Source: Candidatus Nitrosotenuis aquarius
GTDB taxonomy: Archaea; Thermoproteota; Nitrososphaeria; Nitrososphaerales; Nitrosopumilaceae
Length of the DNA stretch: 64,000 bases
Reading direction: 5' to 3'
Assembly (NCBI RefSeq): GCF_002787055.1
Contig: NZ_CP024808.1
Location: 1,514,328 to 1,578,327 of the forward strand
Shown: positions 1 through 64,000 of the stretch, one piece after another
How positions within the stretch are numbered: the first letter of the stretch is position 1
Layout of the letters: each line of letters opens with the position of its first letter
Notes under the pieces: generated by a model
What the model was told of the DNA's origin: nothing
Seen by the model: only the letters and a program-made list of their open reading frames with translations
Database searches by the model: none
Program-made: the position numbers and the translations under genes

Positions 1-1300
1 TGGATTTGATGACACAGACTCACCAAAAGGAATGTGCACAACTTATCTTGCATACAAGCTAGTCAATTCACTAAAGCAAGACAATGTAAAATTTCTGGAC
101 TATCCAAGACTAATCAGGTTCAATCCCAACATTCCGTGGAAAACCCGTGGCAACGGAGCAGTCTCACTCAAAGTAGAAACTAAAAACCCTGAAAAAGTAA
201 AAAGCAAGGTAATCAAATTTGTAACAAAATTCTCTGATCTAAAAAATGGCGCAAACCCAGGAGTTGTATTTTATGAGAACAATTCCATTCCGCAAGAATT
301 CACAGAACTGAGCAAAAAGGCACTATGGAGTCTAATTAGCAGAAGTCAGATAAAAAAATTCATCTCAAAGCATAATTTAGAATCATTTCACATTGGTAAC
401 GGCCAAGGACTGGTTGGTGCACTGGGTGCAATCGGTTACCAGTTTGACGACCATACATTTGAGCTTCTCAGCTATAGGAAAAAATCTCAATTTGGAAAAA
501 AACGCAACATTGTACCATCAAGCGTCAAACAAATGCAGGAAAAAACATACCCCAAAACATTCAACAGCTTTGATACAAAAAAGGAGAAAATTATCTTTGC
601 ACCACATGGCCCGGATCCAGTTTTCTTTGGGATACGGGGAGAAGATGTTGATTCACTGTTTGATGCATCAAAGATGATTCAAACAAAAGAAAAGCCAGTA
701 GGTCATCTCATTTTCAAATCAAATCAGGGGACAGGTGATCACCTCCAAAACGAGCTAGAAATTGATTCAATCAAACCCTATTCTTCCGGGGTTATAGTGG
801 GAGTAGTCTGTGGCGAGCCGACAATTGAGCAGGGCGGACACATCAAGTTTGTCATATCAAAAAACGGTTCCGAGCTGACCTGTTTTGTGTACAAGCCAAC
901 CGGCATAACCAATGATGCGGCCCAATTAATCAAAGGTGATCAGATCCGAGTAGGGGGTGGAATACGAAGGTCGTCTGCAAAACATGGAAGAGTGCTCAAC
1001 GTAGAGTTCTTTGAAGTATTAAAACTGCAAAAAAAGACAATACTGACAAATCCAACATGTTTCAAATGCAACAAAAAGATGAAGTCAAAGGGCCGCAATC
1101 AGGGATTTGAATGCAAAAGATGTGGCAAAAATGCAACAAAAAAAATAACTCTAGTGTTGCCAAGAAAGATCAAAAATCAACTATACATTCCACAATCCTC
1201 AGCACACAGACACCTGACCAGACCACGGCAACGAATCCATGTCACAAACAAGAATACGAAATTTGTAAATTCCTCAAAATGGATTTCAAATTATAATTAA
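1..1300 (+). CDS. tiaS: tRNA(Ile2) 2-agmatinylcytidine synthetase, 5' truncated by window
   Basis: TiaS modifies C34 of the CAU anticodon of tRNA-Ile2 with agmatine in an ATP-dependent reaction, so that the tRNA reads AUA. The frame is open to the window edge, and its first codons (from position 2) read GFDDTDSPKG, the family's N-terminal signature, so only a few residues are missing and the methionine at 32 is internal. A C-terminal zinc ribbon of two CxxC pairs (CFKC and CKRC) follows an OB-like region, as in the family. It is convergent with the tRNA gene just downstream. A CAT tRNA that could be its substrate lies at 58108-58181. Confidence 0.9.
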   Translation, partial: GFDDTDSPKGMCTTYLAYKLVNSLKQDNVKFLDYPRLIRFNPNIPWKTRGNGAVSLKVETKNPEKVKSKVIKFVTKFSDLKNGANPGVVFYENNSIPQEFTELSKKALWSLISRSQIKKFISKHNLESFHIGNGQGLVGALGAIGYQFDDHTFELLSYRKKSQFGKKRNIVPSSVKQMQEKTYPKTFNSFDTKKEKIIFAPHGPDPVFFGIRGEDVDSLFDASKMIQTKEKPVGHLIFKSNQGTGDHLQNELEIDSIKPYSSGVIVGVVCGEPTIEQGGHIKFVISKNGSELTCFVYKPTGITNDAAQLIKGDQIRVGGGIRRSSAKHGRVLNVEFFEVLKLQKKTILTNPTCFKCNKKMKSKGRNQGFECKRCGKNATKKITLVLPRKIKNQLYIPQSSAHRHLTRPRQRIHVTNKNTKFVNSSKWISNYN

Positions 1301-1304
1301 GTAC

Positions 1305-1414
1305 TAGCGGGGAGTAGATTTGAACTACTGATCTGCGGGTTTCACATCATGGATGATTATGAGCCCGCCGGGATGACTTTGTCCTGAAAGACAGTCTGAC
1401 TTCCCCACCCCGCT
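1305..1414 (-). tRNA. Initiator tRNA-Met (CAT) with two insertions
   Basis: On the minus strand the 5' end AGCGGGG pairs with CCCCGCT near the 3' end. The anticodon arm GCGGG/CCCGC carries the loop CTCATAA, and the T-arm is the archaeal initiator type. The gene is 110 nt long, too long for a simple tRNA. About 17 nt sit after anticodon position 37 (the canonical intron site), and a further insertion of about 19 nt interrupts the D-loop between the GGGA and TCCC strands. Exact splice points of the D-loop insertion are not resolved. CCA is not encoded. Confidence 0.88.
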
Positions 1415-1494
1415 GACTAAAATTGGGTCTAGCAGTGATATATACACTCTCATTTTTGCAAATAATTAATAGGATTTTCAAAACCTCATTTTCT

Positions 1495-2586
1495 GTGAAC
1501 AAAAAACTGCGAATCGCAGGGATTCTGGCGGCACTTGCGGCATCTGCAATAATTCTGACATCCCCATCACAATCTCCACCGTTGCCTCCACCAACACCGT
1601 CTCAAGACCAGTCAATCAAGACGCTTGCAACAGACCTCAAAAAGCCATGGGCAATGGCATTTTCTGGTGATCGGATTTTTCTTACAGAAAAAGAAGGCGA
1701 TATCAGAGTAATTCAGTCTGATGCGTTATTATCAGAACCGTTGGCCTCTATTCGAGCAGCCAAGATACATGGAGGAGGACTGCTTGGCATAACAACACAT
1801 CCAGATTTTGAGAACAATCACTTTTTGTACATTTACTATACTTATTTGGAAAATGAACAGCTCTGGAACAAGGTTTTACGAATCACAGAATCTGACAACA
1901 AGATCAAAGATGTAACAACTATAATAGACAAAATTCCCGGCTCGCAATTTTACAATGGTGGAGTAATAAAGTTCGGCCCTGATGGAAAATTATATGTCGC
2001 AACAGGACTCTCAGAGGAATTCTCGCATGAATCCCAAAATCCTTCCTCGCTTGAAGGCAAAGTTCTCAGGCTAAACGATGACGGCACAATCCCTGATGAT
2101 AACCCATTTGCCAATTCTCCAGTATTGTCGTTTGGCCACCGCGACATTCAGGGCATGACATGGGATCAGCAAGGCAACATGTTTGTAACAGAGCTGGGAC
2201 CGACAAAAAGCGACGAAATCAACCTGATCAGGCCTGGCCACAATTATGGATGGCCAGAACAAGAATGCGGCGGAAACGAGAAATTCACTGACCCAATAAT
2301 GTGCTATGATCCAAGCATAGAGCCTGGCGGAATCATATTTTACAGCGGAGACCAATTAGACTACAAAAACAAACTAATCATGGCCACACTGCGAGGCTCT
2401 AATCTTTATGCCATGAATTTTGAAGAAACTGGCATAGACTCACAAAAAAGCATATTGAGTGGGCTGGGTAGAATAAGAGATGTCATGCAAGGACCGGATG
2501 GCTATCTTTACGTTATTACCTCAAACACGGACGGAAAGGGATTTCCCGCCAAATCCGACGACAAATTATTGAGAATTCTGAAATAA
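1495..2586 (+). CDS. PQQ-dependent sugar dehydrogenase-like six-bladed beta-propeller, exported
   Basis: This is a homologue of soluble quinoprotein glucose/sugar dehydrogenases. Recognisable elements are GGGLLGITTHPDF, FGHRDIQGMTWD and ELGPTKSDEINLI followed by GHNYGWPE. I chose the GTG at 1495 because it gives a compact basic/hydrophobic N-terminus (MNKKLRIAGILAAL) and a proline-rich linker, which fits export and membrane anchoring. A TTG at 1423 in the same frame would lengthen the protein to 387 residues but lies only 8 bases from the tRNA gene. It ends 1 base before the HMG-CoA reductase start. The substrate cannot be read from the sequence, and whether the host makes PQQ is unknown. Confidence 0.8.
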   Translation: MNKKLRIAGILAALAASAIILTSPSQSPPLPPPTPSQDQSIKTLATDLKKPWAMAFSGDRIFLTEKEGDIRVIQSDALLSEPLASIRAAKIHGGGLLGITTHPDFENNHFLYIYYTYLENEQLWNKVLRITESDNKIKDVTTIIDKIPGSQFYNGGVIKFGPDGKLYVATGLSEEFSHESQNPSSLEGKVLRLNDDGTIPDDNPFANSPVLSFGHRDIQGMTWDQQGNMFVTELGPTKSDEINLIRPGHNYGWPEQECGGNEKFTDPIMCYDPSIEPGGIIFYSGDQLDYKNKLIMATLRGSNLYAMNFEETGIDSQKSILSGLGRIRDVMQGPDGYLYVITSNTDGKGFPAKSDDKLLRILK

Positions 2587-2587
2587 C

Positions 2588-3826
2588 TTGGCATCAAAAT
2601 TTTTTGAAAAAAGCAGGAAAGAACGCATAGACGAGGTATCCAAATTTGCAAATCTTACTCCAGAAGAAAGACAAATTCTTGAAGGAGCAGGCGGAATTGG
2701 CTTTGATCAGGCAGACAAAATGGTGGAAAACGCAATTGGAACGTTCTCGTTTCCGCTTGGCATTGCAACAAACTTTGTCATAAACAACAAGGAATACCTT
2801 GTACCTATGGTGATCGAGGAGCCATCTGTAATAGCCGCTGCATCAAAGGCAGCTAAAATAGCAAAAATCCATGGCGGCTTTAGGATGCAAAATGAGGAAT
2901 CTTACAGTATAGGCCAAATCCAAATAATCAATGTAAACATCAAGGAAGCAATACCAAAGATTTTGTCGCATACAAAAGAAATACTAGACTTGGCAAACAC
3001 AAAAAGCAATACCCTGTCCAAAATGGGCAAGGGAGCAAAGCAAGTCTCTTGCAAGGAAATAACGACACCATCAGGCCCGATGCTAATAGTTGAACTATTG
3101 ATCGATGTTGGCGATGCAATGGGCGCAAATGTAACAAATACAATGTGCGAAGGCGTAGCGCCACTAGTTGAGCAAATAACTGGCGGAAAAGCACTATTGC
3201 GAATCCTATCCAATTATTCCACAAGACGACTGGTCAGTGGTACTGCTACATTTGACAAAGAGGAACTTGGTGGTGAGCAAACAGTCGACAATATTATTCT
3301 GGCGTATCAGTTTGCAGACAATGACGAATACAGGGCAGTAACACACAACAAGGGAATAATGAATGGAATAATTGCAGCTGCGAATGCAACCGGCCAAGAT
3401 ACGCGTGCAATAGAGGCAGCCGCCCATGCCTATGCAGCAAAATCCGGTAAATATCGATCGCTTACACAATGGAACAAAGACAAGGATGGCAACTTGGTTG
3501 GCAAAATAGAACTGCCAATGTCAGTCGGTGTTGTGGGGGGAATAATCAACGTCCACCCAATGGCCAAAGTCTGCGCAAAAATCCTGCAAATCAAATCTGC
3601 AAGCGAGCTTGCATGCGTTATAGCGGCCGTGGGCCTTGCACAGAACTTTAGTGCAATTAGGGCGCTTGCCTCGGAAGGAATCCAAAAGGGGCACATGAAA
3701 TTACACGCACGAAACATCGCGGCAGCTGCTGGCGCAACACCTGATCAAATTGATGCAATAGCGGCAAAAATGGTCCAAGAAGGCAAAATCTCAATTAATC
3801 GTGCCAGAGAACTGGTAGGCAGCTAA
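2588..3826 (+). CDS. hmgA: Hydroxymethylglutaryl-CoA reductase, class II type
   Basis: It interconverts HMG-CoA and mevalonate; in archaea this supplies the mevalonate pathway for isoprenoid lipids. The 412-residue protein carries class II signatures as in Pseudomonas mevalonii: the catalytic Glu in IEEPSV (E77/E78), the nucleotide-binding DAMGAN starting at D176, the catalytic Lys in HNKG (K255), Asp in GQDTRAIEAAAHAY and His in GHMKLHARN (H369). It starts with TTG one base after the upstream stop. Class II enzymes are classically called degradative, but in an autotrophic archaeon with no sign of mevalonate catabolism a biosynthetic role is more likely. The his promoter lies just behind its stop. 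Confidence 0.93.
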   Translation: MASKFFEKSRKERIDEVSKFANLTPEERQILEGAGGIGFDQADKMVENAIGTFSFPLGIATNFVINNKEYLVPMVIEEPSVIAAASKAAKIAKIHGGFRMQNEESYSIGQIQIINVNIKEAIPKILSHTKEILDLANTKSNTLSKMGKGAKQVSCKEITTPSGPMLIVELLIDVGDAMGANVTNTMCEGVAPLVEQITGGKALLRILSNYSTRRLVSGTATFDKEELGGEQTVDNIILAYQFADNDEYRAVTHNKGIMNGIIAAANATGQDTRAIEAAAHAYAAKSGKYRSLTQWNKDKDGNLVGKIELPMSVGVVGGIINVHPMAKVCAKILQIKSASELACVIAAVGLAQNFSAIRALASEGIQKGHMKLHARNIAAAAGATPDQIDAIAAKMVQEGKISINRARELVGS

Positions 3827-3833
3827 ACACCAA

Positions 3834-3841
3834 AAATATAG
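3834..3841 (+). promoter_or_regulatory. TATA box of the his operon
   Basis: An AAATATAG-type box centred about 26 bases before the hisG ATG, the usual distance for a leaderless archaeal transcript. It is the only plausible promoter in the 37-base gap after hmgA and should drive the operon through hisI. Confidence 0.6.
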
Positions 3842-3863
3842 AGCCTAACGTTCTGGTCTTGAT

Positions 3864-4841
3864 ATGGCCGGCGTAAAATTTGCTATTCCAAAGGGAAGCC
3901 TAGAGGAAGCTGTATTTGCCCTGATGGAAAAGTCCTGGACCAAGGTCTCTAGAAAAAGCCGCACCTACATAGTCAAACTAGACGATCCGCAAATCACAGT
4001 CAAAATGCTCAGGCCGCAGGAGATACCTACCTTTGTCTCAGACGGACTGTACGATGTAGGTATTACAGGAAAGGACTGGATTTCAGAGACCAAGTCTGAT
4101 GTGGAAGCCCTTTTGGATTTAGAGATTGGCAAAATAAGACTAGTCATTGCAATTCCAGATAACTACAAGTTCAAATCAATTGATGAAATGATTGCATCAT
4201 ATGCAAAACAAAAAAAGATCCTACGAATATCCTCTGAATACCTGACTACTGCATCAAAGTACCTAAAGCAGCAAAAATCATACAAAAAATTCTACGGAAA
4301 CAAGGACCCGCAAATTGTAACACCATGGATGCGCATTGGCAATAACAAAAATGTCCAAATTCACCTCTCATTTGGAGCAACCGAAGCAAAGCCTCCAGAC
4401 GCAGTTGACGCAATAATGGATGTCACCGAGACAGGAACCACACTGGAGCAAAACCAGCTCAAAATCACAGAAACAGTGATGGAGTCAAGCGCTCACCTAA
4501 TTGCAAACAAAAACGCACTGCAAGACAAGACAAAGCGAGAAAAGATCTATGACATTCTAACTGTGATGCGTGGCGCAGTACAGGGAAGAAAATACCTGCA
4601 CATATATCTAAATGTGGAGGAAAAAAATCTCCCCAAGCTACTATCTAGTTTGCCATCGCTGAAAAGACCTACGGTTAGCCCCCTGAGCCAGAAGGGCTGG
4701 TATGGAATAAACACGGTTATCCCCAAATCTGAATTTCACAAAATGATTCCAAAGCTTCGCAAAATAGCTCAAGGATTGGTAGTGCACGAGCCGCGCCAAA
4801 TATTGGAGCTTGAGGAGATAAAGCGTGATGAAGAGAATTGA
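3864..4841 (+). CDS. hisG: ATP phosphoribosyltransferase, long form
   Basis: It catalyses the first committed step of histidine synthesis, condensing ATP with PRPP. The N-terminus KFAIPKGSLEEAV and the segment GLYDVGITGKDW are family hallmarks, and DVTETGTTLEQN is the PRPP-binding motif. At 325 residues it is the long form with a C-terminal ACT-like regulatory domain (about 230-320), so it should be feedback-inhibited by histidine and not need HisZ. It is the first gene of the operon; its TGA overlaps the hisD ATG by one base. Confidence 0.95.
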   Translation: MAGVKFAIPKGSLEEAVFALMEKSWTKVSRKSRTYIVKLDDPQITVKMLRPQEIPTFVSDGLYDVGITGKDWISETKSDVEALLDLEIGKIRLVIAIPDNYKFKSIDEMIASYAKQKKILRISSEYLTTASKYLKQQKSYKKFYGNKDPQIVTPWMRIGNNKNVQIHLSFGATEAKPPDAVDAIMDVTETGTTLEQNQLKITETVMESSAHLIANKNALQDKTKREKIYDILTVMRGAVQGRKYLHIYLNVEEKNLPKLLSSLPSLKRPTVSPLSQKGWYGINTVIPKSEFHKMIPKLRKIAQGLVVHEPRQILELEEIKRDEEN

Positions 4842-6097
4842 TGAAAATAATCTCAATTACAAAGGCTTTTTCCCTAGCACAAAAAGCTAGAAAAAATCAA
4901 AACATTCAGGCAGTCCAGGCAATAATACGCCAAGTGGAAAAAAGCGGGGACTCTGCACTTTTCAGATTTGAAAAAAAACTCAATGGTGTAAATCTCAAAA
5001 GTCTCTTGGTTTCAAAAAAAGAAATCACGAATGCGTACAAGCTAGTCACAAAAGACCAAATCGACGCAATAACTGAGGCAAAGAAAAGACTGACCAAAAC
5101 TGAATCTGCACTAAAAAGAAAGCTAGGAAAAATAACCATAAAAACAGACGGCACAAAAATCACAAAATCCTTTGAACCTCTAGACAAAGTGGGCTGCTAT
5201 GTTCCAGGCGGCTTGGCAAGATACCCAAGCTCGGCCATAATGTCAGTAGTTCCAGCAAAACTGGCAGGAGTCAAATCTATAATAGTTGTAACGCCACCAA
5301 ACAAGCAAGGCAAAATAGATCCAATGGTTTTAGTTGCAGCAGATATTTGTGGCGCCAACATGATATTCAAAGTGGGCGGGGCACACGCAATTGCTGCTTT
5401 GGCATTTGGTACAAAATCAATATCAAAAGTGGATAAAATTGTAGGACCTGGAGGCGCATTTGTTACTACTGCAAAGCATCTTGTAGCTAATGCTGCTTCA
5501 ATTGACATGCTTGCAGGCCCAACTGAGCTGGTAATACTTGCAGACGACTCTGCAGATCCCAAACTGGTTGCACTGGATCTTGTTTCCCAAGCAGAGCACA
5601 GCTCTGACACGAAATGTCAGCTAATAACAACGTCATCTATATTGGCAAATAAGGTAAACTCTGAAATTGCAACACTTGCATCTACTATATCGAGAAAAGA
5701 AATAATCCAATCAAGCTTGAAAGAAAACGGGTTTATTGCAATAGGGAAACTCTCTGACGCTATATTGCTTGCAAACAAGATTGCCCCAGAACACATACAA
5801 ATCATGACAAAAAATCCACGTAAAGTAGCCCAGAAAATCAAGACTGCAGGCCTAGTACTGATTGGGAAGAACACCCCCTCTGCGGCAAGTGACTATCTGC
5901 TTGGAACAAACCACATCTTGCCTACTAACCAGTTTGGACGCTCCAGAGGCTCGCTATCGGTGCTTGACTTTCTTAAAATTCAAACTCGTATAGAATCATC
6001 AAAGCCTGATCTGCAAAAGATCAATAAGCATCTCAAAACCCTGACACAATCGGAGAATCTGCCAAACCACTATGGCGCAGTAAGGAAAAGAATATGA
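4841..6097 (+). CDS. hisD: Histidinol dehydrogenase
   Basis: It oxidises histidinol to histidine in two NAD-dependent steps using a zinc site. Diagnostic stretches are GCYVPGGLARYPSS, KVGGAHAIAALAFG, IVGPGGAFV, the zinc-site region SQAEHSSDT and APEHIQIM. The ATG at 4841 gives the usual length (418 residues) and a TGATG junction with hisG; a TTG directly before it is less likely. It ends in an ATGA overlap with hisC, so translation is probably coupled. Confidence 0.96.
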   Translation: MKIISITKAFSLAQKARKNQNIQAVQAIIRQVEKSGDSALFRFEKKLNGVNLKSLLVSKKEITNAYKLVTKDQIDAITEAKKRLTKTESALKRKLGKITIKTDGTKITKSFEPLDKVGCYVPGGLARYPSSAIMSVVPAKLAGVKSIIVVTPPNKQGKIDPMVLVAADICGANMIFKVGGAHAIAALAFGTKSISKVDKIVGPGGAFVTTAKHLVANAASIDMLAGPTELVILADDSADPKLVALDLVSQAEHSSDTKCQLITTSSILANKVNSEIATLASTISRKEIIQSSLKENGFIAIGKLSDAILLANKIAPEHIQIMTKNPRKVAQKIKTAGLVLIGKNTPSAASDYLLGTNHILPTNQFGRSRGSLSVLDFLKIQTRIESSKPDLQKINKHLKTLTQSENLPNHYGAVRKRI

Positions 6098-7164
6098 CAA
6101 AAAAACAATTCACATCCAAAATAGATGAGCTTGCACAACTGCAAGGATATCAAAAACCTGAATATCATTCTGGGGTGCTAAAGCTGGACTCTAATGAGAA
6201 TTTTGTAATCAATAAACAGCTGCAGCAAGACCTGATCAATGCGGCACAAAAGAATTCCGACGTACGCGAATATCCACTTGGAAGATCAGAACGATTGGTA
6301 GAATCTATTGCAAACTATGTGAATTTGCCAAAACAAATGGTCGGAATAGGAAACGGCTCCGATCAGATCTTGGACATCATTCTCTCAAATTTTGCATCAA
6401 AGAAAGCCAAGATTCTGACATCAAATCCAACCTTTGGCTTTTTTGAAGAAAGATGCAAGCTGTACCAGATTCCAACAATAAAGATCCCATTTGCCAAAGA
6501 CATGACACTGGATATTGGGGATTTCATATCAAAATCAAAACAAGCAGACATTCTTTATCTGGATTCCCCAAACAACCCCACAGGATTCCAATTCAAAAAA
6601 GATGAAATCACAGAACTGGTCAAAAAGTTTGACGGACTTGCTATAATAGATGAGGCATACGGGGAATTTTCCGATTATTCCCTGGCAAGTCTAACAAAAA
6701 AGTTTGAAAATCTAATCGTGGTCAAGACGTTCTCAAAGACATTCGGCCTAGCAGGATTAAGGTTAGGCTATGTCTTGGCAGACAAAAAATTCATCGATGT
6801 CTTCTCTAGAGTGCTACAGTATCCATATCCACTAAACACGTTGGCCATCGAAGCTGGAATTCTGGCATTGCAAAAAATAAAACAAATCCAAGAAACAACA
6901 CAAATTATCAAAGAAGAACGAGCAAGAATAATCAAAAAACTGCGAGAAACAGGAGCATTTGATGTGTTTGACTCAAAGGCAAATTTTGTCCTATTTGATG
7001 CCCGCGGAGCGGACAAGAGAATCTATACTGCATTGTTGGAACAGGGAATATCTATTCGTAAACTTGGCAAAATTGGAAAGCATGAAGGGTGTTTGCGCGT
7101 AACGGTTGGAACAAAAGACATGAATTCCAAGTTTTTGCTTGCAATACGTGATCTCCTAAAATGA
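6094..7164 (+). CDS. hisC: Histidinol-phosphate aminotransferase
   Basis: A fold-type I PLP aminotransferase that converts imidazole-acetol phosphate to histidinol phosphate. It shows DSNEN near the N-terminus, YLDSPNNPTG, the PLP-site IIDEAYGEF, the Schiff-base lysine region TFSKTFGLAGLRLGY and a late RVTVGT motif with the substrate-binding Arg. It overlaps hisD and the following HAD gene by 4 bases each. Length (356) is normal. Confidence 0.95.
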   Translation: MTKKQFTSKIDELAQLQGYQKPEYHSGVLKLDSNENFVINKQLQQDLINAAQKNSDVREYPLGRSERLVESIANYVNLPKQMVGIGNGSDQILDIILSNFASKKAKILTSNPTFGFFEERCKLYQIPTIKIPFAKDMTLDIGDFISKSKQADILYLDSPNNPTGFQFKKDEITELVKKFDGLAIIDEAYGEFSDYSLASLTKKFENLIVVKTFSKTFGLAGLRLGYVLADKKFIDVFSRVLQYPYPLNTLAIEAGILALQKIKQIQETTQIIKEERARIIKKLRETGAFDVFDSKANFVLFDARGADKRIYTALLEQGISIRKLGKIGKHEGCLRVTVGTKDMNSKFLLAIRDLLK

Positions 7165-8132
7165 AATATTACAAGAAAAGTGGGATCCTGATCAAAAAAG
7201 ATTCCCTAAAAAATCTAATCCAAGTTGACACAATAATTTTTGATTGTGACGGAGTTTTAGTGGATGTTTCCAAATCATATGATCTGGCAATAAAACAGAC
7301 CACTGCATTCGTACTCGACAAATTTGCAGGAATCAAATCTATTCCAATCTCATCCGAAATAATTAGTGGTTTTAAGGCAAGCGGCGGATTTAACGACGAA
7401 GTAGATGTCACATACGCATTAATTCTATCTCTTGTTGCGGCAAAGCGACTTGGTATTGATGCAAAAAAATTCATCAACAAAGTCATCGACAACGCAGACA
7501 GTACGGGAATTATATCTGTTGAAAAGTTTCTTGATACCGTGCCGGTTGACATTTCTGACATAAAAAAGAAATTACAATATCCGGGACCGCACTCTACAAA
7601 TCCATTATATCGAATATTTGATCAAATGTTTTACGGAAAGGACCTATACAAGAAAATCTTTGGCAAAAAATCTCAATTCAAAAAAGGACTGATCGAAAAT
7701 GATATTGTCCTTGTGACACAAAAACTGATGGATTCACTAGAGCCGAAATTTGCAAAAAAAATTGCCATAGTCACAGGACGAGGCAAAGAATCAACCAAAT
7801 ACTCACTGAACAAGTTATTTGGCAAATTTAACATAGATTCTTCATTTTTCCTAGAAGACCATCCAAGAACACTTGCAAAGCCAAATCCCAAATCTCTAAT
7901 CATGTCGATAAATCGCCTAAAGTCAAAGCACTGCCTCTATGTCGGTGATTCCATGGAAGACCTGATCATGGCAAAAAAAGCAAGCAAGCTAGGAAAAAAA
8001 ACCATATTCTGCGGAATCTATGGGACTGCCCAAAACCCAAATTCCAAAAAGAGATTCTTTGAAAAAAATAATGCCGACATCATAATACAATCAATAGACC
8101 TAATTCCAAAGGCATTAAATTTGGCGCACTAG
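7161..8132 (+). CDS. HAD-superfamily phosphatase, candidate histidinol-phosphate phosphatase
   Basis: All four HAD motifs are present: DCDGV with nucleophile D28 and acid D30, the Thr of IVTGRGKES, the Lys of AKPNPKS and the acidic GDSMEDLI. An insert of about 150 residues between motifs I and II forms a helical cap. It sits inside the his operon between hisC and hisB, overlapping hisC by 4 bases, which is where a histidinol-phosphate phosphatase (HisN step) would be expected. The neighbouring hisB is the dehydratase only and carries no phosphatase domain. HAD enzymes fill this step in some other archaea, but the assignment here rests on context. Confidence 0.75.
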
Positions 8133-8143
8133 GTTTTGTATTT

Positions 8144-8728
8144 GTGGCAAGAACAAGCAAAATCAAGCGTGAAACAAAGGAAACATCGATTCTAGTTCAA
8201 GTAAATATTGATGGTTCTGGAAAAACCTCAGTTAATACGGGAATTGATTTATTTGATCACCTGATTACATCGTTTGGCAAGCACTCTATGCTTGATCTTG
8301 CAGTAAAGGCAAAGTCAAATGACGGAATACTGCACCACCTCATCGAAGACACTGGCATTGCAATTGGTAGCGCAATAGACAAGGCACTAGGAAGCCGAAC
8401 GGGCATTACAAGATTCAGCTATTCTTCTGTACCTATGGATGAATCACTTGCAGAAGCCTCAGTTGACCTAGTCAGACGACCATACGGCAAAATCAATCTC
8501 TCAATAAAACGATCACAGATAGAGGGAATGTCAAAAGAAGACATTGAGCACTTTTTCTCATCACTAGTCCAAAACCTGAACAGCTGCATCCACATCAGTG
8601 TAAAGTATGGAGAAAACGACCACCACAAAATAGAATCTGCAATCAAATCACTAGCGGTAGCACTGCGAACTGCATCAAGTCTGGACAAAAAACAGAAAGG
8701 AATCCCAAGCACAAAAGGTTCAATGTGA
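8144..8728 (+). CDS. hisB: Imidazoleglycerol-phosphate dehydratase
   Basis: It dehydrates imidazole-glycerol phosphate using two Mn ions. The 194-residue monofunctional protein shows the duplicated metal motifs: [13 protein letters not shown] and [12 protein letters not shown] in the first half, and IEHFFSS with [16 protein letters not shown] in the second. It begins with GTG at 8144, 11 bases after the HAD gene, the only small gap in this part of the operon. Its TGA overlaps the hisH ATG. Confidence 0.96.
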
Positions 8729-9333
8729 TGAAGCTAGCCATATTTGATTACGGAGCAGGAAATATCTTTAGCCTCAAAGTTGCACTAGAAAAACAAAATG
8801 CTCAAGTGGATGTAATAACAAACTTTGACGCTGCAAACAATTATTCTGGTTTGATTCTGCCCGGTGTTGGTAATTTTGACCCAGCCATTCGAAGCATTCG
8901 CGATTACTCTAGCGTGTCGTTTCAGGAATATGTAAAAGACAAGATGCCGGTACTTGGAATCTGTCTTGGAATGGAAATGTTTTTTGAAAAAAGCGAGGAA
9001 GGAAAGGAAAAGGGCCTTGCCGCCATAGAAGGAGATGTGATATTACTTCCAAACAAGTTCAAGATCCCTCACATGGGATGGAACGGCCTGAGGATCAAAA
9101 AATCAAATCCTCTCTTGGATGGGATTCCTGATAATTCTTGGGTCTACTTTGTTCACTCGTATAGGGCAAAGCCAAAAAACGACGATGTTGTAGTTGCCGA
9201 CTCTGACTATGGAATCGACGTTCCAGCAGTGATTAGCAAGGGCAATCTGTATGGGACACAATTCCATCCGGAAAAATCCGGCAAAATCGGCTCGCTTATG
9301 ATAAAGAATTTTCTGCGAGAGTGCAAAAAGTGA
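8728..9333 (+). CDS. hisH: Imidazole glycerol phosphate synthase, glutaminase subunit
   Basis: A class I glutamine amidotransferase that feeds ammonia to HisF. It has the nucleophile motif GICLGMEMFFE, the oxyanion/P-loop LPGVGNFDPA and the catalytic His-Glu in GTQFHPEKSG. The ATG at 8728 (a TGATG junction with hisB) is preferred over the GTG three bases earlier. The stop overlaps the hisA start by 4 bases. Confidence 0.96.
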   Translation: MKLAIFDYGAGNIFSLKVALEKQNAQVDVITNFDAANNYSGLILPGVGNFDPAIRSIRDYSSVSFQEYVKDKMPVLGICLGMEMFFEKSEEGKEKGLAAIEGDVILLPNKFKIPHMGWNGLRIKKSNPLLDGIPDNSWVYFVHSYRAKPKNDDVVVADSDYGIDVPAVISKGNLYGTQFHPEKSGKIGSLMIKNFLRECKK

Positions 9334-10034
9334 AGATAATTCCTGCAATCGATATAATGGATGGCCAAGTGGTACGACTAGTACAGGGCAAACCCGAAAA
9401 CAAAACTGTCTATAGCAACAATCCTGGAGAGATTGCAAAAAAATGGGAAAAACAAGGAGCGGACATGCTCCATATTGTGGATCTTGATGCCACGTTAAAA
9501 CTAGGATCAAATCTAGAATTAATCCAAAGAATCGTCAAAGAAATATCAATACCTGTACAGATTGCAGGCGGTTTGAGGGATGAGAATGTTATATCCAGCA
9601 CACTTGACTTTGCAGACAGAGTGGTCATTGGTACCCTTGCATTCAAAGATAGAGAACTGGTAAACAAACTAGGCAGCAAACTCGGACATAAGAATCTGGT
9701 AATATCTGCAGACCACAACAATGGTAATGTAGTAATAAATGGTTGGACACAAAAAACTAAAACCAATCTAGTTGACGCAGTTCAGGAATTTTCAAACAAT
9801 GGATTTACGGAATTTCTAATCACAAATGTGTCCAGAGACGGAATGTTGCAAGGACCTGACCTTGAAAATCTTGCACTAGCATGCAAGCAAAACGTCAACG
9901 TGATTGCAAGCGGGGGAATATCAAAACCCTCTGATGTATCTGATGTCAAACAATGCAATGCATACGGCGTGATTTTGGGCAAGGCACTATACGAAGGCAA
10001 AATAACAATCGAGGAGGCAAAAAAACTAGCATGA
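9330..10034 (+). CDS. hisA: ProFAR isomerase
   Basis: A TIM-barrel isomerase that opens the ribose ring of ProFAR to PRFAR. The start is placed at GTG 9330 because this gives the family N-terminus [17 protein letters not shown] and a 4-base overlap with hisH; an upstream GTG at 9321 adds three residues without family support. The catalytic Asp of AIDIMDG and the phosphate-binding IAGGLR and ASGGISK loops are present. It overlaps hisF (ATGA). Confidence 0.95.
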
Positions 10035-10834
10035 CCCTAACGAAGAGAATAATTCCGTGTCTTGATGTTGCAAATGGCAGGGTTGTAAAGGGCTTAAACT
10101 TTGAATCAATAAAAGATGCAGGAGACCCAGTACAGCTGGCGCAAAAATACAGCAACGAAGGAGCAGACGAGCTTGTATTTTTGGATATCACTGCATCCCA
10201 AGAACAAAGAGAAACAATTAGATCGCTTGTGTCAAAAGTAGCTCAAGTAATTGACATCCCATTTACGGTTGGCGGTGGGGTAAAGACACTTCAGCATGCT
10301 CGAGACATTTTGCTTTGCGGTGCAGACAAGGTGGCAATCAACACTGGCGCTGTAAAAAACCCGCAAATCCTCACAGAACTAATGGATCTATTTGGCAGAC
10401 AGTGTGTTGTGGTAGCAATTGATGCCAAAAGAAACTACAACATTTCAAATGGAAAAAATATCTTCTCTGATGGTGCCAAGAACTTCTGGTTTGAGGTCTT
10501 TATCTATGGCGGCAAAAAAGAGACAGGCCTTGATGCAATCGAGTGGGCAAAGACAGCACAAAAACTAGGCGCAGGAGAAATTCTTCTTACCAGTATAGAC
10601 AGAGACGGAACAAAGGATGGCTATGATTTGACACTCACAAAGGCAATAGTTGATGCTGTAAACATACCTGTTATTGCATCTGGAGGATGTGGAGAGCCGC
10701 GACACATGTTGGATGTTTTTAAAAACACTGATGTGGACGCAGCACTTGCGGCATCAATATTTCACTATGAGACACATTCTGTGGATAGAGTCAAGGAGTA
10801 TCTCAAAGAAAACAACACTAATGTAAGATTATAA
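10031..10834 (+). CDS. hisF: Imidazole glycerol phosphate synthase, cyclase subunit
   Basis: The TIM-barrel partner of HisH; it uses ammonia to make IGP and AICAR from PRFAR. Hallmarks are [23 protein letters not shown], the catalytic Asp region [14 protein letters not shown] and ASGGCGEP. The ATG at 10031 overlaps the hisA stop; an in-frame upstream extension into hisA has no family similarity. 267 residues is normal. Confidence 0.96.
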
Positions 10835-10856
10835 GGAAAAACCATACTCTAGAATC

Positions 10857-11183
10857 ATGCAAAAAACCATTGATGATCTGGATTTTACAAAAGGTGACGG
10901 CCTAATCCCAGTCATAGTTCAGGATGCAAACACAAAGGAAGTGCTCACACTTGCCTATACCAACAAGGAATCTCTCTCATTGACACAAAAAACAGGTAAT
11001 TCATGGTTTTGGAGTAGATCCAGAAACAAACTATGGATGAAGGGTGAAGAGTCTGGCAATGTGCAAAAGGTAAAAGAAATTCTAATTGACTGCGACTCTG
11101 ATGCCGTTGTGTATTTGGTAGAGCCGACAGGGCCTGCGTGCCATACTGGGGAGCGCGTCTGTTTTCATAATAAGTTAGACTAG
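10857..11183 (+). CDS. hisI: Phosphoribosyl-AMP cyclohydrolase
   Basis: A zinc enzyme that opens the adenine ring of PR-AMP. Motifs [25 protein letters not shown] (metal Asp residues) and CHTGERVCF (zinc Cys) are all present. At 108 residues it is monofunctional and lacks a fused HisE pyrophosphatase. It is the last operon gene, 22 bases after hisF, and overlaps the convergent gene by 4 bases. Confidence 0.95.
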
Positions 11184-11650
11184 CAGACTCTCTGGAAATT
11201 TCCTTGTTCTTCTGGGATTGTATCGTTTAGTATTCTGAATCTTAATGGGTCATACTGCGTTCCCTGAAATACGACAGTCCAATCCCCTATTATGTCGTCT
11301 GTGCTGCAAATGTTGCGGGCCTTGGACACTGATGGCTTGAAATACTGATTAAAGCCTGACTTTTGTGCACCGTCAAACGGTATTACGATGTATTTTGTAG
11401 TTCCGTTTGGCAGTACAAATACTGCATTACCTACATCCATTGCTGTTAGTCCTTCTACTGCAAGAAAGATGTTTTCGCCTATTCTGTATTCGTGCTTGTT
11501 TACTGCAAATGGGCCTGATCTATGCCAATTTTTGAACTCACTTTCTTTTTTTGGAGTAGATACATCAATTGGGCCGACAAAAGATATTATTGCAATTATC
11601 GAAACGGCCAGCGCCGCGATCAATCCTAGCCCAATTAACTTTCCGTTCAA
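11180..11650 (-). CDS. Membrane-anchored extracytoplasmic protein, function unknown
   Basis: 156 residues. An N-terminal hydrophobic helix (about residues 5-26) is followed by a soluble, beta-rich domain. Two Cys residues (in NICST and at the extreme C-terminus) could form a disulphide outside the cell. I do not recognise the family. It starts with TTG, with a TATA-like GTATAAAT on the minus strand near 11692-11700, about 45 bases upstream. It is convergent with hisI and is unlikely to belong to histidine synthesis. Confidence 0.65.
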
Positions 11651-11796
11651 CTTTTTCTTAGTCTGGAAAATCAGGTAAAAACCTTATGAACGATTTATAC
11701 TGTGATTTTCCTACTTAAATTTTTAACCCAATAAATTAAGTATCACTAAACTTGATATTAGGACATTTTAACTAGACAATAAACTCGGTTTTTCTT

Positions 11797-13011
11797 ATGA
11801 CAAAAATATCGCTACAATGCAGAGAATGCAAAAAAGAATACGAATCCACATTCAAGTATATTTGCGAAGAGTGCTTTGGACCACTGGATGTCAAGTATGA
11901 CTTTCCAAATATTTCAAAAAATACATTTTCTGGAAGGGAACACACCTACTGGCGATACTTTGAGCTCTTACCAATCCAAAACAAGGCAAACATTGTAAGC
12001 ATTAGTGCCGGAATGACGCCTCTAATCAAAGCAGAAAAGCTAGGAGAAAAACTCGGACTCAACAACTTATACATAAAAAATGACTCTGTAAATCCGACAT
12101 TTTCATTCAAGGACAGACCTGCAGGAATTGCAGTATCCAAGGCAAAGGAATTTGGCCTGTCTGCGGTTGGCTGCGCATCAACTGGAAATCTGGCATCAGC
12201 TACTGCGGCACATGCAGCAAAGGGGGGATTTCCGTGCTATGTGTTTGCGCCAAGCGATATTGAACACGCAAAAATAGCCCAGGCGCTTGCGTATGGCTCC
12301 AAATTCATTGCAGTTGACGGCACATATGATGACGCAAACAGAATTGCTGCTCAAATTGGTGACAGCAAGGGAATCGGGATTGTCAACATCAACATGAGAT
12401 CATACTATGTGGAAGGATCAAAAACACTGGCATATGAGGTAGCAGAACAGCTTGATTGGAATGTTCCGGATCAGCTTATCGTTCCAGTAGGTAGCGGTGC
12501 AATGCTCAATGCCATATGCAAGGGATTTGAGGAATTGCAAAGCGTATCTTTGTTGAATAATGTATCGAACATGCACATGATTGCGGCCCAACCACATGGA
12601 TGTGCGCCTGTAGTTGACGCATTCAAAAATGGTTCTGCCGAAGTAATCCCTGTAGAAAATCCTGACACTATAGCAAAAAGCCTTGCAATAGGAGATCCTG
12701 GAGATGGGCGCTATGTGCTAAAACGACTAAAGCAGTACAATGGTTATGCCGAAGAATCAAACAACAAGGAAATTCTTGATGCTATCCTGCTTTTGGCGCA
12801 AACAGAAGGCATATTCACAGAGCCTGCAGGCGGTGTGTCTGTTGCAGTGCTCAAGAAAATGATTGATGATGGAAAAATTGACAAAAATGACATTACAGTG
12901 TGCTATGTTACTGGAAACGGCCTCAAGACAACCGAATCAATCATGGAAGTGCTGGCAAAGCCGCAAGTGTTGCCAGCGGATATTGCAAAAATTGCAGCGG
13001 TGGTGAACTAG
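11797..13011 (+). CDS. thrC: Threonine synthase
   Basis: A PLP enzyme that converts O-phosphohomoserine to threonine. An N-terminal zinc ribbon (C8, C11, C23, C26) precedes the fold-type II domain. The PLP lysine is K105 in PTFSFKDRP, the STGNLA loop binds substrate and PVGSGAM binds the cofactor phosphate. 404 residues is typical. Its stop directly abuts the TTG start of the MoaD-MoeB fusion with no spacer, so the two are surely cotranscribed and perhaps translationally coupled. Confidence 0.93.
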   Translation: MTKISLQCRECKKEYESTFKYICEECFGPLDVKYDFPNISKNTFSGREHTYWRYFELLPIQNKANIVSISAGMTPLIKAEKLGEKLGLNNLYIKNDSVNPTFSFKDRPAGIAVSKAKEFGLSAVGCASTGNLASATAAHAAKGGFPCYVFAPSDIEHAKIAQALAYGSKFIAVDGTYDDANRIAAQIGDSKGIGIVNINMRSYYVEGSKTLAYEVAEQLDWNVPDQLIVPVGSGAMLNAICKGFEELQSVSLLNNVSNMHMIAAQPHGCAPVVDAFKNGSAEVIPVENPDTIAKSLAIGDPGDGRYVLKRLKQYNGYAEESNNKEILDAILLLAQTEGIFTEPAGGVSVAVLKKMIDDGKIDKNDITVCYVTGNGLKTTESIMEVLAKPQVLPADIAKIAAVVN

Positions 13012-14346
13012 TTGCCAAACATTACATTCACAATACCATCTGTCCTAAACAAGGGTGGCGGGGAGAAAAAACTCTCGATAATAGCAGACTCTCTTTTGGA
13101 TTCCTTTAACAAAGCATCTGATAACATGGGAGATGATTTCAAACGACGAGTTCTAAACGACGACGGTACGCCGCGCTCTCTGATTAACATCTATGTTAAC
13201 GGAAAAAACGCCCGATTCTCAGGCGGAATGAATACTGTATTAAAAGACGGAGACGAAGTATACATCCTCCCTGCAGTGGCAGGCGGCTCTGAATTATCCA
13301 GCAAAGAAATCGACAGATATTCCAGACAGATAATGCTGGAAGAAATTGGTTATCAGGGACAGCTAAAACTGCGTTCTGCAAAAATCTGTGTAGTCGGAGT
13401 TGGCGGCCTTGGCAATCCGATTACAACCAGGCTTGTCGCAATGGGTGTTGGCAAACTTCGAATCATAGACAGGGATGTCATAGAGTTATCAAATCTGCAC
13501 AGACAGACAATGTTTGACGAGTCTGACGTGGGCCAAGTCAAAGTCGAAGTTGCTGCAAAAAAACTCAAAAAACTAAACCCTGATGTGGAAATTGAATCCC
13601 TTCCAATCTCAATTAATGATTATACTGCTATAGACGCAGTTGAAGGATGCGATGTTGTAATTGATGCACTAGATAGCGTCAATGCAAGATATGCGCTAAA
13701 CAAGGCGTGTGTTGAAAAAAGCATTCCGTTTGTGACTGGTGCAGCAGTGGGTGTGTCTGGACAGGCATTTACTATTATTCCTGGGAAAAGCGCGTGCTAT
13801 TCATGCATGTTTCCGGCACTGGATGAGGATTCAATGCCTACATGTAGCATTGAGGGTGTGCATCCGTCGATTCTTTCCATAGTTGGAGGAATCGAGGTAG
13901 CAGAGGCAGTCAAGATAATTCTTGGCAAGAATCCAAGTCTTTCTGACAAGATACTGCACATTGATCTTGAAACCCTGGACTTTACCATGACTAGGACGTT
14001 TAGGGCAGAAGAATGCCCCGTCTGCGGCAACGGCAAAGCAGAATCTGCGCCAAAACAGGATCTGATAATTGAGGAACTCTGCGGCAGAAACAGAGGAAAG
14101 CGAACCTTTTCCATTACTCCTACACAGAAATTCGAAATAGATGTTGACAAGATCACAAATCTTGCAAAATCCCTAGAGTTTAGAATTGAGAACCAGGGCG
14201 ATCTCGGGCTGTCCATGAGGACAAACGATCTGTCTGTGAACTTTATGAAAAGGGGCTCTGCGGTAATAGTCGGACCCAAGGATGAAAACGACGCTGTCCT
14301 ATTGTACAGGCAGCTCCTAAGCAAAAAGGAAACAATACCCAACTAG
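13012..14346 (+). CDS. MoaD-like (ubiquitin-like) domain fused to MoeB/ThiF E1-type adenylyltransferase
   Basis: Residues 1-92 form a beta-grasp MoaD-like domain ending in VAGG (G91-G92). Residues about 97-340 are a MoeB/ThiF/UbaA domain with RYSRQIMLEEIG, the nucleotide loop GVGGLG (129-134), DRDVIELSNLHRQ, zinc cysteines C262/C265 and C335/C338, and C278 in MPTCSIEGV as the likely thioester or persulphide cysteine. Residues 350-444 are an extra C-terminal domain that I do not recognise. Such enzymes adenylate the C-terminal GG of sulphur carriers or SAMP proteins for Mo-cofactor, tRNA thiolation or protein tagging. Having the carrier fused at the N-terminus of its activator, with GG internal, is unusual. 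The start is TTG directly after thrC. Confidence 0.88.
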   Translation: MPNITFTIPSVLNKGGGEKKLSIIADSLLDSFNKASDNMGDDFKRRVLNDDGTPRSLINIYVNGKNARFSGGMNTVLKDGDEVYILPAVAGGSELSSKEIDRYSRQIMLEEIGYQGQLKLRSAKICVVGVGGLGNPITTRLVAMGVGKLRIIDRDVIELSNLHRQTMFDESDVGQVKVEVAAKKLKKLNPDVEIESLPISINDYTAIDAVEGCDVVIDALDSVNARYALNKACVEKSIPFVTGAAVGVSGQAFTIIPGKSACYSCMFPALDEDSMPTCSIEGVHPSILSIVGGIEVAEAVKIILGKNPSLSDKILHIDLETLDFTMTRTFRAEECPVCGNGKAESAPKQDLIIEELCGRNRGKRTFSITPTQKFEIDVDKITNLAKSLEFRIENQGDLGLSMRTNDLSVNFMKRGSAVIVGPKDENDAVLLYRQLLSKKETIPN

Positions 14347-14422
14347 TCCTGCTGGGGTTTCTTACGATATCTGTTTGGAGCCTTTAGTGTGTGCGTTGCA
14401 AGTGGAACTTTTATGATCAAAT

Positions 14423-14430
14423 TTTTATAT
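14423..14430 (+). promoter_or_regulatory. TATA box of orc1/cdc6
   Basis: TTTTATAT, centred 28 bases before the ATG at 14455, fits a leaderless transcript. The 108-base gap between the MoeB fusion and cdc6 holds no other feature that I can support. Confidence 0.55.
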
Positions 14431-14454
14431 CATGTTGGTACCTTATAATAACGT

Positions 14455-15819
14455 ATGAGTACGGTACCTAGCTCATCACATGACGCCGAGCTCACCCAGG
14501 AAAAAATCCGCGCAATCCGCAGGAAAATAGAGCGGCGCAATTCTGTCTTTTCTGACAAGAGATTTCTTGACTCGCTGTTTTTGCCCTCAAGTGTCATTGG
14601 AAGAGAAAAGCAGACGGAATCGATACTAGAGTTTGTAATGAGTGTGCGCGACGGCCTCGTAGTTCCGTTTGTATCCGTATATGGAAGAAGCGGCTCTGGC
14701 AAGTCCACTGTAGTCAAGTTTGTGTGCCAGAATCTCTCTGATCTGGCAGAGTACACGTTTGTCAATCTGCGCAAATCACGAACCGTCTTTGGATGCGCAA
14801 GCCTCATCCTGTCTGAGCTTGGAGGGGAGACGCCGCACCAGGGTGCCGGCATAAACAGAGTAATAGAAGGAATCGAGAAAAAAATCACCACCGCGCTGGA
14901 TCTTTCAAAAAAGAACCTCTTTGTTCTGGTGCTTGATGAATATGATGCGATATTTTCTGATAGCCGTGGCAAGCCGTCTGATTTTGTCTACAAGCTTTTG
15001 ACATTGGAAGAGGAGATGCGCGAACGCGGCCTGTTCTTGTGCGTGATTGGAATATCAAACAACGCGCTGTCGCAATACGAACTTGATGATCGCGTAAAGT
15101 CCAGAATGGGCAGCTCAGAAGTATTCTTTGAGCCGTATTCCAAGGATGACGTGCTTGGGATTATTTCGGATAGGGCCAAAAAGGCGTTTGCAGTTAAAAT
15201 CGAAAAAGAGGTATTGGAATATTGCGCAACTCTGAGCTCAGACGATCACGGCGATGCACGTCGTGCACTCGACCTGCTACGGGTAGCGGGGGAGATGTGT
15301 GATGGAAAAAAGATCACAGTACAAAACATTGACTCTGCGCAGCAAAAAATAACAAAGGATCGTATATCAATTATTGTATCCAGCTCATCGTATCATTCCA
15401 GAGTTTTAATTGCCGCAATATGCTCAAATGCGCTTTCTTCTGGACACCCGTGGACTAGCACCTCTGAGATACACAAAAAATACCTCAAAACTATCTCCTC
15501 TGATAAAAAACCACTATCGTATCGCAGAATTGTGGACCTGCTGGTGGAAATTGAGAACTCTGGGCTAGTCGAGTCCCGCACCATATCTCGCGGAAGATAC
15601 GGATATGGAAACGAGTACAAGCTCAGGACGTCTCCTGATCTGATCGGGCCTATTGTATCTGAGGAATGGTGGAACAGTCAGGTCGATCTCAAGGTGAGAA
15701 GGGATGCGGTGGAAGATTTGAAAAAGCAGATTGAGACAAGATCCAAAAACAATCCGTTTAGGAGCGTTTACAAAAATATGATGAAGGCAGATGCACTAAT
15801 GAAAAAATATGGAAAATAG
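14455..15819 (+). CDS. cdc6: ORC1-type DNA replication initiator
   Basis: An AAA+ origin-recognition and helicase-loading protein. Walker A is GRSGSGKST (77-85) and Walker B is LVLDEYD (about 160-166). A sensor-2/lid region with DARRALDLLRVAGEM is followed by a C-terminal winged helix (about 310-410) that contacts origin DNA. 454 residues is at the long end for archaeal Orc1/Cdc6. Origins often lie beside such genes, but I could not find clear ORB repeats in either flank. Confidence 0.93.
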   Translation: MSTVPSSSHDAELTQEKIRAIRRKIERRNSVFSDKRFLDSLFLPSSVIGREKQTESILEFVMSVRDGLVVPFVSVYGRSGSGKSTVVKFVCQNLSDLAEYTFVNLRKSRTVFGCASLILSELGGETPHQGAGINRVIEGIEKKITTALDLSKKNLFVLVLDEYDAIFSDSRGKPSDFVYKLLTLEEEMRERGLFLCVIGISNNALSQYELDDRVKSRMGSSEVFFEPYSKDDVLGIISDRAKKAFAVKIEKEVLEYCATLSSDDHGDARRALDLLRVAGEMCDGKKITVQNIDSAQQKITKDRISIIVSSSSYHSRVLIAAICSNALSSGHPWTSTSEIHKKYLKTISSDKKPLSYRRIVDLLVEIENSGLVESRTISRGRYGYGNEYKLRTSPDLIGPIVSEEWWNSQVDLKVRRDAVEDLKKQIETRSKNNPFRSVYKNMMKADALMKKYGK

Positions 15820-15951
15820 GGGAATTTTTTGCATATAATACAAACGGGCTGGTAACTGCCTGGCAAAAACTGCAAAATTTACATAATGCGATCAAATTAA
15901 TGGATCGGGCTTTACTCGTGCGTGAAATTCTTACAAAAAACCCGTCAATTG

Positions 15952-15966
15952 TGGACAAATTGTCCA
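15952..15966. promoter_or_regulatory. Perfect palindrome beside the S-layer TATA box
   Basis: TGGACAAATTGTCCA is a 7+1+7 perfect inverted repeat ending 6 bases before the TATA element of the S-layer gene, overlapping where the BRE/TFB contact lies. The position and dyad symmetry fit an operator for a dimeric regulator of a very highly expressed gene. The regulator is unknown. Confidence 0.5.
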
Positions 15967-15972
15967 TTAGTC

Positions 15973-15980
15973 TTATATAC
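15973..15980 (+). promoter_or_regulatory. TATA box of the S-layer gene
   Basis: TTATATAC, centred about 30 bases before the ATG at 16007, predicts a leader of only a few bases. The remainder of the 187-base gap after cdc6 is AT-rich and holds the palindrome at 15952-15966. Confidence 0.65.
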
Positions 15981-16006
15981 TAAATTTTGAACGGAAAGTC
16001 AATAAC

Positions 16007-19000
16007 ATGAACAACGAGATAGGACGTAAATTAACTAGTCTTACATTAATGACAATTATGCTAGCCGCTGGCTTCTCTGCATTTGCTCCAAGCACAATGC
16101 CAGAAGCAGCAGCAGCAAATGCTAACTTGTTTGTATCAGCTGAAAACTCTCAATTCCAAAACTACTTTGCAGGACCAATGGTCATCGAAGTAGTCGTAAT
16201 TGATAGTGATATCAAAGATACTGACAAAGGCAAAGGTGAACCTGATGTTACCGTTAACGGTAACAAACTGAGAATGGCACAGGCAACTGATGGTAACTGG
16301 TATGGTTACTTCGCAGACCGTGCGCAAGCACAGAAAGCAGACGCAACACAGACAGCTCCAGGTACAAACGGTGCAACCACCGGATTAGACTTTGGTGCCT
16401 TCTGTAGTGCAGCAAGTGCTGGCGCTTCAATCGGTCCATCATTTACTCAAACAGTAGGTGTTGCCCTTGCACGTGCTCCAGCAGGAGCTACACAAGGTGA
16501 GGCCACACTAGGAACCTGTACTGGAACAGTACACAGCAATGCATTAGAAAATAATGTAGTTAGAGAGAACAAAACCCTTAACCGCGCTGGCACGACAGGT
16601 GTCACCGTCGGTCAAATCGGTGTACTTCAATCTAATTTCTGGCCATTCATCCAATTATACAACTTTAACCCAACAGGTAATGTTGTAGTACAGTACAACA
16701 AAGGTGGCGGTGTTCAAAGCACCACATTAAAGTTTGATACTGTAGACCAATTTGCAAAATTGGACTTGGATAGATCATCTTACCCAAGAGGAGCTCAAGT
16801 TCAGGCAACAATCACCGATCTACAGCTAAACATAGATCCAACAGATGAAGATTCTTGGACATTCCAAACATTAGGTACAAATGCAAGTACATACTACTCT
16901 GTCTTCACAGAAGATGGTGCATTTGACAACTCTACAGCACGTATCTCACTAGCATTAACCGGTAACTTGACCGGATTGATGTTTGAAGATAACGGCGTAT
17001 TGTTACTTAACAAGAATGCCCAAAGTGCGTCAAACAACATCTTACTCATACAAGATAATGCTGATTCAATATTATCTGGTGATGACGGCGTTGTCCAGAC
17101 CACAGTTCAAACTCTAAACTCAGCAAGCCAACCAGTCACAATTACCGAAACTGCACCAAACACTGGTGTGTTCGGTACTTATGATGAAAATGATGTCTCT
17201 GTATTGGAGATCACATCAGGCGCTGATAGAGGCAAATCCGCAACAATCAACTATAACGCAGCAGCAAAAAGCATCGTTGTAGGATTTGGATTTGCATCTG
17301 TTGATATTGCAGCAGTGGATGCAGAATGGAACTCTGGCCAAGAAATCCCAGTTCGAATTACTGACTCTGATGCTAACAAAAACAGCAGAGCAGACGAGGA
17401 CTTGGACTTTAACAACGCAGATGTTTCAATCATTCCAGCACTGAGAATTGGTACTCCATTTACACTAGGTGTAAAGGGTACAGAAAGCTCAACAACTGCA
17501 GTTTCTGTCATTCTGAATAACTTTACAGAAAGTCAAGCCAACGTGGAAAACCGACCTCCAACGGACGGTGCATCCGTGTTCAAATTTACCGCAAGTAATA
17601 CTGCAGCAGTAGCTGGTGGTATTATGGAAGGTAACATGACAGTACAGAAATTCAGTGATCGTGCTTTGCTAACACAAAACAGAACCAACTCAGCAACAGC
17701 TATCTTAATTGATACAAAAGCAACAGCCCAAGATCTAAAGAAATCCATCTTTGATCCAAGACAAAGTTCAACACCAAAGTTCTTTGGTTTCAACTTGCTA
17801 AACTTGGATGTTAGAGGAATTAGCTCTGGAGTTATTACTAACTCTAGCGTATACTTGGTAAACAGTACTAGTACAATCATTACAAGACAATCGGGAGCAA
17901 CCGGAGCTGAATTAGAAATAAACGGCACCGGACACTTTACTGCAAAGTTAATCCCAATTGCTCATAATGTTAAACCACAGTCATTGAGTTTACTCAATGC
18001 AACTTTGGGTACTGCACAAAATGCACAGGTATACAGCAACATCTTTGGTGGCGCAGCAAACGGCGCAACCGGCGCAGTCAGCAGAGGAATCAGCGGCGGC
18101 GCAACAGATGCAACTACTAATATTGGATTCTTGGTCAACTTTACCAGAGTTGCTAACGTCACTTCAACCGCTCCAATCGCAGTCGACTTGTTCTCATTTG
18201 GCTACAAAAACGATGGTATCGTCAAAGCCGACAGAGTAAACAACATGATTGTTAGAATTGAAGCAGAAGAGACAGGCGATAACACAAGCGTATTCGAAGG
18301 TTCACTAGAATTTGTAGTACTAAACCAACTCAACATCCTTGACCGCACAACATACACTGGACTCACCACAATTGCTGATGATCCATCGTTTATTGTGCAC
18401 CAAGATCTAGATGACGAGGAAGCTCCAAGAGTCAACTATAATGACTTGGCAGGAGATGGTACAGTTACTCAAGTTTCAGACCAAGAAGATGCTCCAACAC
18501 ACTCTGGTGTTGTATCATTTAACCAGCCTACATACAAGAAAGCAGATACAGTTGTAGTAACATTGGAAGACCAAGATCTCAACACTGATGTCGATCTAAT
18601 CGATATCTATACCACTGTTAACAGCACAAACCTTGGAACACAGGATACTGCTGTAGATGCAGTGGGAGCAACCGGTCTACCAACACTAACCAATGGTGAC
18701 GCCCTAGGTCGATTACTAGATGTTACCTTTGATGATGCTCGCTGGAAGGATACCAACAACGCATGCGCAACTTCTCTAAGAAGTGAAGGCATTGATGTTG
18801 GTCTATTCACATCCGGATTCACACTAATTGAAACCGGTCCAGCAACAGGCATCTTCACAGGCGACTTCATAGTTCCAGGCAAAGTGTGTAACATCTCGAC
18901 TGGTGTACAAACCAGCCCAGTGAACGCACAAGGCCTTGACATGGAAGTAAACTATGTCGACTTTAGAGACGCATCAGGACAAATTGTTGAAGTCGGAGAT

Positions 19001-21226
19001 GGCGCAGGTATTAGAGCAAACACTGGTTCAGTCAGCCTTGACAGAACTGTTTATCCAGTACCATTCGGCAGCTTCGATGACTTCTCTACACCAACTGACA
19101 ATACCGCTCCAAGCGGAAGATCAATCTTCCCAATCCACTTAACTGGAATTGGAACAAACGGCATTGACGCATCAGAAACACTAGGTGACGGAGCACTGAC
19201 CATTCACGTACAAGTGAACGATCCAGACTTTGACACCTCAGCATCTGGTGAAGACATCATTGCCGAAAACGTTACCGGTACTAACAAAGGACCAGTCAAG
19301 GTTACTGTCTCTAGAGGACAGAACCATGTGATCCTAGGTTATGCAGGTGGTTCTATTGTGAAGAATGGTGTAATGGATGTCGGCGCAGACAACACTGGCA
19401 ACGGTGTATCATCAGTCAGACAACTAGGTCCAATCACAGAGACATCGCCTTCAAGCGGTATCTTTGAGTTTGACTTGGATGTGCTATACACTGATGGTCC
19501 AGCATCAACAACATGTCCAGCAACTGCAACAAGCGGATTTGACTCATTATTAACACCTGGCAGCAAAGGCACTGTTACAACAAGATTTGACACTGCTGCT
19601 TCATCTGGCAACTACTGTATCCTACAAGGTGATATCATCACAGTAGAATACACAGACCCAGCTGATGCATCTGGTGATCAGAATACAGTAACAGACTCAG
19701 CAACATTTGACCTAAGAAACGGTGCATTACAATCTGACAAATCAGTCTATATCATAGGCTCAGACATGATCCTGACTCTAATCGAGCCAGATCTTGACCT
19801 TGATAATGACTTGGCAGAAACCTATGATCTGGATCTCATTGAATGGGATTCAGATGCAGCTACCACCACCATGGGTGATAAAGGTGGCTCTACAAACCAA
19901 GCCGCATTCGATCCAGAACCATCTGACCTAAGAGAAACTGGTGACAGCACTGGTATATTCCAGGTAGTTGTCGAAATTCCAGAGACTCTAAGCAACGATA
20001 AACTGGAAAGAGGCGAGGAAATTGTACTAGAATACACCGACTGGGGTCCATCTGGTGCTGATTATGTTGGTCAAGAAGATGAAGACATCAACTTGACAGT
20101 ATTCACATCAAACTTTGGTGCAACAGTTGAACTAGACCAAAAGGTCTACACATGGACTGACAAGGTATACATTACCGTAGTCGCCCCTGATCAAAACTTC
20201 GATAGCAACCTAATCGATGAAATCGGTGAACAAAACTCCGACCCATTGAAGGTAGCTACAAGAGGTAACGCACTTAACAAGTACAAGCTTGTTGAGACAG
20301 GCACTGACACTGGCATCTTCACTGGTGAAGTAATCCTCACAGGATTCAACCACGATGCTAACGGTGCTCAACAATCAGGCGGTACACCAACTGCAACAAC
20401 TTCAGGATCCGGTCCAACGAGCGGATTCCTAAGTGCTGATGACGATGATGGTCTAACAGTATCCTATGAATTCTCAGAGGATGAAACTGTTGTAGGATCA
20501 GCATTGATCAGATGGAACATTGGTGAAGTCGCATGGTTAGAAGCTAGCTACCCAGCTAGTGGAACCGGTGTAGTAAGAGTCATTGATCCTGATATGAACT
20601 TAAACCCAGAAGCAGTAGACAACTTTAACGCAAACGTCTGGTCTGATTCAGACGCAGGCGGTATTGACTTGACTGTAACTGAGACTAATGAGGCAACTGG
20701 AATCTTCGAAGGTACTGTGTTCTTCACAACTACCGACGATTCATCCGGTCACAGACTCAGAGTCGCAGAAGGTGACACTGTCACAGCAGAATACCAAGAC
20801 AATACACTACCAGATCCATACACAACTGCAGATGAACTCGACATTACTGGCACGGCATTCATCGGTACTGTAGTACCACCTCTTGAGAGAGCACCAGCTT
20901 CTAACGCAAGAGTTGTTGACGCCTTCGGCAATACCTTAGATGAGGTATCCGTAGACCAACAGGTACAAATCACAGCCGATTTGACAAACGGCCAGGACAG
21001 AGAGCAACCATTTGCATACTTGGTACAGATCCAGGATGAAAACGGCGTTACAGTCTCACTAGCATGGATTACAGGTTCACTATCTGCAGGTCAATCATTC
21101 AGCCCAGCATTGTCTTGGATTGCAACAGCACCTGGAACATACACTGCAACAGTGTTTGTCTGGGAGAGTGTTGACAACCCAACAGCGTTGAGCCCACCAG
21201 TATCTGTAGACATAACTGTCAGCTAA
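16007..21226 (+). CDS. Major S-layer protein
   Basis: At 1739 residues with a signal peptide (about 1-36, hydrophobic LTLMTIMLAAGFSAFA, cleavage near AAA-NANLF), this matches in size and N-terminus the single S-layer glycoprotein of Nitrosopumilales. The mature protein is strongly acidic and Thr/Asn-rich and built of Ig-like beta domains. A repeated motif of the form ETxxxTGxF begins near residues 381, 755, 942, 1145, 1310, 1430 and 1559. Asp-rich loops (such as DPDMNLNP and DQNFDSN) look like calcium sites. No C-terminal transmembrane helix is seen; it ends in DITVS. It forms the paracrystalline envelope that ammonium must cross. It is likely monocistronic, with its own promoter, a candidate operator and a T-rich terminator. 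Confidence 0.9.
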   Translation: MNNEIGRKLTSLTLMTIMLAAGFSAFAPSTMPEAAAANANLFVSAENSQFQNYFAGPMVIEVVVIDSDIKDTDKGKGEPDVTVNGNKLRMAQATDGNWYGYFADRAQAQKADATQTAPGTNGATTGLDFGAFCSAASAGASIGPSFTQTVGVALARAPAGATQGEATLGTCTGTVHSNALENNVVRENKTLNRAGTTGVTVGQIGVLQSNFWPFIQLYNFNPTGNVVVQYNKGGGVQSTTLKFDTVDQFAKLDLDRSSYPRGAQVQATITDLQLNIDPTDEDSWTFQTLGTNASTYYSVFTEDGAFDNSTARISLALTGNLTGLMFEDNGVLLLNKNAQSASNNILLIQDNADSILSGDDGVVQTTVQTLNSASQPVTITETAPNTGVFGTYDENDVSVLEITSGADRGKSATINYNAAAKSIVVGFGFASVDIAAVDAEWNSGQEIPVRITDSDANKNSRADEDLDFNNADVSIIPALRIGTPFTLGVKGTESSTTAVSVILNNFTESQANVENRPPTDGASVFKFTASNTAAVAGGIMEGNMTVQKFSDRALLTQNRTNSATAILIDTKATAQDLKKSIFDPRQSSTPKFFGFNLLNLDVRGISSGVITNSSVYLVNSTSTIITRQSGATGAELEINGTGHFTAKLIPIAHNVKPQSLSLLNATLGTAQNAQVYSNIFGGAANGATGAVSRGISGGATDATTNIGFLVNFTRVANVTSTAPIAVDLFSFGYKNDGIVKADRVNNMIVRIEAEETGDNTSVFEGSLEFVVLNQLNILDRTTYTGLTTIADDPSFIVHQDLDDEEAPRVNYNDLAGDGTVTQVSDQEDAPTHSGVVSFNQPTYKKADTVVVTLEDQDLNTDVDLIDIYTTVNSTNLGTQDTAVDAVGATGLPTLTNGDALGRLLDVTFDDARWKDTNNACATSLRSEGIDVGLFTSGFTLIETGPATGIFTGDFIVPGKVCNISTGVQTSPVNAQGLDMEVNYVDFRDASGQIVEVGDGAGIRANTGSVSLDRTVYPVPFGSFDDFSTPTDNTAPSGRSIFPIHLTGIGTNGIDASETLGDGALTIHVQVNDPDFDTSASGEDIIAENVTGTNKGPVKVTVSRGQNHVILGYAGGSIVKNGVMDVGADNTGNGVSSVRQLGPITETSPSSGIFEFDLDVLYTDGPASTTCPATATSGFDSLLTPGSKGTVTTRFDTAASSGNYCILQGDIITVEYTDPADASGDQNTVTDSATFDLRNGALQSDKSVYIIGSDMILTLIEPDLDLDNDLAETYDLDLIEWDSDAATTTMGDKGGSTNQAAFDPEPSDLRETGDSTGIFQVVVEIPETLSNDKLERGEEIVLEYTDWGPSGADYVGQEDEDINLTVFTSNFGATVELDQKVYTWTDKVYITVVAPDQNFDSNLIDEIGEQNSDPLKVATRGNALNKYKLVETGTDTGIFTGEVILTGFNHDANGAQQSGGTPTATTSGSGPTSGFLSADDDDGLTVSYEFSEDETVVGSALIRWNIGEVAWLEASYPASGTGVVRVIDPDMNLNPEAVDNFNANVWSDSDAGGIDLTVTETNEATGIFEGTVFFTTTDDSSGHRLRVAEGDTVTAEYQDNTLPDPYTTADELDITGTAFIGTVVPPLERAPASNARVVDAFGNTLDEVSVDQQVQITADLTNGQDREQPFAYLVQIQDENGVTVSLAWITGSLSAGQSFSPALSWIATAPGTYTATVFVWESVDNPTALSPPVSVDITVS

Positions 21227-21246
21227 GACGAAAATAATACTATCCC

Positions 21247-21262
21247 TTTTTTCTTTTTTTTA
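21247..21262 (+). terminator. T-rich transcription terminator after the S-layer gene
   Basis: A run of T interrupted by one C, about 20 bases after the S-layer stop. Oligo-T without a hairpin is a normal archaeal terminator. Confidence 0.6.
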
Positions 21263-21327
21263 CTAGAACAAAACCTAGCGGATGCTATCACAAGTAATAT
21301 CTATCAGATATCTTTCATATTGAGCAG

Positions 21328-22290
21328 ATGAAATTATTGCTGGTATTTTGTATTGTGTTTTCTTTTGGTGTTTCACAAGTATTTGCTGCACAACTGGATT
21401 TTTTTACCGACAGCCAAATCTATTCTCCGGGAAAGCCGCTTTTTGTGTATGGCAAAGCCCTCCAACAAGAAGACATTGTCCTTCGATTCACTGATCCAGC
21501 TGAGAATGTCATAACGTTTACCCAGATTACTACTGATGATGACGGTCAATTCCAGACAGAACTGTTTGTCTGGCCAGAGGCGTCAACCACACTCCCATAC
21601 GGAACATACACCATAGAAGCAATCAGCACTCAGCAAGGTGGTCTTTCCAAAATAATAGAAATCAAGTTCTCCCCAACAACAGAAATAGAAAAAATACCCG
21701 TCTCTCGAGATATAACCACACTTGTCTTTACTCCAGAGACTGCTGCAATAGGCCAACCTTTCCGAATATTCGCTCAGGTAACAAGTGATGGCTTGTTGGT
21801 TGGAGGAGATCCAGACAAGCTGCTTGGCACAACACACGTTCATTTGCCAGATGGACAGGCAGTTAATCTGTCTACATCATTTCAAACTCTACATCCTGGA
21901 TTGTATTATGCTGAATTTACCCCAACACAGGAAGGAACACACGTATTTCACGTGGTGGCCTTCTCACAGGGGACAATATCACACGGTTCTGCAGCTACGG
22001 TAGTCCTAAAGCAAGACTTGGGAGGAATATCAACGCAAATCATCGAGCTAAACTCTGTACTAAAGGATACGTCATCAGAGCTGGACAATCTAAAATCGGA
22101 AATAGAAGGGTTTGGCTCTTCGCTTGATTCTGCCAGCAAAAACATCGATGAGAGTGTCACTTCTATATCAAACTCTGTTAAAAACATGGAAAATGCATCG
22201 CAACAGCTAAACTCTTTGTTGTTTCCTATAGTTGCATCAATTGCAATAATTGTGGCACTGCAAATTGTCATTCTTGCAAGAAGAAGATAA
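21328..22290 (+). CDS. Exported membrane-anchored protein with Ig-like domains and coiled coil
   Basis: 320 residues. A signal peptide (1-20, ending VFAAQ) leads two beta-sandwich-like domains (about 22-120 and 130-225). These are followed by a long Ser/Leu/Ile heptad stretch (about 230-295, predicted coiled coil) and a C-terminal transmembrane helix (about 297-315) ending in RRR. The topology puts the protein outside the cell with a stalk, which would suit the pseudo-periplasm under the S-layer. It is 7 bases upstream of the large subtilase, so the two probably act together. The family is not recognised beyond thaumarchaeal exported proteins. Confidence 0.75.
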   Translation: MKLLLVFCIVFSFGVSQVFAAQLDFFTDSQIYSPGKPLFVYGKALQQEDIVLRFTDPAENVITFTQITTDDDGQFQTELFVWPEASTTLPYGTYTIEAISTQQGGLSKIIEIKFSPTTEIEKIPVSRDITTLVFTPETAAIGQPFRIFAQVTSDGLLVGGDPDKLLGTTHVHLPDGQAVNLSTSFQTLHPGLYYAEFTPTQEGTHVFHVVAFSQGTISHGSAATVVLKQDLGGISTQIIELNSVLKDTSSELDNLKSEIEGFGSSLDSASKNIDESVTSISNSVKNMENASQQLNSLLFPIVASIAIIVALQIVILARRR

Positions 22291-22297
22291 CTGTACT

Positions 22298-25200
22298 ATG
22301 TTTTTTGGCACAAAAATCCTCTCAGTGACTCTCTGTGTTTTGTTACTGTCTTCGGTTTTTTCAAGTTCTTTCGCATATGATAAATTTGACAATCCACCTG
22401 AGCCAAAATTAAATGCAAATTCGTTTACTGATCTGGTCGTTGTACCGCAAGAAACATTGCAAAACCACAAGTTGCAGCGCTATCTGGTATTTGGGCACGG
22501 ATCACTTGATGACATTGACACAATTTCCAGTGTTAGCACTGGCAATGGGTTTTTTTCAATTGCCATACTTTCTGAGCAATCGATTCCTATTTTGAGTGCA
22601 AAAGGATATCACATTATCCGGGATTTTCCGCTGGAATTTCATAATAGGGGCATGTTTTCTGAAATGGACCAGATCCGAGAATCCAGCGGGGCAGAGCTTG
22701 CGCAAATAAAATACAATTACACTGGAAATGGAATCAAAATCGCCATAGTTGACACTGGTGTAGACTTTTCAAATCCCGATCTCAAGGATTCTCTGGCAAG
22801 GGACCAGAACAATTATCCAATAATGCTTGATGCCGACGGGCAGGGACTAGTACTTACAAATGCTACTTTTATTGCAAACATTGACAAGTATGGCGTTCTA
22901 CAAAACACCACAAAACCAATAATTGAGAAAATAAACAAATCCCTTGACAAAAACGCAACATCTACAGTATACCTGACAAAAAACGGCGCCTTTTTGAACC
23001 TAAAGCAAAAGGGCAAGGGAACCCCCATATCGATATACAATTCGTTTTTTCCGGCAAGCGGCCCGGCGCCAAAATTCAACGGCACCATATTAGATGATTA
23101 CAAAATAGGCAAAAGCAAGCACGATTTTATCAAATCTGCAAGCGGCGTTTACCATTTTGGAATGATGTATCAAGGGGCAATGCAGGGCCCATTTACAAGC
23201 GTTCAGGCCGTGCCTGTATTGGTAGTGGACTCTCAAATTCCTGGCAAATATGATACTATTATACCAGACCTTAGCACATCATGGCAAGACTATACCAAGT
23301 TTGATCTAAAAAAGGGACAAAAGCCTACTTATGACTTTGACTTTACAGATGAAACACCGATCCGACTTGGTTCCGGTAATGAATTTTTGGTGTATGATTC
23401 CAACAAGGACGGCAAGCTGGATTTCAGTGCGGGTACTGTGGGTGCGCAAATAGTCGACATCTATGGTGTAATGTCGCAAAACAAGTCCTTCGTAGATAAG
23501 TTCCTCAAGGCGACAAATGGAACGCTACTGCCGCCACTGGATCCAAATGGTAATTTTTTTGGCGTAATGACTGACTTTGTCGGCCATGGAACAGGAGCTG
23601 CAGCATCAATCGTATCAAAGGGAAAAGAACAATACGATATTTACAACAACACAAAAAAATACAAGCTAACAGGTGTTGCTCCAAATGCAAAAATCATACC
23701 AGTAAAGGCACTCTGGTTTGGCGACACTGTATATGGATGGCTGTGGGTCTCTGGATTTGATAGTACAAACAACACGTGGAAGTTCTCTGGCAAGCCACGA
23801 GCCGATATAATCTCGAACAGTTGGGGCATTTCCAATTTTCCATCGCTAAAGACAACGCCAGGAATCGATGTCTTATCTCTGATAGTAAATGTTTTGTCTA
23901 CACCGCAGTCAATTGATCCGAAATATCCCGGCGTGACAATAATTTCTAGTGCAGGAAATGCAGGACCTGGCTATGGCACCATGGGATTGCCAAATGCCGC
24001 ACCGTTTGGAATCACAGTTGGGGCTACTACAAACAATGTCTATGTTGGGTATGGCGCATTCAAGGGCCAGCCAAGATTTGGCAACACCACATATCATGCA
24101 AACCACATGGTTGACTTTTCAAGCAGGGGCCCAAGCATAATTGGTGATCCGAAACCCGATTTGCTAAACACTGGGGCATACGGATTTGTGCCAAGCAACG
24201 TACTCAAGGCAAAAAAGGACTCTAAGGCGGAATCGTTTTCCATGTTTGGAGGAACTAGCATGGCAGCACCTCTAGTTGCAGGCTCTGCGGCAATCCTAAT
24301 GGAAGGCCTGCAAGAAAAAAACCAAGACTATGATCCGTTTATGATAAAAAACATTCTAATGTCTACTGCCACTGACATACACAACGATCCGTTCACGCAG
24401 GGCTCTGGCTTTGTAAACTCGTATCGAGCAGCTCAGCTCATCAATGGAGAAAATGGAATATTTGCAGTGTATAACAATTCGACATATTACACCATAAAAC
24501 AAGTCCTAGAACCTCCAATGTTACGGCTAAACCAGACCCTTCCTGGATTTGATTTGTTCAAATTATCTGAAAAGGCACACCCGCAGACAAGCTGGTTTGG
24601 AGGAAGACTGGGGCCGGGTGACAAAAGCACAACCACATTCACAATAGAAAACCCAGGCAACCAGACCATAACAATACAGGTAATTCCTCAAAAGCTAGCA
24701 CTGATTGAAAAATCCGAGATAAACTCTACCACAAAAATCCGACTCAAAGACATACTGTATAACAAAACAGGCGTGTTCAGGCCAGATTATATCAAGCTAA
24801 AAGATGTCTCAGAGCAGAAATCACTGTCATCGTATTATGAGAATCGAACCGTAATACCAAAAGATGCAGAACTAATGGTGATGAATCTGAACTTTGCATT
24901 CTCTGACTTTATGAACAAGACAGAAAAGCTCTACGCATCGGACATGAAGATTGCCTCACTATATCTCTATGACTGGAATGACAAAAACAAGGACGATCTG
25001 GCCTCAAGCAGCGAGCTGTCTCTAGTGAATAGGGGAGGTTCGTGGGGAACAGTCCAAGAGCTGCGCGTATCTGATCCAAGCACTAAATTCGAAAATGTGC
25101 CACTGGTCGGCGTGTATCCTGTGCCCACAAGATACTCGTACTGGCTAGGTGAGATCAAGAAAAATTCCACAGAGATGAACTATGAATTATCTGCCAGCTA

Positions 25201-26500
25201 TTACAAAAAGCAAGACTGGAGCGATATCTGGATTGACAATGGAATAATACAGGTACCGCCGCACGGCACAGCCCAAGTCTCTGCAACAATTACTATTCCA
25301 GAGAATGCCAAGCCTGGACTGTATCAGGGATTTCTAAGATTCATTGGCAATAATCACACAGTGAATGCGCCGGTGTCGTTTGCGATAACATCACAAATAC
25401 AAAAGGAAAAGCTGACGGTGATCTCTGGCCAAAAAAACCCAGACATATTGTATGGAAACGGCTACGTCAAGGGGGCATTTGACATGACAAACAGGTACAA
25501 TGCAGGAGACTGGCGCCAATATTATTTTGACATATCGGATTCTACAATCAACACCGCATCAATTGACATATCTTGGCAAGACGGCGACACAAATTTTTCT
25601 GCATTTGTAATTGATCCGCAAGGCCGAATCATACAAAGCAATGTTCCTGCCGGCGTGTTTGGGCAATTACTTGACTGGCCGACATCTGACTGGCTTGGCA
25701 CCACTCCATTTAGTGAGGGCGGAGGATTTTATCCAGTCAAAAACAAAGACGCAACATCCACGTTATTGTATGCGCCAATAAACCAGACAGGAACATACAC
25801 CTTATTACTGCATTCCACTTTGTTTGGAGGAAAATCTACTACAGAGCCGTTTACGGTAATTGGCAAATTTTCTTCCATATCTGCAGATGACTCACCACCA
25901 GTAATTGATTTCCCAGTTGATCAGTACACCAATGTAATTCCAATTCCAACAATAACTGATGATGGCGAGGTTTCAGTCAAGTATCACCTTGATGGTATGG
26001 AAACCAATACAATATCTGACATATCAGAAGGCCCACACACCGTCAAAATAGAGGCAACCGATGATGCCGGCAACACGTCAGTACAATTCTATTCGTTTGT
26101 TGTGGACAGGACTGCACCACAGATACTGGTCTCAAATCAGGAGAGAATATCTGATGTGATGAGTGTTGATTTTGCTGTAGAGGATGCAAATCCGGATATC
26201 ATTTCAGTATTGTTGCCAGATGGCACCATAATAGAAAATCAGACCTCAATTGACTTTGATGCTAGCAATCTGGATGATGACAAATATGACATTATAATTC
26301 AGAGTATGGACAGGGCTGGCAACAAGGCAGAAAAAACCATCACATTTGAAAAATCTAATGTCATAACTCCGGCTCTAGCCAAAAACGATACAAAACTTGA
26401 TTTCAATCTTGTCTTGCTGATTATATCTGGAATGATTGCGATCGGAATTTCCATCTTTATAGTTTTGACAACCAAGTCGCAAAAATCATCAAAACGATGA
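22298..26500 (+). CDS. Giant membrane-anchored subtilisin-like serine protease (S8)
   Basis: 1400 residues with a signal peptide (hydrophobic LSVTLCVLLLSSVF). The catalytic triad is D152 (IAIVDTGVD), H430 (VGHGTGAAA) and S654 (GGTSMAAPLVAG), with the oxyanion-hole Asn N554 (SSAGNAGPG). About 280 residues separate Asp and His, far more than in subtilisin, as in pyrolysin/TPPII-like or cell-envelope proteases. Beyond the catalytic domain lie beta-rich and Ig-like domains (one near 1200-1350), a transmembrane helix (about 1370-1390) and a basic tail. The ATG at 22298 was chosen for its signal peptide; the frame is open further upstream inside the previous gene. It is probably a surface protease for S-layer maturation or peptide scavenging. 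Confidence 0.92.
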   Translation: MFFGTKILSVTLCVLLLSSVFSSSFAYDKFDNPPEPKLNANSFTDLVVVPQETLQNHKLQRYLVFGHGSLDDIDTISSVSTGNGFFSIAILSEQSIPILSAKGYHIIRDFPLEFHNRGMFSEMDQIRESSGAELAQIKYNYTGNGIKIAIVDTGVDFSNPDLKDSLARDQNNYPIMLDADGQGLVLTNATFIANIDKYGVLQNTTKPIIEKINKSLDKNATSTVYLTKNGAFLNLKQKGKGTPISIYNSFFPASGPAPKFNGTILDDYKIGKSKHDFIKSASGVYHFGMMYQGAMQGPFTSVQAVPVLVVDSQIPGKYDTIIPDLSTSWQDYTKFDLKKGQKPTYDFDFTDETPIRLGSGNEFLVYDSNKDGKLDFSAGTVGAQIVDIYGVMSQNKSFVDKFLKATNGTLLPPLDPNGNFFGVMTDFVGHGTGAAASIVSKGKEQYDIYNNTKKYKLTGVAPNAKIIPVKALWFGDTVYGWLWVSGFDSTNNTWKFSGKPRADIISNSWGISNFPSLKTTPGIDVLSLIVNVLSTPQSIDPKYPGVTIISSAGNAGPGYGTMGLPNAAPFGITVGATTNNVYVGYGAFKGQPRFGNTTYHANHMVDFSSRGPSIIGDPKPDLLNTGAYGFVPSNVLKAKKDSKAESFSMFGGTSMAAPLVAGSAAILMEGLQEKNQDYDPFMIKNILMSTATDIHNDPFTQGSGFVNSYRAAQLINGENGIFAVYNNSTYYTIKQVLEPPMLRLNQTLPGFDLFKLSEKAHPQTSWFGGRLGPGDKSTTTFTIENPGNQTITIQVIPQKLALIEKSEINSTTKIRLKDILYNKTGVFRPDYIKLKDVSEQKSLSSYYENRTVIPKDAELMVMNLNFAFSDFMNKTEKLYASDMKIASLYLYDWNDKNKDDLASSSELSLVNRGGSWGTVQELRVSDPSTKFENVPLVGVYPVPTRYSYWLGEIKKNSTEMNYELSASYYKKQDWSDIWIDNGIIQVPPHGTAQVSATITIPENAKPGLYQGFLRFIGNNHTVNAPVSFAITSQIQKEKLTVISGQKNPDILYGNGYVKGAFDMTNRYNAGDWRQYYFDISDSTINTASIDISWQDGDTNFSAFVIDPQGRIIQSNVPAGVFGQLLDWPTSDWLGTTPFSEGGGFYPVKNKDATSTLLYAPINQTGTYTLLLHSTLFGGKSTTEPFTVIGKFSSISADDSPPVIDFPVDQYTNVIPIPTITDDGEVSVKYHLDGMETNTISDISEGPHTVKIEATDDAGNTSVQFYSFVVDRTAPQILVSNQERISDVMSVDFAVEDANPDIISVLLPDGTIIENQTSIDFDASNLDDDKYDIIIQSMDRAGNKAEKTITFEKSNVITPALAKNDTKLDFNLVLLIISGMIAIGISIFIVLTTKSQKSSKR

Positions 26501-26506
26501 AACAAG

Positions 26507-26515
26507 GTTTATAAG
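26507..26515 (+). promoter_or_regulatory. TATA box of the complex III operon
   Basis: GTTTATAAG, centred about 29 bases before the Rieske ATG, sits in the 39-base gap after the protease gene. Confidence 0.55.
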
Positions 26516-26539
26516 AAAAGTTTCGAAAAGCAGCTTTGA

Positions 26540-27148
26540 ATGTCGCAAGGGGATAGTATCAAGCCATCTACGCTATCGCGACGAGATTTTCTCAAGCTAA
26601 TGGGTGCCGCAGGAACAGCACTTACCTTTGCACCGTTTGTCCCATGGGGCAAATTCATGCCAAACCCGGACAGCGCAAAACTCGAAAAAGTGCCGGTAAT
26701 TCTGCCGGACGGCGGCCAAGCAAACGTTAACACTTTTCCAACCAATCACGCCGAAGTCATCACATATCCAAAGACAGGAGACCGTGTATTGGATGAGGAG
26801 GCATTTAGAAAATGGCAGTTTATTCGATTGCCCGAAGAGCTGGGCGGTAGCAAAAACGATGCCAGCTCGTTTAGGGCTTATAGCATGGTGTGCTTGCATT
26901 TGTGGTGCCTTTGGAAGTATTGGCCGCAAGAAGGCAGAAAAAGAGGAGAATGCCCATGCCATGGAAGCATGTACAACCCAATCACTGGAACTGCGTTTGC
27001 AGGACCTGCAGCCTTGCAGGCGGCACCGTCTAACACTTTGGCAAAGCTGGACTTGGAAGCAGACACAAAAGGTGATCTGTGGATAATGCCCGCCAAATTT
27101 TCACCAGACAAAAATGGAGTAGTAGGATATGGCCGTTTCGTTGAGTAG
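26540..27148 (+). CDS. Rieske iron-sulphur protein of complex III
   Basis: It carries electrons from quinol to the cupredoxin. A twin-arginine signal SRRDFLKLMG (13-22) shows that it is exported folded and stays anchored by the following hydrophobic helix. The [2Fe-2S] ligands are C118 and H120 (CLHLWC) and C138 and H141 (CPCHG), with C123/C140 as the expected disulphide. The segment between the two motifs is short and rich in W, K and R. It overlaps the cytochrome b gene by 20 bases, the start of a compact three-gene respiratory operon. Confidence 0.93.
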   Translation: MSQGDSIKPSTLSRRDFLKLMGAAGTALTFAPFVPWGKFMPNPDSAKLEKVPVILPDGGQANVNTFPTNHAEVITYPKTGDRVLDEEAFRKWQFIRLPEELGGSKNDASSFRAYSMVCLHLWCLWKYWPQEGRKRGECPCHGSMYNPITGTAFAGPAALQAAPSNTLAKLDLEADTKGDLWIMPAKFSPDKNGVVGYGRFVE

Positions 27149-28586
27149 GCGCACAGGCACTGTTGCCTTTTTGTACTGGATCTGGGATGGACTAGAAAGA
27201 ACCGTCTTTACTGGAGTAAAATTCTCATTCCCATCTAGATTTGTCAGTCCATTTGGATTTTTAGGAATGCTGACATTTATCGTGTTTGTAATACTTGGTA
27301 TTTCTGGCGCACTGCTAATGTTCTATTACATGCCTGTGCTGGATAGAGCATGGGACAGTGTGGAGAAAATCAACAATGTCGTGCCGTTTGGATTCCACAT
27401 TAGGAACATTCACTATCACGGCTCTAACGCAATGGTTCTTTTAGCAATTCTGCACATGTACTATCAGTATTTTAGTGGAAGATACAAAATTAGAAACGAG
27501 ATCCTCTGGGTAACTGGTGTCATACTGGGAACAGTAACCATACTTGAGGCATTCACTGGATACGACATCATATTTAGTGAAAGAGCGGAACTTGCAATCA
27601 GTATTGCAGCGTCGCTTACCAACTCTATACCGATAATTGGGTCCACTGTGCGTGACGCCATGTTTGGCAATGGATTTTCGGACTTTGTGCTTAGGTTCTA
27701 TGCGCAACATGTGTTTATCCTGCCGCTTGTGATGCTTGGACTAATGGCAGTTCATTTCCCAAGATTCTTGGTCTTTGATGTGCCAATGGTCATGGCAATC
27801 TCTGGCGCTATTCTGATCACGGGAGGTGTGTTCCCAATTGACATGGGATTCAAGTTCGAGCCTACGGTACCGCCTGGAATTACTGTTCCAGAATGGTACC
27901 TGACAGGACTGTATGCATTTTTGAGGACGCAATACGACAAGTTCGTAACTGGCGTGCTTTGGCCGGGCCTGTTCATAGGCGCATTATTGCTGGTGCCATT
28001 CCTGGATAGGTACAAGAAATTCTCTTGGAAGGACAGGCCAATGGTTACTGCCTTTGGAATCACTGGAATTGCGCAAATCATGGTCACTACATACTGGGGG
28101 TTCTACATTCCTGCTGATACCACAGTGCCACTAGTCCAAAGACTGGTAATTGACCCAATATTCTTCTATCTGGTTATGATTTTACTAGTGCCGCTAGGGT
28201 TTGGCTTTAGCTACATGATGATAAAGATGGCACAGGAAGCAGAGCGCAAGGCAAAACTCAACAAGGACAAGGGGCCAAAAAAAGTAGCCGAGATCAACTT
28301 GTCCCAGAAATGGATCAACTGGGTCATAATCGGGTTGCTGGTGTTCCAAGTCTATCTCAACATAGCTGCATATAATGCGGCAATCACCGGCCTCAACAAT
28401 TTATCGCTGTTCTTTACGGGCCTAATACTGATTGTATTTGCAGGAATGTTCCATGTGTACAGGTATGGCATGTCTGAGGCAAAGAGGCCCCCACCACCGC
28501 CGCCAGTACAAGAGCCGCAGCTAGAACAAGCACCAATCCCGGAAACAAAGGAACTTCCAAAAGAAAAATCGGAAGGCCAGCACTAA
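27129..28586 (+). CDS. Cytochrome b of complex III, fused b6/subunit IV type
   Basis: A 485-residue multi-spanning protein. Haem-ligand histidines sit in helix pairs (HYHGSNAMVLLAILH and QHVFILPLVMLGLMAVH), with the Qo-site PEWY motif in TVPEWYLTGLYAFLR. About eight hydrophobic helices are followed by a charged loop, further helices and a cytoplasmic-looking tail rich in Pro and Glu (PPPPPPVQEP). It oxidises quinol and moves electrons across the membrane. In this lineage complex III links quinol from ammonia oxidation to copper carriers and the terminal oxidase. Confidence 0.94.
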   Translation: MAVSLSRRTGTVAFLYWIWDGLERTVFTGVKFSFPSRFVSPFGFLGMLTFIVFVILGISGALLMFYYMPVLDRAWDSVEKINNVVPFGFHIRNIHYHGSNAMVLLAILHMYYQYFSGRYKIRNEILWVTGVILGTVTILEAFTGYDIIFSERAELAISIAASLTNSIPIIGSTVRDAMFGNGFSDFVLRFYAQHVFILPLVMLGLMAVHFPRFLVFDVPMVMAISGAILITGGVFPIDMGFKFEPTVPPGITVPEWYLTGLYAFLRTQYDKFVTGVLWPGLFIGALLLVPFLDRYKKFSWKDRPMVTAFGITGIAQIMVTTYWGFYIPADTTVPLVQRLVIDPIFFYLVMILLVPLGFGFSYMMIKMAQEAERKAKLNKDKGPKKVAEINLSQKWINWVIIGLLVFQVYLNIAAYNAAITGLNNLSLFFTGLILIVFAGMFHVYRYGMSEAKRPPPPPPVQEPQLEQAPIPETKELPKEKSEGQH

Positions 28587-28618
28587 ACTTATAAGACTTT
28601 TAGCGACCAGCAGAGTCG

Positions 28619-29086
28619 TTGAGCAGCAAACCAACATCTAGCCATGCATATGGAATTGGCATTATAGCAATGATCGTTGGGGTTTCAATTGGAATCGGTT
28701 ACTATCAAATGTATTATCTGCCGGAATCACTGGCAAAACCAAAGGTATCTGAAGAAATTCTAAATCCTCCAGACAAAATCGAGGTCAAAATGATCAAAGG
28801 CTCTGACAGTCCTGAGCAAAAGGACAACTTTGTTCCAAAACTAATCAACGTACAGCTAGGCGTAGACAACCGCGTAATTTGGATAAACGACGATGGAACT
28901 CCTCATACTGTTACTCCTGACAAGGCAACCGAAGACTCGTACAGCGGGGAATTTGGCTCACCGGGAGTAGTCAAGGCTGGCGAACATTACGAGTTCCTCT
29001 TTACAGAAGCTGCCGAAATTGACTATCACTGCTCTCCTCACCCATGGATGAAGGGCAAAGTAGTGGTAACAAAGCAGAGATTCTAG
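28619..29086 (+). CDS. Membrane-anchored type 1 copper protein (plastocyanin-like)
   Basis: 155 residues with an N-terminal transmembrane anchor (about 11-33) and a cupredoxin domain. The copper ligands are H96 (GTPHTV), C138, H141 and M144 (YHCSPHPWMKG). It starts with TTG 32 bases after cytochrome b. An ACTTATAAG box in the gap (28585-28593) could give it a separate leaderless transcript. It probably takes electrons from the Rieske protein, replacing cytochrome c, as expected for the copper-based respiration of these archaea. Confidence 0.92.
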   Translation: MSSKPTSSHAYGIGIIAMIVGVSIGIGYYQMYYLPESLAKPKVSEEILNPPDKIEVKMIKGSDSPEQKDNFVPKLINVQLGVDNRVIWINDDGTPHTVTPDKATEDSYSGEFGSPGVVKAGEHYEFLFTEAAEIDYHCSPHPWMKGKVVVTKQRF

Positions 29087-29430
29087 GAAAAACTGGCAAA
29101 AACAACATCACTTTCAATTTCCTTGTGTTGCTCTATTATTGATGCGCGAAACTTGACTTCGTGCTTTTGTGCAGGCTCAAAGGTAATCTGAGCAGTAAAG
29201 TCCGCCTTGTTGTTTGGCATGGATTCCCGGCTGATGAAAAGCCTCGAGCTGCGCTGGGATATTTTTTTGCCATTATGTGACGTAAATAACATCAGCTCAT
29301 TAGATCCAAGAATCTGGGTGTTAAGGACAATGCTGTCGTATTTGCCGGAATAATTCACTAGAATAGTACCTATGATGTCTGAATTTGGCTTGATGTTTTT
29401 GTCTTGTAGGATTATCTCGATGTCTTTCAT
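29083..29430 (-). CDS. Conserved hypothetical beta-rich protein
   Basis: 115 residues from the ATG at 29430, or 119 from an ATG at 29442. The inner start is favoured because a TATA-like AATTATTTAA lies about 25 bases before it. Alternating hydrophobic residues suggest a beta-sandwich, possibly arrestin/Spo0M-like at the N-terminus (ILQDKNIKPNSDIIGTILV), but this is weak. No catalytic motif is visible. It overlaps the cupredoxin stop by 4 bases convergently. Confidence 0.6.
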   Translation of the reverse strand: MKDIEIILQDKNIKPNSDIIGTILVNYSGKYDSIVLNTQILGSNELMLFTSHNGKKISQRSSRLFISRESMPNNKADFTAQITFEPAQKHEVKFRASIIEQHKEIESDVVFASFS

Positions 29431-29468
29431 TGTATGCCGCATGGTTTGATGTTAAATAATTTTTTAGG

Positions 29469-29546
29469 TGGCGGGCCAGAAGGGCTTCGATCCCTTGACC
29501 ACTGGATTAGAAGTCCAGCACTCTATCCATGCTGAGCTACCGGCCC
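29469..29546 (-). tRNA. tRNA-Arg (TCT), CCA encoded
   Basis: The acceptor GGGCCGG pairs with CTGGCCC. The anticodon stem CTGGA/TCCAG closes the loop CTTCTAA with anticodon TCT (codon AGA), and the T-arm is AAGGG/CCCTT. No intron. The genome encodes CCA directly after G73, unlike the tRNA-Glu and the two CAT tRNAs in this window. Confidence 0.93.
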
Positions 29547-29581
29547 AAACACCTCAAAAGGAGCTGGCATTTTAAGGGTTT

Positions 29582-30418
29582 TTACAACCATTTTTTCTGA
29601 TTTGACTCTCTGATCAGCTTGAAGAGAAATTGCTGGCAGTACCCTGCATATGGCCCAAAATACTGTGTGATTTGCTGGTGTAGAATTTGGTATTTGTTTT
29701 GTGTCAGTGTTTTTCCCTCAAAGGAAAATCTGTCTGGATAGTATTCCTGCAGGCTGCGAATTATCCAGCGGTCCAGCGGAAATGATTCCAGCTTTTCCAG
29801 TGAAAAAAGCAAAATACAGTCAGCTACTTTGTGCCCAATGCCAAACACCTGCAGTAGGGATTCTTTTGCGGCGTGATAGTCTACCTTTTTTAGATGATCA
29901 AAGTCAATTTGGCCATTGCTAACTAGGCTTGACGCCTCTTTCACAAATGGCGCTCTGTATCCCAGGCCGCAGGATAGCAACTCTTGCTTTGTTGCATGTG
30001 CCAGTGTCTTTGGTTCTGGGAATGTGTGAAATTCTTTATTGTCGAATTTGATTTTTTTGCCAAACTTTATTGTAATGTTTTGCAAAGTTCGCCTGATGTT
30101 TTGTATGCTAGAATTAGATGATACAATAAATGAGATATAGCACTGGAACGGGTCCTGCCTCATTAGCCGGAGGCCTGCAAATTCTTTTGCTGCCTTTTTT
30201 ATTATTTTGTCTTGGGATATTGATTTTATGATTTTCTCAAAATTGTCTTTTTCTCTGAATAAATCGTAATCTTGTTTTTGATATGATGATGCTATGCCTG
30301 GATTGCTCTCGTCTACCGATAAAACATCAGGGCCGTTTATTCCGTACCACTTGGTCCCAAATTTTTCCCACAAAAACACTTGGCCGCTATTGATGGTATG
30401 ATCTAGGTTGATTTGCAT
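29582..30418 (-). CDS. ogg: 8-oxoguanine DNA glycosylase/AP lyase
   Basis: An OGG1-type base-excision enzyme that removes 8-oxoguanine. The helix-hairpin-helix holds the nucleophile K197 in FGIGHKVADC, and the conserved catalytic Asp is D216 in ESFPLDRW, matching Lys249 and Asp268 of human OGG1 in context. The N-terminal beta domain (TINSGQVFLWEK) and RQDPFQCYISFI also fit. 278 residues. Its ATG overlaps the stop of the upstream beta-lactamase-fold gene by one base. A repair role fits an aerobe with copper-rich respiration. Confidence 0.92.
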   Translation of the reverse strand: MQINLDHTINSGQVFLWEKFGTKWYGINGPDVLSVDESNPGIASSYQKQDYDLFREKDNFEKIIKSISQDKIIKKAAKEFAGLRLMRQDPFQCYISFIVSSNSSIQNIRRTLQNITIKFGKKIKFDNKEFHTFPEPKTLAHATKQELLSCGLGYRAPFVKEASSLVSNGQIDFDHLKKVDYHAAKESLLQVFGIGHKVADCILLFSLEKLESFPLDRWIIRSLQEYYPDRFSFEGKTLTQNKYQILHQQITQYFGPYAGYCQQFLFKLIRESNQKKWL

Positions 30419-31674
30419 TATATCGATATGACATCGCCCATTTTCGGGGCATGTGCATCAAAGCCAAAGCGCTCGTTGATTTCCTGTGCAAACTTTGTGC
30501 ATGCGTTTCCATCCCCGTGGACAGTCAGGACCTTGGGGTTTCCCTTGATCTTCTTGATTAGATCAAAGAGTGCGTTTCTATCAGAGTGGCCTGAAAACTC
30601 GAATTGCCTTACCTGCGCTTCTGCCTTTCGCTCTCTACCATGAACTGAAATCTTGCCTGAATCTAGCAGCCTTCTGCCTGGCGTGCCCTCACCTTGGTAT
30701 GATACCAGCGCAATTCCATTTTTCTTATCTAATGCGAGTTCTTGCAGATAAAAGACGGCGTTTCCGCCAACTAGCATTCCTGCAGGAGATATCACAACAC
30801 ATGGCTCTGCAAGCTCGCGCTTTCGCTCTGAATGGGTCCTCACCCAGACTGTGTTTTCTATTGCATCTACAAAGACCTCATAGTCTCGGAGATATTCTGG
30901 ATATCGCAATAATACTTCGTTGACACTTAATGCCATTCCGTCCATGATTATTTTGTGCTTGAACTTGGCATTTTTTAGAATGCAGGCAATTTCCTGGGAG
31001 CGCTCTACGGAAAATGCTGGAACAAACAGGGTTCCCTTTTGGTCTAAAATTTCATTTGCAAACTCGATGAACTTTTCCTCGGATTCCTTTCTTGGCATCT
31101 GTTCTGTCTGAGAATAGGTGCTCTCTGTGATTAGCATGTCAATTTCGCCGATATCTAGGTCTGCTTCGCGCAACATTCTAGAGCCGTTTACGTTGATGTC
31201 TCCAGTGTAGAAGAGTTTCTTTCCTTCGGATTCGACTAGGACTGTTCCGCCGCCCACGACATGGCCGGAATCTCGAAGCTCAAATGATGACTTGCCGTGG
31301 GTGATTTTTTCGCCAAAGCCAATTCGCTTTGCATGGGAATACATCTTGTGGACTTCGGGCAAGCCAAAGGGATGGGCTTCCTTTTCCAGTCGTAGCATGT
31401 CTTCGATTAGGATTCTGCTGAGATCAAATGTTGGCGGAGTCGCATACACGGGACAGGTACCGCTGACATACATCAGTGGCACATAGCCGGAATGGTCCAA
31501 GTGTGCATGTGTTACTATGATGGAGTCGACCTCCTTTGGCATTACGTGCATTGGGGCCTGAAGATTCTTTCCTAAATTTACTCCATAGTCCAATAGGTAA
31601 TTGGCGCCTTCGCAATTTACCAAAAAGCCGGACCTTCCTACCTCTAGGCCTGCCCCCAAAACTTTTACTTTCAA
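30418..31674 (-). CDS. Beta-CASP metallo-beta-lactamase RNase (aCPSF2-like)
   Basis: 418 residues without an N-terminal KH region, so closer to aCPSF2 than to the KH-bearing aCPSF1. It has the zinc motif THAHLDHSG (H56, H58, D60, H61), a later GHVVGGG and GDIN, and the beta-CASP motifs FVPAFSVERSQE, SPAGMLVGG and EFSGHSD. These enzymes process RNA ends as endonucleases and 5'-3' exonucleases. It starts with TTG (MKVKVLGAG) and shares a bicistronic unit with ogg. The 114-base gap upstream is a divergent promoter region. Confidence 0.9.
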   Translation of the reverse strand: MKVKVLGAGLEVGRSGFLVNCEGANYLLDYGVNLGKNLQAPMHVMPKEVDSIIVTHAHLDHSGYVPLMYVSGTCPVYATPPTFDLSRILIEDMLRLEKEAHPFGLPEVHKMYSHAKRIGFGEKITHGKSSFELRDSGHVVGGGTVLVESEGKKLFYTGDINVNGSRMLREADLDIGEIDMLITESTYSQTEQMPRKESEEKFIEFANEILDQKGTLFVPAFSVERSQEIACILKNAKFKHKIIMDGMALSVNEVLLRYPEYLRDYEVFVDAIENTVWVRTHSERKRELAEPCVVISPAGMLVGGNAVFYLQELALDKKNGIALVSYQGEGTPGRRLLDSGKISVHGRERKAEAQVRQFEFSGHSDRNALFDLIKKIKGNPKVLTVHGDGNACTKFAQEINERFGFDAHAPKMGDVISI

Positions 31675-31788
31675 GAGATTGGGATGGTTTTTGGTCTACG
31701 TTAAAAGGTTGTCACAAGATCGACCGATCGTTGCGCTAATAATGTAATCTTCAAAAGCTTTAATTAGTCAAACCTAAGATCCTCTTTC

Positions 31789-32001
31789 ATGGGTAGAACT
31801 TTTGACCAATGGTGGAGTTCAATTCCTGCAGACCTACGCAACAAAGTTCGCGCAGGCGATGAAGGAAACAAACCACTGTTAAACCAAATTAATTGGGTTT
31901 GGGTAAAAAATCTGATGGACAAAAGAGCTGACTTGAATCCAAGCGCAGCTGAATTGCTAGATTGGGTAACAAGCGGCCAAATCGACGCAATGCGAAAGTA
32001 A
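31789..32001 (+). CDS. Small conserved hypothetical protein
   Basis: 70 residues, Trp-rich (FDQWWSS and INWVWVKN) and mostly helical, with no Cys and no membrane segment. I do not recognise a function. An AT-rich box (CTTTAATTAG) about 30 bases before the ATG and T-tracts after the stop mark it as a separate transcription unit, which suggests strong expression. Coding potential is supported by a clean start and regular codon use despite the size. Confidence 0.7.
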   Translation: MGRTFDQWWSSIPADLRNKVRAGDEGNKPLLNQINWVWVKNLMDKRADLNPSAAELLDWVTSGQIDAMRK

Positions 32002-32046
32002 AAACCATCTGTATACCTTTTTTATATTTTGAAAATTTTTTGTTTA

Positions 32047-32069
32047 TTTGATCGCGCACGCCGATCAAA
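32047..32069. other. GATCG-containing inverted repeat upstream of the ferredoxin gene
   Basis: TTTGATCG and CGATCAAA form an 8-bp perfect inverted repeat with a 7-base loop. It sits behind the T-rich end of the 70-residue gene and about 30 bases ahead of the ferredoxin TATA (GTTTAAATA). It could be an operator or part of a terminator. Confidence 0.4.
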
Positions 32070-32140
32070 AAATAACGCTGTTGAATATTTCAATCATGGT
32101 TTAAATAGTTAGCAGAGACAAATTACATCAAGTGAAATAA

Positions 32141-32443
32141 ATGCCAATAGCAATACTTCCAGACGTTGACGAACAAAGATGTATTGGCTGCGCACTATGC
32201 GTAGAAATCTGTACATCTCTTGGCCCAGACGTACTCCGAGTAAAACCAGTCGAAGGCTGGAAAAGAGGTAAGGCATTTGTCTTTTACCCAGAAAGATGCA
32301 TCTCCGACGGAGCATGCATCGGCGTTTGCCCAACAAAGGCAATCTTCTGGATGAGACCAATGAACTACACAGCTGGACAACCAGTTCCTCTACACAAGAA
32401 CGGAGTTTTCGTAAAAGGCTGGGCAGAAGACGCAGGTCTTTAG
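32141..32443 (+). CDS. Ferredoxin with one complete 4Cys cluster site and one Asp-substituted site
   Basis: 100 residues. The first cluster site CIGCALCVEIC is a full CxxCxxCxxxC. In the second, CISDGACIGVCP, the second Cys is replaced by Asp (CxxDxxCxxxCP). That pattern is known from ferredoxins that bind a [3Fe-4S] or Asp-ligated [4Fe-4S] cluster. It is a likely low-potential electron carrier, and a candidate partner of a complex I without NuoEFG. It is preceded by a GTTTAAATA box near 32098 and is probably monocistronic. Confidence 0.88.
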   Translation: MPIAILPDVDEQRCIGCALCVEICTSLGPDVLRVKPVEGWKRGKAFVFYPERCISDGACIGVCPTKAIFWMRPMNYTAGQPVPLHKNGVFVKGWAEDAGL

Positions 32444-32459
32444 ACCGCTTTCTTTCTTT

Positions 32460-33962
32460 TTACTTTTTTATTTGTCTAGTTTTGACTGATTTTGGTATTT
32501 TTTGGGATTTTAGGAAGTCGTTCTTCTCTAGATGTATCTTCTCAAACTTGTTGTTCTGTAAAAAAATCTTCCAGGTCTTTGAGAATTCTGTAAACTCTTC
32601 TGGCTTTGCGTTGGTATTTGCCATTACATAGTGCGCTGCCGGATACAGGTCAGAGATTTCCAGTGGTATTAGCCCCAGATATGGGTTGAACTGGCAAAAC
32701 TGGACCTTCTCATCCTTGTATTTTTTCTTGATTTTGGAGTAATCTCCTGAAAGATAGAATGGCTTGTCTGTCGTGTCTCTTAGAATTACGAGTTCCTTTT
32801 TGTCGGTCTTAAAAGCCCGGACTGTTTTGTGATATGATAGAATCTCTGGCCTGAACTGGTCTTCTGGAGTATACAGGAATAATGCCCTGTCCTTGAATTT
32901 TGGTGTGGTTTTTGCCAAAAACTCGGAATTTGCAGTAAAGACATCCAGTGTTTCGTAGAGTTTTGGGTGAGCCTTTATCTTTTTGACGACATATTCCCAG
33001 AGCCTGCCTTCGTGGATTGCCTCCTTGGTCCTGTCCACCTCGGACTTGATAGCATATAGGTTGTGCAGGGCAATCTGGGGGATTCTCTCGTCTGCTGGTA
33101 GTTCTGAGAGTGACTTTGGGGTATATTTTGTGCAGACCTCGCAGTTGCATGCAAAATACTGCATTTCGGTGAGGTGGTTTGTTCTGTCGTCTGAGATGTA
33201 CCTGTCGTGCTTGGCATAAAGCATGTAGGATGCCGAGTCAAACGTGTCATAGCCCAAGGCAATTGCAATAGGTATTGTAAGTGGATGGCCTGCGCCAAAC
33301 AAGTGAAGCGGTATTGAATCCGGAATTAGCTTTTTTGCTTCAAGAATTATTTTTGCCAAGAGGCCATACTCGTATGACTCCATTACCTCAACTGGACTGC
33401 CAAAAGCAAGCATCTGGTATCCCTGTGATAGTAAGGTGCTAGTTGATCTTCGAACCAAGTCCAGATGTTCTGCTCCCTGGATTGGGCCAATCCAGATCTG
33501 GCCGTTTTCTTTTTTGTCCTTGATTGTTTTCTCTGTTACTGCTAATGTATGGTCGACATAGTCCTTTGCCTTTTTCTTTGGCAGGCCGTATCCTGTGGGC
33601 TTGTCCAGAGGTATTGCAATATCTGTCATTATTTTTTGCTCATAGTCTGCCATATTTTCTGGCGTGACGTCTACTTGGCCGTACTCGAGTACTTGGTATC
33701 CACCAGAGTCCGTCATGATGCTGCCGTCGAATTTTATTATATCATGGATGCCACGTCTTGCAGCTTCATCACCCCAGCGCTTCATTGTGATGTATGCATT
33801 TGTAATAACAAGATCAAAACCCATCTGTCTTAGCTTCGATGGCGGAATGCTTTGCTTTACTGGGTGAATCACCGGGACAAATGCAGGGGTTTCTACTTTG
33901 CCGTGGTTTGTCCGCAGTATAGCTATTCTTGCTGCAAGGTCTGTCTTTAGAATTTCAAACAT
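32460..33962 (-). CDS. tgtA: Archaeosine tRNA-guanine(15) transglycosylase
   Basis: It exchanges G15 of tRNA for preQ0 on the path to archaeosine. Key features are MTDSGGYQVLEYGQV with D85, the nucleophile region GYDTFDSASY, and the zinc site CNCEVC with a later Cys/His. At 500 residues it is shorter than the roughly 580-residue Pyrococcus enzyme and seems to lack the C-terminal PUA domain. It lies 4 bases from the adenylate-kinase-like gene upstream on the same strand. Confidence 0.93.
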   Translation of the reverse strand: MFEILKTDLAARIAILRTNHGKVETPAFVPVIHPVKQSIPPSKLRQMGFDLVITNAYITMKRWGDEAARRGIHDIIKFDGSIMTDSGGYQVLEYGQVDVTPENMADYEQKIMTDIAIPLDKPTGYGLPKKKAKDYVDHTLAVTEKTIKDKKENGQIWIGPIQGAEHLDLVRRSTSTLLSQGYQMLAFGSPVEVMESYEYGLLAKIILEAKKLIPDSIPLHLFGAGHPLTIPIAIALGYDTFDSASYMLYAKHDRYISDDRTNHLTEMQYFACNCEVCTKYTPKSLSELPADERIPQIALHNLYAIKSEVDRTKEAIHEGRLWEYVVKKIKAHPKLYETLDVFTANSEFLAKTTPKFKDRALFLYTPEDQFRPEILSYHKTVRAFKTDKKELVILRDTTDKPFYLSGDYSKIKKKYKDEKVQFCQFNPYLGLIPLEISDLYPAAHYVMANTNAKPEEFTEFSKTWKIFLQNNKFEKIHLEKNDFLKSQKIPKSVKTRQIKK

Positions 33963-33966
33963 GGGA

Positions 33967-34521
33967 TCACTTTTTGTTTGGGAAAAACTTGGCCAGGTCT
34001 CCTTTGCGTGCGACTACATCCAGCCAGTCTACCTTGTCTCCTTTGGATTTGCGCCGTGTGATCAAGCCTATCTTTGATATGATTTGGCTTGGGGATAAAT
34101 TGGTAGCATTGATTTGAAATGTTTTTTTGATGCCAAAGTTTGCAATTGAATCGTATTCTATTATGCCTAGGATTTCACTTCCTACGTTTTCGATGATTTT
34201 CTTTTGAGTGTATTTTCTTTTTTTGTAAACTGGGATTAGCTTGTATGGGTTTTTTCGCAGAATTATTGCAGTGCTTACCTGTGTTTTGTCCAAAACATAT
34301 GGCGCTAGGTGTCCCGCTACGACGCTGTTCTTTTTTGCCATCTTTTTTACCAGCCTTGCCAGCTTTTTTACGTCAACGTCTAGTGTAGAGCCAGATTTTT
34401 CGTAGATTTTGTTTTGTATTGCGACTTGGTTTAGGTCCAGTACTGGCAGGTCTAGTTTTTGCGCTAGTTTTTCTGTGACTGTGTGTTTGCCTACACCTGG
34501 GTTGCCAGTAATTACTAACAT
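33967..34521 (-). CDS. AK6/Fap7-type adenylate kinase
   Basis: A P-loop NMP kinase with GNPGVGKHT directly at the N-terminus and the small-lid arrangement of the AK6/Fap7 (CINAP) family, which in eukaryotes acts in late small-subunit rRNA processing. The ATG at 34521 puts the P-loop at the usual distance; an ATG at 34545 would add eight residues. It sits with RNA-modification genes (tgtA here; a GTPase and kae1 divergently), which fits a ribosome or RNA role. Confidence 0.85.
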   Translation of the reverse strand: MLVITGNPGVGKHTVTEKLAQKLDLPVLDLNQVAIQNKIYEKSGSTLDVDVKKLARLVKKMAKKNSVVAGHLAPYVLDKTQVSTAIILRKNPYKLIPVYKKRKYTQKKIIENVGSEILGIIEYDSIANFGIKKTFQINATNLSPSQIISKIGLITRRKSKGDKVDWLDVVARKGDLAKFFPNKK

Positions 34522-34594
34522 GTAGGGGCTAGTTTTGCTCCACATTAAACAATTTCTGCAATCCTAATAAGAAGTGGTGATTTTTTTGTCTTTG

Positions 34595-35788
34595 ATGTTT
34601 ATTGGTCTTTTAGGCAAGGCAAATGTGGGAAAATCCACATTCTTTTCTGCAGCAACTGAAACCGCAGTGCCAATTGGGAATTATCCGTTTACTACAATAG
34701 AGCCAAACGTTGGCGTGACATATGTCAAGACAAAATGTGCATGCAAGCATTTTGGCATTGCACACCAAAACCCAATGTGCCTGGATGGTGTGCGACTGGT
34801 TCCTGTCAAAATCATTGATGTTGCAGGATTGGTTCCTGGAGCACATGAGGGCAAGGGTCTAGGCAACAGATTCCTAGATGATGCGCGACAGGCAGACGTT
34901 CTGATTCATGTTGTGGATATTGCTGGCACAACAGACATCCAGGGCCAGCCAGTTCCTGCGGGAACGCACAATCCTCTAGAAGACGTGGAATTTGTTGAAA
35001 ACGAGTTCAACCAGTGGTTTAAGCAAATCTTGATGCGGGAATGGCAAAAATTACTAAAAGAAATTCTGCAAAAAACAGCAACGCTGGTGGAGGGAATAAC
35101 TAGAAGGTTTTCTGGCCTGGGAATCAAGGACTATCAAGTATCTGACATGCTAAAGGAGACTGGGCTTGCTGCAAAAAAACCAACAGAGTGGAGTGAAGAC
35201 GACATTTTGCAATTTGTGACTAGATTGCGCAAAAAAACAAAACCCGTACTAATTGCGGCAAACAAGGCGGATTTGTGCAAGGATTTATCCATAATTGAGA
35301 AAATCAAAAAGGAAAACCACGTGGTAACGTGCAGCGCTGAATCTGAACTGTTGCTCAGAAAAGCAAGCAAGGCAAATCTGATAAAATATGTGCCGGGGGA
35401 CTCGTCATTTACAATATCAAACGAATCCACGATAAATCCGCAGCAAAAGCAGGCACTGGATCTGGTAAAATCCGTGATGGCAAAAATCCAGACAACCGGC
35501 GTTCAATCGGCAATCAATTATGCTGTGTTTGATGTTCTCAAGTTCATCACCGTATACCCAGTAGAAGACGAGACCAAGCTCTCAAACAAGGACGGCGTCA
35601 TACTGCCTGATGCAAGACTACTGCCTGTCGGTTCTACTGCAAAAGAGCTGGCAGGCACCATTCATGCAGATCTGGCAAAGGGATTTTTGCACGCAATTGA
35701 CGCAAAGACAAAGCAGCGAATCAGCGGTGATCACATCCTCAAGGACGGGGATGTAATCAAAATAATATCTAGCATGAGTCGTGGATAG
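34595..35788 (+). CDS. OBG-family GTPase/ATPase with TGS domain (YchF-like)
   Basis: A translation-associated P-loop NTPase. The G1 motif is LLGKANVGKST, followed by PFTTIEPNVGV (switch), DVAGLVPGAHEGKGLG (G3) and NKADL (G4). The C-terminus is a TGS domain (about 315-397) with ILKDGDVIKII. The ATG at 34595 gives the family start MFIGLLGKANVGK; a GTG at 34574 would add seven hydrophobic residues. It ends one base before the kae1 ATG, so the two are cotranscribed. Confidence 0.92.
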   Translation: MFIGLLGKANVGKSTFFSAATETAVPIGNYPFTTIEPNVGVTYVKTKCACKHFGIAHQNPMCLDGVRLVPVKIIDVAGLVPGAHEGKGLGNRFLDDARQADVLIHVVDIAGTTDIQGQPVPAGTHNPLEDVEFVENEFNQWFKQILMREWQKLLKEILQKTATLVEGITRRFSGLGIKDYQVSDMLKETGLAAKKPTEWSEDDILQFVTRLRKKTKPVLIAANKADLCKDLSIIEKIKKENHVVTCSAESELLLRKASKANLIKYVPGDSSFTISNESTINPQQKQALDLVKSVMAKIQTTGVQSAINYAVFDVLKFITVYPVEDETKLSNKDGVILPDARLLPVGSTAKELAGTIHADLAKGFLHAIDAKTKQRISGDHILKDGDVIKIISSMSRG

Positions 35789-35789
35789 A

Positions 35790-36770
35790 ATGCTTTGTTT
35801 GGGAATAGAAAGCACCGCACACACATTTTCATGCGCTATAGTGGAAAAGAAAAACGGCAAGGGAAAAATTCTTTCTGATGTTCGCAAAATCTATCGGCCC
35901 CCAGACGGGCAGGGAATCCATCCGCGCGAAGCCTCGCGGCACCACATTGAGCACAGTGCCGGCGTTTTATCAGAATGCATGCAACAGGCAAATTTGTCCA
36001 TAAAAGACATTGACATTATCTCATATTCAGCTGGGCCTGGCCTTGGACCGTGCCTGCGAGTGTCTGGCGTAATAGCTAGGACAATATCGTCGTATCACAA
36101 AATTCCCATCTATCCTGTCAATCACGCAATAGGGCACATTGAGCTGGGCAAAATGCTCACGGGTGCAAAGGATCCTCTGGTGTTGCTAGTGTCAGGAGGA
36201 CACACAATGCTTGCGGCATTCAAGCACAAAAAATGGAGAATATTTGGAGAGACACTTGACATAACACTAGGACAGCTGCTTGATCAGTTTGGGCGATCGC
36301 TTGGATTTGCATCACCATGCGGAAAAAAAATTGAAGAGCTTGCGCAAGAATCTGATAACTATGTTGAACTGCCATATGTTGTAAAAGGAAACGACGTGTC
36401 GTTTTCTGGACTAATGTCTGCGGCAAAAAGAATCTCAAAAAACAAGCAAGACGCGTGCTATTCCCTGCAGGAGACGGCGTTTGCAATGATTGGCGAGGCT
36501 GCAGAGAGAGCACTGTCGTTTACAGAAAAAAAGGAATTGCTAGTAGTTGGCGGTGTTGCGGCAAACAAGAGGCTCTCGCAAATATTTCGGCAAATCTGTG
36601 CAAGACAAAAGGCAAAGTTCTTTGTCTCACCCCTGCAGTATTCCGGCGATTGCGGCTCACAAATTGCCTGGACTGGATTATTAGAGGCGACTGCAAAAAA
36701 GGGCGCAAAAATTCAGGACACATTTGTCAGACAATCCTGGAGACTAGACACAGTGCAAATTGATTACTGA
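35790..36770 (+). CDS. kae1: KEOPS subunit Kae1, tRNA t6A37 threonylcarbamoyltransferase
   Basis: The ASKHA-fold catalytic subunit that transfers threonylcarbamoyl to A37 of ANN-decoding tRNAs. Motifs are LGIESTAHTF, the metal-site HPREASRHHIEHSAG, SYSAGPGLGPCLRVG-like, VSGGHT and VVGGVAANKRL. No Bud32 kinase domain is fused (326 residues), so Bud32 must be elsewhere. The ATG at 35790 is preferred; a GTG at 35781 overlaps the GTPase. It is convergent with the next gene by 7 bases. Confidence 0.94.
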   Translation: MLCLGIESTAHTFSCAIVEKKNGKGKILSDVRKIYRPPDGQGIHPREASRHHIEHSAGVLSECMQQANLSIKDIDIISYSAGPGLGPCLRVSGVIARTISSYHKIPIYPVNHAIGHIELGKMLTGAKDPLVLLVSGGHTMLAAFKHKKWRIFGETLDITLGQLLDQFGRSLGFASPCGKKIEELAQESDNYVELPYVVKGNDVSFSGLMSAAKRISKNKQDACYSLQETAFAMIGEAAERALSFTEKKELLVVGGVAANKRLSQIFRQICARQKAKFFVSPLQYSGDCGSQIAWTGLLEATAKKGAKIQDTFVRQSWRLDTVQIDY

Positions 36771-37090
36771 GACTTTGCCTGCTCGATTGCCTTTTTGATG
36801 TCTTTTTCCCAGCCGCCCGTGCTAAAGACGCCGAACTTGAAGGTTTTTTCTCCGTCTGCTGTCTTGCCAGTAATGCAGATCTTTTTTATGAATAGGCCTT
36901 CCTTCCAGACCTTTTGAATATCGCCTAGGGGGATATCCATGATTGTCTCCTCTATGCGCTTGGTAAAATCGGCAATTCTTCCGCGAGTCTTGTCAAAGGC
37001 AACTCGCTTGTTTGTTAATGTGAGAATTCCTGGACCTAGACTGTCTTCGCTGCAGTCTTCTTGCTTTAGCCGCTTTTCTGACTCGTCCAT
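36764..37090 (-). CDS. Small hypothetical protein, possible PH/GRAM-like domain
   Basis: 108 residues. The pattern GILTLTNKRVAFDK, then IPLGDIQKVWKEG, FIKKICITG and FKFGVFSTGGWEKDIKKAI resembles PH/GRAM-type domains found in many small prokaryotic proteins, but this is by eye only. It has its own promoter: TTTATATAATC on the minus strand about 25 bases before the ATG. No signal peptide. Confidence 0.6.
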   Translation of the reverse strand: MDESEKRLKQEDCSEDSLGPGILTLTNKRVAFDKTRGRIADFTKRIEETIMDIPLGDIQKVWKEGLFIKKICITGKTADGEKTFKFGVFSTGGWEKDIKKAIEQAKSQ

Positions 37091-37129
37091 GTGGAATTTT
37101 CTTTTGGTGATTATATAAAAATTAAAGAA

Positions 37130-37152
37130 AATAGAATTTAGGAAATTCTATT
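37130..37152 (-). terminator. Hairpin with U-tract after the 37148-37909 gene
   Basis: Perfect 10-bp arms AATAGAATTT and AAATTCTATT around a 3-base loop. Read on the minus strand, the hairpin overlaps the stop of the upstream gene and is followed by a T-rich run, so it resembles a bacterial-style intrinsic terminator. It lies about 15 bases before the TATA box of the 36764-37090 gene, so an operator role is also possible. Confidence 0.55.
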
Positions 37153-37909
37153 GGTATTGCTGCTTTAGCTTGGTCTTTTTCTTGCCTTTGGCCACTTGGG
37201 GCTTTTTCTTTGACTTTTCCTCTTTCTTTTCTTCCTTCTTTTCCTCGGATTTTTCTACCTTGGCCGGAGTCTTCTTTTCGACTTTCTTTTCTGTCATTTT
37301 CTGCTCTTTGACTTTTTCCATGCTTTTTTCGTCCACTTGGATTGCGTCCATCAGGATGCTCTTTCTTGAGCTTCTAGAGTCGTCCCAGGCTTCAAGTATG
37401 ATTGAGGATTTCTGTACTGGCTGTGCAAACTCGAATGTAAACTCGATTACTGTTGTAAACGAATCAATTGAGGTTGCGGTGTACTTGACGTTGGATAATA
37501 GTTTGTCAAAATCCAGCACGTCTAGCTTTTGAGTTCCATCAAAGTTTTGCATAAATGCAATTCTTGCCTTTTGGGTTTGGTCCCGCTCGCCCTTGTAGTC
37601 GGCAACTGCAAATGATGCGTATCGCAATGCCGAAGTTCCGCTATTTTCGTATACTGTCATCTTTACGGTTACTGGCTGGCCTACAATTAGCATCTGGGTT
37701 GGAATTGTTTGTGCAAATCCTGCAATGTCAAATGACTGGCCGTTGATTACCAGTCCTTTTTCTACTAGCTTTCTTCCATCGTCTAGTGAGCCTAGTGTCG
37801 GTGCCTCACAGTCGCCGTCGCACTTTGAGTTTTCTGCAAACGATTCCTGCGCGGCAACTGAGCTTACCAAGATTGCCGCAAGAAGAGCCGCAAATACTGG
37901 TTTGTTCAT
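37148..37909 (-). CDS. Exported protein with Lys/Glu-rich tail, unknown
   Basis: 253 residues from the ATG at 37909, which gives a clean signal peptide (MNKPVFAALLAAILVSSVAA). An ATG at 37924 adds five residues and sits too close to the TATA-like CTTATAG at about 37935. A Cys pair CDGDC follows soon after cleavage. The middle is beta-rich (INGQSFDIAGFAQTIPTQM then VTVKMTVYENSG), as in thaumarchaeal exported Ig-like proteins. The last 70 residues are almost all K and E with some P and A, a disordered and highly charged tail. Function unknown. Confidence 0.7.
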   Translation of the reverse strand: MNKPVFAALLAAILVSSVAAQESFAENSKCDGDCEAPTLGSLDDGRKLVEKGLVINGQSFDIAGFAQTIPTQMLIVGQPVTVKMTVYENSGTSALRYASFAVADYKGERDQTQKARIAFMQNFDGTQKLDVLDFDKLLSNVKYTATSIDSFTTVIEFTFEFAQPVQKSSIILEAWDDSRSSRKSILMDAIQVDEKSMEKVKEQKMTEKKVEKKTPAKVEKSEEKKEEKKEEKSKKKPQVAKGKKKTKLKQQYQ

Positions 37910-37970
37910 AGAGAGTATTATCATACAGTTATGCTATAAGTCTAGTTCCAAATCTGCTCTGGCTTTGAGC

Positions 37971-38771
37971 CTAGAGTTTTAGCTGTCTTGTGATCTCTGA
38001 TAGAATTTGCTTGTTTGCAGCAGCAATAAATGAGAGCCTTGTCTCATAGGAGAGATCAGAGTCTAGCGGCTTGAGTTTTGTGTCCAGTATGGTTCCGCCG
38101 GCTTCTTTTGATATGATGTATCCAGCTGCCATGTCTGTGACTCGGATTTTGTCTCGAAGGTCGATATACACATCAATTAGGCCGCGCGCAAAAAGAGCAA
38201 GCTCTAGTGCGTTTGCACCCAGGTGCCTAGAGTGATTGGAGTTCTCAAAGATTGGCTGGATTTTTTTTACTAGCTTGGGTTTTGCTCCAGAGACGTTGAT
38301 TCCGACAATTTTGTAGACTGGGATCTGCTTGTGGACTGTGATTTTTTTCTTGTTGAGGTATGCGCCTTTTCCCTTTGTTGCCCAATACATGTCACCATTG
38401 GATAGGTCAGTTACTACTCCGTCTGTGATGGAGCTGAGCTTGTCCTTTGGAGCAAATGCAAGCGAGCAGCAAAAAAATGGAATTCCGCGCACTGCGTTTG
38501 CCGAGCCATCAATTGCATCCATTATCACAAATCCTTTTGGATTTTTTGATAACTCTACACGGCCGCACTCTTCGCCTAGGACTGTACAATCAAACTTTAC
38601 TTTTTTTAGATAATTCAGAACTGTCTTTTCTGCGACAATGTCTATTTTTCTAGAAATGTCTCCGCCCTTGCCTACTCCGTGGTCTTCTGCAGCTGCCTTT
38701 GTTCCTGCTAGATCTTTTACATTTTGGTACACTAGCTTGGATGCGTTGCGCAAAACCTCGATTGGCTGCAT
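37971..38771 (-). CDS. Inositol monophosphatase-family phosphatase (IMPase/FBPase)
   Basis: A Mg-dependent sugar phosphatase. Metal-binding motifs are VLGEECG (E67/E68), MDAIDGSAN (D85, D88) and a late TDMAAGYIISKEAGG. Archaeal members often act on both inositol-1-phosphate and fructose-1,6-bisphosphate, so the substrate cannot be fixed from sequence. 266 residues. It is divergent from the 38850 gene, with which it shares a 78-base promoter region. Confidence 0.9.
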   Translation of the reverse strand: MQPIEVLRNASKLVYQNVKDLAGTKAAAEDHGVGKGGDISRKIDIVAEKTVLNYLKKVKFDCTVLGEECGRVELSKNPKGFVIMDAIDGSANAVRGIPFFCCSLAFAPKDKLSSITDGVVTDLSNGDMYWATKGKGAYLNKKKITVHKQIPVYKIVGINVSGAKPKLVKKIQPIFENSNHSRHLGANALELALFARGLIDVYIDLRDKIRVTDMAAGYIISKEAGGTILDTKLKPLDSDLSYETRLSFIAAANKQILSEITRQLKL

Positions 38772-38849
38772 AATACTTGGGAAAATTTTTCGTAATTTAA
38801 TCTAAGAAATCTTGAAAGGCTAAATAACTAGGTGGAAAGCTAATCACTG

Positions 38850-39965
38850 ATGAGCAGCAAGGACCAGTCTGTAGTGTCCAAAGAGGCACTAATGTCCACA
38901 AAATCCGGCAAGCAGATAATCAAGCAAGGGTTGTTCAAGTCAAAGGGGTTCAAGCTGTTCAACCAGTACAAGGAAGAGGCAGAATCCGAATTTCCAAAAT
39001 TTGCGCAGAGATTTGCAGATGACTTGTTGCGTGAGATAAAAAATGATGCCTCTCCGGCATCCACACAAAAGGCGTTTGCGCAAGAGGTGGGCTCTGAAGA
39101 AATAATACTGCAGGATTCGCAGATTCCTGAAATCAAATCCAAGCTTGAAAATCCAGAGATCCTCAAGGACAGGGTTTTGCGCATTTTAAATTCCAATTTT
39201 GTAAAAATGACACTGCCGGTGTTTTGCGCTCTGTATGATGCGGCAGCTGAATACACTCACACAAAATCTGCGCAAATGCGACAGGACCTAGTTGACGGAC
39301 ATATCATAGCAATTGATCTTTCAGAGCCAATGGACAGAATAGTCGACAAGGACGAGGATTTGGAATATCTGGATGACTACAAGCTCATGAATCCGTATAT
39401 TTTGAAGCTTGCCCGGGACAAAATAGCAAAAGGGGGCGAGGAAGTATTACGGGAATTCGAGGAAGGATTTCGCGATGCAAGACTAGGCCAATACATTGAC
39501 ACCAAACTCAAAAGCACGCCGACAAAAATTACCGAAGAGCAGATGAACCAATGCTACAAGAAATACCGAGCAGTAATGGGAACTGCCGGACGCAACATGG
39601 CACTATCCAAGAATCCGCTGGGCGAGATATTCTATTTGGGAATGGCACGTGCTGCAGAAGGAGTTGGATGCGGAAATGAAATCGAGGACTCGATTAAAAA
39701 CAAGTTCGTCAAGGTCCCGTCATGGCCACTATACTATTCATTGCTGACAAATGACGTCAAAAAGGGCTTTGAATATACAATGAAGAAAAGCGAGCTGTAT
39801 CTATCCGATGCAAGACTTGCACTGGAGTTGCTCCCAAAGGAATTTTCGCACACGGAATTTTTGGAGTTTTTGTTTTTGACTGTAGAGCACTACAACCAAT
39901 ACTGGTATAATCAGCTGGACAAGGCGAACCTGTGGTCGGAATTTTCCGCAAAACTTCCGCGGTGA
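38850..39965 (+). CDS. Conserved helical protein upstream of rfcL, unknown
   Basis: 371 residues, soluble and almost entirely helical, with many Lys and Glu and no recognised motif. A TATA-like CTAAATAAC about 27 bases before the ATG suggests a leaderless message. It is 6 bases ahead of the RFC large subunit and surely cotranscribed, so a role in clamp loading or replication is possible, but nothing in the sequence shows it. Confidence 0.7.
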   Translation: MSSKDQSVVSKEALMSTKSGKQIIKQGLFKSKGFKLFNQYKEEAESEFPKFAQRFADDLLREIKNDASPASTQKAFAQEVGSEEIILQDSQIPEIKSKLENPEILKDRVLRILNSNFVKMTLPVFCALYDAAAEYTHTKSAQMRQDLVDGHIIAIDLSEPMDRIVDKDEDLEYLDDYKLMNPYILKLARDKIAKGGEEVLREFEEGFRDARLGQYIDTKLKSTPTKITEEQMNQCYKKYRAVMGTAGRNMALSKNPLGEIFYLGMARAAEGVGCGNEIEDSIKNKFVKVPSWPLYYSLLTNDVKKGFEYTMKKSELYLSDARLALELLPKEFSHTEFLEFLFLTVEHYNQYWYNQLDKANLWSEFSAKLPR

Positions 39966-39971
39966 TAAGCC

Positions 39972-41132
39972 ATGATGTGGTCTGAAAAGCATAGGCCAAA
40001 GAAAATCATCGACATGGTTGGAAACGAGGAATCTCGCAAGGCCTTTGTCGAGTGGCTTACAAAATGGAAGGTAGGCGCAAAGCCAATTCTGCTTGTGGGC
40101 CCGCCAGGAATAGGAAAGACAACGCTTGCGCATTTAGCTGCCAAGGAATTTGGATATGATCTAATAGGAATGAATGCAAGCGATGTTCGCAACAAGTCCA
40201 ACATTGAGGACTTGTTATCGCCATTGCTTGGAAGCACTAGCTTGCTTGGACAGCCAATGATATTTGTCGACGAAGTGGATGGAATTCATGGCAGGTCTGA
40301 CTTTGGGGGAGTCGAAGCACTGATCAAAATTCTCAAAGAGCCAACAATTCCAATAATCCTTGCAGCAAACTCTGATGATTCTGACAAAATGAAGAACATC
40401 AAAAAAACCGCAAAGACCGTCTACTTCAAGCCGGTTCCGCCGCGGCTGCTCGGAATGTACCTGAACAAGGTCCTCAAAGAAGAGGGAGCAAAACTCTCGC
40501 CTGGAACCGTAATCAAAATAATTGTGGACTGCAAGGGAGACATCCGCTCATTATTGAACATGGCGCAGGCCCAGCTTGGCGGATTTGATGTAATGACTGA
40601 AAAATCATTTGAGGCACTGGACGTGGAAGCAGGCATCAATGCATTTTTCAAGGCAAAAACACTCCAAGAGGCTCAAAGCGTTTTGTATTCTCTGCGAATT
40701 GATCCGCGAGAAAAAATCAACGCGTTCTATTCTAGTATGGTGACTAGCAACATTCCAAACCGGGACATGGCTCGACTATTGGATGTGATATCTGAGGCAG
40801 ATGTACTGTATGGCAAAATAATGAGAACGCAGGAATGGCGCCTGCTTCGATATCTGGATAATATTTTGCTGAAATTATATTCCGAGGGCATGCCGGTGCA
40901 ATACTCGCAATACAATTTGTCGTGGCCGCTTTTGAACAAACTGAGATGGGACGGCAAGGTAATCAAATCGCTTGGTGCAAATCTTGCGCAGCGATTCCAT
41001 GTCTCCACCAGTACGATTGCGACGCATTATCTGCCGTACATTTTGTTTTGCATCAAAAACAAAAAGCTGGAACTCGAAGTCAACCCTGAATATTCCGAGG
41101 TAATCCAAAAGGAGATTGAGCTGATAAAGTGA
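39972..41132 (+). CDS. rfcL: Replication factor C large subunit
   Basis: The AAA+ clamp-loader subunit. The N-terminus MWSEKHRPKKIIDMVGNEE is typical. Walker A is GPPGIGKTTL, Walker B is IFVDEVDGI, and a sensor-2 region with GDIRSLLNMAQ follows. At 386 residues it is short for RFC-L (often 450-600) and ends in EIELIK without the C-terminal PIP-box that many archaeal RFC-L carry. A second ATG three bases in is equally possible. It overlaps the next gene by 4 bases (GTGA). Confidence 0.93.
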   Translation: MMWSEKHRPKKIIDMVGNEESRKAFVEWLTKWKVGAKPILLVGPPGIGKTTLAHLAAKEFGYDLIGMNASDVRNKSNIEDLLSPLLGSTSLLGQPMIFVDEVDGIHGRSDFGGVEALIKILKEPTIPIILAANSDDSDKMKNIKKTAKTVYFKPVPPRLLGMYLNKVLKEEGAKLSPGTVIKIIVDCKGDIRSLLNMAQAQLGGFDVMTEKSFEALDVEAGINAFFKAKTLQEAQSVLYSLRIDPREKINAFYSSMVTSNIPNRDMARLLDVISEADVLYGKIMRTQEWRLLRYLDNILLKLYSEGMPVQYSQYNLSWPLLNKLRWDGKVIKSLGANLAQRFHVSTSTIATHYLPYILFCIKNKKLELEVNPEYSEVIQKEIELIK

Positions 41133-41452
41133 GCTGGCGCAAAATCCCAATGAAGTTCCCTGGAACTTGTATCGTGTGCAACCAGAAAATCGAGGTAAGC
41201 GAGATTGGCCTGTGGGCAAAGGGGCTTGGGGTCAAGCACGAAAAATGCGCAGAAAAAGAGGTAAAGGAGCTAAAATGCATCATATGCGGAGGCCCTGCAG
41301 GATGCGCAAAGTGCGAGTTTGCGGACGACTGCGATCGAAACATGGTATCGGAATTGTGTGTGTGCAAAAAGTGCGGCGACTCGAAGGAATCGTTTTTGGA
41401 TTATCAAAATGCCGTAAAAAAGAACTATTCCCTGCTAAATCTTAAAATTTAA
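41129..41452 (+). CDS. Cysteine-rich zinc-binding protein coupled to rfcL
   Basis: 107 residues with 13 Cys, arranged as CIVC, a lone Cys, CIICGGPAGCAKC with a further Cys, and CVCKKC. Several zinc knuckles are likely. The GTG start lies inside the rfcL stop, so translation is coupled. The family is not recognised. Possible roles are nucleic-acid binding or a scaffold with the clamp loader, inferred only from context. Confidence 0.75.
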   Translation: MSWRKIPMKFPGTCIVCNQKIEVSEIGLWAKGLGVKHEKCAEKEVKELKCIICGGPAGCAKCEFADDCDRNMVSELCVCKKCGDSKESFLDYQNAVKKNYSLLNLKI

Positions 41453-41472
41453 GCGCAAAAGAGAACCATACA

Positions 41473-41778
41473 TTGACTGACACCCAGATCGAGACAAAAA
41501 AAGAAGAGATCACGTACCAGATTCCTCCGTATAATCCTCAGTACATACTGAGCCCCGAATTCAAGGGAACATCAAACTATGAGATGGGTGTGGGTGATAT
41601 GGTAAAGCAAAAGGCAGAGGAGCTGGAAAGGCTGCGAGTGGACCCAGAGGCAACCCCTGGCCAAATCAAGCAGGCAGAAGAAGACCTCAAAAAACTAGAG
41701 ACACTATACGAAAATTACAACATCGGCATGAATGTCTTTAGAACTGCCAAGGGCGGCAGGGACAAAATCCGGGAATAA
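41473..41778 (+). CDS. Small coiled-coil protein, unknown
   Basis: 101 residues, TTG start. The first 40 residues are Pro/Tyr-rich (YQIPPYNPQYILSPEF) and the rest is an E/K/L heptad helix (about 45-85). No Cys and no membrane helix. It follows the Cys-rich gene by 20 bases and may end the rfcL unit. Not recognised. Confidence 0.6.
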   Translation: MTDTQIETKKEEITYQIPPYNPQYILSPEFKGTSNYEMGVGDMVKQKAEELERLRVDPEATPGQIKQAEEDLKKLETLYENYNIGMNVFRTAKGGRDKIRE

Positions 41779-41868
41779 TTTTCGCAAAGCGCGATCAGGC
41801 ATTTTCTATACCATTACGATCTAAAATTAATATAGAGTTCAGCGCGGTCAGTTGTTGCGGGGTCTGGC

Positions 41869-43416
41869 ATGCACACTGACAAGATTGAAAAATTTCTAGA
41901 AAAGCAAAAGACAGCACTTGCAAGCGGCGGCCAGGACAAAATAAAGGCTCAGCATGAAAAGGGAAAACTCACCGCCCGAGAGAGAATCCATCTTTTGCTG
42001 GATGAAGGAAGCTTTACGGAAATTGATGCGCTAACAACTCACCATTATTACGAATATGACATGCAGAAAAAGAAATTCTTTACCGACGGTGTCGTCACTG
42101 GATATGGCACCATCAATGGCAGGCAGGTCTTTGTCTTTGCGTATGATTTTACTGTTCTTGGCGGCACACTGTCCCAGATGGGTGCCAAAAAAATTACAAA
42201 ACTAATGGACCATGCCGTGCGAACCGGCTGTCCGATTATAGGAATTGCTGACTCTGGCGGTGCAAGAATCCAGGAAGGAATATTGAGCCTTGATGGATTT
42301 GCAGATATTTTTTATCACAATGAGCTTGCATCTGGCGTTGTCCCGCAGATCACTGCAAGCATTGGGCCTTCTGCTGGCGGTGCGGTATATTCTCCTGCGA
42401 TGACTGACTTTGTCATAATGGTGGAAAAGGCAGGAACAATGTACGTGACAGGTCCCGAAGTGGTAAAGACTGTTCTTGGCGAGGAAGTATCGTTTGAGGA
42501 TCTTGGAGGCGCAATGGCACACGGAACAAAGTCTGGCGTTGCTCACTTTGTCGCAAAAAATGAATACGATTGTTTTGATAAAATCAAGACCCTGCTTTCA
42601 TACATTCCATCAAACAACACCGAAGAAGCGCCACACGTTGTAACCGACGACGATCCGAACAGAACAGATCACAACTTGATAAACAAAATTCCTGAAAACT
42701 CGCTTCAGCCATATGACATGAAGGAGATAATTCTCTCCGTTGTGGACAACAACCAGTTATTTGAGGTCCATGAGTTATTTGCGCAAAACGTAATTGTTGG
42801 ATTTGCAAGACTGAACGGCAGAACTGTGGGTATTGTGGCAAACCAGCCAATGTATCTGGCAGGAGCACTAGACATAGATTCTTCAAACAAGGCTGCGCGA
42901 TTCATTAGATACTGCGATGCGTTTAACATTCCAATTATCACGTTTGTGGACACACCTGGCTACATGCCTGGAACCAATCAGGAACACAACGGAATAATCC
43001 GTCATGGAAGCAAGCTTCTCTATGCGTACTGCGAGGCCACAGTTCCAAAAATCACACTAGTAATTGGCAAAGCATATGGCGGAGCATACATTGCCATGGG
43101 AAGCAAAAACCTTCGAACCGACATTAACTATGCGTGGCCGACTGCACAGATTGCCGTGCTTGGATCAGAGGCCGCAGTAAAAATCATGAACAAAAAAGAC
43201 CTTGACAATGCCAAAAACCCAGAGGAGCTCAAAAAACAATTAACAGCTGAATTTAACGAAAAGTTTGCAAACCCGTACGTTGCTGCATCAACAGGATCTG
43301 TGGATGCGGTAATTGACCCTGCCCAGACAAGACCAATGCTGATAAAGGCACTGGAAATGCTTGCAAACAAGCGAGACAAACAACTTCCTCGAAAACATGG
43401 AAACATAAACCTGTGA
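41869..43416 (+). CDS. Acetyl-CoA/propionyl-CoA carboxylase, carboxyltransferase (beta) subunit
   Basis: 515 residues of the PccB type with both crotonase-fold halves in one chain: GKLTARERIHLLLDEGSF at the N-terminus, then IADSGGARIQEG, SIGPSAGGAVYSPA, and later TFVDTPGYMPGT and KAYGGAYIAMGSK. In this lineage one promiscuous enzyme carboxylates acetyl-CoA and propionyl-CoA in the 3-hydroxypropionate/4-hydroxybutyrate CO2-fixation cycle. TATA (ATTAATATA) lies at about 41826-41834. It is followed by biotin carboxylase after 4 bases. Confidence 0.93.
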   Translation: MHTDKIEKFLEKQKTALASGGQDKIKAQHEKGKLTARERIHLLLDEGSFTEIDALTTHHYYEYDMQKKKFFTDGVVTGYGTINGRQVFVFAYDFTVLGGTLSQMGAKKITKLMDHAVRTGCPIIGIADSGGARIQEGILSLDGFADIFYHNELASGVVPQITASIGPSAGGAVYSPAMTDFVIMVEKAGTMYVTGPEVVKTVLGEEVSFEDLGGAMAHGTKSGVAHFVAKNEYDCFDKIKTLLSYIPSNNTEEAPHVVTDDDPNRTDHNLINKIPENSLQPYDMKEIILSVVDNNQLFEVHELFAQNVIVGFARLNGRTVGIVANQPMYLAGALDIDSSNKAARFIRYCDAFNIPIITFVDTPGYMPGTNQEHNGIIRHGSKLLYAYCEATVPKITLVIGKAYGGAYIAMGSKNLRTDINYAWPTAQIAVLGSEAAVKIMNKKDLDNAKNPEELKKQLTAEFNEKFANPYVAASTGSVDAVIDPAQTRPMLIKALEMLANKRDKQLPRKHGNINL

Positions 43417-43420
43417 TACT

Positions 43421-44914
43421 ATGATAAAAAAAGTTCTAATCGCAAACAGGGGAGAAATAGCACTGCGCGTCATTCGAACATGCAAGGCACTAGGACTCAA
43501 GACAGTTGCGGTATATTCTGATGAAGATTACAACTCACTCCATGTCAAAAAGGCGGACGAGGCATTCCATATTGGAAAAGCAGCTCCTCGAGAGAGCTAC
43601 CTGAATCAGGAAAAAATCCTTGATGCGATATTAAAGTCCGGCTCTGATGCAGTTCACCCAGGATATGGATTCTTATCAGAAAACTCTGACTTTGCACAAC
43701 TATGTGAGGACAACAAGATCAACTTCATTGGACCGTCAGCTGCATCAATGGATCTCTGCGGTGATAAGATGCGTTGCAAGGCGGCAATGTTCAAGGCAAA
43801 GGTGCCGACAGTTCCGGGCAGTCCGGACCTAGTCAAGGACGTCGAGGAGGCACTGGACATTGCAAATGAAATTGGATATCCAGTTTTGCTAAAATCAGTA
43901 TATGGTGGAGGAGGAAGAGGAATCAGACTGGTCCACAACGACAAGGAACTCAGGGAAGCATACGAGACAGTAACGGGAGAATCAATTGCGGCATTTGGAA
44001 AATCTGCAATTCTAGTTGAGAAATTCCTAGAAAAAATCAGGCACATTGAATATCAGATGGCGCGAGACAAGCACGGAAACGCAGTACACATCTTTGAGAG
44101 AGAGTGCTCAATTCAGCGACGCAACCAAAAACTAATCGAGCAGACACCATCACCAGTAGTTGATCAAAAGACCCGAGACAGAGTAGGCGAGCTTGTGGTA
44201 AAAGCAGCAGAGGCAGTAGATTACACAAACCTTGGCACTGCCGAATTCCTCCGAGCAGACAATGGCGATTTCTATTTCATTGAAATAAACGCAAGGCTCC
44301 AAGTAGAGCACCCAATCACGGAGCTGGTCTCTGGCTTGGACTTGGTAAAGCTGCAACTAGACATTGCAAACGGCGAGCCGTTGCCGTTTAAGCAAAAAGA
44401 CCTGCACATGAATGGCTATGCGATTGAATGCAGAATCAACGCAGAGGACACATTCTTGGACTTTGCGCCATCGACGGGCCCAATTCCTGATGTTACCATA
44501 CCGTCTGGTCCTGGCGTTAGATGTGACACATATCTGTATCCGGGATGCACAGTTTCTCCGTTCTATGATTCACTGATGGCAAAACTCATCACGTGGGGCC
44601 AAACATTTGAGGAATCACGAGTTCGAATGATAAACGCACTAAACGACTTTTACATCCAGGGAGTAGAGACATCCATACCGCTATACAAGACCATACTAAA
44701 AACAGAGGAATACAAAAAGGGAAATCTTTCCACTGACTTTTTGAAGCGATATGGAATAATCGACAGACTAGTACAAGACATCAAAGAAGGCCAAAAGCAA
44801 AAGCAAGACGCCGCAATTGCGGGAGCCATTATGCACTCTGAATTCTTTAGAAGTAAAGTAAAATCATCGAATGCTCCAAGCCCACGCTGGAAGAGCCACA
44901 TGGATGGAAGATAA
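43421..44914 (+). CDS. accC: Acyl-CoA carboxylase, biotin carboxylase subunit
   Basis: An ATP-grasp enzyme that carboxylates biotin. It starts KKVLIANRGEIALRVIR. The Gly-rich ATP loop is YGGGGRGIR, EKFLEKIRHIEYQM and ERECSIQRRNQKLIEQTPSP follow, and the active site has FIEINARLQVEHP. 497 residues, with a somewhat longer C-terminus than bacterial AccC. It is separated from BCCP by 2 bases, consistent with a stoichiometric complex for the CO2-fixation cycle. Confidence 0.95.
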   Translation: MIKKVLIANRGEIALRVIRTCKALGLKTVAVYSDEDYNSLHVKKADEAFHIGKAAPRESYLNQEKILDAILKSGSDAVHPGYGFLSENSDFAQLCEDNKINFIGPSAASMDLCGDKMRCKAAMFKAKVPTVPGSPDLVKDVEEALDIANEIGYPVLLKSVYGGGGRGIRLVHNDKELREAYETVTGESIAAFGKSAILVEKFLEKIRHIEYQMARDKHGNAVHIFERECSIQRRNQKLIEQTPSPVVDQKTRDRVGELVVKAAEAVDYTNLGTAEFLRADNGDFYFIEINARLQVEHPITELVSGLDLVKLQLDIANGEPLPFKQKDLHMNGYAIECRINAEDTFLDFAPSTGPIPDVTIPSGPGVRCDTYLYPGCTVSPFYDSLMAKLITWGQTFEESRVRMINALNDFYIQGVETSIPLYKTILKTEEYKKGNLSTDFLKRYGIIDRLVQDIKEGQKQKQDAAIAGAIMHSEFFRSKVKSSNAPSPRWKSHMDGR

Positions 44915-44916
44915 TC

Positions 44917-45429
44917 ATGGAATACAAAATAGCGGACATTGAGGCGGCATTTGAGGGCCAAATCCTGCAAAAGACAGGCGAATCTGATTACACCATCAAA
45001 ATAAACGACAAGCAGCACACACTAAAAATTCTAAAAATGAACACGAGAGGAATAGAATTTGTCCTCGATTCCCACGTCCACACTGTCAAGTATCTGGACG
45101 CCGGAACTGCACACATGAAGATGGTGGTGGATGGTACTCCATTTGCGGTAAACATGCATCACTCTCTAAACGAGATTGTCTACAAGAACTCTGGCGGGGG
45201 AGACTCGGGCGACGCACAGACGGCACTGCACAGCCAAATTCCGGGCAAAGTAGTCTCTGTTAATGTAAGCGAGGGCGACAGCGTCAAAAAGGGAGACGTC
45301 GTCTGCGTTTTGGAATCAATGAAGATGCAGGTATCCATAAAATCGCACAAGGACGGCACCATCAAGAAAATCAAGGTAAAGCCCGCTGCATCTGTTGCAA
45401 AAAACGATATCCTGGCAGAAATAGAATAA
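44917..45429 (+). CDS. accB: Acyl-CoA carboxylase, biotin carboxyl carrier protein
   Basis: 170 residues. The C-terminal biotinyl domain (about 100-170) carries the biotin lysine K136 in VLESMKMQVS. The N-terminal 90 residues form a BT-like beta domain, joined by a Gly/Ser/Asp linker (NSGGGDSGDA). It is the third gene of the carboxylase operon. A biotin ligase must be encoded elsewhere. Confidence 0.94.
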   Translation: MEYKIADIEAAFEGQILQKTGESDYTIKINDKQHTLKILKMNTRGIEFVLDSHVHTVKYLDAGTAHMKMVVDGTPFAVNMHHSLNEIVYKNSGGGDSGDAQTALHSQIPGKVVSVNVSEGDSVKKGDVVCVLESMKMQVSIKSHKDGTIKKIKVKPAASVAKNDILAEIE

Positions 45430-45439
45430 AAGAAAAAAT

Positions 45440-45910
45440 TTACTTTCCTTTCTTGAGGAAATCAATTATCTCTTGGTAGTTTGGCTCCACCAGTGGATTA
45501 TCAGAGACCCACTTGTATGATACCGTGCCGTTCTCATCCACTACGAAGATAGAGCGCTTTGCCGCATCGTATCCCTTTACGTGTAGTAGGTCTGGCATTA
45601 GTATGTCATAGTCCCGAATTGTCTTTGACTTGTAGTCTCCAAGTATTGGATAGTTGAAATGGAATTTTTCTGCAAACGCCTTGTTTGCAAACGGGCCGTC
45701 ATTTGAGATTCCAATTACTTGGGCGCCAAGCGCAGAGATCTCGCCCCACCTGTCCCGGAATGTACACATTTCATTGGTGCATACGGGGGAGCTTGCGGCA
45801 ACAAAAAATGACAGAACCACTTTTTTGCCCTTAAACTCGGAGAGCTTTCTCATTTTTAGATCGGTGTCTACCAGCTCAAACTCTGGAGCCTTTTCGCCGA
45901 CATTTACCAT
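45440..45910 (-). CDS. Peroxiredoxin, BCP/PrxQ type
   Basis: A thiol peroxidase. The peroxidatic C44 lies in SSPVCTNEMCTF, where the usual Pro-Gly is Pro-Val, and C49 five residues on is the PrxQ-type resolving Cys. RDYDILMP and KRSIFVVDENG are typical. The ATG at 45910 was chosen because a GATATAT box lies about 25 bases upstream on the minus strand; a longer frame to 45949 lacks family support. It is convergent with accB, with a 10-base gap. Confidence 0.9.
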   Translation of the reverse strand: MVNVGEKAPEFELVDTDLKMRKLSEFKGKKVVLSFFVAASSPVCTNEMCTFRDRWGEISALGAQVIGISNDGPFANKAFAEKFHFNYPILGDYKSKTIRDYDILMPDLLHVKGYDAAKRSIFVVDENGTVSYKWVSDNPLVEPNYQEIIDFLKKGK

Positions 45911-45990
45911 AAATAAAAAATTCCAAATGCGATATATCAATGATGTCAAGATTAATTTCTGATCGCAAAAATTCGTTCAATTTTTTACAT

Positions 45991-46001
45991 AGCTTTTTAT
46001 A
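45991..46001 (+). promoter_or_regulatory. TATA box of the complex I operon
   Basis: CTTTTTATATT, centred about 30 bases before the TTG start of nuoA, in the divergent gap with the peroxiredoxin gene. Confidence 0.6.
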
Positions 46002-46025
46002 TTATCAACCGGGTGTCAAGCTGAT

Positions 46026-46400
46026 TTGGTTGGGGAATATGCGGCTAGCTATAGTCATGTTCTTCTGATGTTTGGCTTTGCCATCATGGCTGTAGGTCCT
46101 GCACTTTTGATATCGCGTATGATTTCGCCTAGACGACTCAGCAATCCAGTCAAGTTCCTCCCAATGGAAGCAGGCCAAGTCCCCAAGGGAGAGGGAAGAA
46201 CCCACTTTATGATGCAGTATTACGCCTACGTTCTGATGTTTGTAGTATTTGATGTGATGGCAATATTCCTGTATGCGTGGGGCAGCTCGCTTTTGAATCT
46301 GCCCAAGACTGCGACTTTGCCAATAATTGCATTTTTGGGAATAATGTTTGCAGCAATGGCTTTTGCTTTGTACCAATCAAAGAGGAGAAACATTTGGTAA
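46026..46400 (+). CDS. nuoA: Complex I subunit A
   Basis: 124 residues with three transmembrane helices. The loop KFLPMEAGQVPKGEGRTHFMMQYYAYVLMF carries the conserved acidic residue and aromatic motif of NuoA (quoted here as KFLPMEAGQVP plus HFMMQYY). It starts with TTG (MVGEYAASY). First gene of an 11-gene run in the same direction. A CTTAATATTA box at about 46404-46413 may add a second promoter before nuoB. Confidence 0.88.
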   Translation: MVGEYAASYSHVLLMFGFAIMAVGPALLISRMISPRRLSNPVKFLPMEAGQVPKGEGRTHFMMQYYAYVLMFVVFDVMAIFLYAWGSSLLNLPKTATLPIIAFLGIMFAAMAFALYQSKRRNIW

Positions 46401-46443
46401 GTCTTAATATTACTTTGACGCAAAAATCAGCTGAGGGATCAAA

Positions 46444-46959
46444 TTGCTAAAGGATCTACTTACACCACAAAACGCAAACGTCTTTGTAGGCAAGCTAGGC
46501 GATGTCCTAGTCAAAGCAGTTGATCAACCCCTAGGATACGCCATTAACTGGAGTAGACTCTGGTCTTTGTGGCCAGTGCACATTGAGACTGCGTGTTGCA
46601 GTGTTGAATTTGGTGCCGCATCCAGCCCAAGATATGATGTAGAGCGATTTGGAATCATCGAGGCGTTCGGATCGCTACGACAATGTGATCTTGTGGTAGT
46701 ACAGGGAACCATCACTAGAAAGATGGCACCAAGACTAAGACTAGTCTATGACCAAATGCCCGAGCCCAAGTATGTAATTGCTATGGGAGCTTGCGCAATC
46801 ACCGGCGGACTGTACTTTGATTCGTACAACGTCTTGCCTGGAATTGATGGAATTTTACCAGTAGATGTGTACGTGCCAGGTTGCCCTCCAAGACCTGAGA
46901 CCCTAATTCAGGGATGCATGTTACTACAAGAGAAAATCAAGAGGCTAAAGGCCAGGTAA
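46444..46959 (+). CDS. nuoB: Complex I subunit B (cluster N2)
   Basis: 171 residues. The N2 [4Fe-4S] ligands are C51 and C52 (ETACCSVEFG), C117 (MGACAITGG) and C147 (VPGCPPRPE). N2 is the last cluster before quinone. The TTG start is preceded by a GAGGGAT that could act as a Shine-Dalgarno sequence 7 bases upstream, one of few clear examples here. Confidence 0.95.
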   Translation: MLKDLLTPQNANVFVGKLGDVLVKAVDQPLGYAINWSRLWSLWPVHIETACCSVEFGAASSPRYDVERFGIIEAFGSLRQCDLVVVQGTITRKMAPRLRLVYDQMPEPKYVIAMGACAITGGLYFDSYNVLPGIDGILPVDVYVPGCPPRPETLIQGCMLLQEKIKRLKAR

Positions 46960-46965
46960 TGCTAA

Positions 46966-47511
46966 ATGAGCGCACAAGAAACAAAACCAGTAGCACAACC
47001 AGAGCCAGTAAAGGAGCTCCCCAAGTTTGAAAAATCAATAGCAGACAAGATTGAAAAAAAGTTTGGCTCCAAGGCAAAAATAGAGTTTGTAAAAGAGAAC
47101 AGAATCCGCATCAAAGTATCAAAAGAAGACATACTGGATGTGGCAAAATTCCTTCGCGATGAGATGCACTATGACCATGCCGAGTCCGTCACAGGCGTTG
47201 ACTATCCAGACGAAAAGGAAATCGAAGTAGTTTATCATTTAGGCTCTTACACGGACGCAGAACTTGCAAAGCAGGTTCTGACCCTGGCAACTAGGGCTCC
47301 AAGAGAGGACAATCCAAATCCGGGATCCGATAATACCAAACTTCCAAGCCTCAGGGACATTTTCTACAGTGTGGAATTTCATGAGCGCGAATGCTTTGAG
47401 ATGCTTGGCGTTTACTTTGATGGTCATCCAGATAATCGCAGATTACTTCTCCCAGAAGACTGGGCGGACTTGCCACCAATGCGAAAAGACTTCAAGTTAA
47501 AGGGACGATAA
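46966..47511 (+). CDS. nuoC: Complex I subunit C
   Basis: 181 residues. The 30-kDa subunit motif ERECFEMLGVYFDGHP followed by LLLPEDWADLPPMRKDF is clear. An N-terminal Pro/Glu-rich extension of about 25 residues precedes the core. Peripheral arm, partner of NuoD. It is separated from nuoB by 6 bases and from nuoD by 1 base. Confidence 0.94.
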   Translation: MSAQETKPVAQPEPVKELPKFEKSIADKIEKKFGSKAKIEFVKENRIRIKVSKEDILDVAKFLRDEMHYDHAESVTGVDYPDEKEIEVVYHLGSYTDAELAKQVLTLATRAPREDNPNPGSDNTKLPSLRDIFYSVEFHERECFEMLGVYFDGHPDNRRLLLPEDWADLPPMRKDFKLKGR

Positions 47512-47512
47512 A

Positions 47513-48646
47513 ATGAGTACTTCACTGCCACCAGGCCTGCAAATGGAAAAAGTAGACGAGCGAATCATGACGCTCAACGTAGGACCACAGCACCCAGGAT
47601 CTGGCCACATGAGAATCATTGTCAAAATTGACGGCGACTATATCGTTTCTGCAGATCCTGATCCTGGCTATGTGCACAGGGGAGAGGAGAAAATGGCTGA
47701 ATACCGAAATTACATTCAAAACATCCCACACCTAGAGAGGCCGGTAATTCACGACTCTTGCAATGTATTATACCCGTACTGCCTTGGCGTTGAGGAATTA
47801 TTAGGAATCGAGGTGCCAGAGCGCGCAAAATACCTGCGAGTGATTGCATCGGAGCTAAACAGATGCGTCTACATCCAATACTGGCTTGCAATCTATGGAA
47901 TCTTTTTGGGCCACTCTACGATGTTCATGTGGCCTGCAGGTGACAGGGAACTCTACATCGACATGCTAGAAAAAATGACAGGGGCTCGCGTCACACACGC
48001 ATACTTTGTACCTGGTGGAATTCGAAACGATGTTCCAGCAAACTTTGAGGACATGTTGCTAAAGAGAGTAAACTATTTTGAAAAACGCATCAAAGAATAC
48101 GGCGCAATATTTTACGACAACCCAATTCTGATTTCAAGAACCCGTGACGCAGGAAAACTTTCTCGCGAGGACGCAATACGACTAGGAACAACCGGCTCTA
48201 CATTGCGCGCAAGCGGTGTTGACTATGACCTGCGAGTAAAAGAGCCATATGATGCGTATGGAGAACTTGACATCAAGGTAAACACACTCAAGGAAGGAGA
48301 TGCATATGCGCGCTCCAAGATTCCATGGCTTGACATGCTGGAATCCTGCAACATTATTCGCCAGGCGGTGCAGAAAATGCCAAAGTCGGGCTCTGTTCGA
48401 GTCAAGCTAAAGCCAAACCCAAAGGGTGGAAACGACGAAGTTTACAAGAGAGTAGAGTCTGGCCGTGGCTCACTGGGATGCTATATTGTGTCTAAAAGTC
48501 AGCCGGAGCCATACAGAGTAAAGATGAGCGTGGGCTCGTTTAGAAATCTCATTTGCATGCCATATTTGCTAAAAGGCGAAAAACTAGGAAACATGCCGGC
48601 AGTGTACTGGAGCTTAAACTATTGGCCAGTGGAGGCTGACAGATAA
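47513..48646 (+). CDS. nuoD: Complex I subunit D
   Basis: The 49-kDa subunit, 377 residues, quinone-site partner of NuoB. It shows LNVGPQHPGSGHMR (the conserved His loop), PGYVHRGEEKMAEYRNY, ERAKYLRVIASELNR and C-terminal GSFRNLICMPYLLKGE. It descends from the large subunit of [NiFe] hydrogenases, but the nickel cysteines are absent, as expected for complex I. Confidence 0.95.
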   Translation: MSTSLPPGLQMEKVDERIMTLNVGPQHPGSGHMRIIVKIDGDYIVSADPDPGYVHRGEEKMAEYRNYIQNIPHLERPVIHDSCNVLYPYCLGVEELLGIEVPERAKYLRVIASELNRCVYIQYWLAIYGIFLGHSTMFMWPAGDRELYIDMLEKMTGARVTHAYFVPGGIRNDVPANFEDMLLKRVNYFEKRIKEYGAIFYDNPILISRTRDAGKLSREDAIRLGTTGSTLRASGVDYDLRVKEPYDAYGELDIKVNTLKEGDAYARSKIPWLDMLESCNIIRQAVQKMPKSGSVRVKLKPNPKGGNDEVYKRVESGRGSLGCYIVSKSQPEPYRVKMSVGSFRNLICMPYLLKGEKLGNMPAVYWSLNYWPVEADR

Positions 48647-48647
48647 A

Positions 48648-49949
48648 ATGTCTACAATTGCGCCAAAGTTTCGGCTAAGCTATTTCATAAAGTCTCTTAC
48701 AGACAATGCGTTTTGGGCAATCACCCTGCTTACACTGATAGGACTGCCATTTGTCCAAGTGATACTATTCTATTTGGAGCTGCCAGTGATTGGAACAAGA
48801 CTGCTTGACCCATATCTAGCACTGACAATTCTTGCAGACCCGTCAAGACAAATCCCACTGATAAAATCTCTGATGCAGACAGAGTTCTTTAGAATCGCTG
48901 CATTTCCTGGGTTTGGGTTTGCGGCATTGCTTGCGGCAGGAACCATTTTTGTTGAGAGAAAAATGCTTGCCAAGCTCCAACTTCGCGTCGGTCCGTTCTA
49001 TTGCGGAAAAATAGAAGGAATTTTACAATTAATGAGTGACGGAATCAAACTGTTATCAAAGGAAATTATAATTCCGGCAAAAGCAGACAAGCCAATCTTT
49101 TGGGCGGCACCTGTCTTGTTTGTTGGGACGGCAGCTGCATTTGTATCGCTAATTCCTGCAGCTAGGGGCGGCTGGGTAGTAGCAGACGCCGATGTTGGAT
49201 TGTTGGCAGTCTTTGCAATAATCGGATTCTTCCCAGTCATTACGGTATTATCTGCATGGTCCGCTAACAGCAAGTTCCCATTCATTGGAGGAATTCGCGC
49301 ACTGCATCAAATGGTCTCATTTGAAATTCCACTAATTTTGTCGGTTTTGGGCGTAGTCATATTGACTGGAACCCTAAACCTGACTGAAATCGTAGAATCC
49401 CAGTACACGTTCTGGTGGATCATATTTTTGCCAATAGGCGCAATCGTGTTCTTTATAGCAATGCTGGCAGAACTGGAGCGAATTCCATTTGACCTGCCAG
49501 AAGCAGAAAGCGAAATTGTCGCAGGATGGCTAACAGAGTTTTCCGGCATGATGTATGGCTTGGTGCAACTGGGCTCGTACCTGAAGCTGTATGCATTTGC
49601 GGGGCTCTTTGTGGTGCTGTTCCTAGGGGGATGGAGCGGACCGAACATCTGGCCGCCATTCCCAGAAGAACTAGTCAAGGAAGGAATCCACATGGGACCG
49701 ATCACTGCCAAGTTCCCAGGCCTGCCGCTGCTGGATCAGCAGATGCTCAATGATGTGTTGTGGTTTGTAGTCAAAGTAGTTGGCGTTATCTTTTTCATAT
49801 TGCTGCCAAGAGGCGTATTCCCGAGAATCAGAATTGATCTGCTCTTGCACATTGGTTGGTACAAACTGATCGGCCTTGCATTCGTTAACATCTTTATAGC
49901 ACTCGCCTTGGTTTACGCTGGGGTACTAGGTCCGGAGGGAATCTTGTAA
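48648..49949 (+). CDS. nuoH: Complex I subunit H
   Basis: 433 residues with about eight or nine helices. ERKMLAKLQLRVGPFYCG is the NuoH signature near the quinone tunnel, and AELERIPFDLPEAESEIVAGW is the conserved acidic loop. It links the peripheral arm to the proton-pumping arm. An N-terminal extension with an extra helix is longer than in bacteria. Its stop overlaps the nuoI ATG by one base. Confidence 0.94.
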   Translation: MSTIAPKFRLSYFIKSLTDNAFWAITLLTLIGLPFVQVILFYLELPVIGTRLLDPYLALTILADPSRQIPLIKSLMQTEFFRIAAFPGFGFAALLAAGTIFVERKMLAKLQLRVGPFYCGKIEGILQLMSDGIKLLSKEIIIPAKADKPIFWAAPVLFVGTAAAFVSLIPAARGGWVVADADVGLLAVFAIIGFFPVITVLSAWSANSKFPFIGGIRALHQMVSFEIPLILSVLGVVILTGTLNLTEIVESQYTFWWIIFLPIGAIVFFIAMLAELERIPFDLPEAESEIVAGWLTEFSGMMYGLVQLGSYLKLYAFAGLFVVLFLGGWSGPNIWPPFPEELVKEGIHMGPITAKFPGLPLLDQQMLNDVLWFVVKVVGVIFFILLPRGVFPRIRIDLLLHIGWYKLIGLAFVNIFIALALVYAGVLGPEGIL

Positions 49950-50449
49950 TGGGAACAGCAACTGGAATCATCAAAGCACTAAACTCTGGAATCAAGCACC
50001 TGGCAGTCAAGAGATTCACACTGCGATATCCTGAACAAAAGCTAAAGATGGTCGGCGATGGCTATCAGTATGATCCAAACACCGGCGTAGGCATTGCGGG
50101 CTACAAGGGGCGACACATGCTGTTCCATGACCACTGCACTGGATGCCAGCTGTGCTCTATTGCATGTGAAGGGGTAGCGGAGGCAATCGCAATGGTCAAG
50201 GTCCAAGAGGACTGGAAACAAAACAAAAAGGCAATCATGCCGCAAATCGACTATGGCAAGTGCGTCTTCTGTGGTTTGTGCGTGGACGCATGCCCGTTCT
50301 ATGCGCTATACATGACTAACGACTATGAATTATCGTCATTTACTAAGGAGGGACTGATTTACACGCCAGCCCAGCTACAAGTAAAGCCAAACGTTGCACA
50401 AGACGTCGAGCTGAAATTTGACAACCCAAGAGGTGCCACACATGGCTGA
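49949..50449 (+). CDS. nuoI: Complex I subunit I (two [4Fe-4S])
   Basis: 166 residues with two complete cluster motifs, HCTGCQLCSIACEG and KCVFCGLCVDACPF, corresponding to N6a and N6b. With NuoEFG missing, these are the outermost clusters and probably accept electrons from a soluble donor (or, in reverse flow, reduce it). It overlaps nuoJ by 8 bases. Confidence 0.94.
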   Translation: MGTATGIIKALNSGIKHLAVKRFTLRYPEQKLKMVGDGYQYDPNTGVGIAGYKGRHMLFHDHCTGCQLCSIACEGVAEAIAMVKVQEDWKQNKKAIMPQIDYGKCVFCGLCVDACPFYALYMTNDYELSSFTKEGLIYTPAQLQVKPNVAQDVELKFDNPRGATHG

Positions 50450-50954
50450 TGCAGTATTCCTTGGTCTGGCAGTAATCACAATTGGCTCTGCAATTGCCGC
50501 ACTTGAGGTAAGATCACTAATCTATGGCTCTATTGCATTGATGGGAACACTTGGGGGAATTGCGGGATTCTTTTTGCTGCTGGACTCGCCGTTTGTAGCA
50601 ATGTTCCAAATTGCAGTGTACATTGGCTCTATTGCAGTACTGATTCTGTTCACCGTGATGCTGGTACGACGACAATTAATTTTCATTAAAATCGAAGACA
50701 AGCGAAGACGCTATGCGGGCATAGGCCTGATGCTTTCGTTGATGATGGGCCTAGGCGCAGTCATACTGAGCTCTGGCATCAAGACTGTTACCACCGATGA
50801 GCCACCAGTTGACTTTAGATCAATTGGTGCTGACTTTTTGACGTATTACTGGCCCGCACTCATACTAATGGCATTCATCTTGGCTGCATCCGTAATAGGT
50901 GCGCTAACTTTGGCAAGAAGGGAGGATTTGACAAATGACCAACACAATGCTTGA
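50442..50954 (+). CDS. nuoJ: Complex I subunit J
   Basis: 170 residues with five helices; the conserved FQIAVYIGSIAVLILFTVML matches the pi-bulge helix (TM3) of NuoJ. The ATG at 50442 gives MADAVFLGL; the frame is open slightly further upstream in nuoI but without similarity. It overlaps nuoK by 20 bases. Confidence 0.92.
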   Translation: MADAVFLGLAVITIGSAIAALEVRSLIYGSIALMGTLGGIAGFFLLLDSPFVAMFQIAVYIGSIAVLILFTVMLVRRQLIFIKIEDKRRRYAGIGLMLSLMMGLGAVILSSGIKTVTTDEPPVDFRSIGADFLTYYWPALILMAFILAASVIGALTLARREDLTNDQHNA

Positions 50955-51240
50955 CTTTGTTATTGTATCAATTGCACTATTGGCAATTGGAATCTATGGG
51001 ATCTCTGTCAAGCGAAACGCAATCCGTATGCTCTTTGCAGTAGAAATGATTGTAAATGCAGCAAACCTGAATCTGGTCGCCTTTGGCAGATTCCTGCCAA
51101 ACAGCCAAGGCCAGACATTTGCGTTATTCTCAATTGCCATTGCCGCAGCCGAAGTGGCAGTGGGCCTTGCACTAATCATTGTAGCATATCGCATGTACAA
51201 GAATGTCGATATTGCAGAATTTAGGAGCCTGAAAGGGTAA
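50935..51240 (+). CDS. nuoK: Complex I subunit K
   Basis: 101 residues with three helices. It carries the membrane-embedded acidic residues of the family (MLFAVEMIVNAANLNLVAF and AAAEVAVGLALII), which belong to the proton path. Start either ATG 50935 or the ATG at 50947, 12 bases later, which would shorten the overlap with nuoJ. Confidence 0.93.
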   Translation: MTNTMLDFVIVSIALLAIGIYGISVKRNAIRMLFAVEMIVNAANLNLVAFGRFLPNSQGQTFALFSIAIAAAEVAVGLALIIVAYRMYKNVDIAEFRSLKG

Positions 51241-52808
51241 TGGAATACGCACTACTTCAGGCAGTCTTCCTGCCTTTGTTATTGTCACCGGTAGCCTACA
51301 TTTTGGGCAGAAAAATGGGTCCAAACGCCGCAACTTGGTTTACCTTTGGACTGTTGTTGTATTGCACATTTCTGGTCATACAAGTATCGCTCTCTGGAAG
51401 CTATGAGGAGCACTATGTCTGGACCAAGCTCTTTGGAGAATTTGGATTCAAGCTGGACGGCCTTGCAATTCCGTTTGCAGTAATCATCTATGTACTAAGT
51501 ACTGTGTTGGCGCTATACTCCAAGCCGTACATGTTGCACAAGTTCCATGAAATGTACGAAGAGCACGTCCACCACACTAACTCTGGCTCTGGACAGACAA
51601 CTGCAATGGTAGAATCATCTGAGATGAACGACTATGTCAACAAGCAGTCTGGTCTGTACTTTGCACTGTATCTGGTATTTGCAATGGGCATGCTTGGTAC
51701 AGTTCTTGCAACAAATCTCATCCAATTCTACATTTTCTTTGAGGTCATGCTGATTCCGGGTTTCTTCCTAGTTGCATTCTGGGGTGATGGACCAAGAAGA
51801 AGAATTTCCCTGATGTTCCTGTTCTGGACCCATGTCGGCGCAGTTGTGTTGTTGTTGGGATTTCTGACAATTGGATTATCCATTGGAAGCTTTGACTTTG
51901 CGGCAATATCGGAGGCAAAAATCCCGCAAGACGTTCTGATGCTTTCTGCAATTGCTATAGTACTTGGCCTTGCAGTCAAGCTTGCGGCCTTTATCTTCCA
52001 CATTTGGCTGCCCTATGTCCACGGAGCAGCTCCTACACCAATTAGTGCACTGTTGTCTCCTGCAATGATCGGAATTGGTGCATATGGTCTTTTCAGATTG
52101 ATTATCGAATTTTTGCCAAACACGTATGCAGAAATGGCAATCTGGCTCCACATCTGGGGTCTGATGACTATGATTTACGGTGGTGCAATGGCGCTAATGC
52201 AAGACGACATCAAGCGACTACTGGCATATTCCAGCGTAAGCCAGATGGGCTACATCCTCTTTGGAATTGGCTCGTATTCTACGCTGGGACTTGCGGGAGC
52301 AGAGTTCATGTATGTGACCCACGGCTTGGGCAAGGCACTCCTCTTCATGACTGCAGGCATACTCATCGTACAGTGTGGTACGCGAAGCATGACAAAACTT
52401 GGAGGCCTTGCAGGAAAAATGCCAATCACTGCAGTCTGTGCTGTAATTGGCGCACTGACAATTGCAGGCGTTCCGCCAACAAGCGGATTCATGGGAGAAT
52501 GGACTTTGTTTGCCGGCGCACTAGACACGGCAGTAAAGGAAAACGCAGCAAGTGGCGCAACACTGCGATACATCGCATTTGGACTGGGACTAGTTGCTAC
52601 AGTAATTACAATGTCTTACATGCTCTGGATGCTAAAGCGAGTGTTCTTTGGAAAAATGCCAGAGCACCTATCGCACGTAAAGGAGGCAAGCTGGTACATG
52701 ACTGCGCCAATGATGGTGCTGGCTGGATTTACCATAGTTGTAGGAATATACCCAGACTTGTTCTTTGAGGACATCATCCCATACATGAAAGGAGTGCTTG
52801 GTGTATAA
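51240..52808 (+). CDS. nuoM: Complex I subunit M (antiporter-like)
   Basis: 522 residues with about 14 helices, Mrp-antiporter homologue. The TM5 Glu in IFFEVMLIPGFFLVAFWG, the lysine helices (AVKLAAFIFHIWLPYVHGAAPT) and DDIKRLLAYSSVSQMGYILFG are diagnostic. A His/Glu-rich loop (about 100-115, HEMYEEHVHH) faces the aqueous side and is not typical of bacterial NuoM. In this operon nuoM precedes nuoL, the reverse of the Escherichia coli order. Confidence 0.92.
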   Translation: MEYALLQAVFLPLLLSPVAYILGRKMGPNAATWFTFGLLLYCTFLVIQVSLSGSYEEHYVWTKLFGEFGFKLDGLAIPFAVIIYVLSTVLALYSKPYMLHKFHEMYEEHVHHTNSGSGQTTAMVESSEMNDYVNKQSGLYFALYLVFAMGMLGTVLATNLIQFYIFFEVMLIPGFFLVAFWGDGPRRRISLMFLFWTHVGAVVLLLGFLTIGLSIGSFDFAAISEAKIPQDVLMLSAIAIVLGLAVKLAAFIFHIWLPYVHGAAPTPISALLSPAMIGIGAYGLFRLIIEFLPNTYAEMAIWLHIWGLMTMIYGGAMALMQDDIKRLLAYSSVSQMGYILFGIGSYSTLGLAGAEFMYVTHGLGKALLFMTAGILIVQCGTRSMTKLGGLAGKMPITAVCAVIGALTIAGVPPTSGFMGEWTLFAGALDTAVKENAASGATLRYIAFGLGLVATVITMSYMLWMLKRVFFGKMPEHLSHVKEASWYMTAPMMVLAGFTIVVGIYPDLFFEDIIPYMKGVLGV

Positions 52809-54898
52809 TGGCAGACGCTAGCATGCTGAGCTTTTTGCCTGACTTTGCGCCAACAAGCGCATGGCTTGTCTGGATTTTGCCGTTCATTGCAGCTCTGATT
52901 ATTCCGGCAGTCGGAAAAGCAACACAGCGTGGCACTGGATGGGTAGCAGTAGGATTTGCTCTGATGAGTGCAATTTCTGCTGCAACGCTATTGCCAGGTG
53001 CGCTAGAAGCACACGAAGTGCATGACCAGGTAAACTGGATCTCAACAATTGGAATCAAGGCAGGAGTTCTTGCTGACCCACTTGCAGTAATAATGGCAAA
53101 CGTTGTTGGCTGGATTTCATTTTTGATCATGGTGTATAGTACTGGATACATGAAAGGCGACAAGGACATTACTCGTTTCTGGTTCTGGATGATGTTCTTT
53201 ATTGGTTCGATGCAGATCATAGTATTGTCTGATAACCTGCTAATGATGTTCTTTGGATGGGAAGGCGTAGGACTTGCATCATACGCACTGATCTCGTTCT
53301 GGTATAGAGACAAACACAAGGACCATGTCGGCGTTCAGGGAAGAACCGTACTGGGATTGCAAGAGTATTATGCGCCAACACACGCAGGCATGAAGGCATT
53401 CATCATGACCAAGGTCGGCGACATCATGATGCTATCTGGCATGTTCTTGATTTTCGCATTTGCAGGCACATTTGGATTCAGAGAACTAATGCACGACACT
53501 GCATGGGCTAGCGCGATGCAAGCTCAGGGCTTGCTGGTACCAGCAGCTGTTTTGTTATTTGGCGGCGCAATCGGAAAATCCGCGCAATTCCCACTAAACG
53601 AATGGCTACTAGAAGCAATGACAGGCCCAACTGCGGTCTCTGCACTTATTCACGCAGCAACAATGGTAAAGGCAGGTGTGTTCTTGGTTGCAAGAATTGG
53701 ACCGCTCTTCTTTGCTCTGGCAGCTGCTGGATTTGCAATGGACCAGTTCTTTGAGGTGATAGCTTGGGTTGGAGGAATCACCGCAATACTGTTAGCTACG
53801 CAAGGAATGGTAAACCCAGAAATAAAGAAAGTCCTGGCATACTCTACTGGCTCACAAATCGGTTACATGATGATGGCAATGGGCGTTGCTGGTCTATCAC
53901 ACCAATACGTTGATGGTTACACAGCAGGATTCTTCCATCTTATTTCACACGCAATGTTCAAGGCATCACTCTTCATGGCTGCTGGCTCGCTATTGCATGT
54001 GGTGGGATCCAGATTCATGACAGACATGGGCGGACTGCGAAAGCACATGAAAAAGACATATGCATTCATGTGGGCTGCAGGCCTGGGCCTGATGGGTGCT
54101 CCGTTCATCACGACTGGATTTTGGAGCAAGGATGCAATCTTTGCCGCAGTGTACGAGTCTGGCAACACCTGGGCAATGCCGCTATTTGCAATTGCCGTGC
54201 TGACTGCAGTCATCACTACTTTCTATACCACAAGAATGATTGGAATGGTCTTCTTTGGAGACAAGTCCAAGCACATTGAGCACATGGAAAAAGAAGGACA
54301 CCACATCCACGAGGCAAGCCTCTCCATGTGGGTTCCATACGGAATTCTAGCGGTGCTGACAATTGGCATTGGTATAGTTGGATTGTCCGCAGAGCATGGC
54401 ATCCACGAATTATTCACAGAATATCTGGGCCACACATTCCACATCGAGGCAGAACACGGCCCGGCACCAGATACTGAAGAAAGCATTTTACCGTCATTCC
54501 TGGAGGGAATTAATCCAGTTGCACTGATGGCATCGCTTGCAGCATTTGGAATTGGAATATCGCTTGGATATGTCTTCTATATTGGAAGATTTGTGGACCC
54601 AGTCAAGTTTGTAAACTCTAACATTTTCTTTTACGCAATTCACAAGACTTTGCTGAACAGATGGTACCTCAACGCAATGGTGTACTGGTGCTTTGTAGTG
54701 GCGCCACTGTGGCTGGCAAGAGGAATCTGGAGATACTTTGAGAAATATGCAATCGACTTGGGCCTCAACGTCGGCTTTGAAAAGTCCGTCGGCTGGAGCG
54801 CCAAAGTGGTGCAAAAGGCCCAGACAGGTGTGGCACAGTCTTATCTTTACGTATTTGGAGCGGGAATACTATTCGTAGTATTGTTCCTGTTCTTGTAG
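52808..54898 (+). CDS. nuoL: Complex I subunit L (antiporter-like, lateral helix)
   Basis: 696 residues. NuoL features are MMFFGWEGVGLASYALISFWY, the lysine helix GAIGKSAQFPLNEWLLEAMTGPTAVSALIHAATMV (read in two parts) and KKVLAYSTGSQIGYMM. A C-terminal extension with a predicted lateral helix and final transmembrane anchor (about 570-690) fits the piston-like helix. His-rich loops occur around 480-560. It is distal in the membrane arm. Confidence 0.93.
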   Translation: MADASMLSFLPDFAPTSAWLVWILPFIAALIIPAVGKATQRGTGWVAVGFALMSAISAATLLPGALEAHEVHDQVNWISTIGIKAGVLADPLAVIMANVVGWISFLIMVYSTGYMKGDKDITRFWFWMMFFIGSMQIIVLSDNLLMMFFGWEGVGLASYALISFWYRDKHKDHVGVQGRTVLGLQEYYAPTHAGMKAFIMTKVGDIMMLSGMFLIFAFAGTFGFRELMHDTAWASAMQAQGLLVPAAVLLFGGAIGKSAQFPLNEWLLEAMTGPTAVSALIHAATMVKAGVFLVARIGPLFFALAAAGFAMDQFFEVIAWVGGITAILLATQGMVNPEIKKVLAYSTGSQIGYMMMAMGVAGLSHQYVDGYTAGFFHLISHAMFKASLFMAAGSLLHVVGSRFMTDMGGLRKHMKKTYAFMWAAGLGLMGAPFITTGFWSKDAIFAAVYESGNTWAMPLFAIAVLTAVITTFYTTRMIGMVFFGDKSKHIEHMEKEGHHIHEASLSMWVPYGILAVLTIGIGIVGLSAEHGIHELFTEYLGHTFHIEAEHGPAPDTEESILPSFLEGINPVALMASLAAFGIGISLGYVFYIGRFVDPVKFVNSNIFFYAIHKTLLNRWYLNAMVYWCFVVAPLWLARGIWRYFEKYAIDLGLNVGFEKSVGWSAKVVQKAQTGVAQSYLYVFGAGILFVVLFLFL

Positions 54899-54908
54899 GG
54901 GATATACC

Positions 54909-56396
54909 ATGATAGAAATCACATCAACTCCAATTGTCCTGATTGCAATACTGGGTACAATCGGCATGATTCTGCCGGTGATATCCGTAGTACGAAAGGA
55001 AAAGGGATCCAACTCGTTTTATGCGGCAATTGCATTTGGTGCACTGATAGCATCAATTGGCTATGTTGCATACGAGATAGTCTCAGGCCAGCTTCCACCG
55101 GCAGCGGTATTTTCTGCAGATGTTCTTGCAAATGACTCCTTTAGCGGACTATTTGCAATAGCAATGCTAATTGTAGCAATAATCACGACTGCAGGCTCGT
55201 TTAATTTCATGCGCGGACAAGCTCATCCGCCAGTCTACTATTCCCTGATACTGTTATCCACAATAGGAATGGTGCTTGTTGCATATTCTACTGACCTAGT
55301 GATGTTGTTTGTCGCATGGGAGCTAATGTCAATTCCGACATATGTCTTGGCTGGATTTATGAAAAAGAATCCAAGCTCAAACGAGGCTGCACTCAAGTAC
55401 TTCCTCTTTGGAGCACTGTCCTCAGCTATAATCATTTACGGAATCTCAATAGTATATGGCCTGACTGGCTCGACAAACATTGGCGAAGTCATGACAGGCC
55501 TTGCAAATCTGGATCCATCAATGATGCCGCTTGCCCTCTTGGCAGTAGGTATGTTCATTGCAGGATTTGGATTCAAGATGGGCCTAGTCCCATTCCACAT
55601 GTGGCTTCCAGACACCTATGAGGGTGCGCCCCCGACAATCACTGCTCTATTGGCAGCTGGAACCAAAAAGGCAGGATTTGCAGCCGCCCTTCGAGTAATC
55701 ATAATGGGTACTATAGCATTGCAGCTAGACTGGACGTTTGCATTGGGTGTTATTGCAGTAATGACAATGACTGTAGGAAACATTGCAGCTATAATGCAAA
55801 AGAACATTTCACGTATGCTTGCATATTCCAGTATCGGACATGCAGGATACATTTTGATTGGCCTGGCAGTTGCTCCGTTTACGTCACTGGGAATACAAGG
55901 ATCATTGTTCCATGTATTGAACCATTCTGTGATGAAGGGTGCCGCATTCATTGCAATTGCAGGCATTGTTACTACAATTGGTATAACAAATATCGATAAA
56001 CTCAAGGGCTTGGGCAGAAAGATGCCAATCACATCGCTAGGTCTAGTCATATCACTATTAGCACTGGCTGGCGTTCCACCAACTGCCGGATTCTGGAGCA
56101 AGCTGATTCTCTTTGGCTCTGCACTAGAAACAGGACTTCCTGCGTGGGCTGGCTGGCTTGCAATAGCAGGCGTTCTCAACTCTGCATTGTCTCTGGCGTA
56201 CTATGGTTGGATTATACGAAAGATGTACTTTGAGGGAGAAACTGAGAAAAAGATCAAGGAGCCAAAGGCAATCATTGGTGTTATGATATTTTCTATAATA
56301 TTCCTGGTCGGAATAGGAGTCTATCCAGACCCAATTATAGAATTCACAAAGAATGCAGTACCAATACTGGATAATGCACTTATAATTTCAAAGTAG
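54909..56396 (+). CDS. nuoN: Complex I subunit N (antiporter-like)
   Basis: 495 residues with about 14 helices. LFVAWELMSIPTYVLAGF, GLVPFHMWLPDTYEGAPP and NISRMLAYSSIGHAGYILIG identify NuoN. It is the last gene of the operon, 10 bases after nuoL with a GGGGAT that may serve as ribosome site. It overlaps the 3' end of the convergent prenyl synthase by 17 bases. Confidence 0.93.
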   Translation: MIEITSTPIVLIAILGTIGMILPVISVVRKEKGSNSFYAAIAFGALIASIGYVAYEIVSGQLPPAAVFSADVLANDSFSGLFAIAMLIVAIITTAGSFNFMRGQAHPPVYYSLILLSTIGMVLVAYSTDLVMLFVAWELMSIPTYVLAGFMKKNPSSNEAALKYFLFGALSSAIIIYGISIVYGLTGSTNIGEVMTGLANLDPSMMPLALLAVGMFIAGFGFKMGLVPFHMWLPDTYEGAPPTITALLAAGTKKAGFAAALRVIIMGTIALQLDWTFALGVIAVMTMTVGNIAAIMQKNISRMLAYSSIGHAGYILIGLAVAPFTSLGIQGSLFHVLNHSVMKGAAFIAIAGIVTTIGITNIDKLKGLGRKMPITSLGLVISLLALAGVPPTAGFWSKLILFGSALETGLPAWAGWLAIAGVLNSALSLAYYGWIIRKMYFEGETEKKIKEPKAIIGVMIFSIIFLVGIGVYPDPIIEFTKNAVPILDNALIISK

Positions 56397-57231
56397 TAAG
56401 TCTTAGCAAATATTCCAAATGCGACTTTGCATCATTGTCTGGAATTATTCTAAGACTGGCCGTAGCTTTTCCTGCATAATCCTTTAGCATTTTTTCCATG
56501 TGATTGAAAATGTCACGCGGGTCCATACTTCGCTTTACTAGTAGATTAAACAGCTTGTCTTCGTTTTTCCAGTCGATTAGATCATCTCGGATTTGATATG
56601 CAATTCCGATGTTTCGTCCGTATTCCGATAGTGCAACAATTTGGTCCTCACTTCCACCGCCGATTATTGCGCCAAGCCTTGATGATACCTCAAATGCTGT
56701 TGCGGTTTTGTATTCTATTACTTTGAGATAGTCATCAAATGTAAGGTCCTGGCTTGTCTCTAGCATTGTCTCTAGGACCTCGCCTTCACTCATCAGCATT
56801 GCAGTGTTTGCCAGGTCTTTTGTGATTCTTGGGTTGTTTAGCCTAGATGAAATGTTAAGGATTAATCCCAGGACAAAATCGCCAGTCAGAATACTTGTGT
56901 TGTATCCGTATTTGATGTGAAACGGGTCCTTGTGCCTTCGCGACGTTTCATTGTCGATAATATCATCATGAATTACAGATTCTGTGTGTAAAAATTCCAC
57001 TGCACAGCCTGCCGCAAATGCACGCTCATCCGCCTTGCCAACAGATTCTGCAGCCAGCAATAATATCAGGGGCCTGATTCTCTTTCCGCCTTCTATTGCG
57101 TACATGAGGGGCTGCATGAACTCTGACTTGGAATACAGTGATAATTCGGATTCTAGGGCGCTGTCTATTTTTTGTATATACTCTTTGTATGTGTCAAGTA
57201 ATGGATTGATTTTCAGATTTTTTCGATCCAA
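56380..57231 (-). CDS. Polyprenyl (geranylgeranyl-type) diphosphate synthase
   Basis: A trans-isoprenyl chain-elongating enzyme that supplies C20 or longer precursors for archaeal ether lipids and GDGTs or for quinone tails. The first Asp-rich motif is D89-D90-IID93 (ESVIHDDIID) and the second is D216-D217-LID220 (YQIRDDLID). GGKRIRPLILLLAAE binds IPP. 283 residues is a little short for the family (about 300-350). Product length cannot be fixed from sequence, although the residues before the first motif (AVEFLHTES) are those that set it. Confidence 0.9.
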   Translation of the reverse strand: MDRKNLKINPLLDTYKEYIQKIDSALESELSLYSKSEFMQPLMYAIEGGKRIRPLILLLAAESVGKADERAFAAGCAVEFLHTESVIHDDIIDNETSRRHKDPFHIKYGYNTSILTGDFVLGLILNISSRLNNPRITKDLANTAMLMSEGEVLETMLETSQDLTFDDYLKVIEYKTATAFEVSSRLGAIIGGGSEDQIVALSEYGRNIGIAYQIRDDLIDWKNEDKLFNLLVKRSMDPRDIFNHMEKMLKDYAGKATASLRIIPDNDAKSHLEYLLRLTTLKL

Positions 57232-57280
57232 AAAGCTACACTCGACCGATCTCTTCGCTTACAGTATTAATAGTTGTAGG

Positions 57281-57356
57281 TGCTCCCGCCGGGATTTGGA
57301 CCCGGGATCTCCGCCTTGAAAGGGCGACATGCTTGACCGGACTACACCACAGGAGC
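57281..57356 (-). tRNA. tRNA-Glu (TTC)
   Basis: The acceptor GCTCCTG pairs with CGGGAGC. The anticodon stem TCGCC/GGCGG closes the loop CTTTCAA with anticodon TTC, and the T-arm CCGGG/CCCGG is intact. No intron. The genome encodes only CC after the discriminator, then T, so CCA is not complete. Confidence 0.93.
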
Positions 57357-57435
57357 CCGTTTGCATCGCAAACTTGAAAGCATAAAATCTTTTGGACAGT
57401 AAAGATTTTTTTATTGGCAAAAATGCAGCAATACT

Positions 57436-58074
57436 ATGTCGCTTGCAAAAAAAATTGATCAGCTTATCGAGCAGAAGAGCTTACTCAAACACCCGTTTTA
57501 TCAAATGTGGTCAGAAGGCAAATTATCCAAAGAAATGCTTGCAGGCTATTCTAAAGAATACTTCCAAATGGTAAAGGCGGTCCCGTCTTTTGTTGGTATG
57601 ATTGTGCCCTACGCACCAGAATCAATGGTATCAGAAATCAAAGAAAACCAGCAGGAAGAATCCGAACACATTACTCCTTGGGCTCACTTTGCAGTATCCC
57701 TAGGCGTCCAAAACATAGAGTCCTATACAGGACTGGAAAAGACAACCTCTGCGGTCTATGAGCTATCTGGACTAATGACTTCGCTAGAGTCAGGAGCTGC
57801 CGCAATGTATGCATTTGAAAAAGAAATTCCAAAGATAAGTCACACAAAACTAGAGGGCTTGGCAAAATTCTACAATATCACTTCAGATTCTGCAACAGAG
57901 TACTTTAGACTGCACGAGGAAGCAGATATTAGACATGCAGCAACATGGGAAAAAATCCTAGATACCATTCCAGAAGAAAAACATTCAGAATTTTTGGCAA
58001 TTGCAGAAAAGTCACTGGATGCACAAAACCATCTGTTGGATAGCTGCTACGAAAATTACTGCACATCTCTATAA
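57436..58074 (+). CDS. Haem-oxygenase-like (TenA/PqqC/CADD) metalloprotein, candidate p-aminobenzoate synthase
   Basis: 212 residues, all helical. It begins with the family's HPFYQMWSEGKLS. The metal ligands HxxxDxxH are H160, D164 and H167, with a Glu (E128) 32 residues before H160 and further acidic/His residues around E74-H78. This spacing matches CADD-type HDO enzymes. K138 and Y22 fall where CADD has the Lys and Tyr it consumes to make p-aminobenzoate. TenA (thiamine) and PqqC are other members of the fold, but both lack this ligand set. A T-rich TATA (TTTTTTTATT) lies about 25 bases upstream. No pathway neighbours. Confidence 0.78.
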   Translation: MSLAKKIDQLIEQKSLLKHPFYQMWSEGKLSKEMLAGYSKEYFQMVKAVPSFVGMIVPYAPESMVSEIKENQQEESEHITPWAHFAVSLGVQNIESYTGLEKTTSAVYELSGLMTSLESGAAAMYAFEKEIPKISHTKLEGLAKFYNITSDSATEYFRLHEEADIRHAATWEKILDTIPEEKHSEFLAIAEKSLDAQNHLLDSCYENYCTSL

Positions 58075-58107
58075 CTTTTATACACAGCACAAACCTGTTT
58101 TGTTCAG

Positions 58108-58181
58108 GGGCCCATAACTCAGCTTGGTAGAGTAACCGGCTCATAACCGGTGAGCCAAGGGATCGAAGCCCTTTGGGCCCA
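58108..58181 (+). tRNA. tRNA with CAT anticodon: elongator Met or Ile2; integration target
   Basis: The acceptor GGGCCCA/TGGGCCC, the anticodon stem ACCGG/CCGGT around CTCATAA and the T-arm AAGGG/CCCTT form a complete cloverleaf with no intron and no encoded CCA. It lacks initiator features, so it is either elongator Met or the Ile2 tRNA that TiaS modifies; sequence alone does not decide. Its 3' end is 4 bases from the end of the out-of-frame integrase tail, so it is the likely attachment site of the element that follows. Confidence 0.92.
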
Positions 58182-58184
58182 TCT

Positions 58185-58316
58185 CTACATTACCAGTGGG
58201 CACCTTTTCAGTATGACCTTTCCGTTTGGAAGAGTTCCGACGTATTGCCATCCGTCAGCTATTAGTTGCTCAGACTCGTCTGCCGTTGCGACTCGCTGCT
58301 TGTATTGCCGCCTCTC
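58185..58316 (-). pseudogene. Out-of-frame C-terminal tail of the integrase
   Basis: In the -1 frame relative to the integrase, 43 codons to a TAG at 58185-58187 encode a typical archaeal integrase ending: ADESEQLIADGWQYV then GTLPNGKVILKR. The main frame instead ends in tandem stops (TAATAG) at 58262 after a Ser/Gln-rich stretch with no family likeness. A single-base indel between about 58265 and 58316, or a programmed -1 shift, would join them. The tail ends 4 bases from the tRNA. Confidence 0.75.
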
Positions 58317-59614
58317 AGATCACTAAGAAGCTCTAGCACCCTTGCGAGTTCCTCCGGCCTCATCGTCTCTATCTTTGTCTTTGCATCTTCCTTTTGTTTT
58401 TCCAACGGGTCCTCTGTTGCCTTTTCCAGATCAAGAAACTCCTCGCTTCTCTTGAACGCGTCACGCATTTCGTCTGTCAGGATTTTTGGTAGTATCCCTT
58501 TGTTCGTAGTGTACTTGGATTCAATGCTTCCACGATGTCCCATAAAGAACACACGAAAGTCATGTGCTATCTTTCCCCTCGACTCCGCAATGAGTAGTTG
58601 CGTGTCAAAGTATGCGCGCAGCACATACGGTCTCCATGTGAATCTTGGTCTCATAGCTGTTCTCACGTCGTCCACTATCACCTGTGTCTTGACGAATTTC
58701 TTGCCGATGTTGTTTCCTCGCCATCTAGTCAGCTTGCTTGGTGCAATGACTGGGGACTCTGGACCAAGCGAATCACCGTCCATTATCCTCTGGTTGAGGT
58801 ATGCAAGAAGTCTCTTTCCACCAAGATCTGTGATGAAGGTGAAGTATTCGTGTCGCGCCTTTGATAGTGTTCTTCTGACAACTATCTTTGCCGGGCTTCT
58901 GGTAAAGACTGCGAGTCCCTGAATGATTGCAAGGTCTGGCAAATCCCTGATGGACAGACCGTCACTTGCGTCATAGTTACCAAGAACTTCGGGGCGAAGA
59001 CCTGATTTTCCAATCAGTGCCATTATTGCGCCCTGTCTCATGTTTGCCCTGTTGAACAGTTCTGCAAGCTCGTTTCCCTCTGGAACCCTCTCGTTCTCAA
59101 GAGTTGGTGTGGAGTCGATGTTCTTGATTTTGATCTTTCTTTTGATCTCTACGTCGAAATGACGAAGCCAGGATTTCACGGATGTCAAAAGTCCCTTGAT
59201 GTATTGCGGCGCATTTCCGTTTTCCTCAAGACGCGTTATGTAGTCCTGCAACAAGTCTGTTGCAGTCCTGATGTCCTTCATCCCTAATTCGGCAAACTGC
59301 ATCGGGGTAATGTCGTGGTCTTCAAGGAACTTTCGAAGTCTTCTCAGTCTCACGTCTGCCGTTATCGGGCTTCCACGTGCGACATTTTTGTACCATCTGT
59401 GTACGTCTGGATTGGCAAGAAGTCTCTGTTTTTTGGATATTTTTTGAATTTTGGCAGTGTTGTTCGTTGTTGTGTATGTTGTGTTTTTTCCCATATCGAT
59501 CCCCTCGTCGGGGATTTCATTGGAAATAGAGGGGTCGTCTCCGGTATTTAGCTTTTCTCGGTGTGGACAGTTGACCAAGTCGTTGCTGCTCTTGGATGGA
59601 AAAGGATCTATCAA
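58262..59614 (-). CDS. int: Tyrosine recombinase/integrase
   Basis: 450 residues in the intact frame. An N-terminal helical core-binding (SAM-like) domain spans about 65-160. Catalytic residues are R207 (SGLRPEVLGNY), a Lys in TLSKARHEY, R333 in RPYVLRAYFDTQ (Tyr in place of the usual His of HxxR, as in many archaeal integrases), H360 (MGHRGSIE) and the nucleophile Y368 (SKYTTNKG). It starts at TTG 59614, overlapping the upstream gene by 4 bases; an ATG at 59494 after a GAGGGG sequence is an alternative. The last residues are probably frameshifted. It should integrate the element at the adjacent tRNA gene. Confidence 0.92.
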   Translation of the reverse strand: MIDPFPSKSSNDLVNCPHREKLNTGDDPSISNEIPDEGIDMGKNTTYTTTNNTAKIQKISKKQRLLANPDVHRWYKNVARGSPITADVRLRRLRKFLEDHDITPMQFAELGMKDIRTATDLLQDYITRLEENGNAPQYIKGLLTSVKSWLRHFDVEIKRKIKIKNIDSTPTLENERVPEGNELAELFNRANMRQGAIMALIGKSGLRPEVLGNYDASDGLSIRDLPDLAIIQGLAVFTRSPAKIVVRRTLSKARHEYFTFITDLGGKRLLAYLNQRIMDGDSLGPESPVIAPSKLTRWRGNNIGKKFVKTQVIVDDVRTAMRPRFTWRPYVLRAYFDTQLLIAESRGKIAHDFRVFFMGHRGSIESKYTTNKGILPKILTDEMRDAFKRSEEFLDLEKATEDPLEKQKEDAKTKIETMRPEELARVLELLSDLRGGNTSSESQRQTSLSN

Positions 59615-60357
59615 AGCTCACCATCACCATCGTAAAGACTGTCCCTGCGTTTTCTTTGAGTCATATTATCAAAGGCGGGATCAAGATTGTACTGATCCAC
59701 AATCCTGTCTGTGGCAAGAGTCTCAGAGGGTGTTCCAGAGCCTGAAAATAACTCATCTGCCTTCTTCATCTCGTCTGCTAGGTGCTCAAATTCAGGCATG
59801 CTTTCTCTTACTTCTAGGGTTTCGCTTTTCAGCTCATTCATCTGGTTTCTGATCTTGTCAACCTGTTCAAGGATGTCAGAATGCCATGGCTGGATTGGTT
59901 CATCTAGGAATTCTTTTGTGAACTCCAGTACTGTGGTTTTGTCTTCTGGATTACTTCTTATCTCAAATGAGCGCTGGGCGATGCGGTCAGCCAACTCGCT
60001 TGCCATTTCGTATTTTTCCGCTGAAATCTCTTTGTCGTTATTGAGATTCTTGAGTTTCTCCATTGCATCGTGAAGTATCTTGTCTGAGAACTCGTCTACC
60101 TCCTTTTGTGAGAATCTTGTCTCCTGTTGAATTCTTGGTGCGTTTATCTTGTAGGTATTTGTGTCGGATTCAAAGCTTCTAGACATCCCACTGAGTTCAG
60201 GCTTTTCGAGTTTGTTTCTTATTTTTCTGTCATACTCACTCATTGGAGGGGATGTGTGTCTGTATGCTGCAAGTGGATCCCTCTGTGCCATGTAACCTGA
60301 CTTGTATCCTCCGTATCCGCCGCCAAACCCCTTGGAGTATTTCTTTTTGTAGGACAA
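59611..60357 (-). CDS. Coiled-coil element protein, unknown
   Basis: 248 residues, TTG start. The N-terminus is Gly/Tyr/Lys-rich and probably disordered (KGFGGGYGGYKSGY). The rest is charged and helical, with predicted coiled coils around 80-130 and 165-210. No enzyme motif. It lies one base after the ATPase stop and overlaps the integrase start. It may be a partner of the translocase or a DNA-binding accessory; this is inferred from position only. Confidence 0.7.
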   Translation of the reverse strand: MSYKKKYSKGFGGGYGGYKSGYMAQRDPLAAYRHTSPPMSEYDRKIRNKLEKPELSGMSRSFESDTNTYKINAPRIQQETRFSQKEVDEFSDKILHDAMEKLKNLNNDKEISAEKYEMASELADRIAQRSFEIRSNPEDKTTVLEFTKEFLDEPIQPWHSDILEQVDKIRNQMNELKSETLEVRESMPEFEHLADEMKKADELFSGSGTPSETLATDRIVDQYNLDPAFDNMTQRKRRDSLYDGDGEL

Positions 60358-60358
60358 C

Positions 60359-62578
60359 TTAGTCTGTCACACCATTGTTTCCGCCATCTTTCCGGTTTTG
60401 TTCAGAATCAGGAACGGCAGGGTCTGGACCCTCGATGTTTCCGCTCTTCTCCGGGCCCTTTATTACATCGTCAAGTAACTCCACATAATCCCGAATTAAT
60501 CCAATCCAAATCTTTTCTTTTGGAATGTTTTCCATCCTCTCCAGCTTTGATCTTGCAAACTGGAAAGCCGATTCTTCTCTGTATAGCAGTACCAATTCAT
60601 CCACCTCTCGGTCTGTCAGCACTCTGACCTTGTTCTCAACATCCTTTGTTGAAAGCTCGATTTCCACTGCCTTGCGGTGCCCATTCAATTCCTCGTAGAG
60701 ATCTACCCTTCGACCGTCCTTGAGGTCGTATTCCACTCTGCCGTTCCAGCCCAGTATCTTGTGCTTGACTCTGAGCACATTGAGCCAATAATGATGCTCG
60801 TACCCTGGAACGCCGGAAATCCACTTCCAGTAGCCGATCCTCTGTGCAGGTCTGCCTAGAATCTTCATTATCTCCAAGGCGTTTGGAGTGAGGGAAAAGT
60901 GGATTCTGTCATGGACCTTCACTGGGAATTTCTGTATTCTAATCAGGTTTTTGTCAAGCAGGTCTTGCTTCACCTTGGCAAATTTCCTGTCAGATATTCC
61001 AAGTGCCTCTGTTATCTGCTGCTGGTAGCTCCACTCATGAAAGAACACATAGTCAAGAAGCAACCATCCCTCCTTTGTGAGGTCTGGCAGGTGTACCTCC
61101 TCTGATTTCTTTTCAACCTGAACCATGAACATCCTGCTTTCAATTTCCTGTCGCTTCATGTCAAGTGCAGTAATGAGCGGCCTTGATCTTTGCAGTACCT
61201 CTGCATCTGCTATCAGATCCCCTTTCTTTATGTCAAGAGTCTTTAGAACAAACGGTTTTGTTCTTCCGGCAACTCTTGCAATCCAAGTTCCCTTTTCCAG
61301 TTTTCCGAGTATTTTCTCAGAATCCCTGTCCAATCCAAGCGAAGAGGAAAGATTTCTCTGCTGATCACTTTCAACTATGTTTCCAACAATCATGGTACCG
61401 GCATTGTCCTTGAATGCATCCATCACTAAATGTGGGAACTGAGTTAGTGCAAATGTGCCGAGCATCATCTCGCGGCTCTGGCTGAAAAAAGTAGCAAGTG
61501 GGGGCAAAGACAGCTCTGTAGACACAAGGCTTCTTTCTTGGCCGCTGTACTGTGTAAGGTGAGCTTCGTCCATAATTATTTTACAGAATTTAGACTTAAA
61601 CTCGCTATCTAGAGTAGACTTCCGGTTGAGTCTTATCTGGTTGTAGAGTCTTCGGTAAAACTCGTGCATGATTATGGTCTGGATAAGAAACGATGCCACC
61701 GAGAAATCCAGCGGAAACATCTCGATTATGATTCGTCTTTTGAAAAGTTCCTTGATCTCAAATCCGTGTTTTACGTTGATTACTTTGTCCAGTGCCTGAT
61801 TGATGTTGAATATTCTGTTTTCCGCGATTGCGGAATATTCGTTCTCCTTTCTGCTTTCGCTGTGCTGCGATTTGAGGTGGTTCTCCAGTTCACGGAATGT
61901 CACCTGTCCCTTGTTGTGCTCATACAATTCTTCTAGTGAGCGAAGAATGTGGGCAGGTGTCGCCATCAAGAGGCCCTGTGAGTGTGCTGCGATATCCAAG
62001 ACAACTCTCCACCACAGCTTTATGTCCATGCCTTCTGGACAGTTTGTCAAAACGTTGTATGCAAGCTCGTGCCATCTTATGACGTAAACGTCATCGTATT
62101 TTTTGGCAAGAGTTCTATAGTCCTGCTTCCAGTCAAAGGAAAGAAAGCATATTTCATGTTTGATCAACTGATCAACAAAGTTGAAGACTGTGGTGGTCTT
62201 TCCATGGCCTGACCTGGCAACTACAAATTCATTTTCACGTAGATTTTCACTGGTGAGGCCGAAGGGGTGTAGCACTCTGTCTCCAGAGCAAACATGTCCG
62301 ATGATCACTCCATCACCAATTGCGTCTGCCTTTGACGGAAATGAGAGCAATGGATTCTTTGATCTCATTGAATGTTCATTGAATTTTGTCTCGACCAAAC
62401 TCTTTATCTTGTCAACCAGCTTCTTTCGCCTTCTCTCGTTTGCATACGGCAGCATCCTCAACAGAGTGTCGATGTAGCCTGTGGGGAGTCCTGGAATCTT
62501 TGAGACCTTGTCCATTATCTCCTGTCTGAAATCATCTATCTCAGACAAACTCAAGACTCCTGAATACTTTGATTGCAA
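60359..62578 (-). CDS. HerA/TraG-like DNA translocase fused to winged helix and nuclease-like domain
   Basis: 739 residues. Walker A is ARSGHGKTT (121-129) and Walker B is KIIMDEAHL (333-341), followed by a sensor-like TQFPH; this is a FtsK/HerA-family pump. After the ATPase come a winged-helix region (about 505-570) and a domain (about 590-690) with D626 and E639-I-E641 in RRVDLYEE and AVEIELSTK. That pattern resembles the PD-(D/E)XK-like fold of replication-relaxation proteins. A hydrophilic Pro/Gly/Asn tail ends the chain. The start is uncertain: TTG 62578 overlaps the upstream gene by 38 bases, and ATG 62515 would also keep the ATPase. It probably moves element DNA during transfer. Confidence 0.82.
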   Translation of the reverse strand: MQSKYSGVLSLSEIDDFRQEIMDKVSKIPGLPTGYIDTLLRMLPYANERRRKKLVDKIKSLVETKFNEHSMRSKNPLLSFPSKADAIGDGVIIGHVCSGDRVLHPFGLTSENLRENEFVVARSGHGKTTTVFNFVDQLIKHEICFLSFDWKQDYRTLAKKYDDVYVIRWHELAYNVLTNCPEGMDIKLWWRVVLDIAAHSQGLLMATPAHILRSLEELYEHNKGQVTFRELENHLKSQHSESRKENEYSAIAENRIFNINQALDKVINVKHGFEIKELFKRRIIIEMFPLDFSVASFLIQTIIMHEFYRRLYNQIRLNRKSTLDSEFKSKFCKIIMDEAHLTQYSGQERSLVSTELSLPPLATFFSQSREMMLGTFALTQFPHLVMDAFKDNAGTMIVGNIVESDQQRNLSSSLGLDRDSEKILGKLEKGTWIARVAGRTKPFVLKTLDIKKGDLIADAEVLQRSRPLITALDMKRQEIESRMFMVQVEKKSEEVHLPDLTKEGWLLLDYVFFHEWSYQQQITEALGISDRKFAKVKQDLLDKNLIRIQKFPVKVHDRIHFSLTPNALEIMKILGRPAQRIGYWKWISGVPGYEHHYWLNVLRVKHKILGWNGRVEYDLKDGRRVDLYEELNGHRKAVEIELSTKDVENKVRVLTDREVDELVLLYREESAFQFARSKLERMENIPKEKIWIGLIRDYVELLDDVIKGPEKSGNIEGPDPAVPDSEQNRKDGGNNGVTD

Positions 62579-62774
62579 GAAATGACATTACCATCACAAC
62601 CACTCCAGCTACTGCAAGTTGCAAGTAGACCGACGGAGAGTGCGGTGATAACATGTCGTTGAAGAACAGTATCAGCGCTATCGTAATGATGACTATTCCT
62701 GCACCCACTAAGAGCTTCATAACACTCAGAACGGTGCCGGAACTTCGGTTAGGCCCGCGATACATACTCCTCAA
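62541..62774 (-). CDS. Small protein with two transmembrane helices
   Basis: 77 residues, or about 59 from an inner ATG at 62720. Two hydrophobic segments (about 19-40 and 49-70) form a helical hairpin with short ends. It overlaps the zinc-ribbon gene by up to 26 bases and the translocase by up to 38, a coupled arrangement. It could anchor the translocase at the membrane, as small VirB/TraG partners do, but no homology is recognised. Confidence 0.65.
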   Translation of the reverse strand: MRSMYRGPNRSSGTVLSVMKLLVGAGIVIITIALILFFNDMLSPHSPSVYLQLAVAGVVVMVMSFLAIKVFRSLEFV

Positions 62775-63351
62775 TCCTCCCGTCCAAATCCTTCATGTCG
62801 TCCTTGCCTCCCAGAACCTGAGAATGCGCGTAGAATGCCTCGGTTCCAAGGTCTGTGAGACGCTTGCCTCCGAGAAATGATGTCGTGACATATCCTGAAT
62901 CTCTCAGAAAATCGACAATTCCTTTCATCTCATCCCTTGGTATTCCGGACACCTCGTTCATGTCGCGTTCACCTGTTATGCCGTTTGCAATCATCAGGAT
63001 GATCTTGAACACTTGTCTCGATATCGGATGGGTTTCTCTGAGATCTTGCAGACAGATTATCTCGTTTCTGAAATCAATGGCACAATTCTCGCAAAGTTTC
63101 TTGCCGCATTTTTTGCATAGCGATAGCTGATCAATTTTCCCAAAACAATAATCACACATTGTGATTCGTTTGGTGGTGACTACGCTGTCGTTTACTCTGG
63201 ACACTCGCTCGCTGTCCATCTCTCCCTCTCCAGCAACCTCGGTTCTCTCCTCCGTTATGATTTCGTTGTTTGTTGGCATGTCCTCAAGTCTTTGCAATCG
63301 TAACTCAATCTCGCCGAGCTTTTCCAGAATTCTGTCGGTATCCGATGTCAT
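62749..63351 (-). CDS. Zinc-ribbon and winged-helix protein
   Basis: 200 residues in three parts: a coiled coil (about 5-30), a zinc site with CDYC and CKKCGKKLCENC (about 66-92), and a C-terminal winged helix (about 115-190; ERDMNEVSGIPRDEMKGIV then GYVTTSFLGGKRLTDLG). It fits a DNA-binding regulator or adaptor. Its ATG overlaps the stop of the ThiF-like gene by 4 bases, so the two are translated together. The combination is not one I can name. Confidence 0.75.
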   Translation of the reverse strand: MTSDTDRILEKLGEIELRLQRLEDMPTNNEIITEERTEVAGEGEMDSERVSRVNDSVVTTKRITMCDYCFGKIDQLSLCKKCGKKLCENCAIDFRNEIICLQDLRETHPISRQVFKIILMIANGITGERDMNEVSGIPRDEMKGIVDFLRDSGYVTTSFLGGKRLTDLGTEAFYAHSQVLGGKDDMKDLDGRIEEYVSRA

Positions 63352-64000
63352 CTCCCAAGCCCCCTGATCCTATGTCTTAGTTTTTTTACGAGTCCTTTGG
63401 TGTGTGACTTTCTGATTTCTTTCGTTTTTTCTTCCTCATGTTTGAGCCAATTCTCATAGTTGCATGTGGCGCAGAGGTCTTTCTTTGGGACGTTGAGTTT
63501 CTCTACCCTTAGGTCGTCGTAGTATCTGACAAGATTGAAGATGAACTCTTTTCCAAGTAGGAGCCAAAGCGTCATTTTTACCATCATTGATCCTGGGATG
63601 GTAATGTCAGCAAACATTCCCTGTGCTGCTTTCAGCTCACCCTCTTCTAGGCCGTATTTTCGTCTCAATGTATTTTGGTCGATTGCAGCACTTGTGAGGC
63701 TGAATATGCAGTCAAAGCACGCATGTGAGCCTGATGAGACGCAGAACACGTATGCGCTCTTTGCCCCGGCGTATATCCCACAGTATACTGCTTTCTTGCC
63801 CAGTTCGCAGCAAATGACATTTGTGTGATAGTTCAGTTCCGGGTTTCCAGATGCCGCAACTATGATGTCGCATGATTCTATGATCGAGCGCAACAACTCT
63901 CTATTCTTTATCAGGTCGTCCTCCACCGTCTGCACCACTGCGAGGGGATTGTGTGACTCGATGTGTCTTTTGATTATCTGAGTCTTTGATCTGCCGATAT
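63348..64000 (-). CDS. ThiF/E1-like adenylyltransferase-fold protein, 5' end outside window
   Basis: The frame is open to the window edge. Its first residues, IGRSKTQIIKRHIESHNP, match the helix after the nucleotide loop of ThiF/MoeB/E1 proteins. Then come SCDIIVAASGNPELNYHTN (the usual D-x-x-D loop position) and two zinc pairs, ACFDCIF and LCATCNYENW. A basic tail follows (KGLVKKLRHRIRGLGR). No obvious catalytic Cys appears in the visible part. The Gly-rich ATP loop would lie just outside. As mobile-element cargo it may serve a ubiquitin-like or thiolation system whose other genes lie upstream. Confidence 0.8.
   Translation of the reverse strand, partial: IGRSKTQIIKRHIESHNPLAVVQTVEDDLIKNRELLRSIIESCDIIVAASGNPELNYHTNVICCELGKKAVYCGIYAGAKSAYVFCVSSGSHACFDCIFSLTSAAIDQNTLRRKYGLEEGELKAAQGMFADITIPGSMMVKMTLWLLLGKEFIFNLVRYYDDLRVEKLNVPKKDLCATCNYENWLKHEEEKTKEIRKSHTKGLVKKLRHRIRGLGR

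Follow-up and report, generated by a model that had tools for sequence, protein, structure and literature searches.

A candidate self-sacrificing p-aminobenzoate synthase in ammonia-oxidising archaea

Ammonia-oxidising archaea are a very abundant group, and one gene in the window, by which we mean the whole stretch of 64,000 nucleotides of Candidatus Nitrosotenuis aquarius DNA analysed here, raises the question of how they obtain p-aminobenzoate (pABA). The initial annotation had read this gene as a CADD-like candidate source of pABA in an ammonia oxidiser. The host does encode AmoA, and the candidacy is supported by the conservation of Y22 and K138 together with the absence of PabB and PabC. 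CADD is CT610 of Chlamydia trachomatis (PDB 1rcw and 8va9). CT610 was linked to folate genes in 2007, when the missing pab genes of chlamydiae were noted (PMC1971073), and its residues Y27 and K152 are those consumed (PMC11965152). Where PMC11965152 lists holders of the self-sacrificing pABA synthase, they are bacteria only, and the passages of PMC11965152 and PMC13108848 on this kind of synthesis describe it in bacteria and make no mention of archaea. No publication on an archaeal CADD-type enzyme was found in the CC-licensed literature, which is not proof of novelty. We propose, with a probability of roughly 0.85, that the archaeal protein is a self-sacrificing pABA synthase supplying the aromatic part of folate. 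If this is true, a missing step of folate synthesis would be filled in a very abundant archaeal group, self-sacrificing pABA synthesis would be extended from bacteria to a second domain, and these archaea would need oxygen, together with iron or manganese, to make an essential cofactor.

The gene is a single open frame from ATG to stop (57436-58074, forward strand) encoding 212 amino acids. Its product matches the Pfam families TENA_THI-4 and Haem_oxygenas_2, and its specific match is NCBIfam TIGR04305 (fol_rel_CADD) with an E-value of 2.5e-46 and 158 bits, which is under the curated cut-off of 200 bits; none of the 150 genomes surveyed in the class exceeds that cut-off, and 44 of 44 aligned archaeal orthologues match the model. 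Using phmmer against PDB, the top three distinct sequences were all pABA synthases, namely 9pj4 (9e-33), 1rcw (3e-28) and 8va9 (5e-28). The first of these is the Nitrosomonas pABA synthase, the chain of which shares 99% identity with an N. ureae gene across 230 amino acids. A profile built from the 44 orthologues and run against PDB sequences gave 1.7e-44 to 2.2e-48 for the pABA synthases and 1.1e-08 for the next family, PqqC. The AlphaFold model (pLDDT 97.2, pTM 0.93) has a haem-oxygenase-like fold nearest to CADD: Foldseek placed CADD chains first (TM 0.86-0.90), and VIA-align placed 1rcw_B first (Z 28.3, 1.6 A, 204 residues aligned). The TIGR04305 and phmmer E-values indicate that the resemblance to the CADD family is not due to chance and, judged by its sequence, the 212-aa protein is distantly but clearly related to the self-sacrificing pABA synthases of the CADD/PabS type. 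Because the scores are too low for TIGR04305 and one of the ligand positions differs, we filed it as an archaeal variant and not as a member of that family; with the cut-off set where it is, the archaeal genes do not receive the CADD name. The features of the locus are collected in Table 1.

Table 1. Position of the gene, of its key codons and of adjoining features in the window
Feature	Position	Strand	Evidence
Proposed self-sacrificing pABA synthase (212 aa), a CADD/PabS-like archaeal dimetal oxidase of the haem-oxygenase fold	57436..58074	+	Homology, fold, conservation
Codon of Tyr22, the Tyr predicted to be sacrificed (Y27 in CADD, Y25 in Nitrosomonas)	57499..57501	+	Alignment; 106/106; role from PMC11965152
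Codon of Tyr38, counterpart of Nitrosomonas Y41, the second essential Tyr	57547..57549	+	106/106; PMC11965152
Asn71 codon, His-7 position (Glu in bacterial pABA synthases)	57646..57648	+	Asn 101/106, Glu 0/106 in archaea
Codon of Glu75 (His-3), proposed to stand in as the helix-3 carboxylate ligand	57658..57660	+	106/106; opposite CADD E81 in profile alignment
His78 codon, predicted helix-3 metal ligand	57667..57669	+	106/106
Glu128 codon, predicted metal ligand (CADD E142)	57817..57819	+	Alignment; 106/106
Codon of Lys138, predicted to donate the amino group (K152 in CADD, K159 in Nitrosomonas)	57847..57849	+	Alignment; 106/106; PMC11965152
Tyr156 codon, equivalent of CADD Y170 and Nitrosomonas F177, main metal-selecting position	57901..57903	+	Tyr 106/106 in archaea
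His160-xxx-Asp164-xx-His167, predicted metal ligands	57913..57936	+	Translation, alignment; each 106/106
Polyprenyl synthetase gene, divergent conserved neighbour, not a functional part	56380..57231	-	PF00348
Recombinase-like ORF	58262-59614		Weak XerA match
HerA-like ATPase	60359-62578		
ThiF-like protein	63348-63938		

To compare the residues, we used 106 orthologues, one per genome, all from the host's own archaeal order (Nitrososphaerales) and diverging as far as 43% identity. The translation contains Y22, E128, K138, H160, D164 and H167 as the initial annotation had stated, with the correct H160-xxx-D164-xx-H167 spacing and with E128 lying 32 residues ahead of H160. The match to CADD that it had proposed from the spacing of the metal ligands and the sacrificed Tyr and Lys is borne out by the pairwise phmmer alignment, in which these six residues stand opposite CADD Y27, E142, K152, H174, D178 and H181. 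The helix-3 ligands, H78 and its partner, had gone unmentioned; H78 aligns with CADD H88. Loss of Y22 or K138 among archaeal orthologues had been named beforehand as a refuting outcome; both residues are kept in 106/106 of them, as are Y38, Y42, H78, W82, E128, H160, D164 and H167; the bacterial relatives (80 loci among the matches listed) agree with the archaea at all ten of these catalytic or ligand positions. We take the metal ligands of CADD to be E81, H88, E142, H174, D178 and H181, five of which are matched here. The archaeal protein is thus like CADD in its fold, in the consumed Tyr and Lys, in the essential second Tyr and in five of six presumed ligands. It also has the equivalents of Y25, Y41, Y45, W99 and K159 of the Nitrosomonas enzyme (NePabS, ne1434), Y38, Y42 and W82 being Y41, Y45 and W99 in that numbering, and the host of NePabS is an ammonia oxidiser as well. 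In NePabS, Y41 is essential and changing Y45 or W99 to Phe leads to a significant loss of pABA production, and the metal site of the pABA synthases is described as three-His, three-carboxylate (PMC11965152).

The sixth presumed ligand is where the archaeal proteins depart from both CADD (about 29% identity) and NePabS (about 35% identity). CADD E81, seven residues before the helix-3 His (His-7), corresponds to Asn71 here. In the archaeal helix-3 motif, for example NQQEESEH, this position is Asn in 101 and Glu in none of the 106 proteins, whereas in the bacterial motif, for example NLIDEEHGEKNH, it is Glu in 80 of 80 loci among the matches listed; BesC also has Glu there by alignment. Three residues before the His (His-3), Glu75 is present in 106/106 archaeal proteins and also in 62 of the 80 bacterial loci among the matches listed, and at the neighbouring His-4 position 104 of the archaeal proteins have Glu and two have Asp. 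Alignment to the archaeal profile opens a four-residue gap, leaving the archaeal protein four residues shorter than CADD there, and sets E75 opposite CADD E81. Going by these alignments, a third carboxylate ligand, should one exist, must sit elsewhere than in bacteria. E75 is most likely this displaced helix-3 ligand, which is a speculative assignment; it could also be a retained second Glu, as bacteria often have a His-3 Glu. UndA (E101 and H104) has a Glu-xx-His spacing similar to that of E75-H78.

A second difference concerns the choice of metal. Position 156 is Tyr in 106/106 archaeal proteins, as at Y170 of CADD. All 80 bacterial loci among the matches listed have Phe there; in NePabS, an Fe/Fe enzyme, it is F177. 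The F177Y variant of the Nitrosomonas enzyme prefers Mn/Fe in place of Fe/Fe, and its F148Y variant accepts both (PMC11965152). The equivalent of F148 is Phe127 here, as in NePabS and unlike CADD, which has Y141; across the 106 archaeal proteins it is Phe in 75, Leu in 19 and Tyr in 12. Given the F177Y effect, a Tyr156 present in all archaeal proteins would predict, speculatively and by analogy, the use of Mn/Fe or indifference to the metal. The displaced Glu and the fixed Tyr156 would make these proteins a natural test of what determines metal choice in such enzymes.

The fold and the ligands would also suit another haem-oxygenase-fold oxidase, PqqC-, BesC- or UndA-like, that acts on a small molecule and resembles CADD in fold and ligands only. 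PqqC shares the fold (1otw, Z 26.6 against 28.3 for CADD), its model TIGR02111 matches the 212-aa protein at 6.8e-05, and the displaced helix-3 Glu separates the archaeal protein from CADD. This PqqC match is weak, at 22.4 bits against a cut-off of 240 bits, and in the search with the archaeal profile the E-values of PqqC and BesC lie about 36 to 40 orders of magnitude behind those of the pABA synthases. UndA, BesC and HrmI, which have in common with the archaeal protein the fold and the 3-His/3-carboxylate type of site, differ in being substrate-dependent and in their low sequence similarity to it. Moreover, Y22 and K138 are invariant, though an ordinary oxidase has no obvious need of them, and the weak archaeal PqqC-like relatives are without both the Tyr and the Lys in the alignments that cover the Y22 column. 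We consider an oxidase of this kind unlikely.

For a pABA synthase to be needed, the standard route should be missing. The initial annotation had named canonical pABA synthesis genes as evidence that would speak against its reading, and model searches found neither PabB nor PabC in the genome. The sole chorismate-binding protein is TrpE, best matched by TrpE-arch (471.8 bits, cut-off 512), with PabB models at 317 bits and below. Its gene is followed by trpG and by apparent trpD, C, B and A, the last four named by their order and first residues. The genome's TrpE and four other TrpE loci of the order carry the motif PIAGT at the place where PabB presumably has its catalytic Lys. The two class-IV aminotransferases of the genome are both above IlvE cut-offs and both short of any PabC cut-off. 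These proteins could in principle make pABA nonetheless, with TrpE and TrpG doubling as aminodeoxychorismate synthase, a promiscuous IlvE-type enzyme serving as lyase, and the CADD-like protein doing something else; TrpG does fall in the shared TrpG/PabA subfamily (TIGR00566, over cut-off), and two IlvE-like candidates are at hand. The preference of TrpE for its own model, its place among trp genes, the PIAGT motif and the PabC scores all speak against such doubling, which we regard as very unlikely.

The self-sacrificing synthase would have an outlet for its product. Dihydropteroate synthase (DHPS) is present (TIGR01496, 210.6 bits against a cut-off of 162.6); its gene lies upstream, roughly 5 kb outside the window, and adjoins a divergent MptE-like pterin pyrophosphokinase gene (PF01973). 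RFA-P synthase has no match in the genome and does not exceed its cut-off in any of the 113 genomes of the order; weak matches under the cut-off are taken as kinase-family background. Since DHPS is present and RFA-P synthase absent, the destination of pABA would be folate: of the two destinations suggested earlier, folate stands and tetrahydromethanopterin is rejected. Across the order, one chorismate-binding protein is found in 109 of the 113 genomes, none in four and two in none, and 112 of the 113 have a DHPS that scores above its cut-off. As a separate observation, the divergent pair of DHPS and MptE-like pyrophosphokinase (L040:7795-9413) is a mixed bacterial/archaeal folate arrangement; MptA/FolE2 (PF02649) was not found in the genome.

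The distribution of the gene was surveyed in 150 genomes of the class Nitrososphaeria, 113 from the host's order and 37 from outside it. The class search gave 110 matches, from which four weak genomes (G004, G020, G029 and G055) were left out, leaving 106; the G055 locus has no match to the archaeal profile. The gene is thus present in 106 of the 113 genomes of the order. It is absent from G095, G118, G123, G138, G144, G145 and G146, where a new search with the archaeal profile was also negative, and all of these except G095 have DHPS. Among the 150 genomes, 104 have both amoA and the gene, two the gene alone (G147 and G148), three amoA alone (G118, G123 and G146) and 41 neither, which amounts to 104 of 107 amoA-bearing genomes against two of 43 without amoA. 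That the gene tracks amoA is expected of an O2-using enzyme in aerobes, and the correlation reflects largely one clade, not many independent events. Two of the genomes lacking the gene, G123 and G146 (genus g15, about 0.8 Mb), have amoA, DHPS and TrpE, and a dependence on neighbours for pABA is possible in them. In family f4 of the same order, both genomes (G095 and G145) are without amoA and without the gene; G095, a single contig 100% complete, also has no match to a pterin-binding protein.

Of the 37 genomes that do not belong to the order, 18 carry DHPS above its cut-off and no CADD-like gene with the signature, and several genomes, such as the single-contig G008, are without any chorismate-binding protein. 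Genomes with DHPS that have neither the gene nor a chorismate-binding protein mean that a CADD-like enzyme cannot be deduced from the lack of PabB alone; other routes to pABA, or its uptake, must exist in the class, and the argument from absence is weakened. Uptake might also serve the hosts of the gene, the protein being a vestige or non-catalytic. Six DHPS-bearing genomes of the order live without the gene, including the two 0.8-Mb ones with amoA, and one medium described for N. maritimus contains added 4-aminobenzoate, so that pABA prototrophy is not established by that source (PMC8281238). A vestige would hardly keep its catalytic and ligand residues invariant over 106 orthologues with identities as low as 43%, and we hold this to be the least probable of the alternatives, with scarcely any chance of being right.

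Among 300 Thermoproteota genomes, TIGR04305 matches are weak apart from the host's own order. Ten such relatives were aligned with the archaeal profile. Three of the alignments begin past the Y22 column, and the seven that include it show neither Tyr at that column nor an aligned Lys at 138. With the Tyr missing from seven of seven, these proteins were not counted as pABA synthases. Weak CADD/PqqC-like proteins without the Tyr and the Lys include those of L047, L048, L049, L050 and L126, in other Thermoproteota.

The established part of the synthase proposal consists of homology, predicted fold, residue conservation, absent PabB and PabC and present DHPS; the chemistry up to the release of pABA would follow that of the bacterial enzymes. 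A dimetal site formed by H78, E128, H160, D164, H167 and the displaced helix-3 Glu (most likely E75) would be reduced and react with O2. The oxidising equivalent would pass through the conserved aromatics Y156, W82, Y42 and Y38 to Y22, whose side chain would be cut off, leaving Gly, with its outer carbon becoming a carboxylate that contains O2-derived oxygen. K138 would donate the amino group, pABA would be released and the spent protein would not be reused. Finally, DHPS would couple pABA to the pterin. A wider reading, to which we give even odds, would be that folate synthesis in ammonia-oxidising archaea needs O2 and the destruction of a one-use protein, that the enzyme is ancient and vertically inherited, with a site marked by E75 and Tyr156 that uses Mn/Fe or either metal, and that ammonia oxidisers of both domains are self-sacrificing in this way.

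To look at the history of the gene, a tree was built by a quick method from 67 chosen rows, 55 of the 106 archaeal and 12 of the 80 listed bacterial sequences. The archaeal and bacterial sets are fully apart. Family f1 forms one group (SH-aLRT 79), f2 one group (88) and f3 two pieces, and the tree thus largely follows families. The 80 bacterial loci listed, of 558 confirmed, are mainly from Nitrosomonadaceae, with a few from cyanobacteria and one from a Chlorobiales MAG; their taxonomic make-up is too narrow to tell where the archaeal clade came from. Gene neighbours were surveyed in 79 loci of more than 5 kb, a few genomes being represented twice or also by shorter loci. A polyprenyl synthetase family gene lies near in 68 of the 79; in almost all of these it is divergent and sits at -1 or -2. 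Complex I genes lie upstream in 70. The conserved neighbours and the tree fit vertical descent within the group. Folate genes do not adjoin the gene in the 79 loci, and the neighbours are uninformative on function. A mobile or viral origin was rejected, with no relative found on plasmids and none of 27 pattern matches in viral contigs confirmed.

On the downstream side, tRNA-Met (58108-58181) starts 33 bases beyond the gene. The stretch 58182-63938, with the recombinase-like, HerA-like and ThiF-like genes, is probably an integrated element whose far end was not found. Similarity to the sister genome G070 ends exactly at the 3' end of tRNA-Met (58181), and similarity to the relative G003 continues to about 58402.

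Follow-up and report, generated by a model that had tools for sequence, protein, structure and literature searches.

The locus examined here raises the question of what an E1-fold protein does beside a HerA-type DNA pump in an archaeal integrative element. It belongs to Candidatus Nitrosotenuis aquarius, an ammonia-oxidising archaeon (GCF_002787055.1, contig NZ_CP024808.1), and reaches across the right edge of the window, i.e. the whole stretch of 64,000 nucleotides that was analysed (genome positions 1,514,328-1,578,327). The reading that we tentatively favour is an exchangeable, reversible conjugation regulator, similar to Cap2/Cap3 of CBASS in its enzymology, that would be coupled to the DNA pump of the element.

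The gene row and its island

The row comprises six genes, in the order E2-like protein, JAB-E1 fusion, treble-clef zinc/wHTH protein, two-helix membrane protein, HerA-type pump and coiled-coil protein, which lie with an integrase on one strand beside a tRNA-Met gene, all overlapping or abutting. A preliminary description of the window had noted that, next to an integrase, genes for an E1-fold protein, a zinc/wHTH protein and a HerA-type pump overlap on one strand of an integrative element, and both the arrangement and its coordinates are borne out. The pump, a HerA/VirB4-type ATPase of 739 aa (window 60359-62578, minus strand), combines Walker A/B motifs with a DUF87 match above the Pfam cut-off (E 2.7e-5), as is characteristic of HerA/FtsK proteins, and also matches the PADLOC HerA model (1.4e-7) and CedD (5e-4, residues 93-436). 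Its C terminus carries a wHTH and the pattern D626-x-x-x-E630...E641, a motif by which this region can be called nuclease-like; residues G126/K127, E338, D626, E630 and E641 are invariant in seven elements. The two-helix membrane protein (77 aa; window 62541-62774, minus strand) is kept next to HerA in N. aquarius, G008:C66, G008:C48, L057 and G009, and the coiled-coil-like protein (248 aa; window 59611-60357, minus strand) is kept after HerA in the first four of these and in G085. The zinc/wHTH protein (200 aa; window 62749-63351, minus strand), whose gene overlaps that of JAB-E1 by 4 nt, has a binuclear treble-clef-like cysteine pattern, CxxC...CxxC-x4-CxxC...CxxC. Its Pfam matches are weak (FYVE/B-box/RING and wHTH); the cysteine pairs and the wHTH are conserved in seven elements.

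The element is integrated at a tRNA-Met (CAT) gene found with ARAGORN (window 58108-58181, plus strand). The 3′ end of this gene forms the 12-bp attL core CCTTTGGGCCCA (window 58170-58181, plus strand), which recurs exactly at genome positions 1630496 and 1631467, whilst 0.002 such repeats are expected in 70 kb. Synteny with relatives is lost exactly at the tRNA-Met 3′ end, and in the empty site of relative G015 the tRNA is joined to sequence matching N. aquarius from 1631479 onwards. The att searches, confined to 60 kb, did not find the right end, which was located by this empty-site comparison instead; the island thus measures ~59 kb with the 12-bp repeats at its bounds, and a TrmB gene considered earlier as its right end was dropped. 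Adjacent to the tRNA lies a tyrosine integrase (450 aa; window 58262-59614, minus strand; PHROG integrase, E 1e-4). Homologues of this integrase adjoin the same pump in G008:C66, G085, G092 and G009, L057 and G008:C48 have a different integrase family in its place, and the pump-side integrase abuts a tRNA in five elements. The transfer-type genes seen in the island in general domain scans, as against a full VirB4/VirB6/pilin set, are those of the HerA/CedD-like ATPase and the two-helix protein. Previously described thaumarchaeal integrated elements likewise target tRNA genes in Nitrosotenuis and its relatives (Krupovic 2019, PMC6563490), and the main text of that study makes no mention of ThiF, JAB or ubiquitin genes.

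The JAB-E1 fusion and its E2-like partner

The window edge cuts the gene of the E1-fold protein, so that its C-terminal part (63348-64000) lies inside; the whole gene (genome 1577675-1579009, i.e. window 63348-64682, minus strand) encodes a 444-aa fusion, in which a Prok-JAB domain (E 1.1e-5, residues 28-138) stands N-terminal to the ThiF domain (E 1.7e-24, residues 173-378). What had been called a ThiF gene is therefore a JAB-E1 fusion. JAB and E2 partners, suggested for the sequence to the right of the window, are indeed there: JAB in the same gene, and an E2-like gene overlapping its start by 22 nt. The JAB half contains the metal site of JAMM/JAB isopeptidases, E...HxHx(n)SxxD, and its residues E35, H97, H99, S108 and D111 are invariant in the three orthologues, as are the zinc cysteines C322/C325 and C404/C407; the E1 residues G186, G188, D210, D212, N218, R221 and K233 are invariant too. 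Between C325 and C404, a cysteine is absent in 3/3 orthologues, which makes a thioester step unlikely. The 'ACG' of CBASS Cap2, with the E1 cysteine that serves thioester transfer there, aligns to 'AQG', i.e. Gln replaces the cysteine. Gly279 stands at the usual Mg-binding Asp of MoeB/ThiF; we rejected it as proof of a dead E1, because two CBASS Cap2 proteins have the same Gly. A search of plasmids gave only E1 matches (~22-28% identity), with CBASS Cap2 among the best. Three matches were examined: two from Agrobacterium lie in CBASS Cap2 operons, whereas the third, a haloarchaeal ThiF, has a SAVED gene as its neighbour. A solved-structure search gave MccB, ThiF and MoeB among its matches, and Cys-less adenylation is MoeB-like, as would suit a sulfur-transfer or peptide-modification pair unrelated to conjugation; such a pair is scarcely credible here, since a JAB fusion with an E2-like neighbour is the signature of conjugation-type operons and no carrier or cofactor genes lie nearby.

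The E2-like protein (212 aa; genome 1578988-1579626, i.e. window 64661-65299, wholly beyond the window) is encoded directly upstream of JAB-E1 and has a single conserved cysteine, C151, which is invariant in the orthologues. It gave no match to Pfam, NCBIfam or PADLOC, and hhalign scores were insignificant. The full-length model was poor (pLDDT 55); the core was then refolded (pLDDT 57) and is predicted to have the UBC topology, i.e. an alpha helix, four strands, the Cys loop and an alpha helix, with Ubc9/Ube2W as its best PDB matches in Foldseek (probability up to 0.87, TM ~0.5, E-values >0.1). We regard the protein, on the strength of this model, as a probable rather than a proven E2. The missing E1 cysteine and Gly279 could also be taken to mean that JAB-E1 and E2 have no catalytic activity and serve only as scaffolds that hold the pump complex together. 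This is very unlikely, as neither the JAMM residues nor G186/G188/D212/R221/K233 of the ATP site vary, the two Cap2 proteins share the Gly, and the E2 cysteine is invariant as well.

Conservation and exchange beside the pump

The six-gene order is found in three Nitrosopumilaceae genomes of two genera, N. aquarius and two others, so that the earlier reading is not refuted by a gene order lacking from every related element; one of the three copies has an unrelated integrase. The reading frames overlap or abut in 3/3 copies. Orthologues of JAB-E1 share 62-71% identity over 436-444 aa, and the most distant pair of six-gene copies 48-63%; with the same gene order in three genomes, such identity is not due to chance. 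All three orthologues are full-length and keep 62-71% of their residues whilst synonymous changes are saturated, as expected under purifying selection, and the genes are therefore intact rather than pseudogenes. A search of 400 genomes from the order and 325 from the class found the E2-like protein in none beyond the three copies, so that every E2/JAB-E1 pair seen stands beside this pump (3/3).

The pairing of E1 and HerA, kept in three elements, is not obligatory. The pump block is more widespread than the E1/E2 pair, and in 4-5 other elements whose HerA belongs to this family the slot is taken by a different gene set, either a TRIP13/IetA-like AAA module, as in G008:C48, or an unknown ~200-aa protein. 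A 120-aa protein of G008:C48 gave no match that would identify it as HORMA. Between N. aquarius and G008:C66, dS is saturated for E2/JAB-E1 and 0.4-0.65 for the pump block, a contrast which indicates that the two differ in history. Near the ZnR/JAB-E1 junction there is a step in nucleotide identity, 83-90% versus 59-81%. This step, the exchangeable slot and the presence of a Bil-like operon on the same island would fit an independent anti-virus defence cargo, Ubl-free and CBASS- or Bil-like, that sits in the slot but leaves the pump alone. We consider this somewhat unlikely, as all three copies overlap the frames of the pump genes, none was found elsewhere, and no effector belonging to E2/JAB-E1 could be recognised. 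The defence function could instead reside in the HerA core as an element-borne nuclease/pump system, with E2/JAB-E1 or the AAA module as its sensors or switches. The nuclease-like C-terminal motif of the pump, its weak match to a HerA defence model and the two kinds of regulator, which are those found in CBASS, point in this direction; the defence matches are weak, however, and the core adjoins an integrase in most elements and that integrase a tRNA in five, as expected for the element's own transfer or maintenance, which makes this reading quite unlikely. Single-protein and alignment searches of viral contigs gave no relatives of the pump or JAB-E1.

Proposed coupling and described systems

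We propose that E2 and JAB-E1 form a reversible protein-conjugation module, and that translational coupling ties this module to the genes by which the tRNA-Met-integrated island handles DNA, i.e. those of the treble-clef/wHTH adaptor, the two-helix membrane protein, the HerA/VirB4-type pump and the coiled-coil protein. The E1 half would adenylate the C terminus of a partner, much as Cap2 acts on its CD-NTase; the partner may be one of the element's own proteins or a Ubl whose gene lies elsewhere. In the absence of an E1 cysteine, the adenylate would hand its acyl group straight to C151 of E2. E2 would then link this group to part of the pump/adaptor complex or to some other target, and the JAB half would remove the conjugate; presentation of the target DNA or complex may fall to the treble-clef/wHTH protein. 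The pump would thereby be switched between silent and active states, either to transfer or maintain the island or to act on foreign DNA. JAB and ThiF in one protein, their invariant JAMM and E1 residues, the E2-like partner with its invariant cysteine, the gene order and overlapping or abutting frames kept in three genomes, the confinement of the pair to this pump and the Cap2 proteins among the best plasmid matches argue for this reading, and the AAA module in the exchanged slot may parallel the alternative regulators of CBASS, E1-E2/JAB in type II and HORMA/TRIP13 in type III. The missing Ubl and E1 cysteine, the low-confidence E2 model, the 4-5 pump cores devoid of E1/E2 and the dS contrast count against it. 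A broader version, which is distinctly doubtful, holds that in a class of archaeal integrative elements interchangeable ancillary E1/E2/JAB or AAA regulators, as in CBASS, license a membrane-anchored HerA pump, and that the Cys-less E1 passes an element protein rather than ubiquitin to E2 for conjugation. Should the coupling be real, conjugation of the ubiquitin-like type and remodelling by AAA proteins would be general plug-in switches for mobile-element DNA pumps, beyond nucleotide-signalling immunity, and an archaeal E1-to-E2 route lacking an E1 cysteine would be added. The operon is small enough for direct in vitro testing.

The preliminary description took the arrangement for a candidate undescribed system. 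We likewise found no described system that joins E1/E2/JAB to a zinc/wHTH protein and a HerA pump; bacteria, however, are already known to have JAB-E1 fusions accompanied by E2-like proteins (Iyer 2006, row 6e; PMC1779556). As in N. aquarius, the 6e operons have JAB at the E1 N terminus and, in some cases, a separate E2-fold protein or a treble-clef-like zinc protein. They differ in having a Ub-like gene and an E2-like protein that lacks the cysteine, whereas the E2-like protein of the N. aquarius row has an invariant cysteine and the genes are coupled to a HerA pump. A Ubl partner with a terminal GG had been named as something to look for; the operon contains no Ubl gene and no protein ending in di-glycine, and no conserved candidate reading frame was found around the genes in the three elements. 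An upstream 134-aa protein, considered as the Ubl, was rejected since its conservation does not extend to G008:C66 or L057. CBASS type II shares the E1, E2 and JAB domains and the Gly in the Mg-site motif, and its Cap2 likewise works with no dedicated Ubl; in N. aquarius, by contrast, JAB is fused to E1, E2 is separate, there is no effector, and no nucleotidyltransferase of the CD-NTase kind was recognised among the operon genes of the three elements. To our knowledge, no pump or integrase accompanies the E1/E2/RING/JAMM system of Caldiarchaeum subterraneum. That system resembles the present one in its archaeal E1, E2 and JAMM protease, with a RING E3 (PMC5654768), and is set apart by its ubiquitin gene. 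The N. aquarius row belongs neither to CBASS nor to Bil nor to the multi-ubiquitin operons. Bil (BilABCD) also combines E1, E2 and JAB, with JAB and E1 as separate genes and a Ubl, unlike the fused row; the PADLOC Bil models lead at another locus of the same island, a Bil-like operon ~31 kb from E2/JAB-E1.

The gene row and its island

Six minus-strand genes, with overlaps or gaps close to zero, run from the right edge of the window to tRNA-Met (58108-58181, plus strand) on the single 1.70 Mb contig of the genome. They encode a ThiF-like protein (63348 to beyond 64000), a zinc/wHTH protein (62749-63351), a two-helix membrane protein (62541-62774), a HerA-type ATPase, here called the pump (60359-62578), a coiled-coil protein (59611-60357) and an integrase (58262-59614), which bears out the preliminary description of the first four as lying on one strand beside an integrase. 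In the relative G015, an empty site joins tRNA-Met directly to DNA matching position ~1631479 of our genome, 59 kb away, and the 12 bp at the tRNA-Met 3' end (CCTTTGGGCCCA) recur at genome positions 1630496 and 1631467 (0.002 expected). Therefore, the right edge of the window lies inside a ~59-kb island integrated at tRNA-Met, at the left end of which the HerA core adjoins the integrase. At the right end, two att copies ~1 kb apart (genome 1630496-1631478) suggest tandem integration or an excision remnant.

The island also carries a Bil-like operon (genome 1610175-1612860; L007:176-2861), with an E1 matching BilD (E 9e-12) and a PDB Bil E1 (1.8e-6), a JAB protein matching BilC (9e-7), a YukD-like Ubl and, in the place of the E2, a 118-aa protein. 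Nearby is a second HerA ATPase (L007:6632-8473; genome 1616631-1618472) with an N-terminal zinc ribbon and a possible C-terminal nuclease; its relative in G008:C48, an element of the congeneric GW928_bin.17, adjoins a Ubl operon. A candidate AbiEii/AbiEi-like toxin-antitoxin pair, recognised by eye (L007:8532-10157) and also in the island, has an Orc1/Cdc6-like gene and another integrase as neighbours.

The JAB-E1 fusion and its E2-like partner

Extension of the sequence past the edge revealed that the supposed ThiF/E1-fold gene does have this fold (ThiF, E 1.7e-24) but is the C-terminal portion of a longer gene, whose 444-aa product fuses JAB to E1 (Prok-JAB, E 1.1e-5). Three orthologues all retain the JAMM residues (E35, H97, H99, S108, D111) and both zinc pairs (C322/C325, C404/C407). 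The nucleotide-site residues G186, G188, D210, D212, N218, R221 and K233 stay invariant even when CBASS Cap2, MoeB-like proteins and other E1s are added to the alignment. The usual Mg-binding Asp is replaced by Gly, which does not support a dead enzyme because two Cap2 proteins carry the same Gly. None of the three orthologues has a cysteine between C325 and C404, and a thioester on the E1 half is unlikely because the 'ACG' of Cap2 stands opposite 'AQG', in an approximate alignment of distant proteins.

Beyond the edge, a gene for a 212-aa protein overlaps the start of the JAB-E1 gene by 22 nt. Domain scans of this protein gave no match in any library searched, and its full-length structure model was poor, with mixed structural matches. 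Its core model (pLDDT 57) comprises a helix, four strands, a cysteine loop and a helix, and the top PDB matches of this core are mostly ubiquitin-conjugating enzymes (Ubc9, Ube2W; Foldseek probability <=0.87, TM ~0.5, E-values >0.1). C151, the sole cysteine conserved in three copies, lies in the context H-W-Y-x-x-x-x-P-C-Y-I-H-x-W and falls opposite the catalytic cysteine in two of three hhalign alignments with single E2 sequences, which were not significant. We regard the protein as a probable E2. Of the conjugation partners to be sought to the right of 64000, a JAB domain, fused to the E1, and this probable E2 are present; a Ubl was not found at the locus.

Conservation and exchange of modules

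A whole-collection scan and genome searches recovered the order E2, JAB-E1, zinc/wHTH, two-helix, HerA, coiled-coil in G008:C66, another element of the congeneric relative, and in G295 (JAGWFS010000001, locus L057), so that the gene order is conserved in another genus, where an unrelated integrase adjoins the element's own tRNA. Among 400 genomes of the order, three carry this probable E2 (3/325 of the class). The close pump family comprises seven elements in six of 250 genomes of the taxonomic family, with one more distant relative in G092, and the three E2/JAB-E1 carriers group together in the unrooted pump tree (support 0.88).

The other elements have different content upstream of the zinc/wHTH gene. 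In G008:C48 this slot holds several small proteins in a row and an AAA ATPase (PADLOC TRIP13, E 2.8e-44; IetA, 1.3e-38; plain similarity also to Cdc48); a HORMA protein was not identified there. In G085, G009, G023 and, weakly, G092, it holds a ~200-aa protein of one family, mostly accompanied by a small membrane protein. It could be read as a regulator slot, because CBASS has E1-E2/JAB (type II) and HORMA/TRIP13 (type III) as alternative regulators.

Between our element and G008:C66, dS is 0.4-0.65 in the pump block, saturated in E2 and JAB-E1, high in the integrase (2.8) and ~1.5 in two neighbouring genes, and nucleotide identity, 83-90% as far as about the ZnR/JAB-E1 junction, drops there to mostly 60-75%. 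The dS contrast and this step indicate that the conjugation pair and the pump block are separately recombining modules, yet they are kept in overlapping frames. The main alternative to the switch proposed below, and somewhat less likely than it, is that E2/JAB-E1 is independent defence cargo of an exchangeable slot; the separate recombination speaks for this and the retained overlaps against it.

Known systems and the pump

Our best, though tentative, explanation is that E2/JAB-E1 acts as a switch by conjugation and deconjugation and is coupled to the pump; E2 activity, a conjugated protein and pump control are inferences, and the comparison covers three copies. The pump, which may serve transfer, maintenance or attack on DNA, matches HerA and, weakly over the motor, the DNA-translocating CedD; a putative C-terminal nuclease is predicted solely from residues D626/E630/E641. 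The pair resembles CBASS Cap2/Cap3 in enzymology, and the fusion is like that in row 6e of Iyer et al. 2006. Since neither a CD-NTase, a Ubl nor the four-gene Bil layout was found at the E2/JAB-E1 locus, we assign it to none of CBASS, the row 6e operons or Bil.

In G008:C48, a 6e-like operon (L049:1870-6502), which may be a defence system, encodes an 80-aa Ubl-like protein, an E2-like protein, JAB-ThiF and two possible TIR-type proteins; beside it are a CARF protein and the end of another HerA ATPase. On the far side of five elements lies a TrmB-type regulator (L005:13215-13577), and the unusually conserved ~250 bp upstream of it are possibly a regulatory or transfer-origin site. An opposite-strand pair (~145 aa and 381-443 aa, some with an HExxH-like motif) recurs in three elements (L049:15437-17006, L051:11864-13574, L052:15197-16941), and its first gene is also present, in a longer form, in L057.
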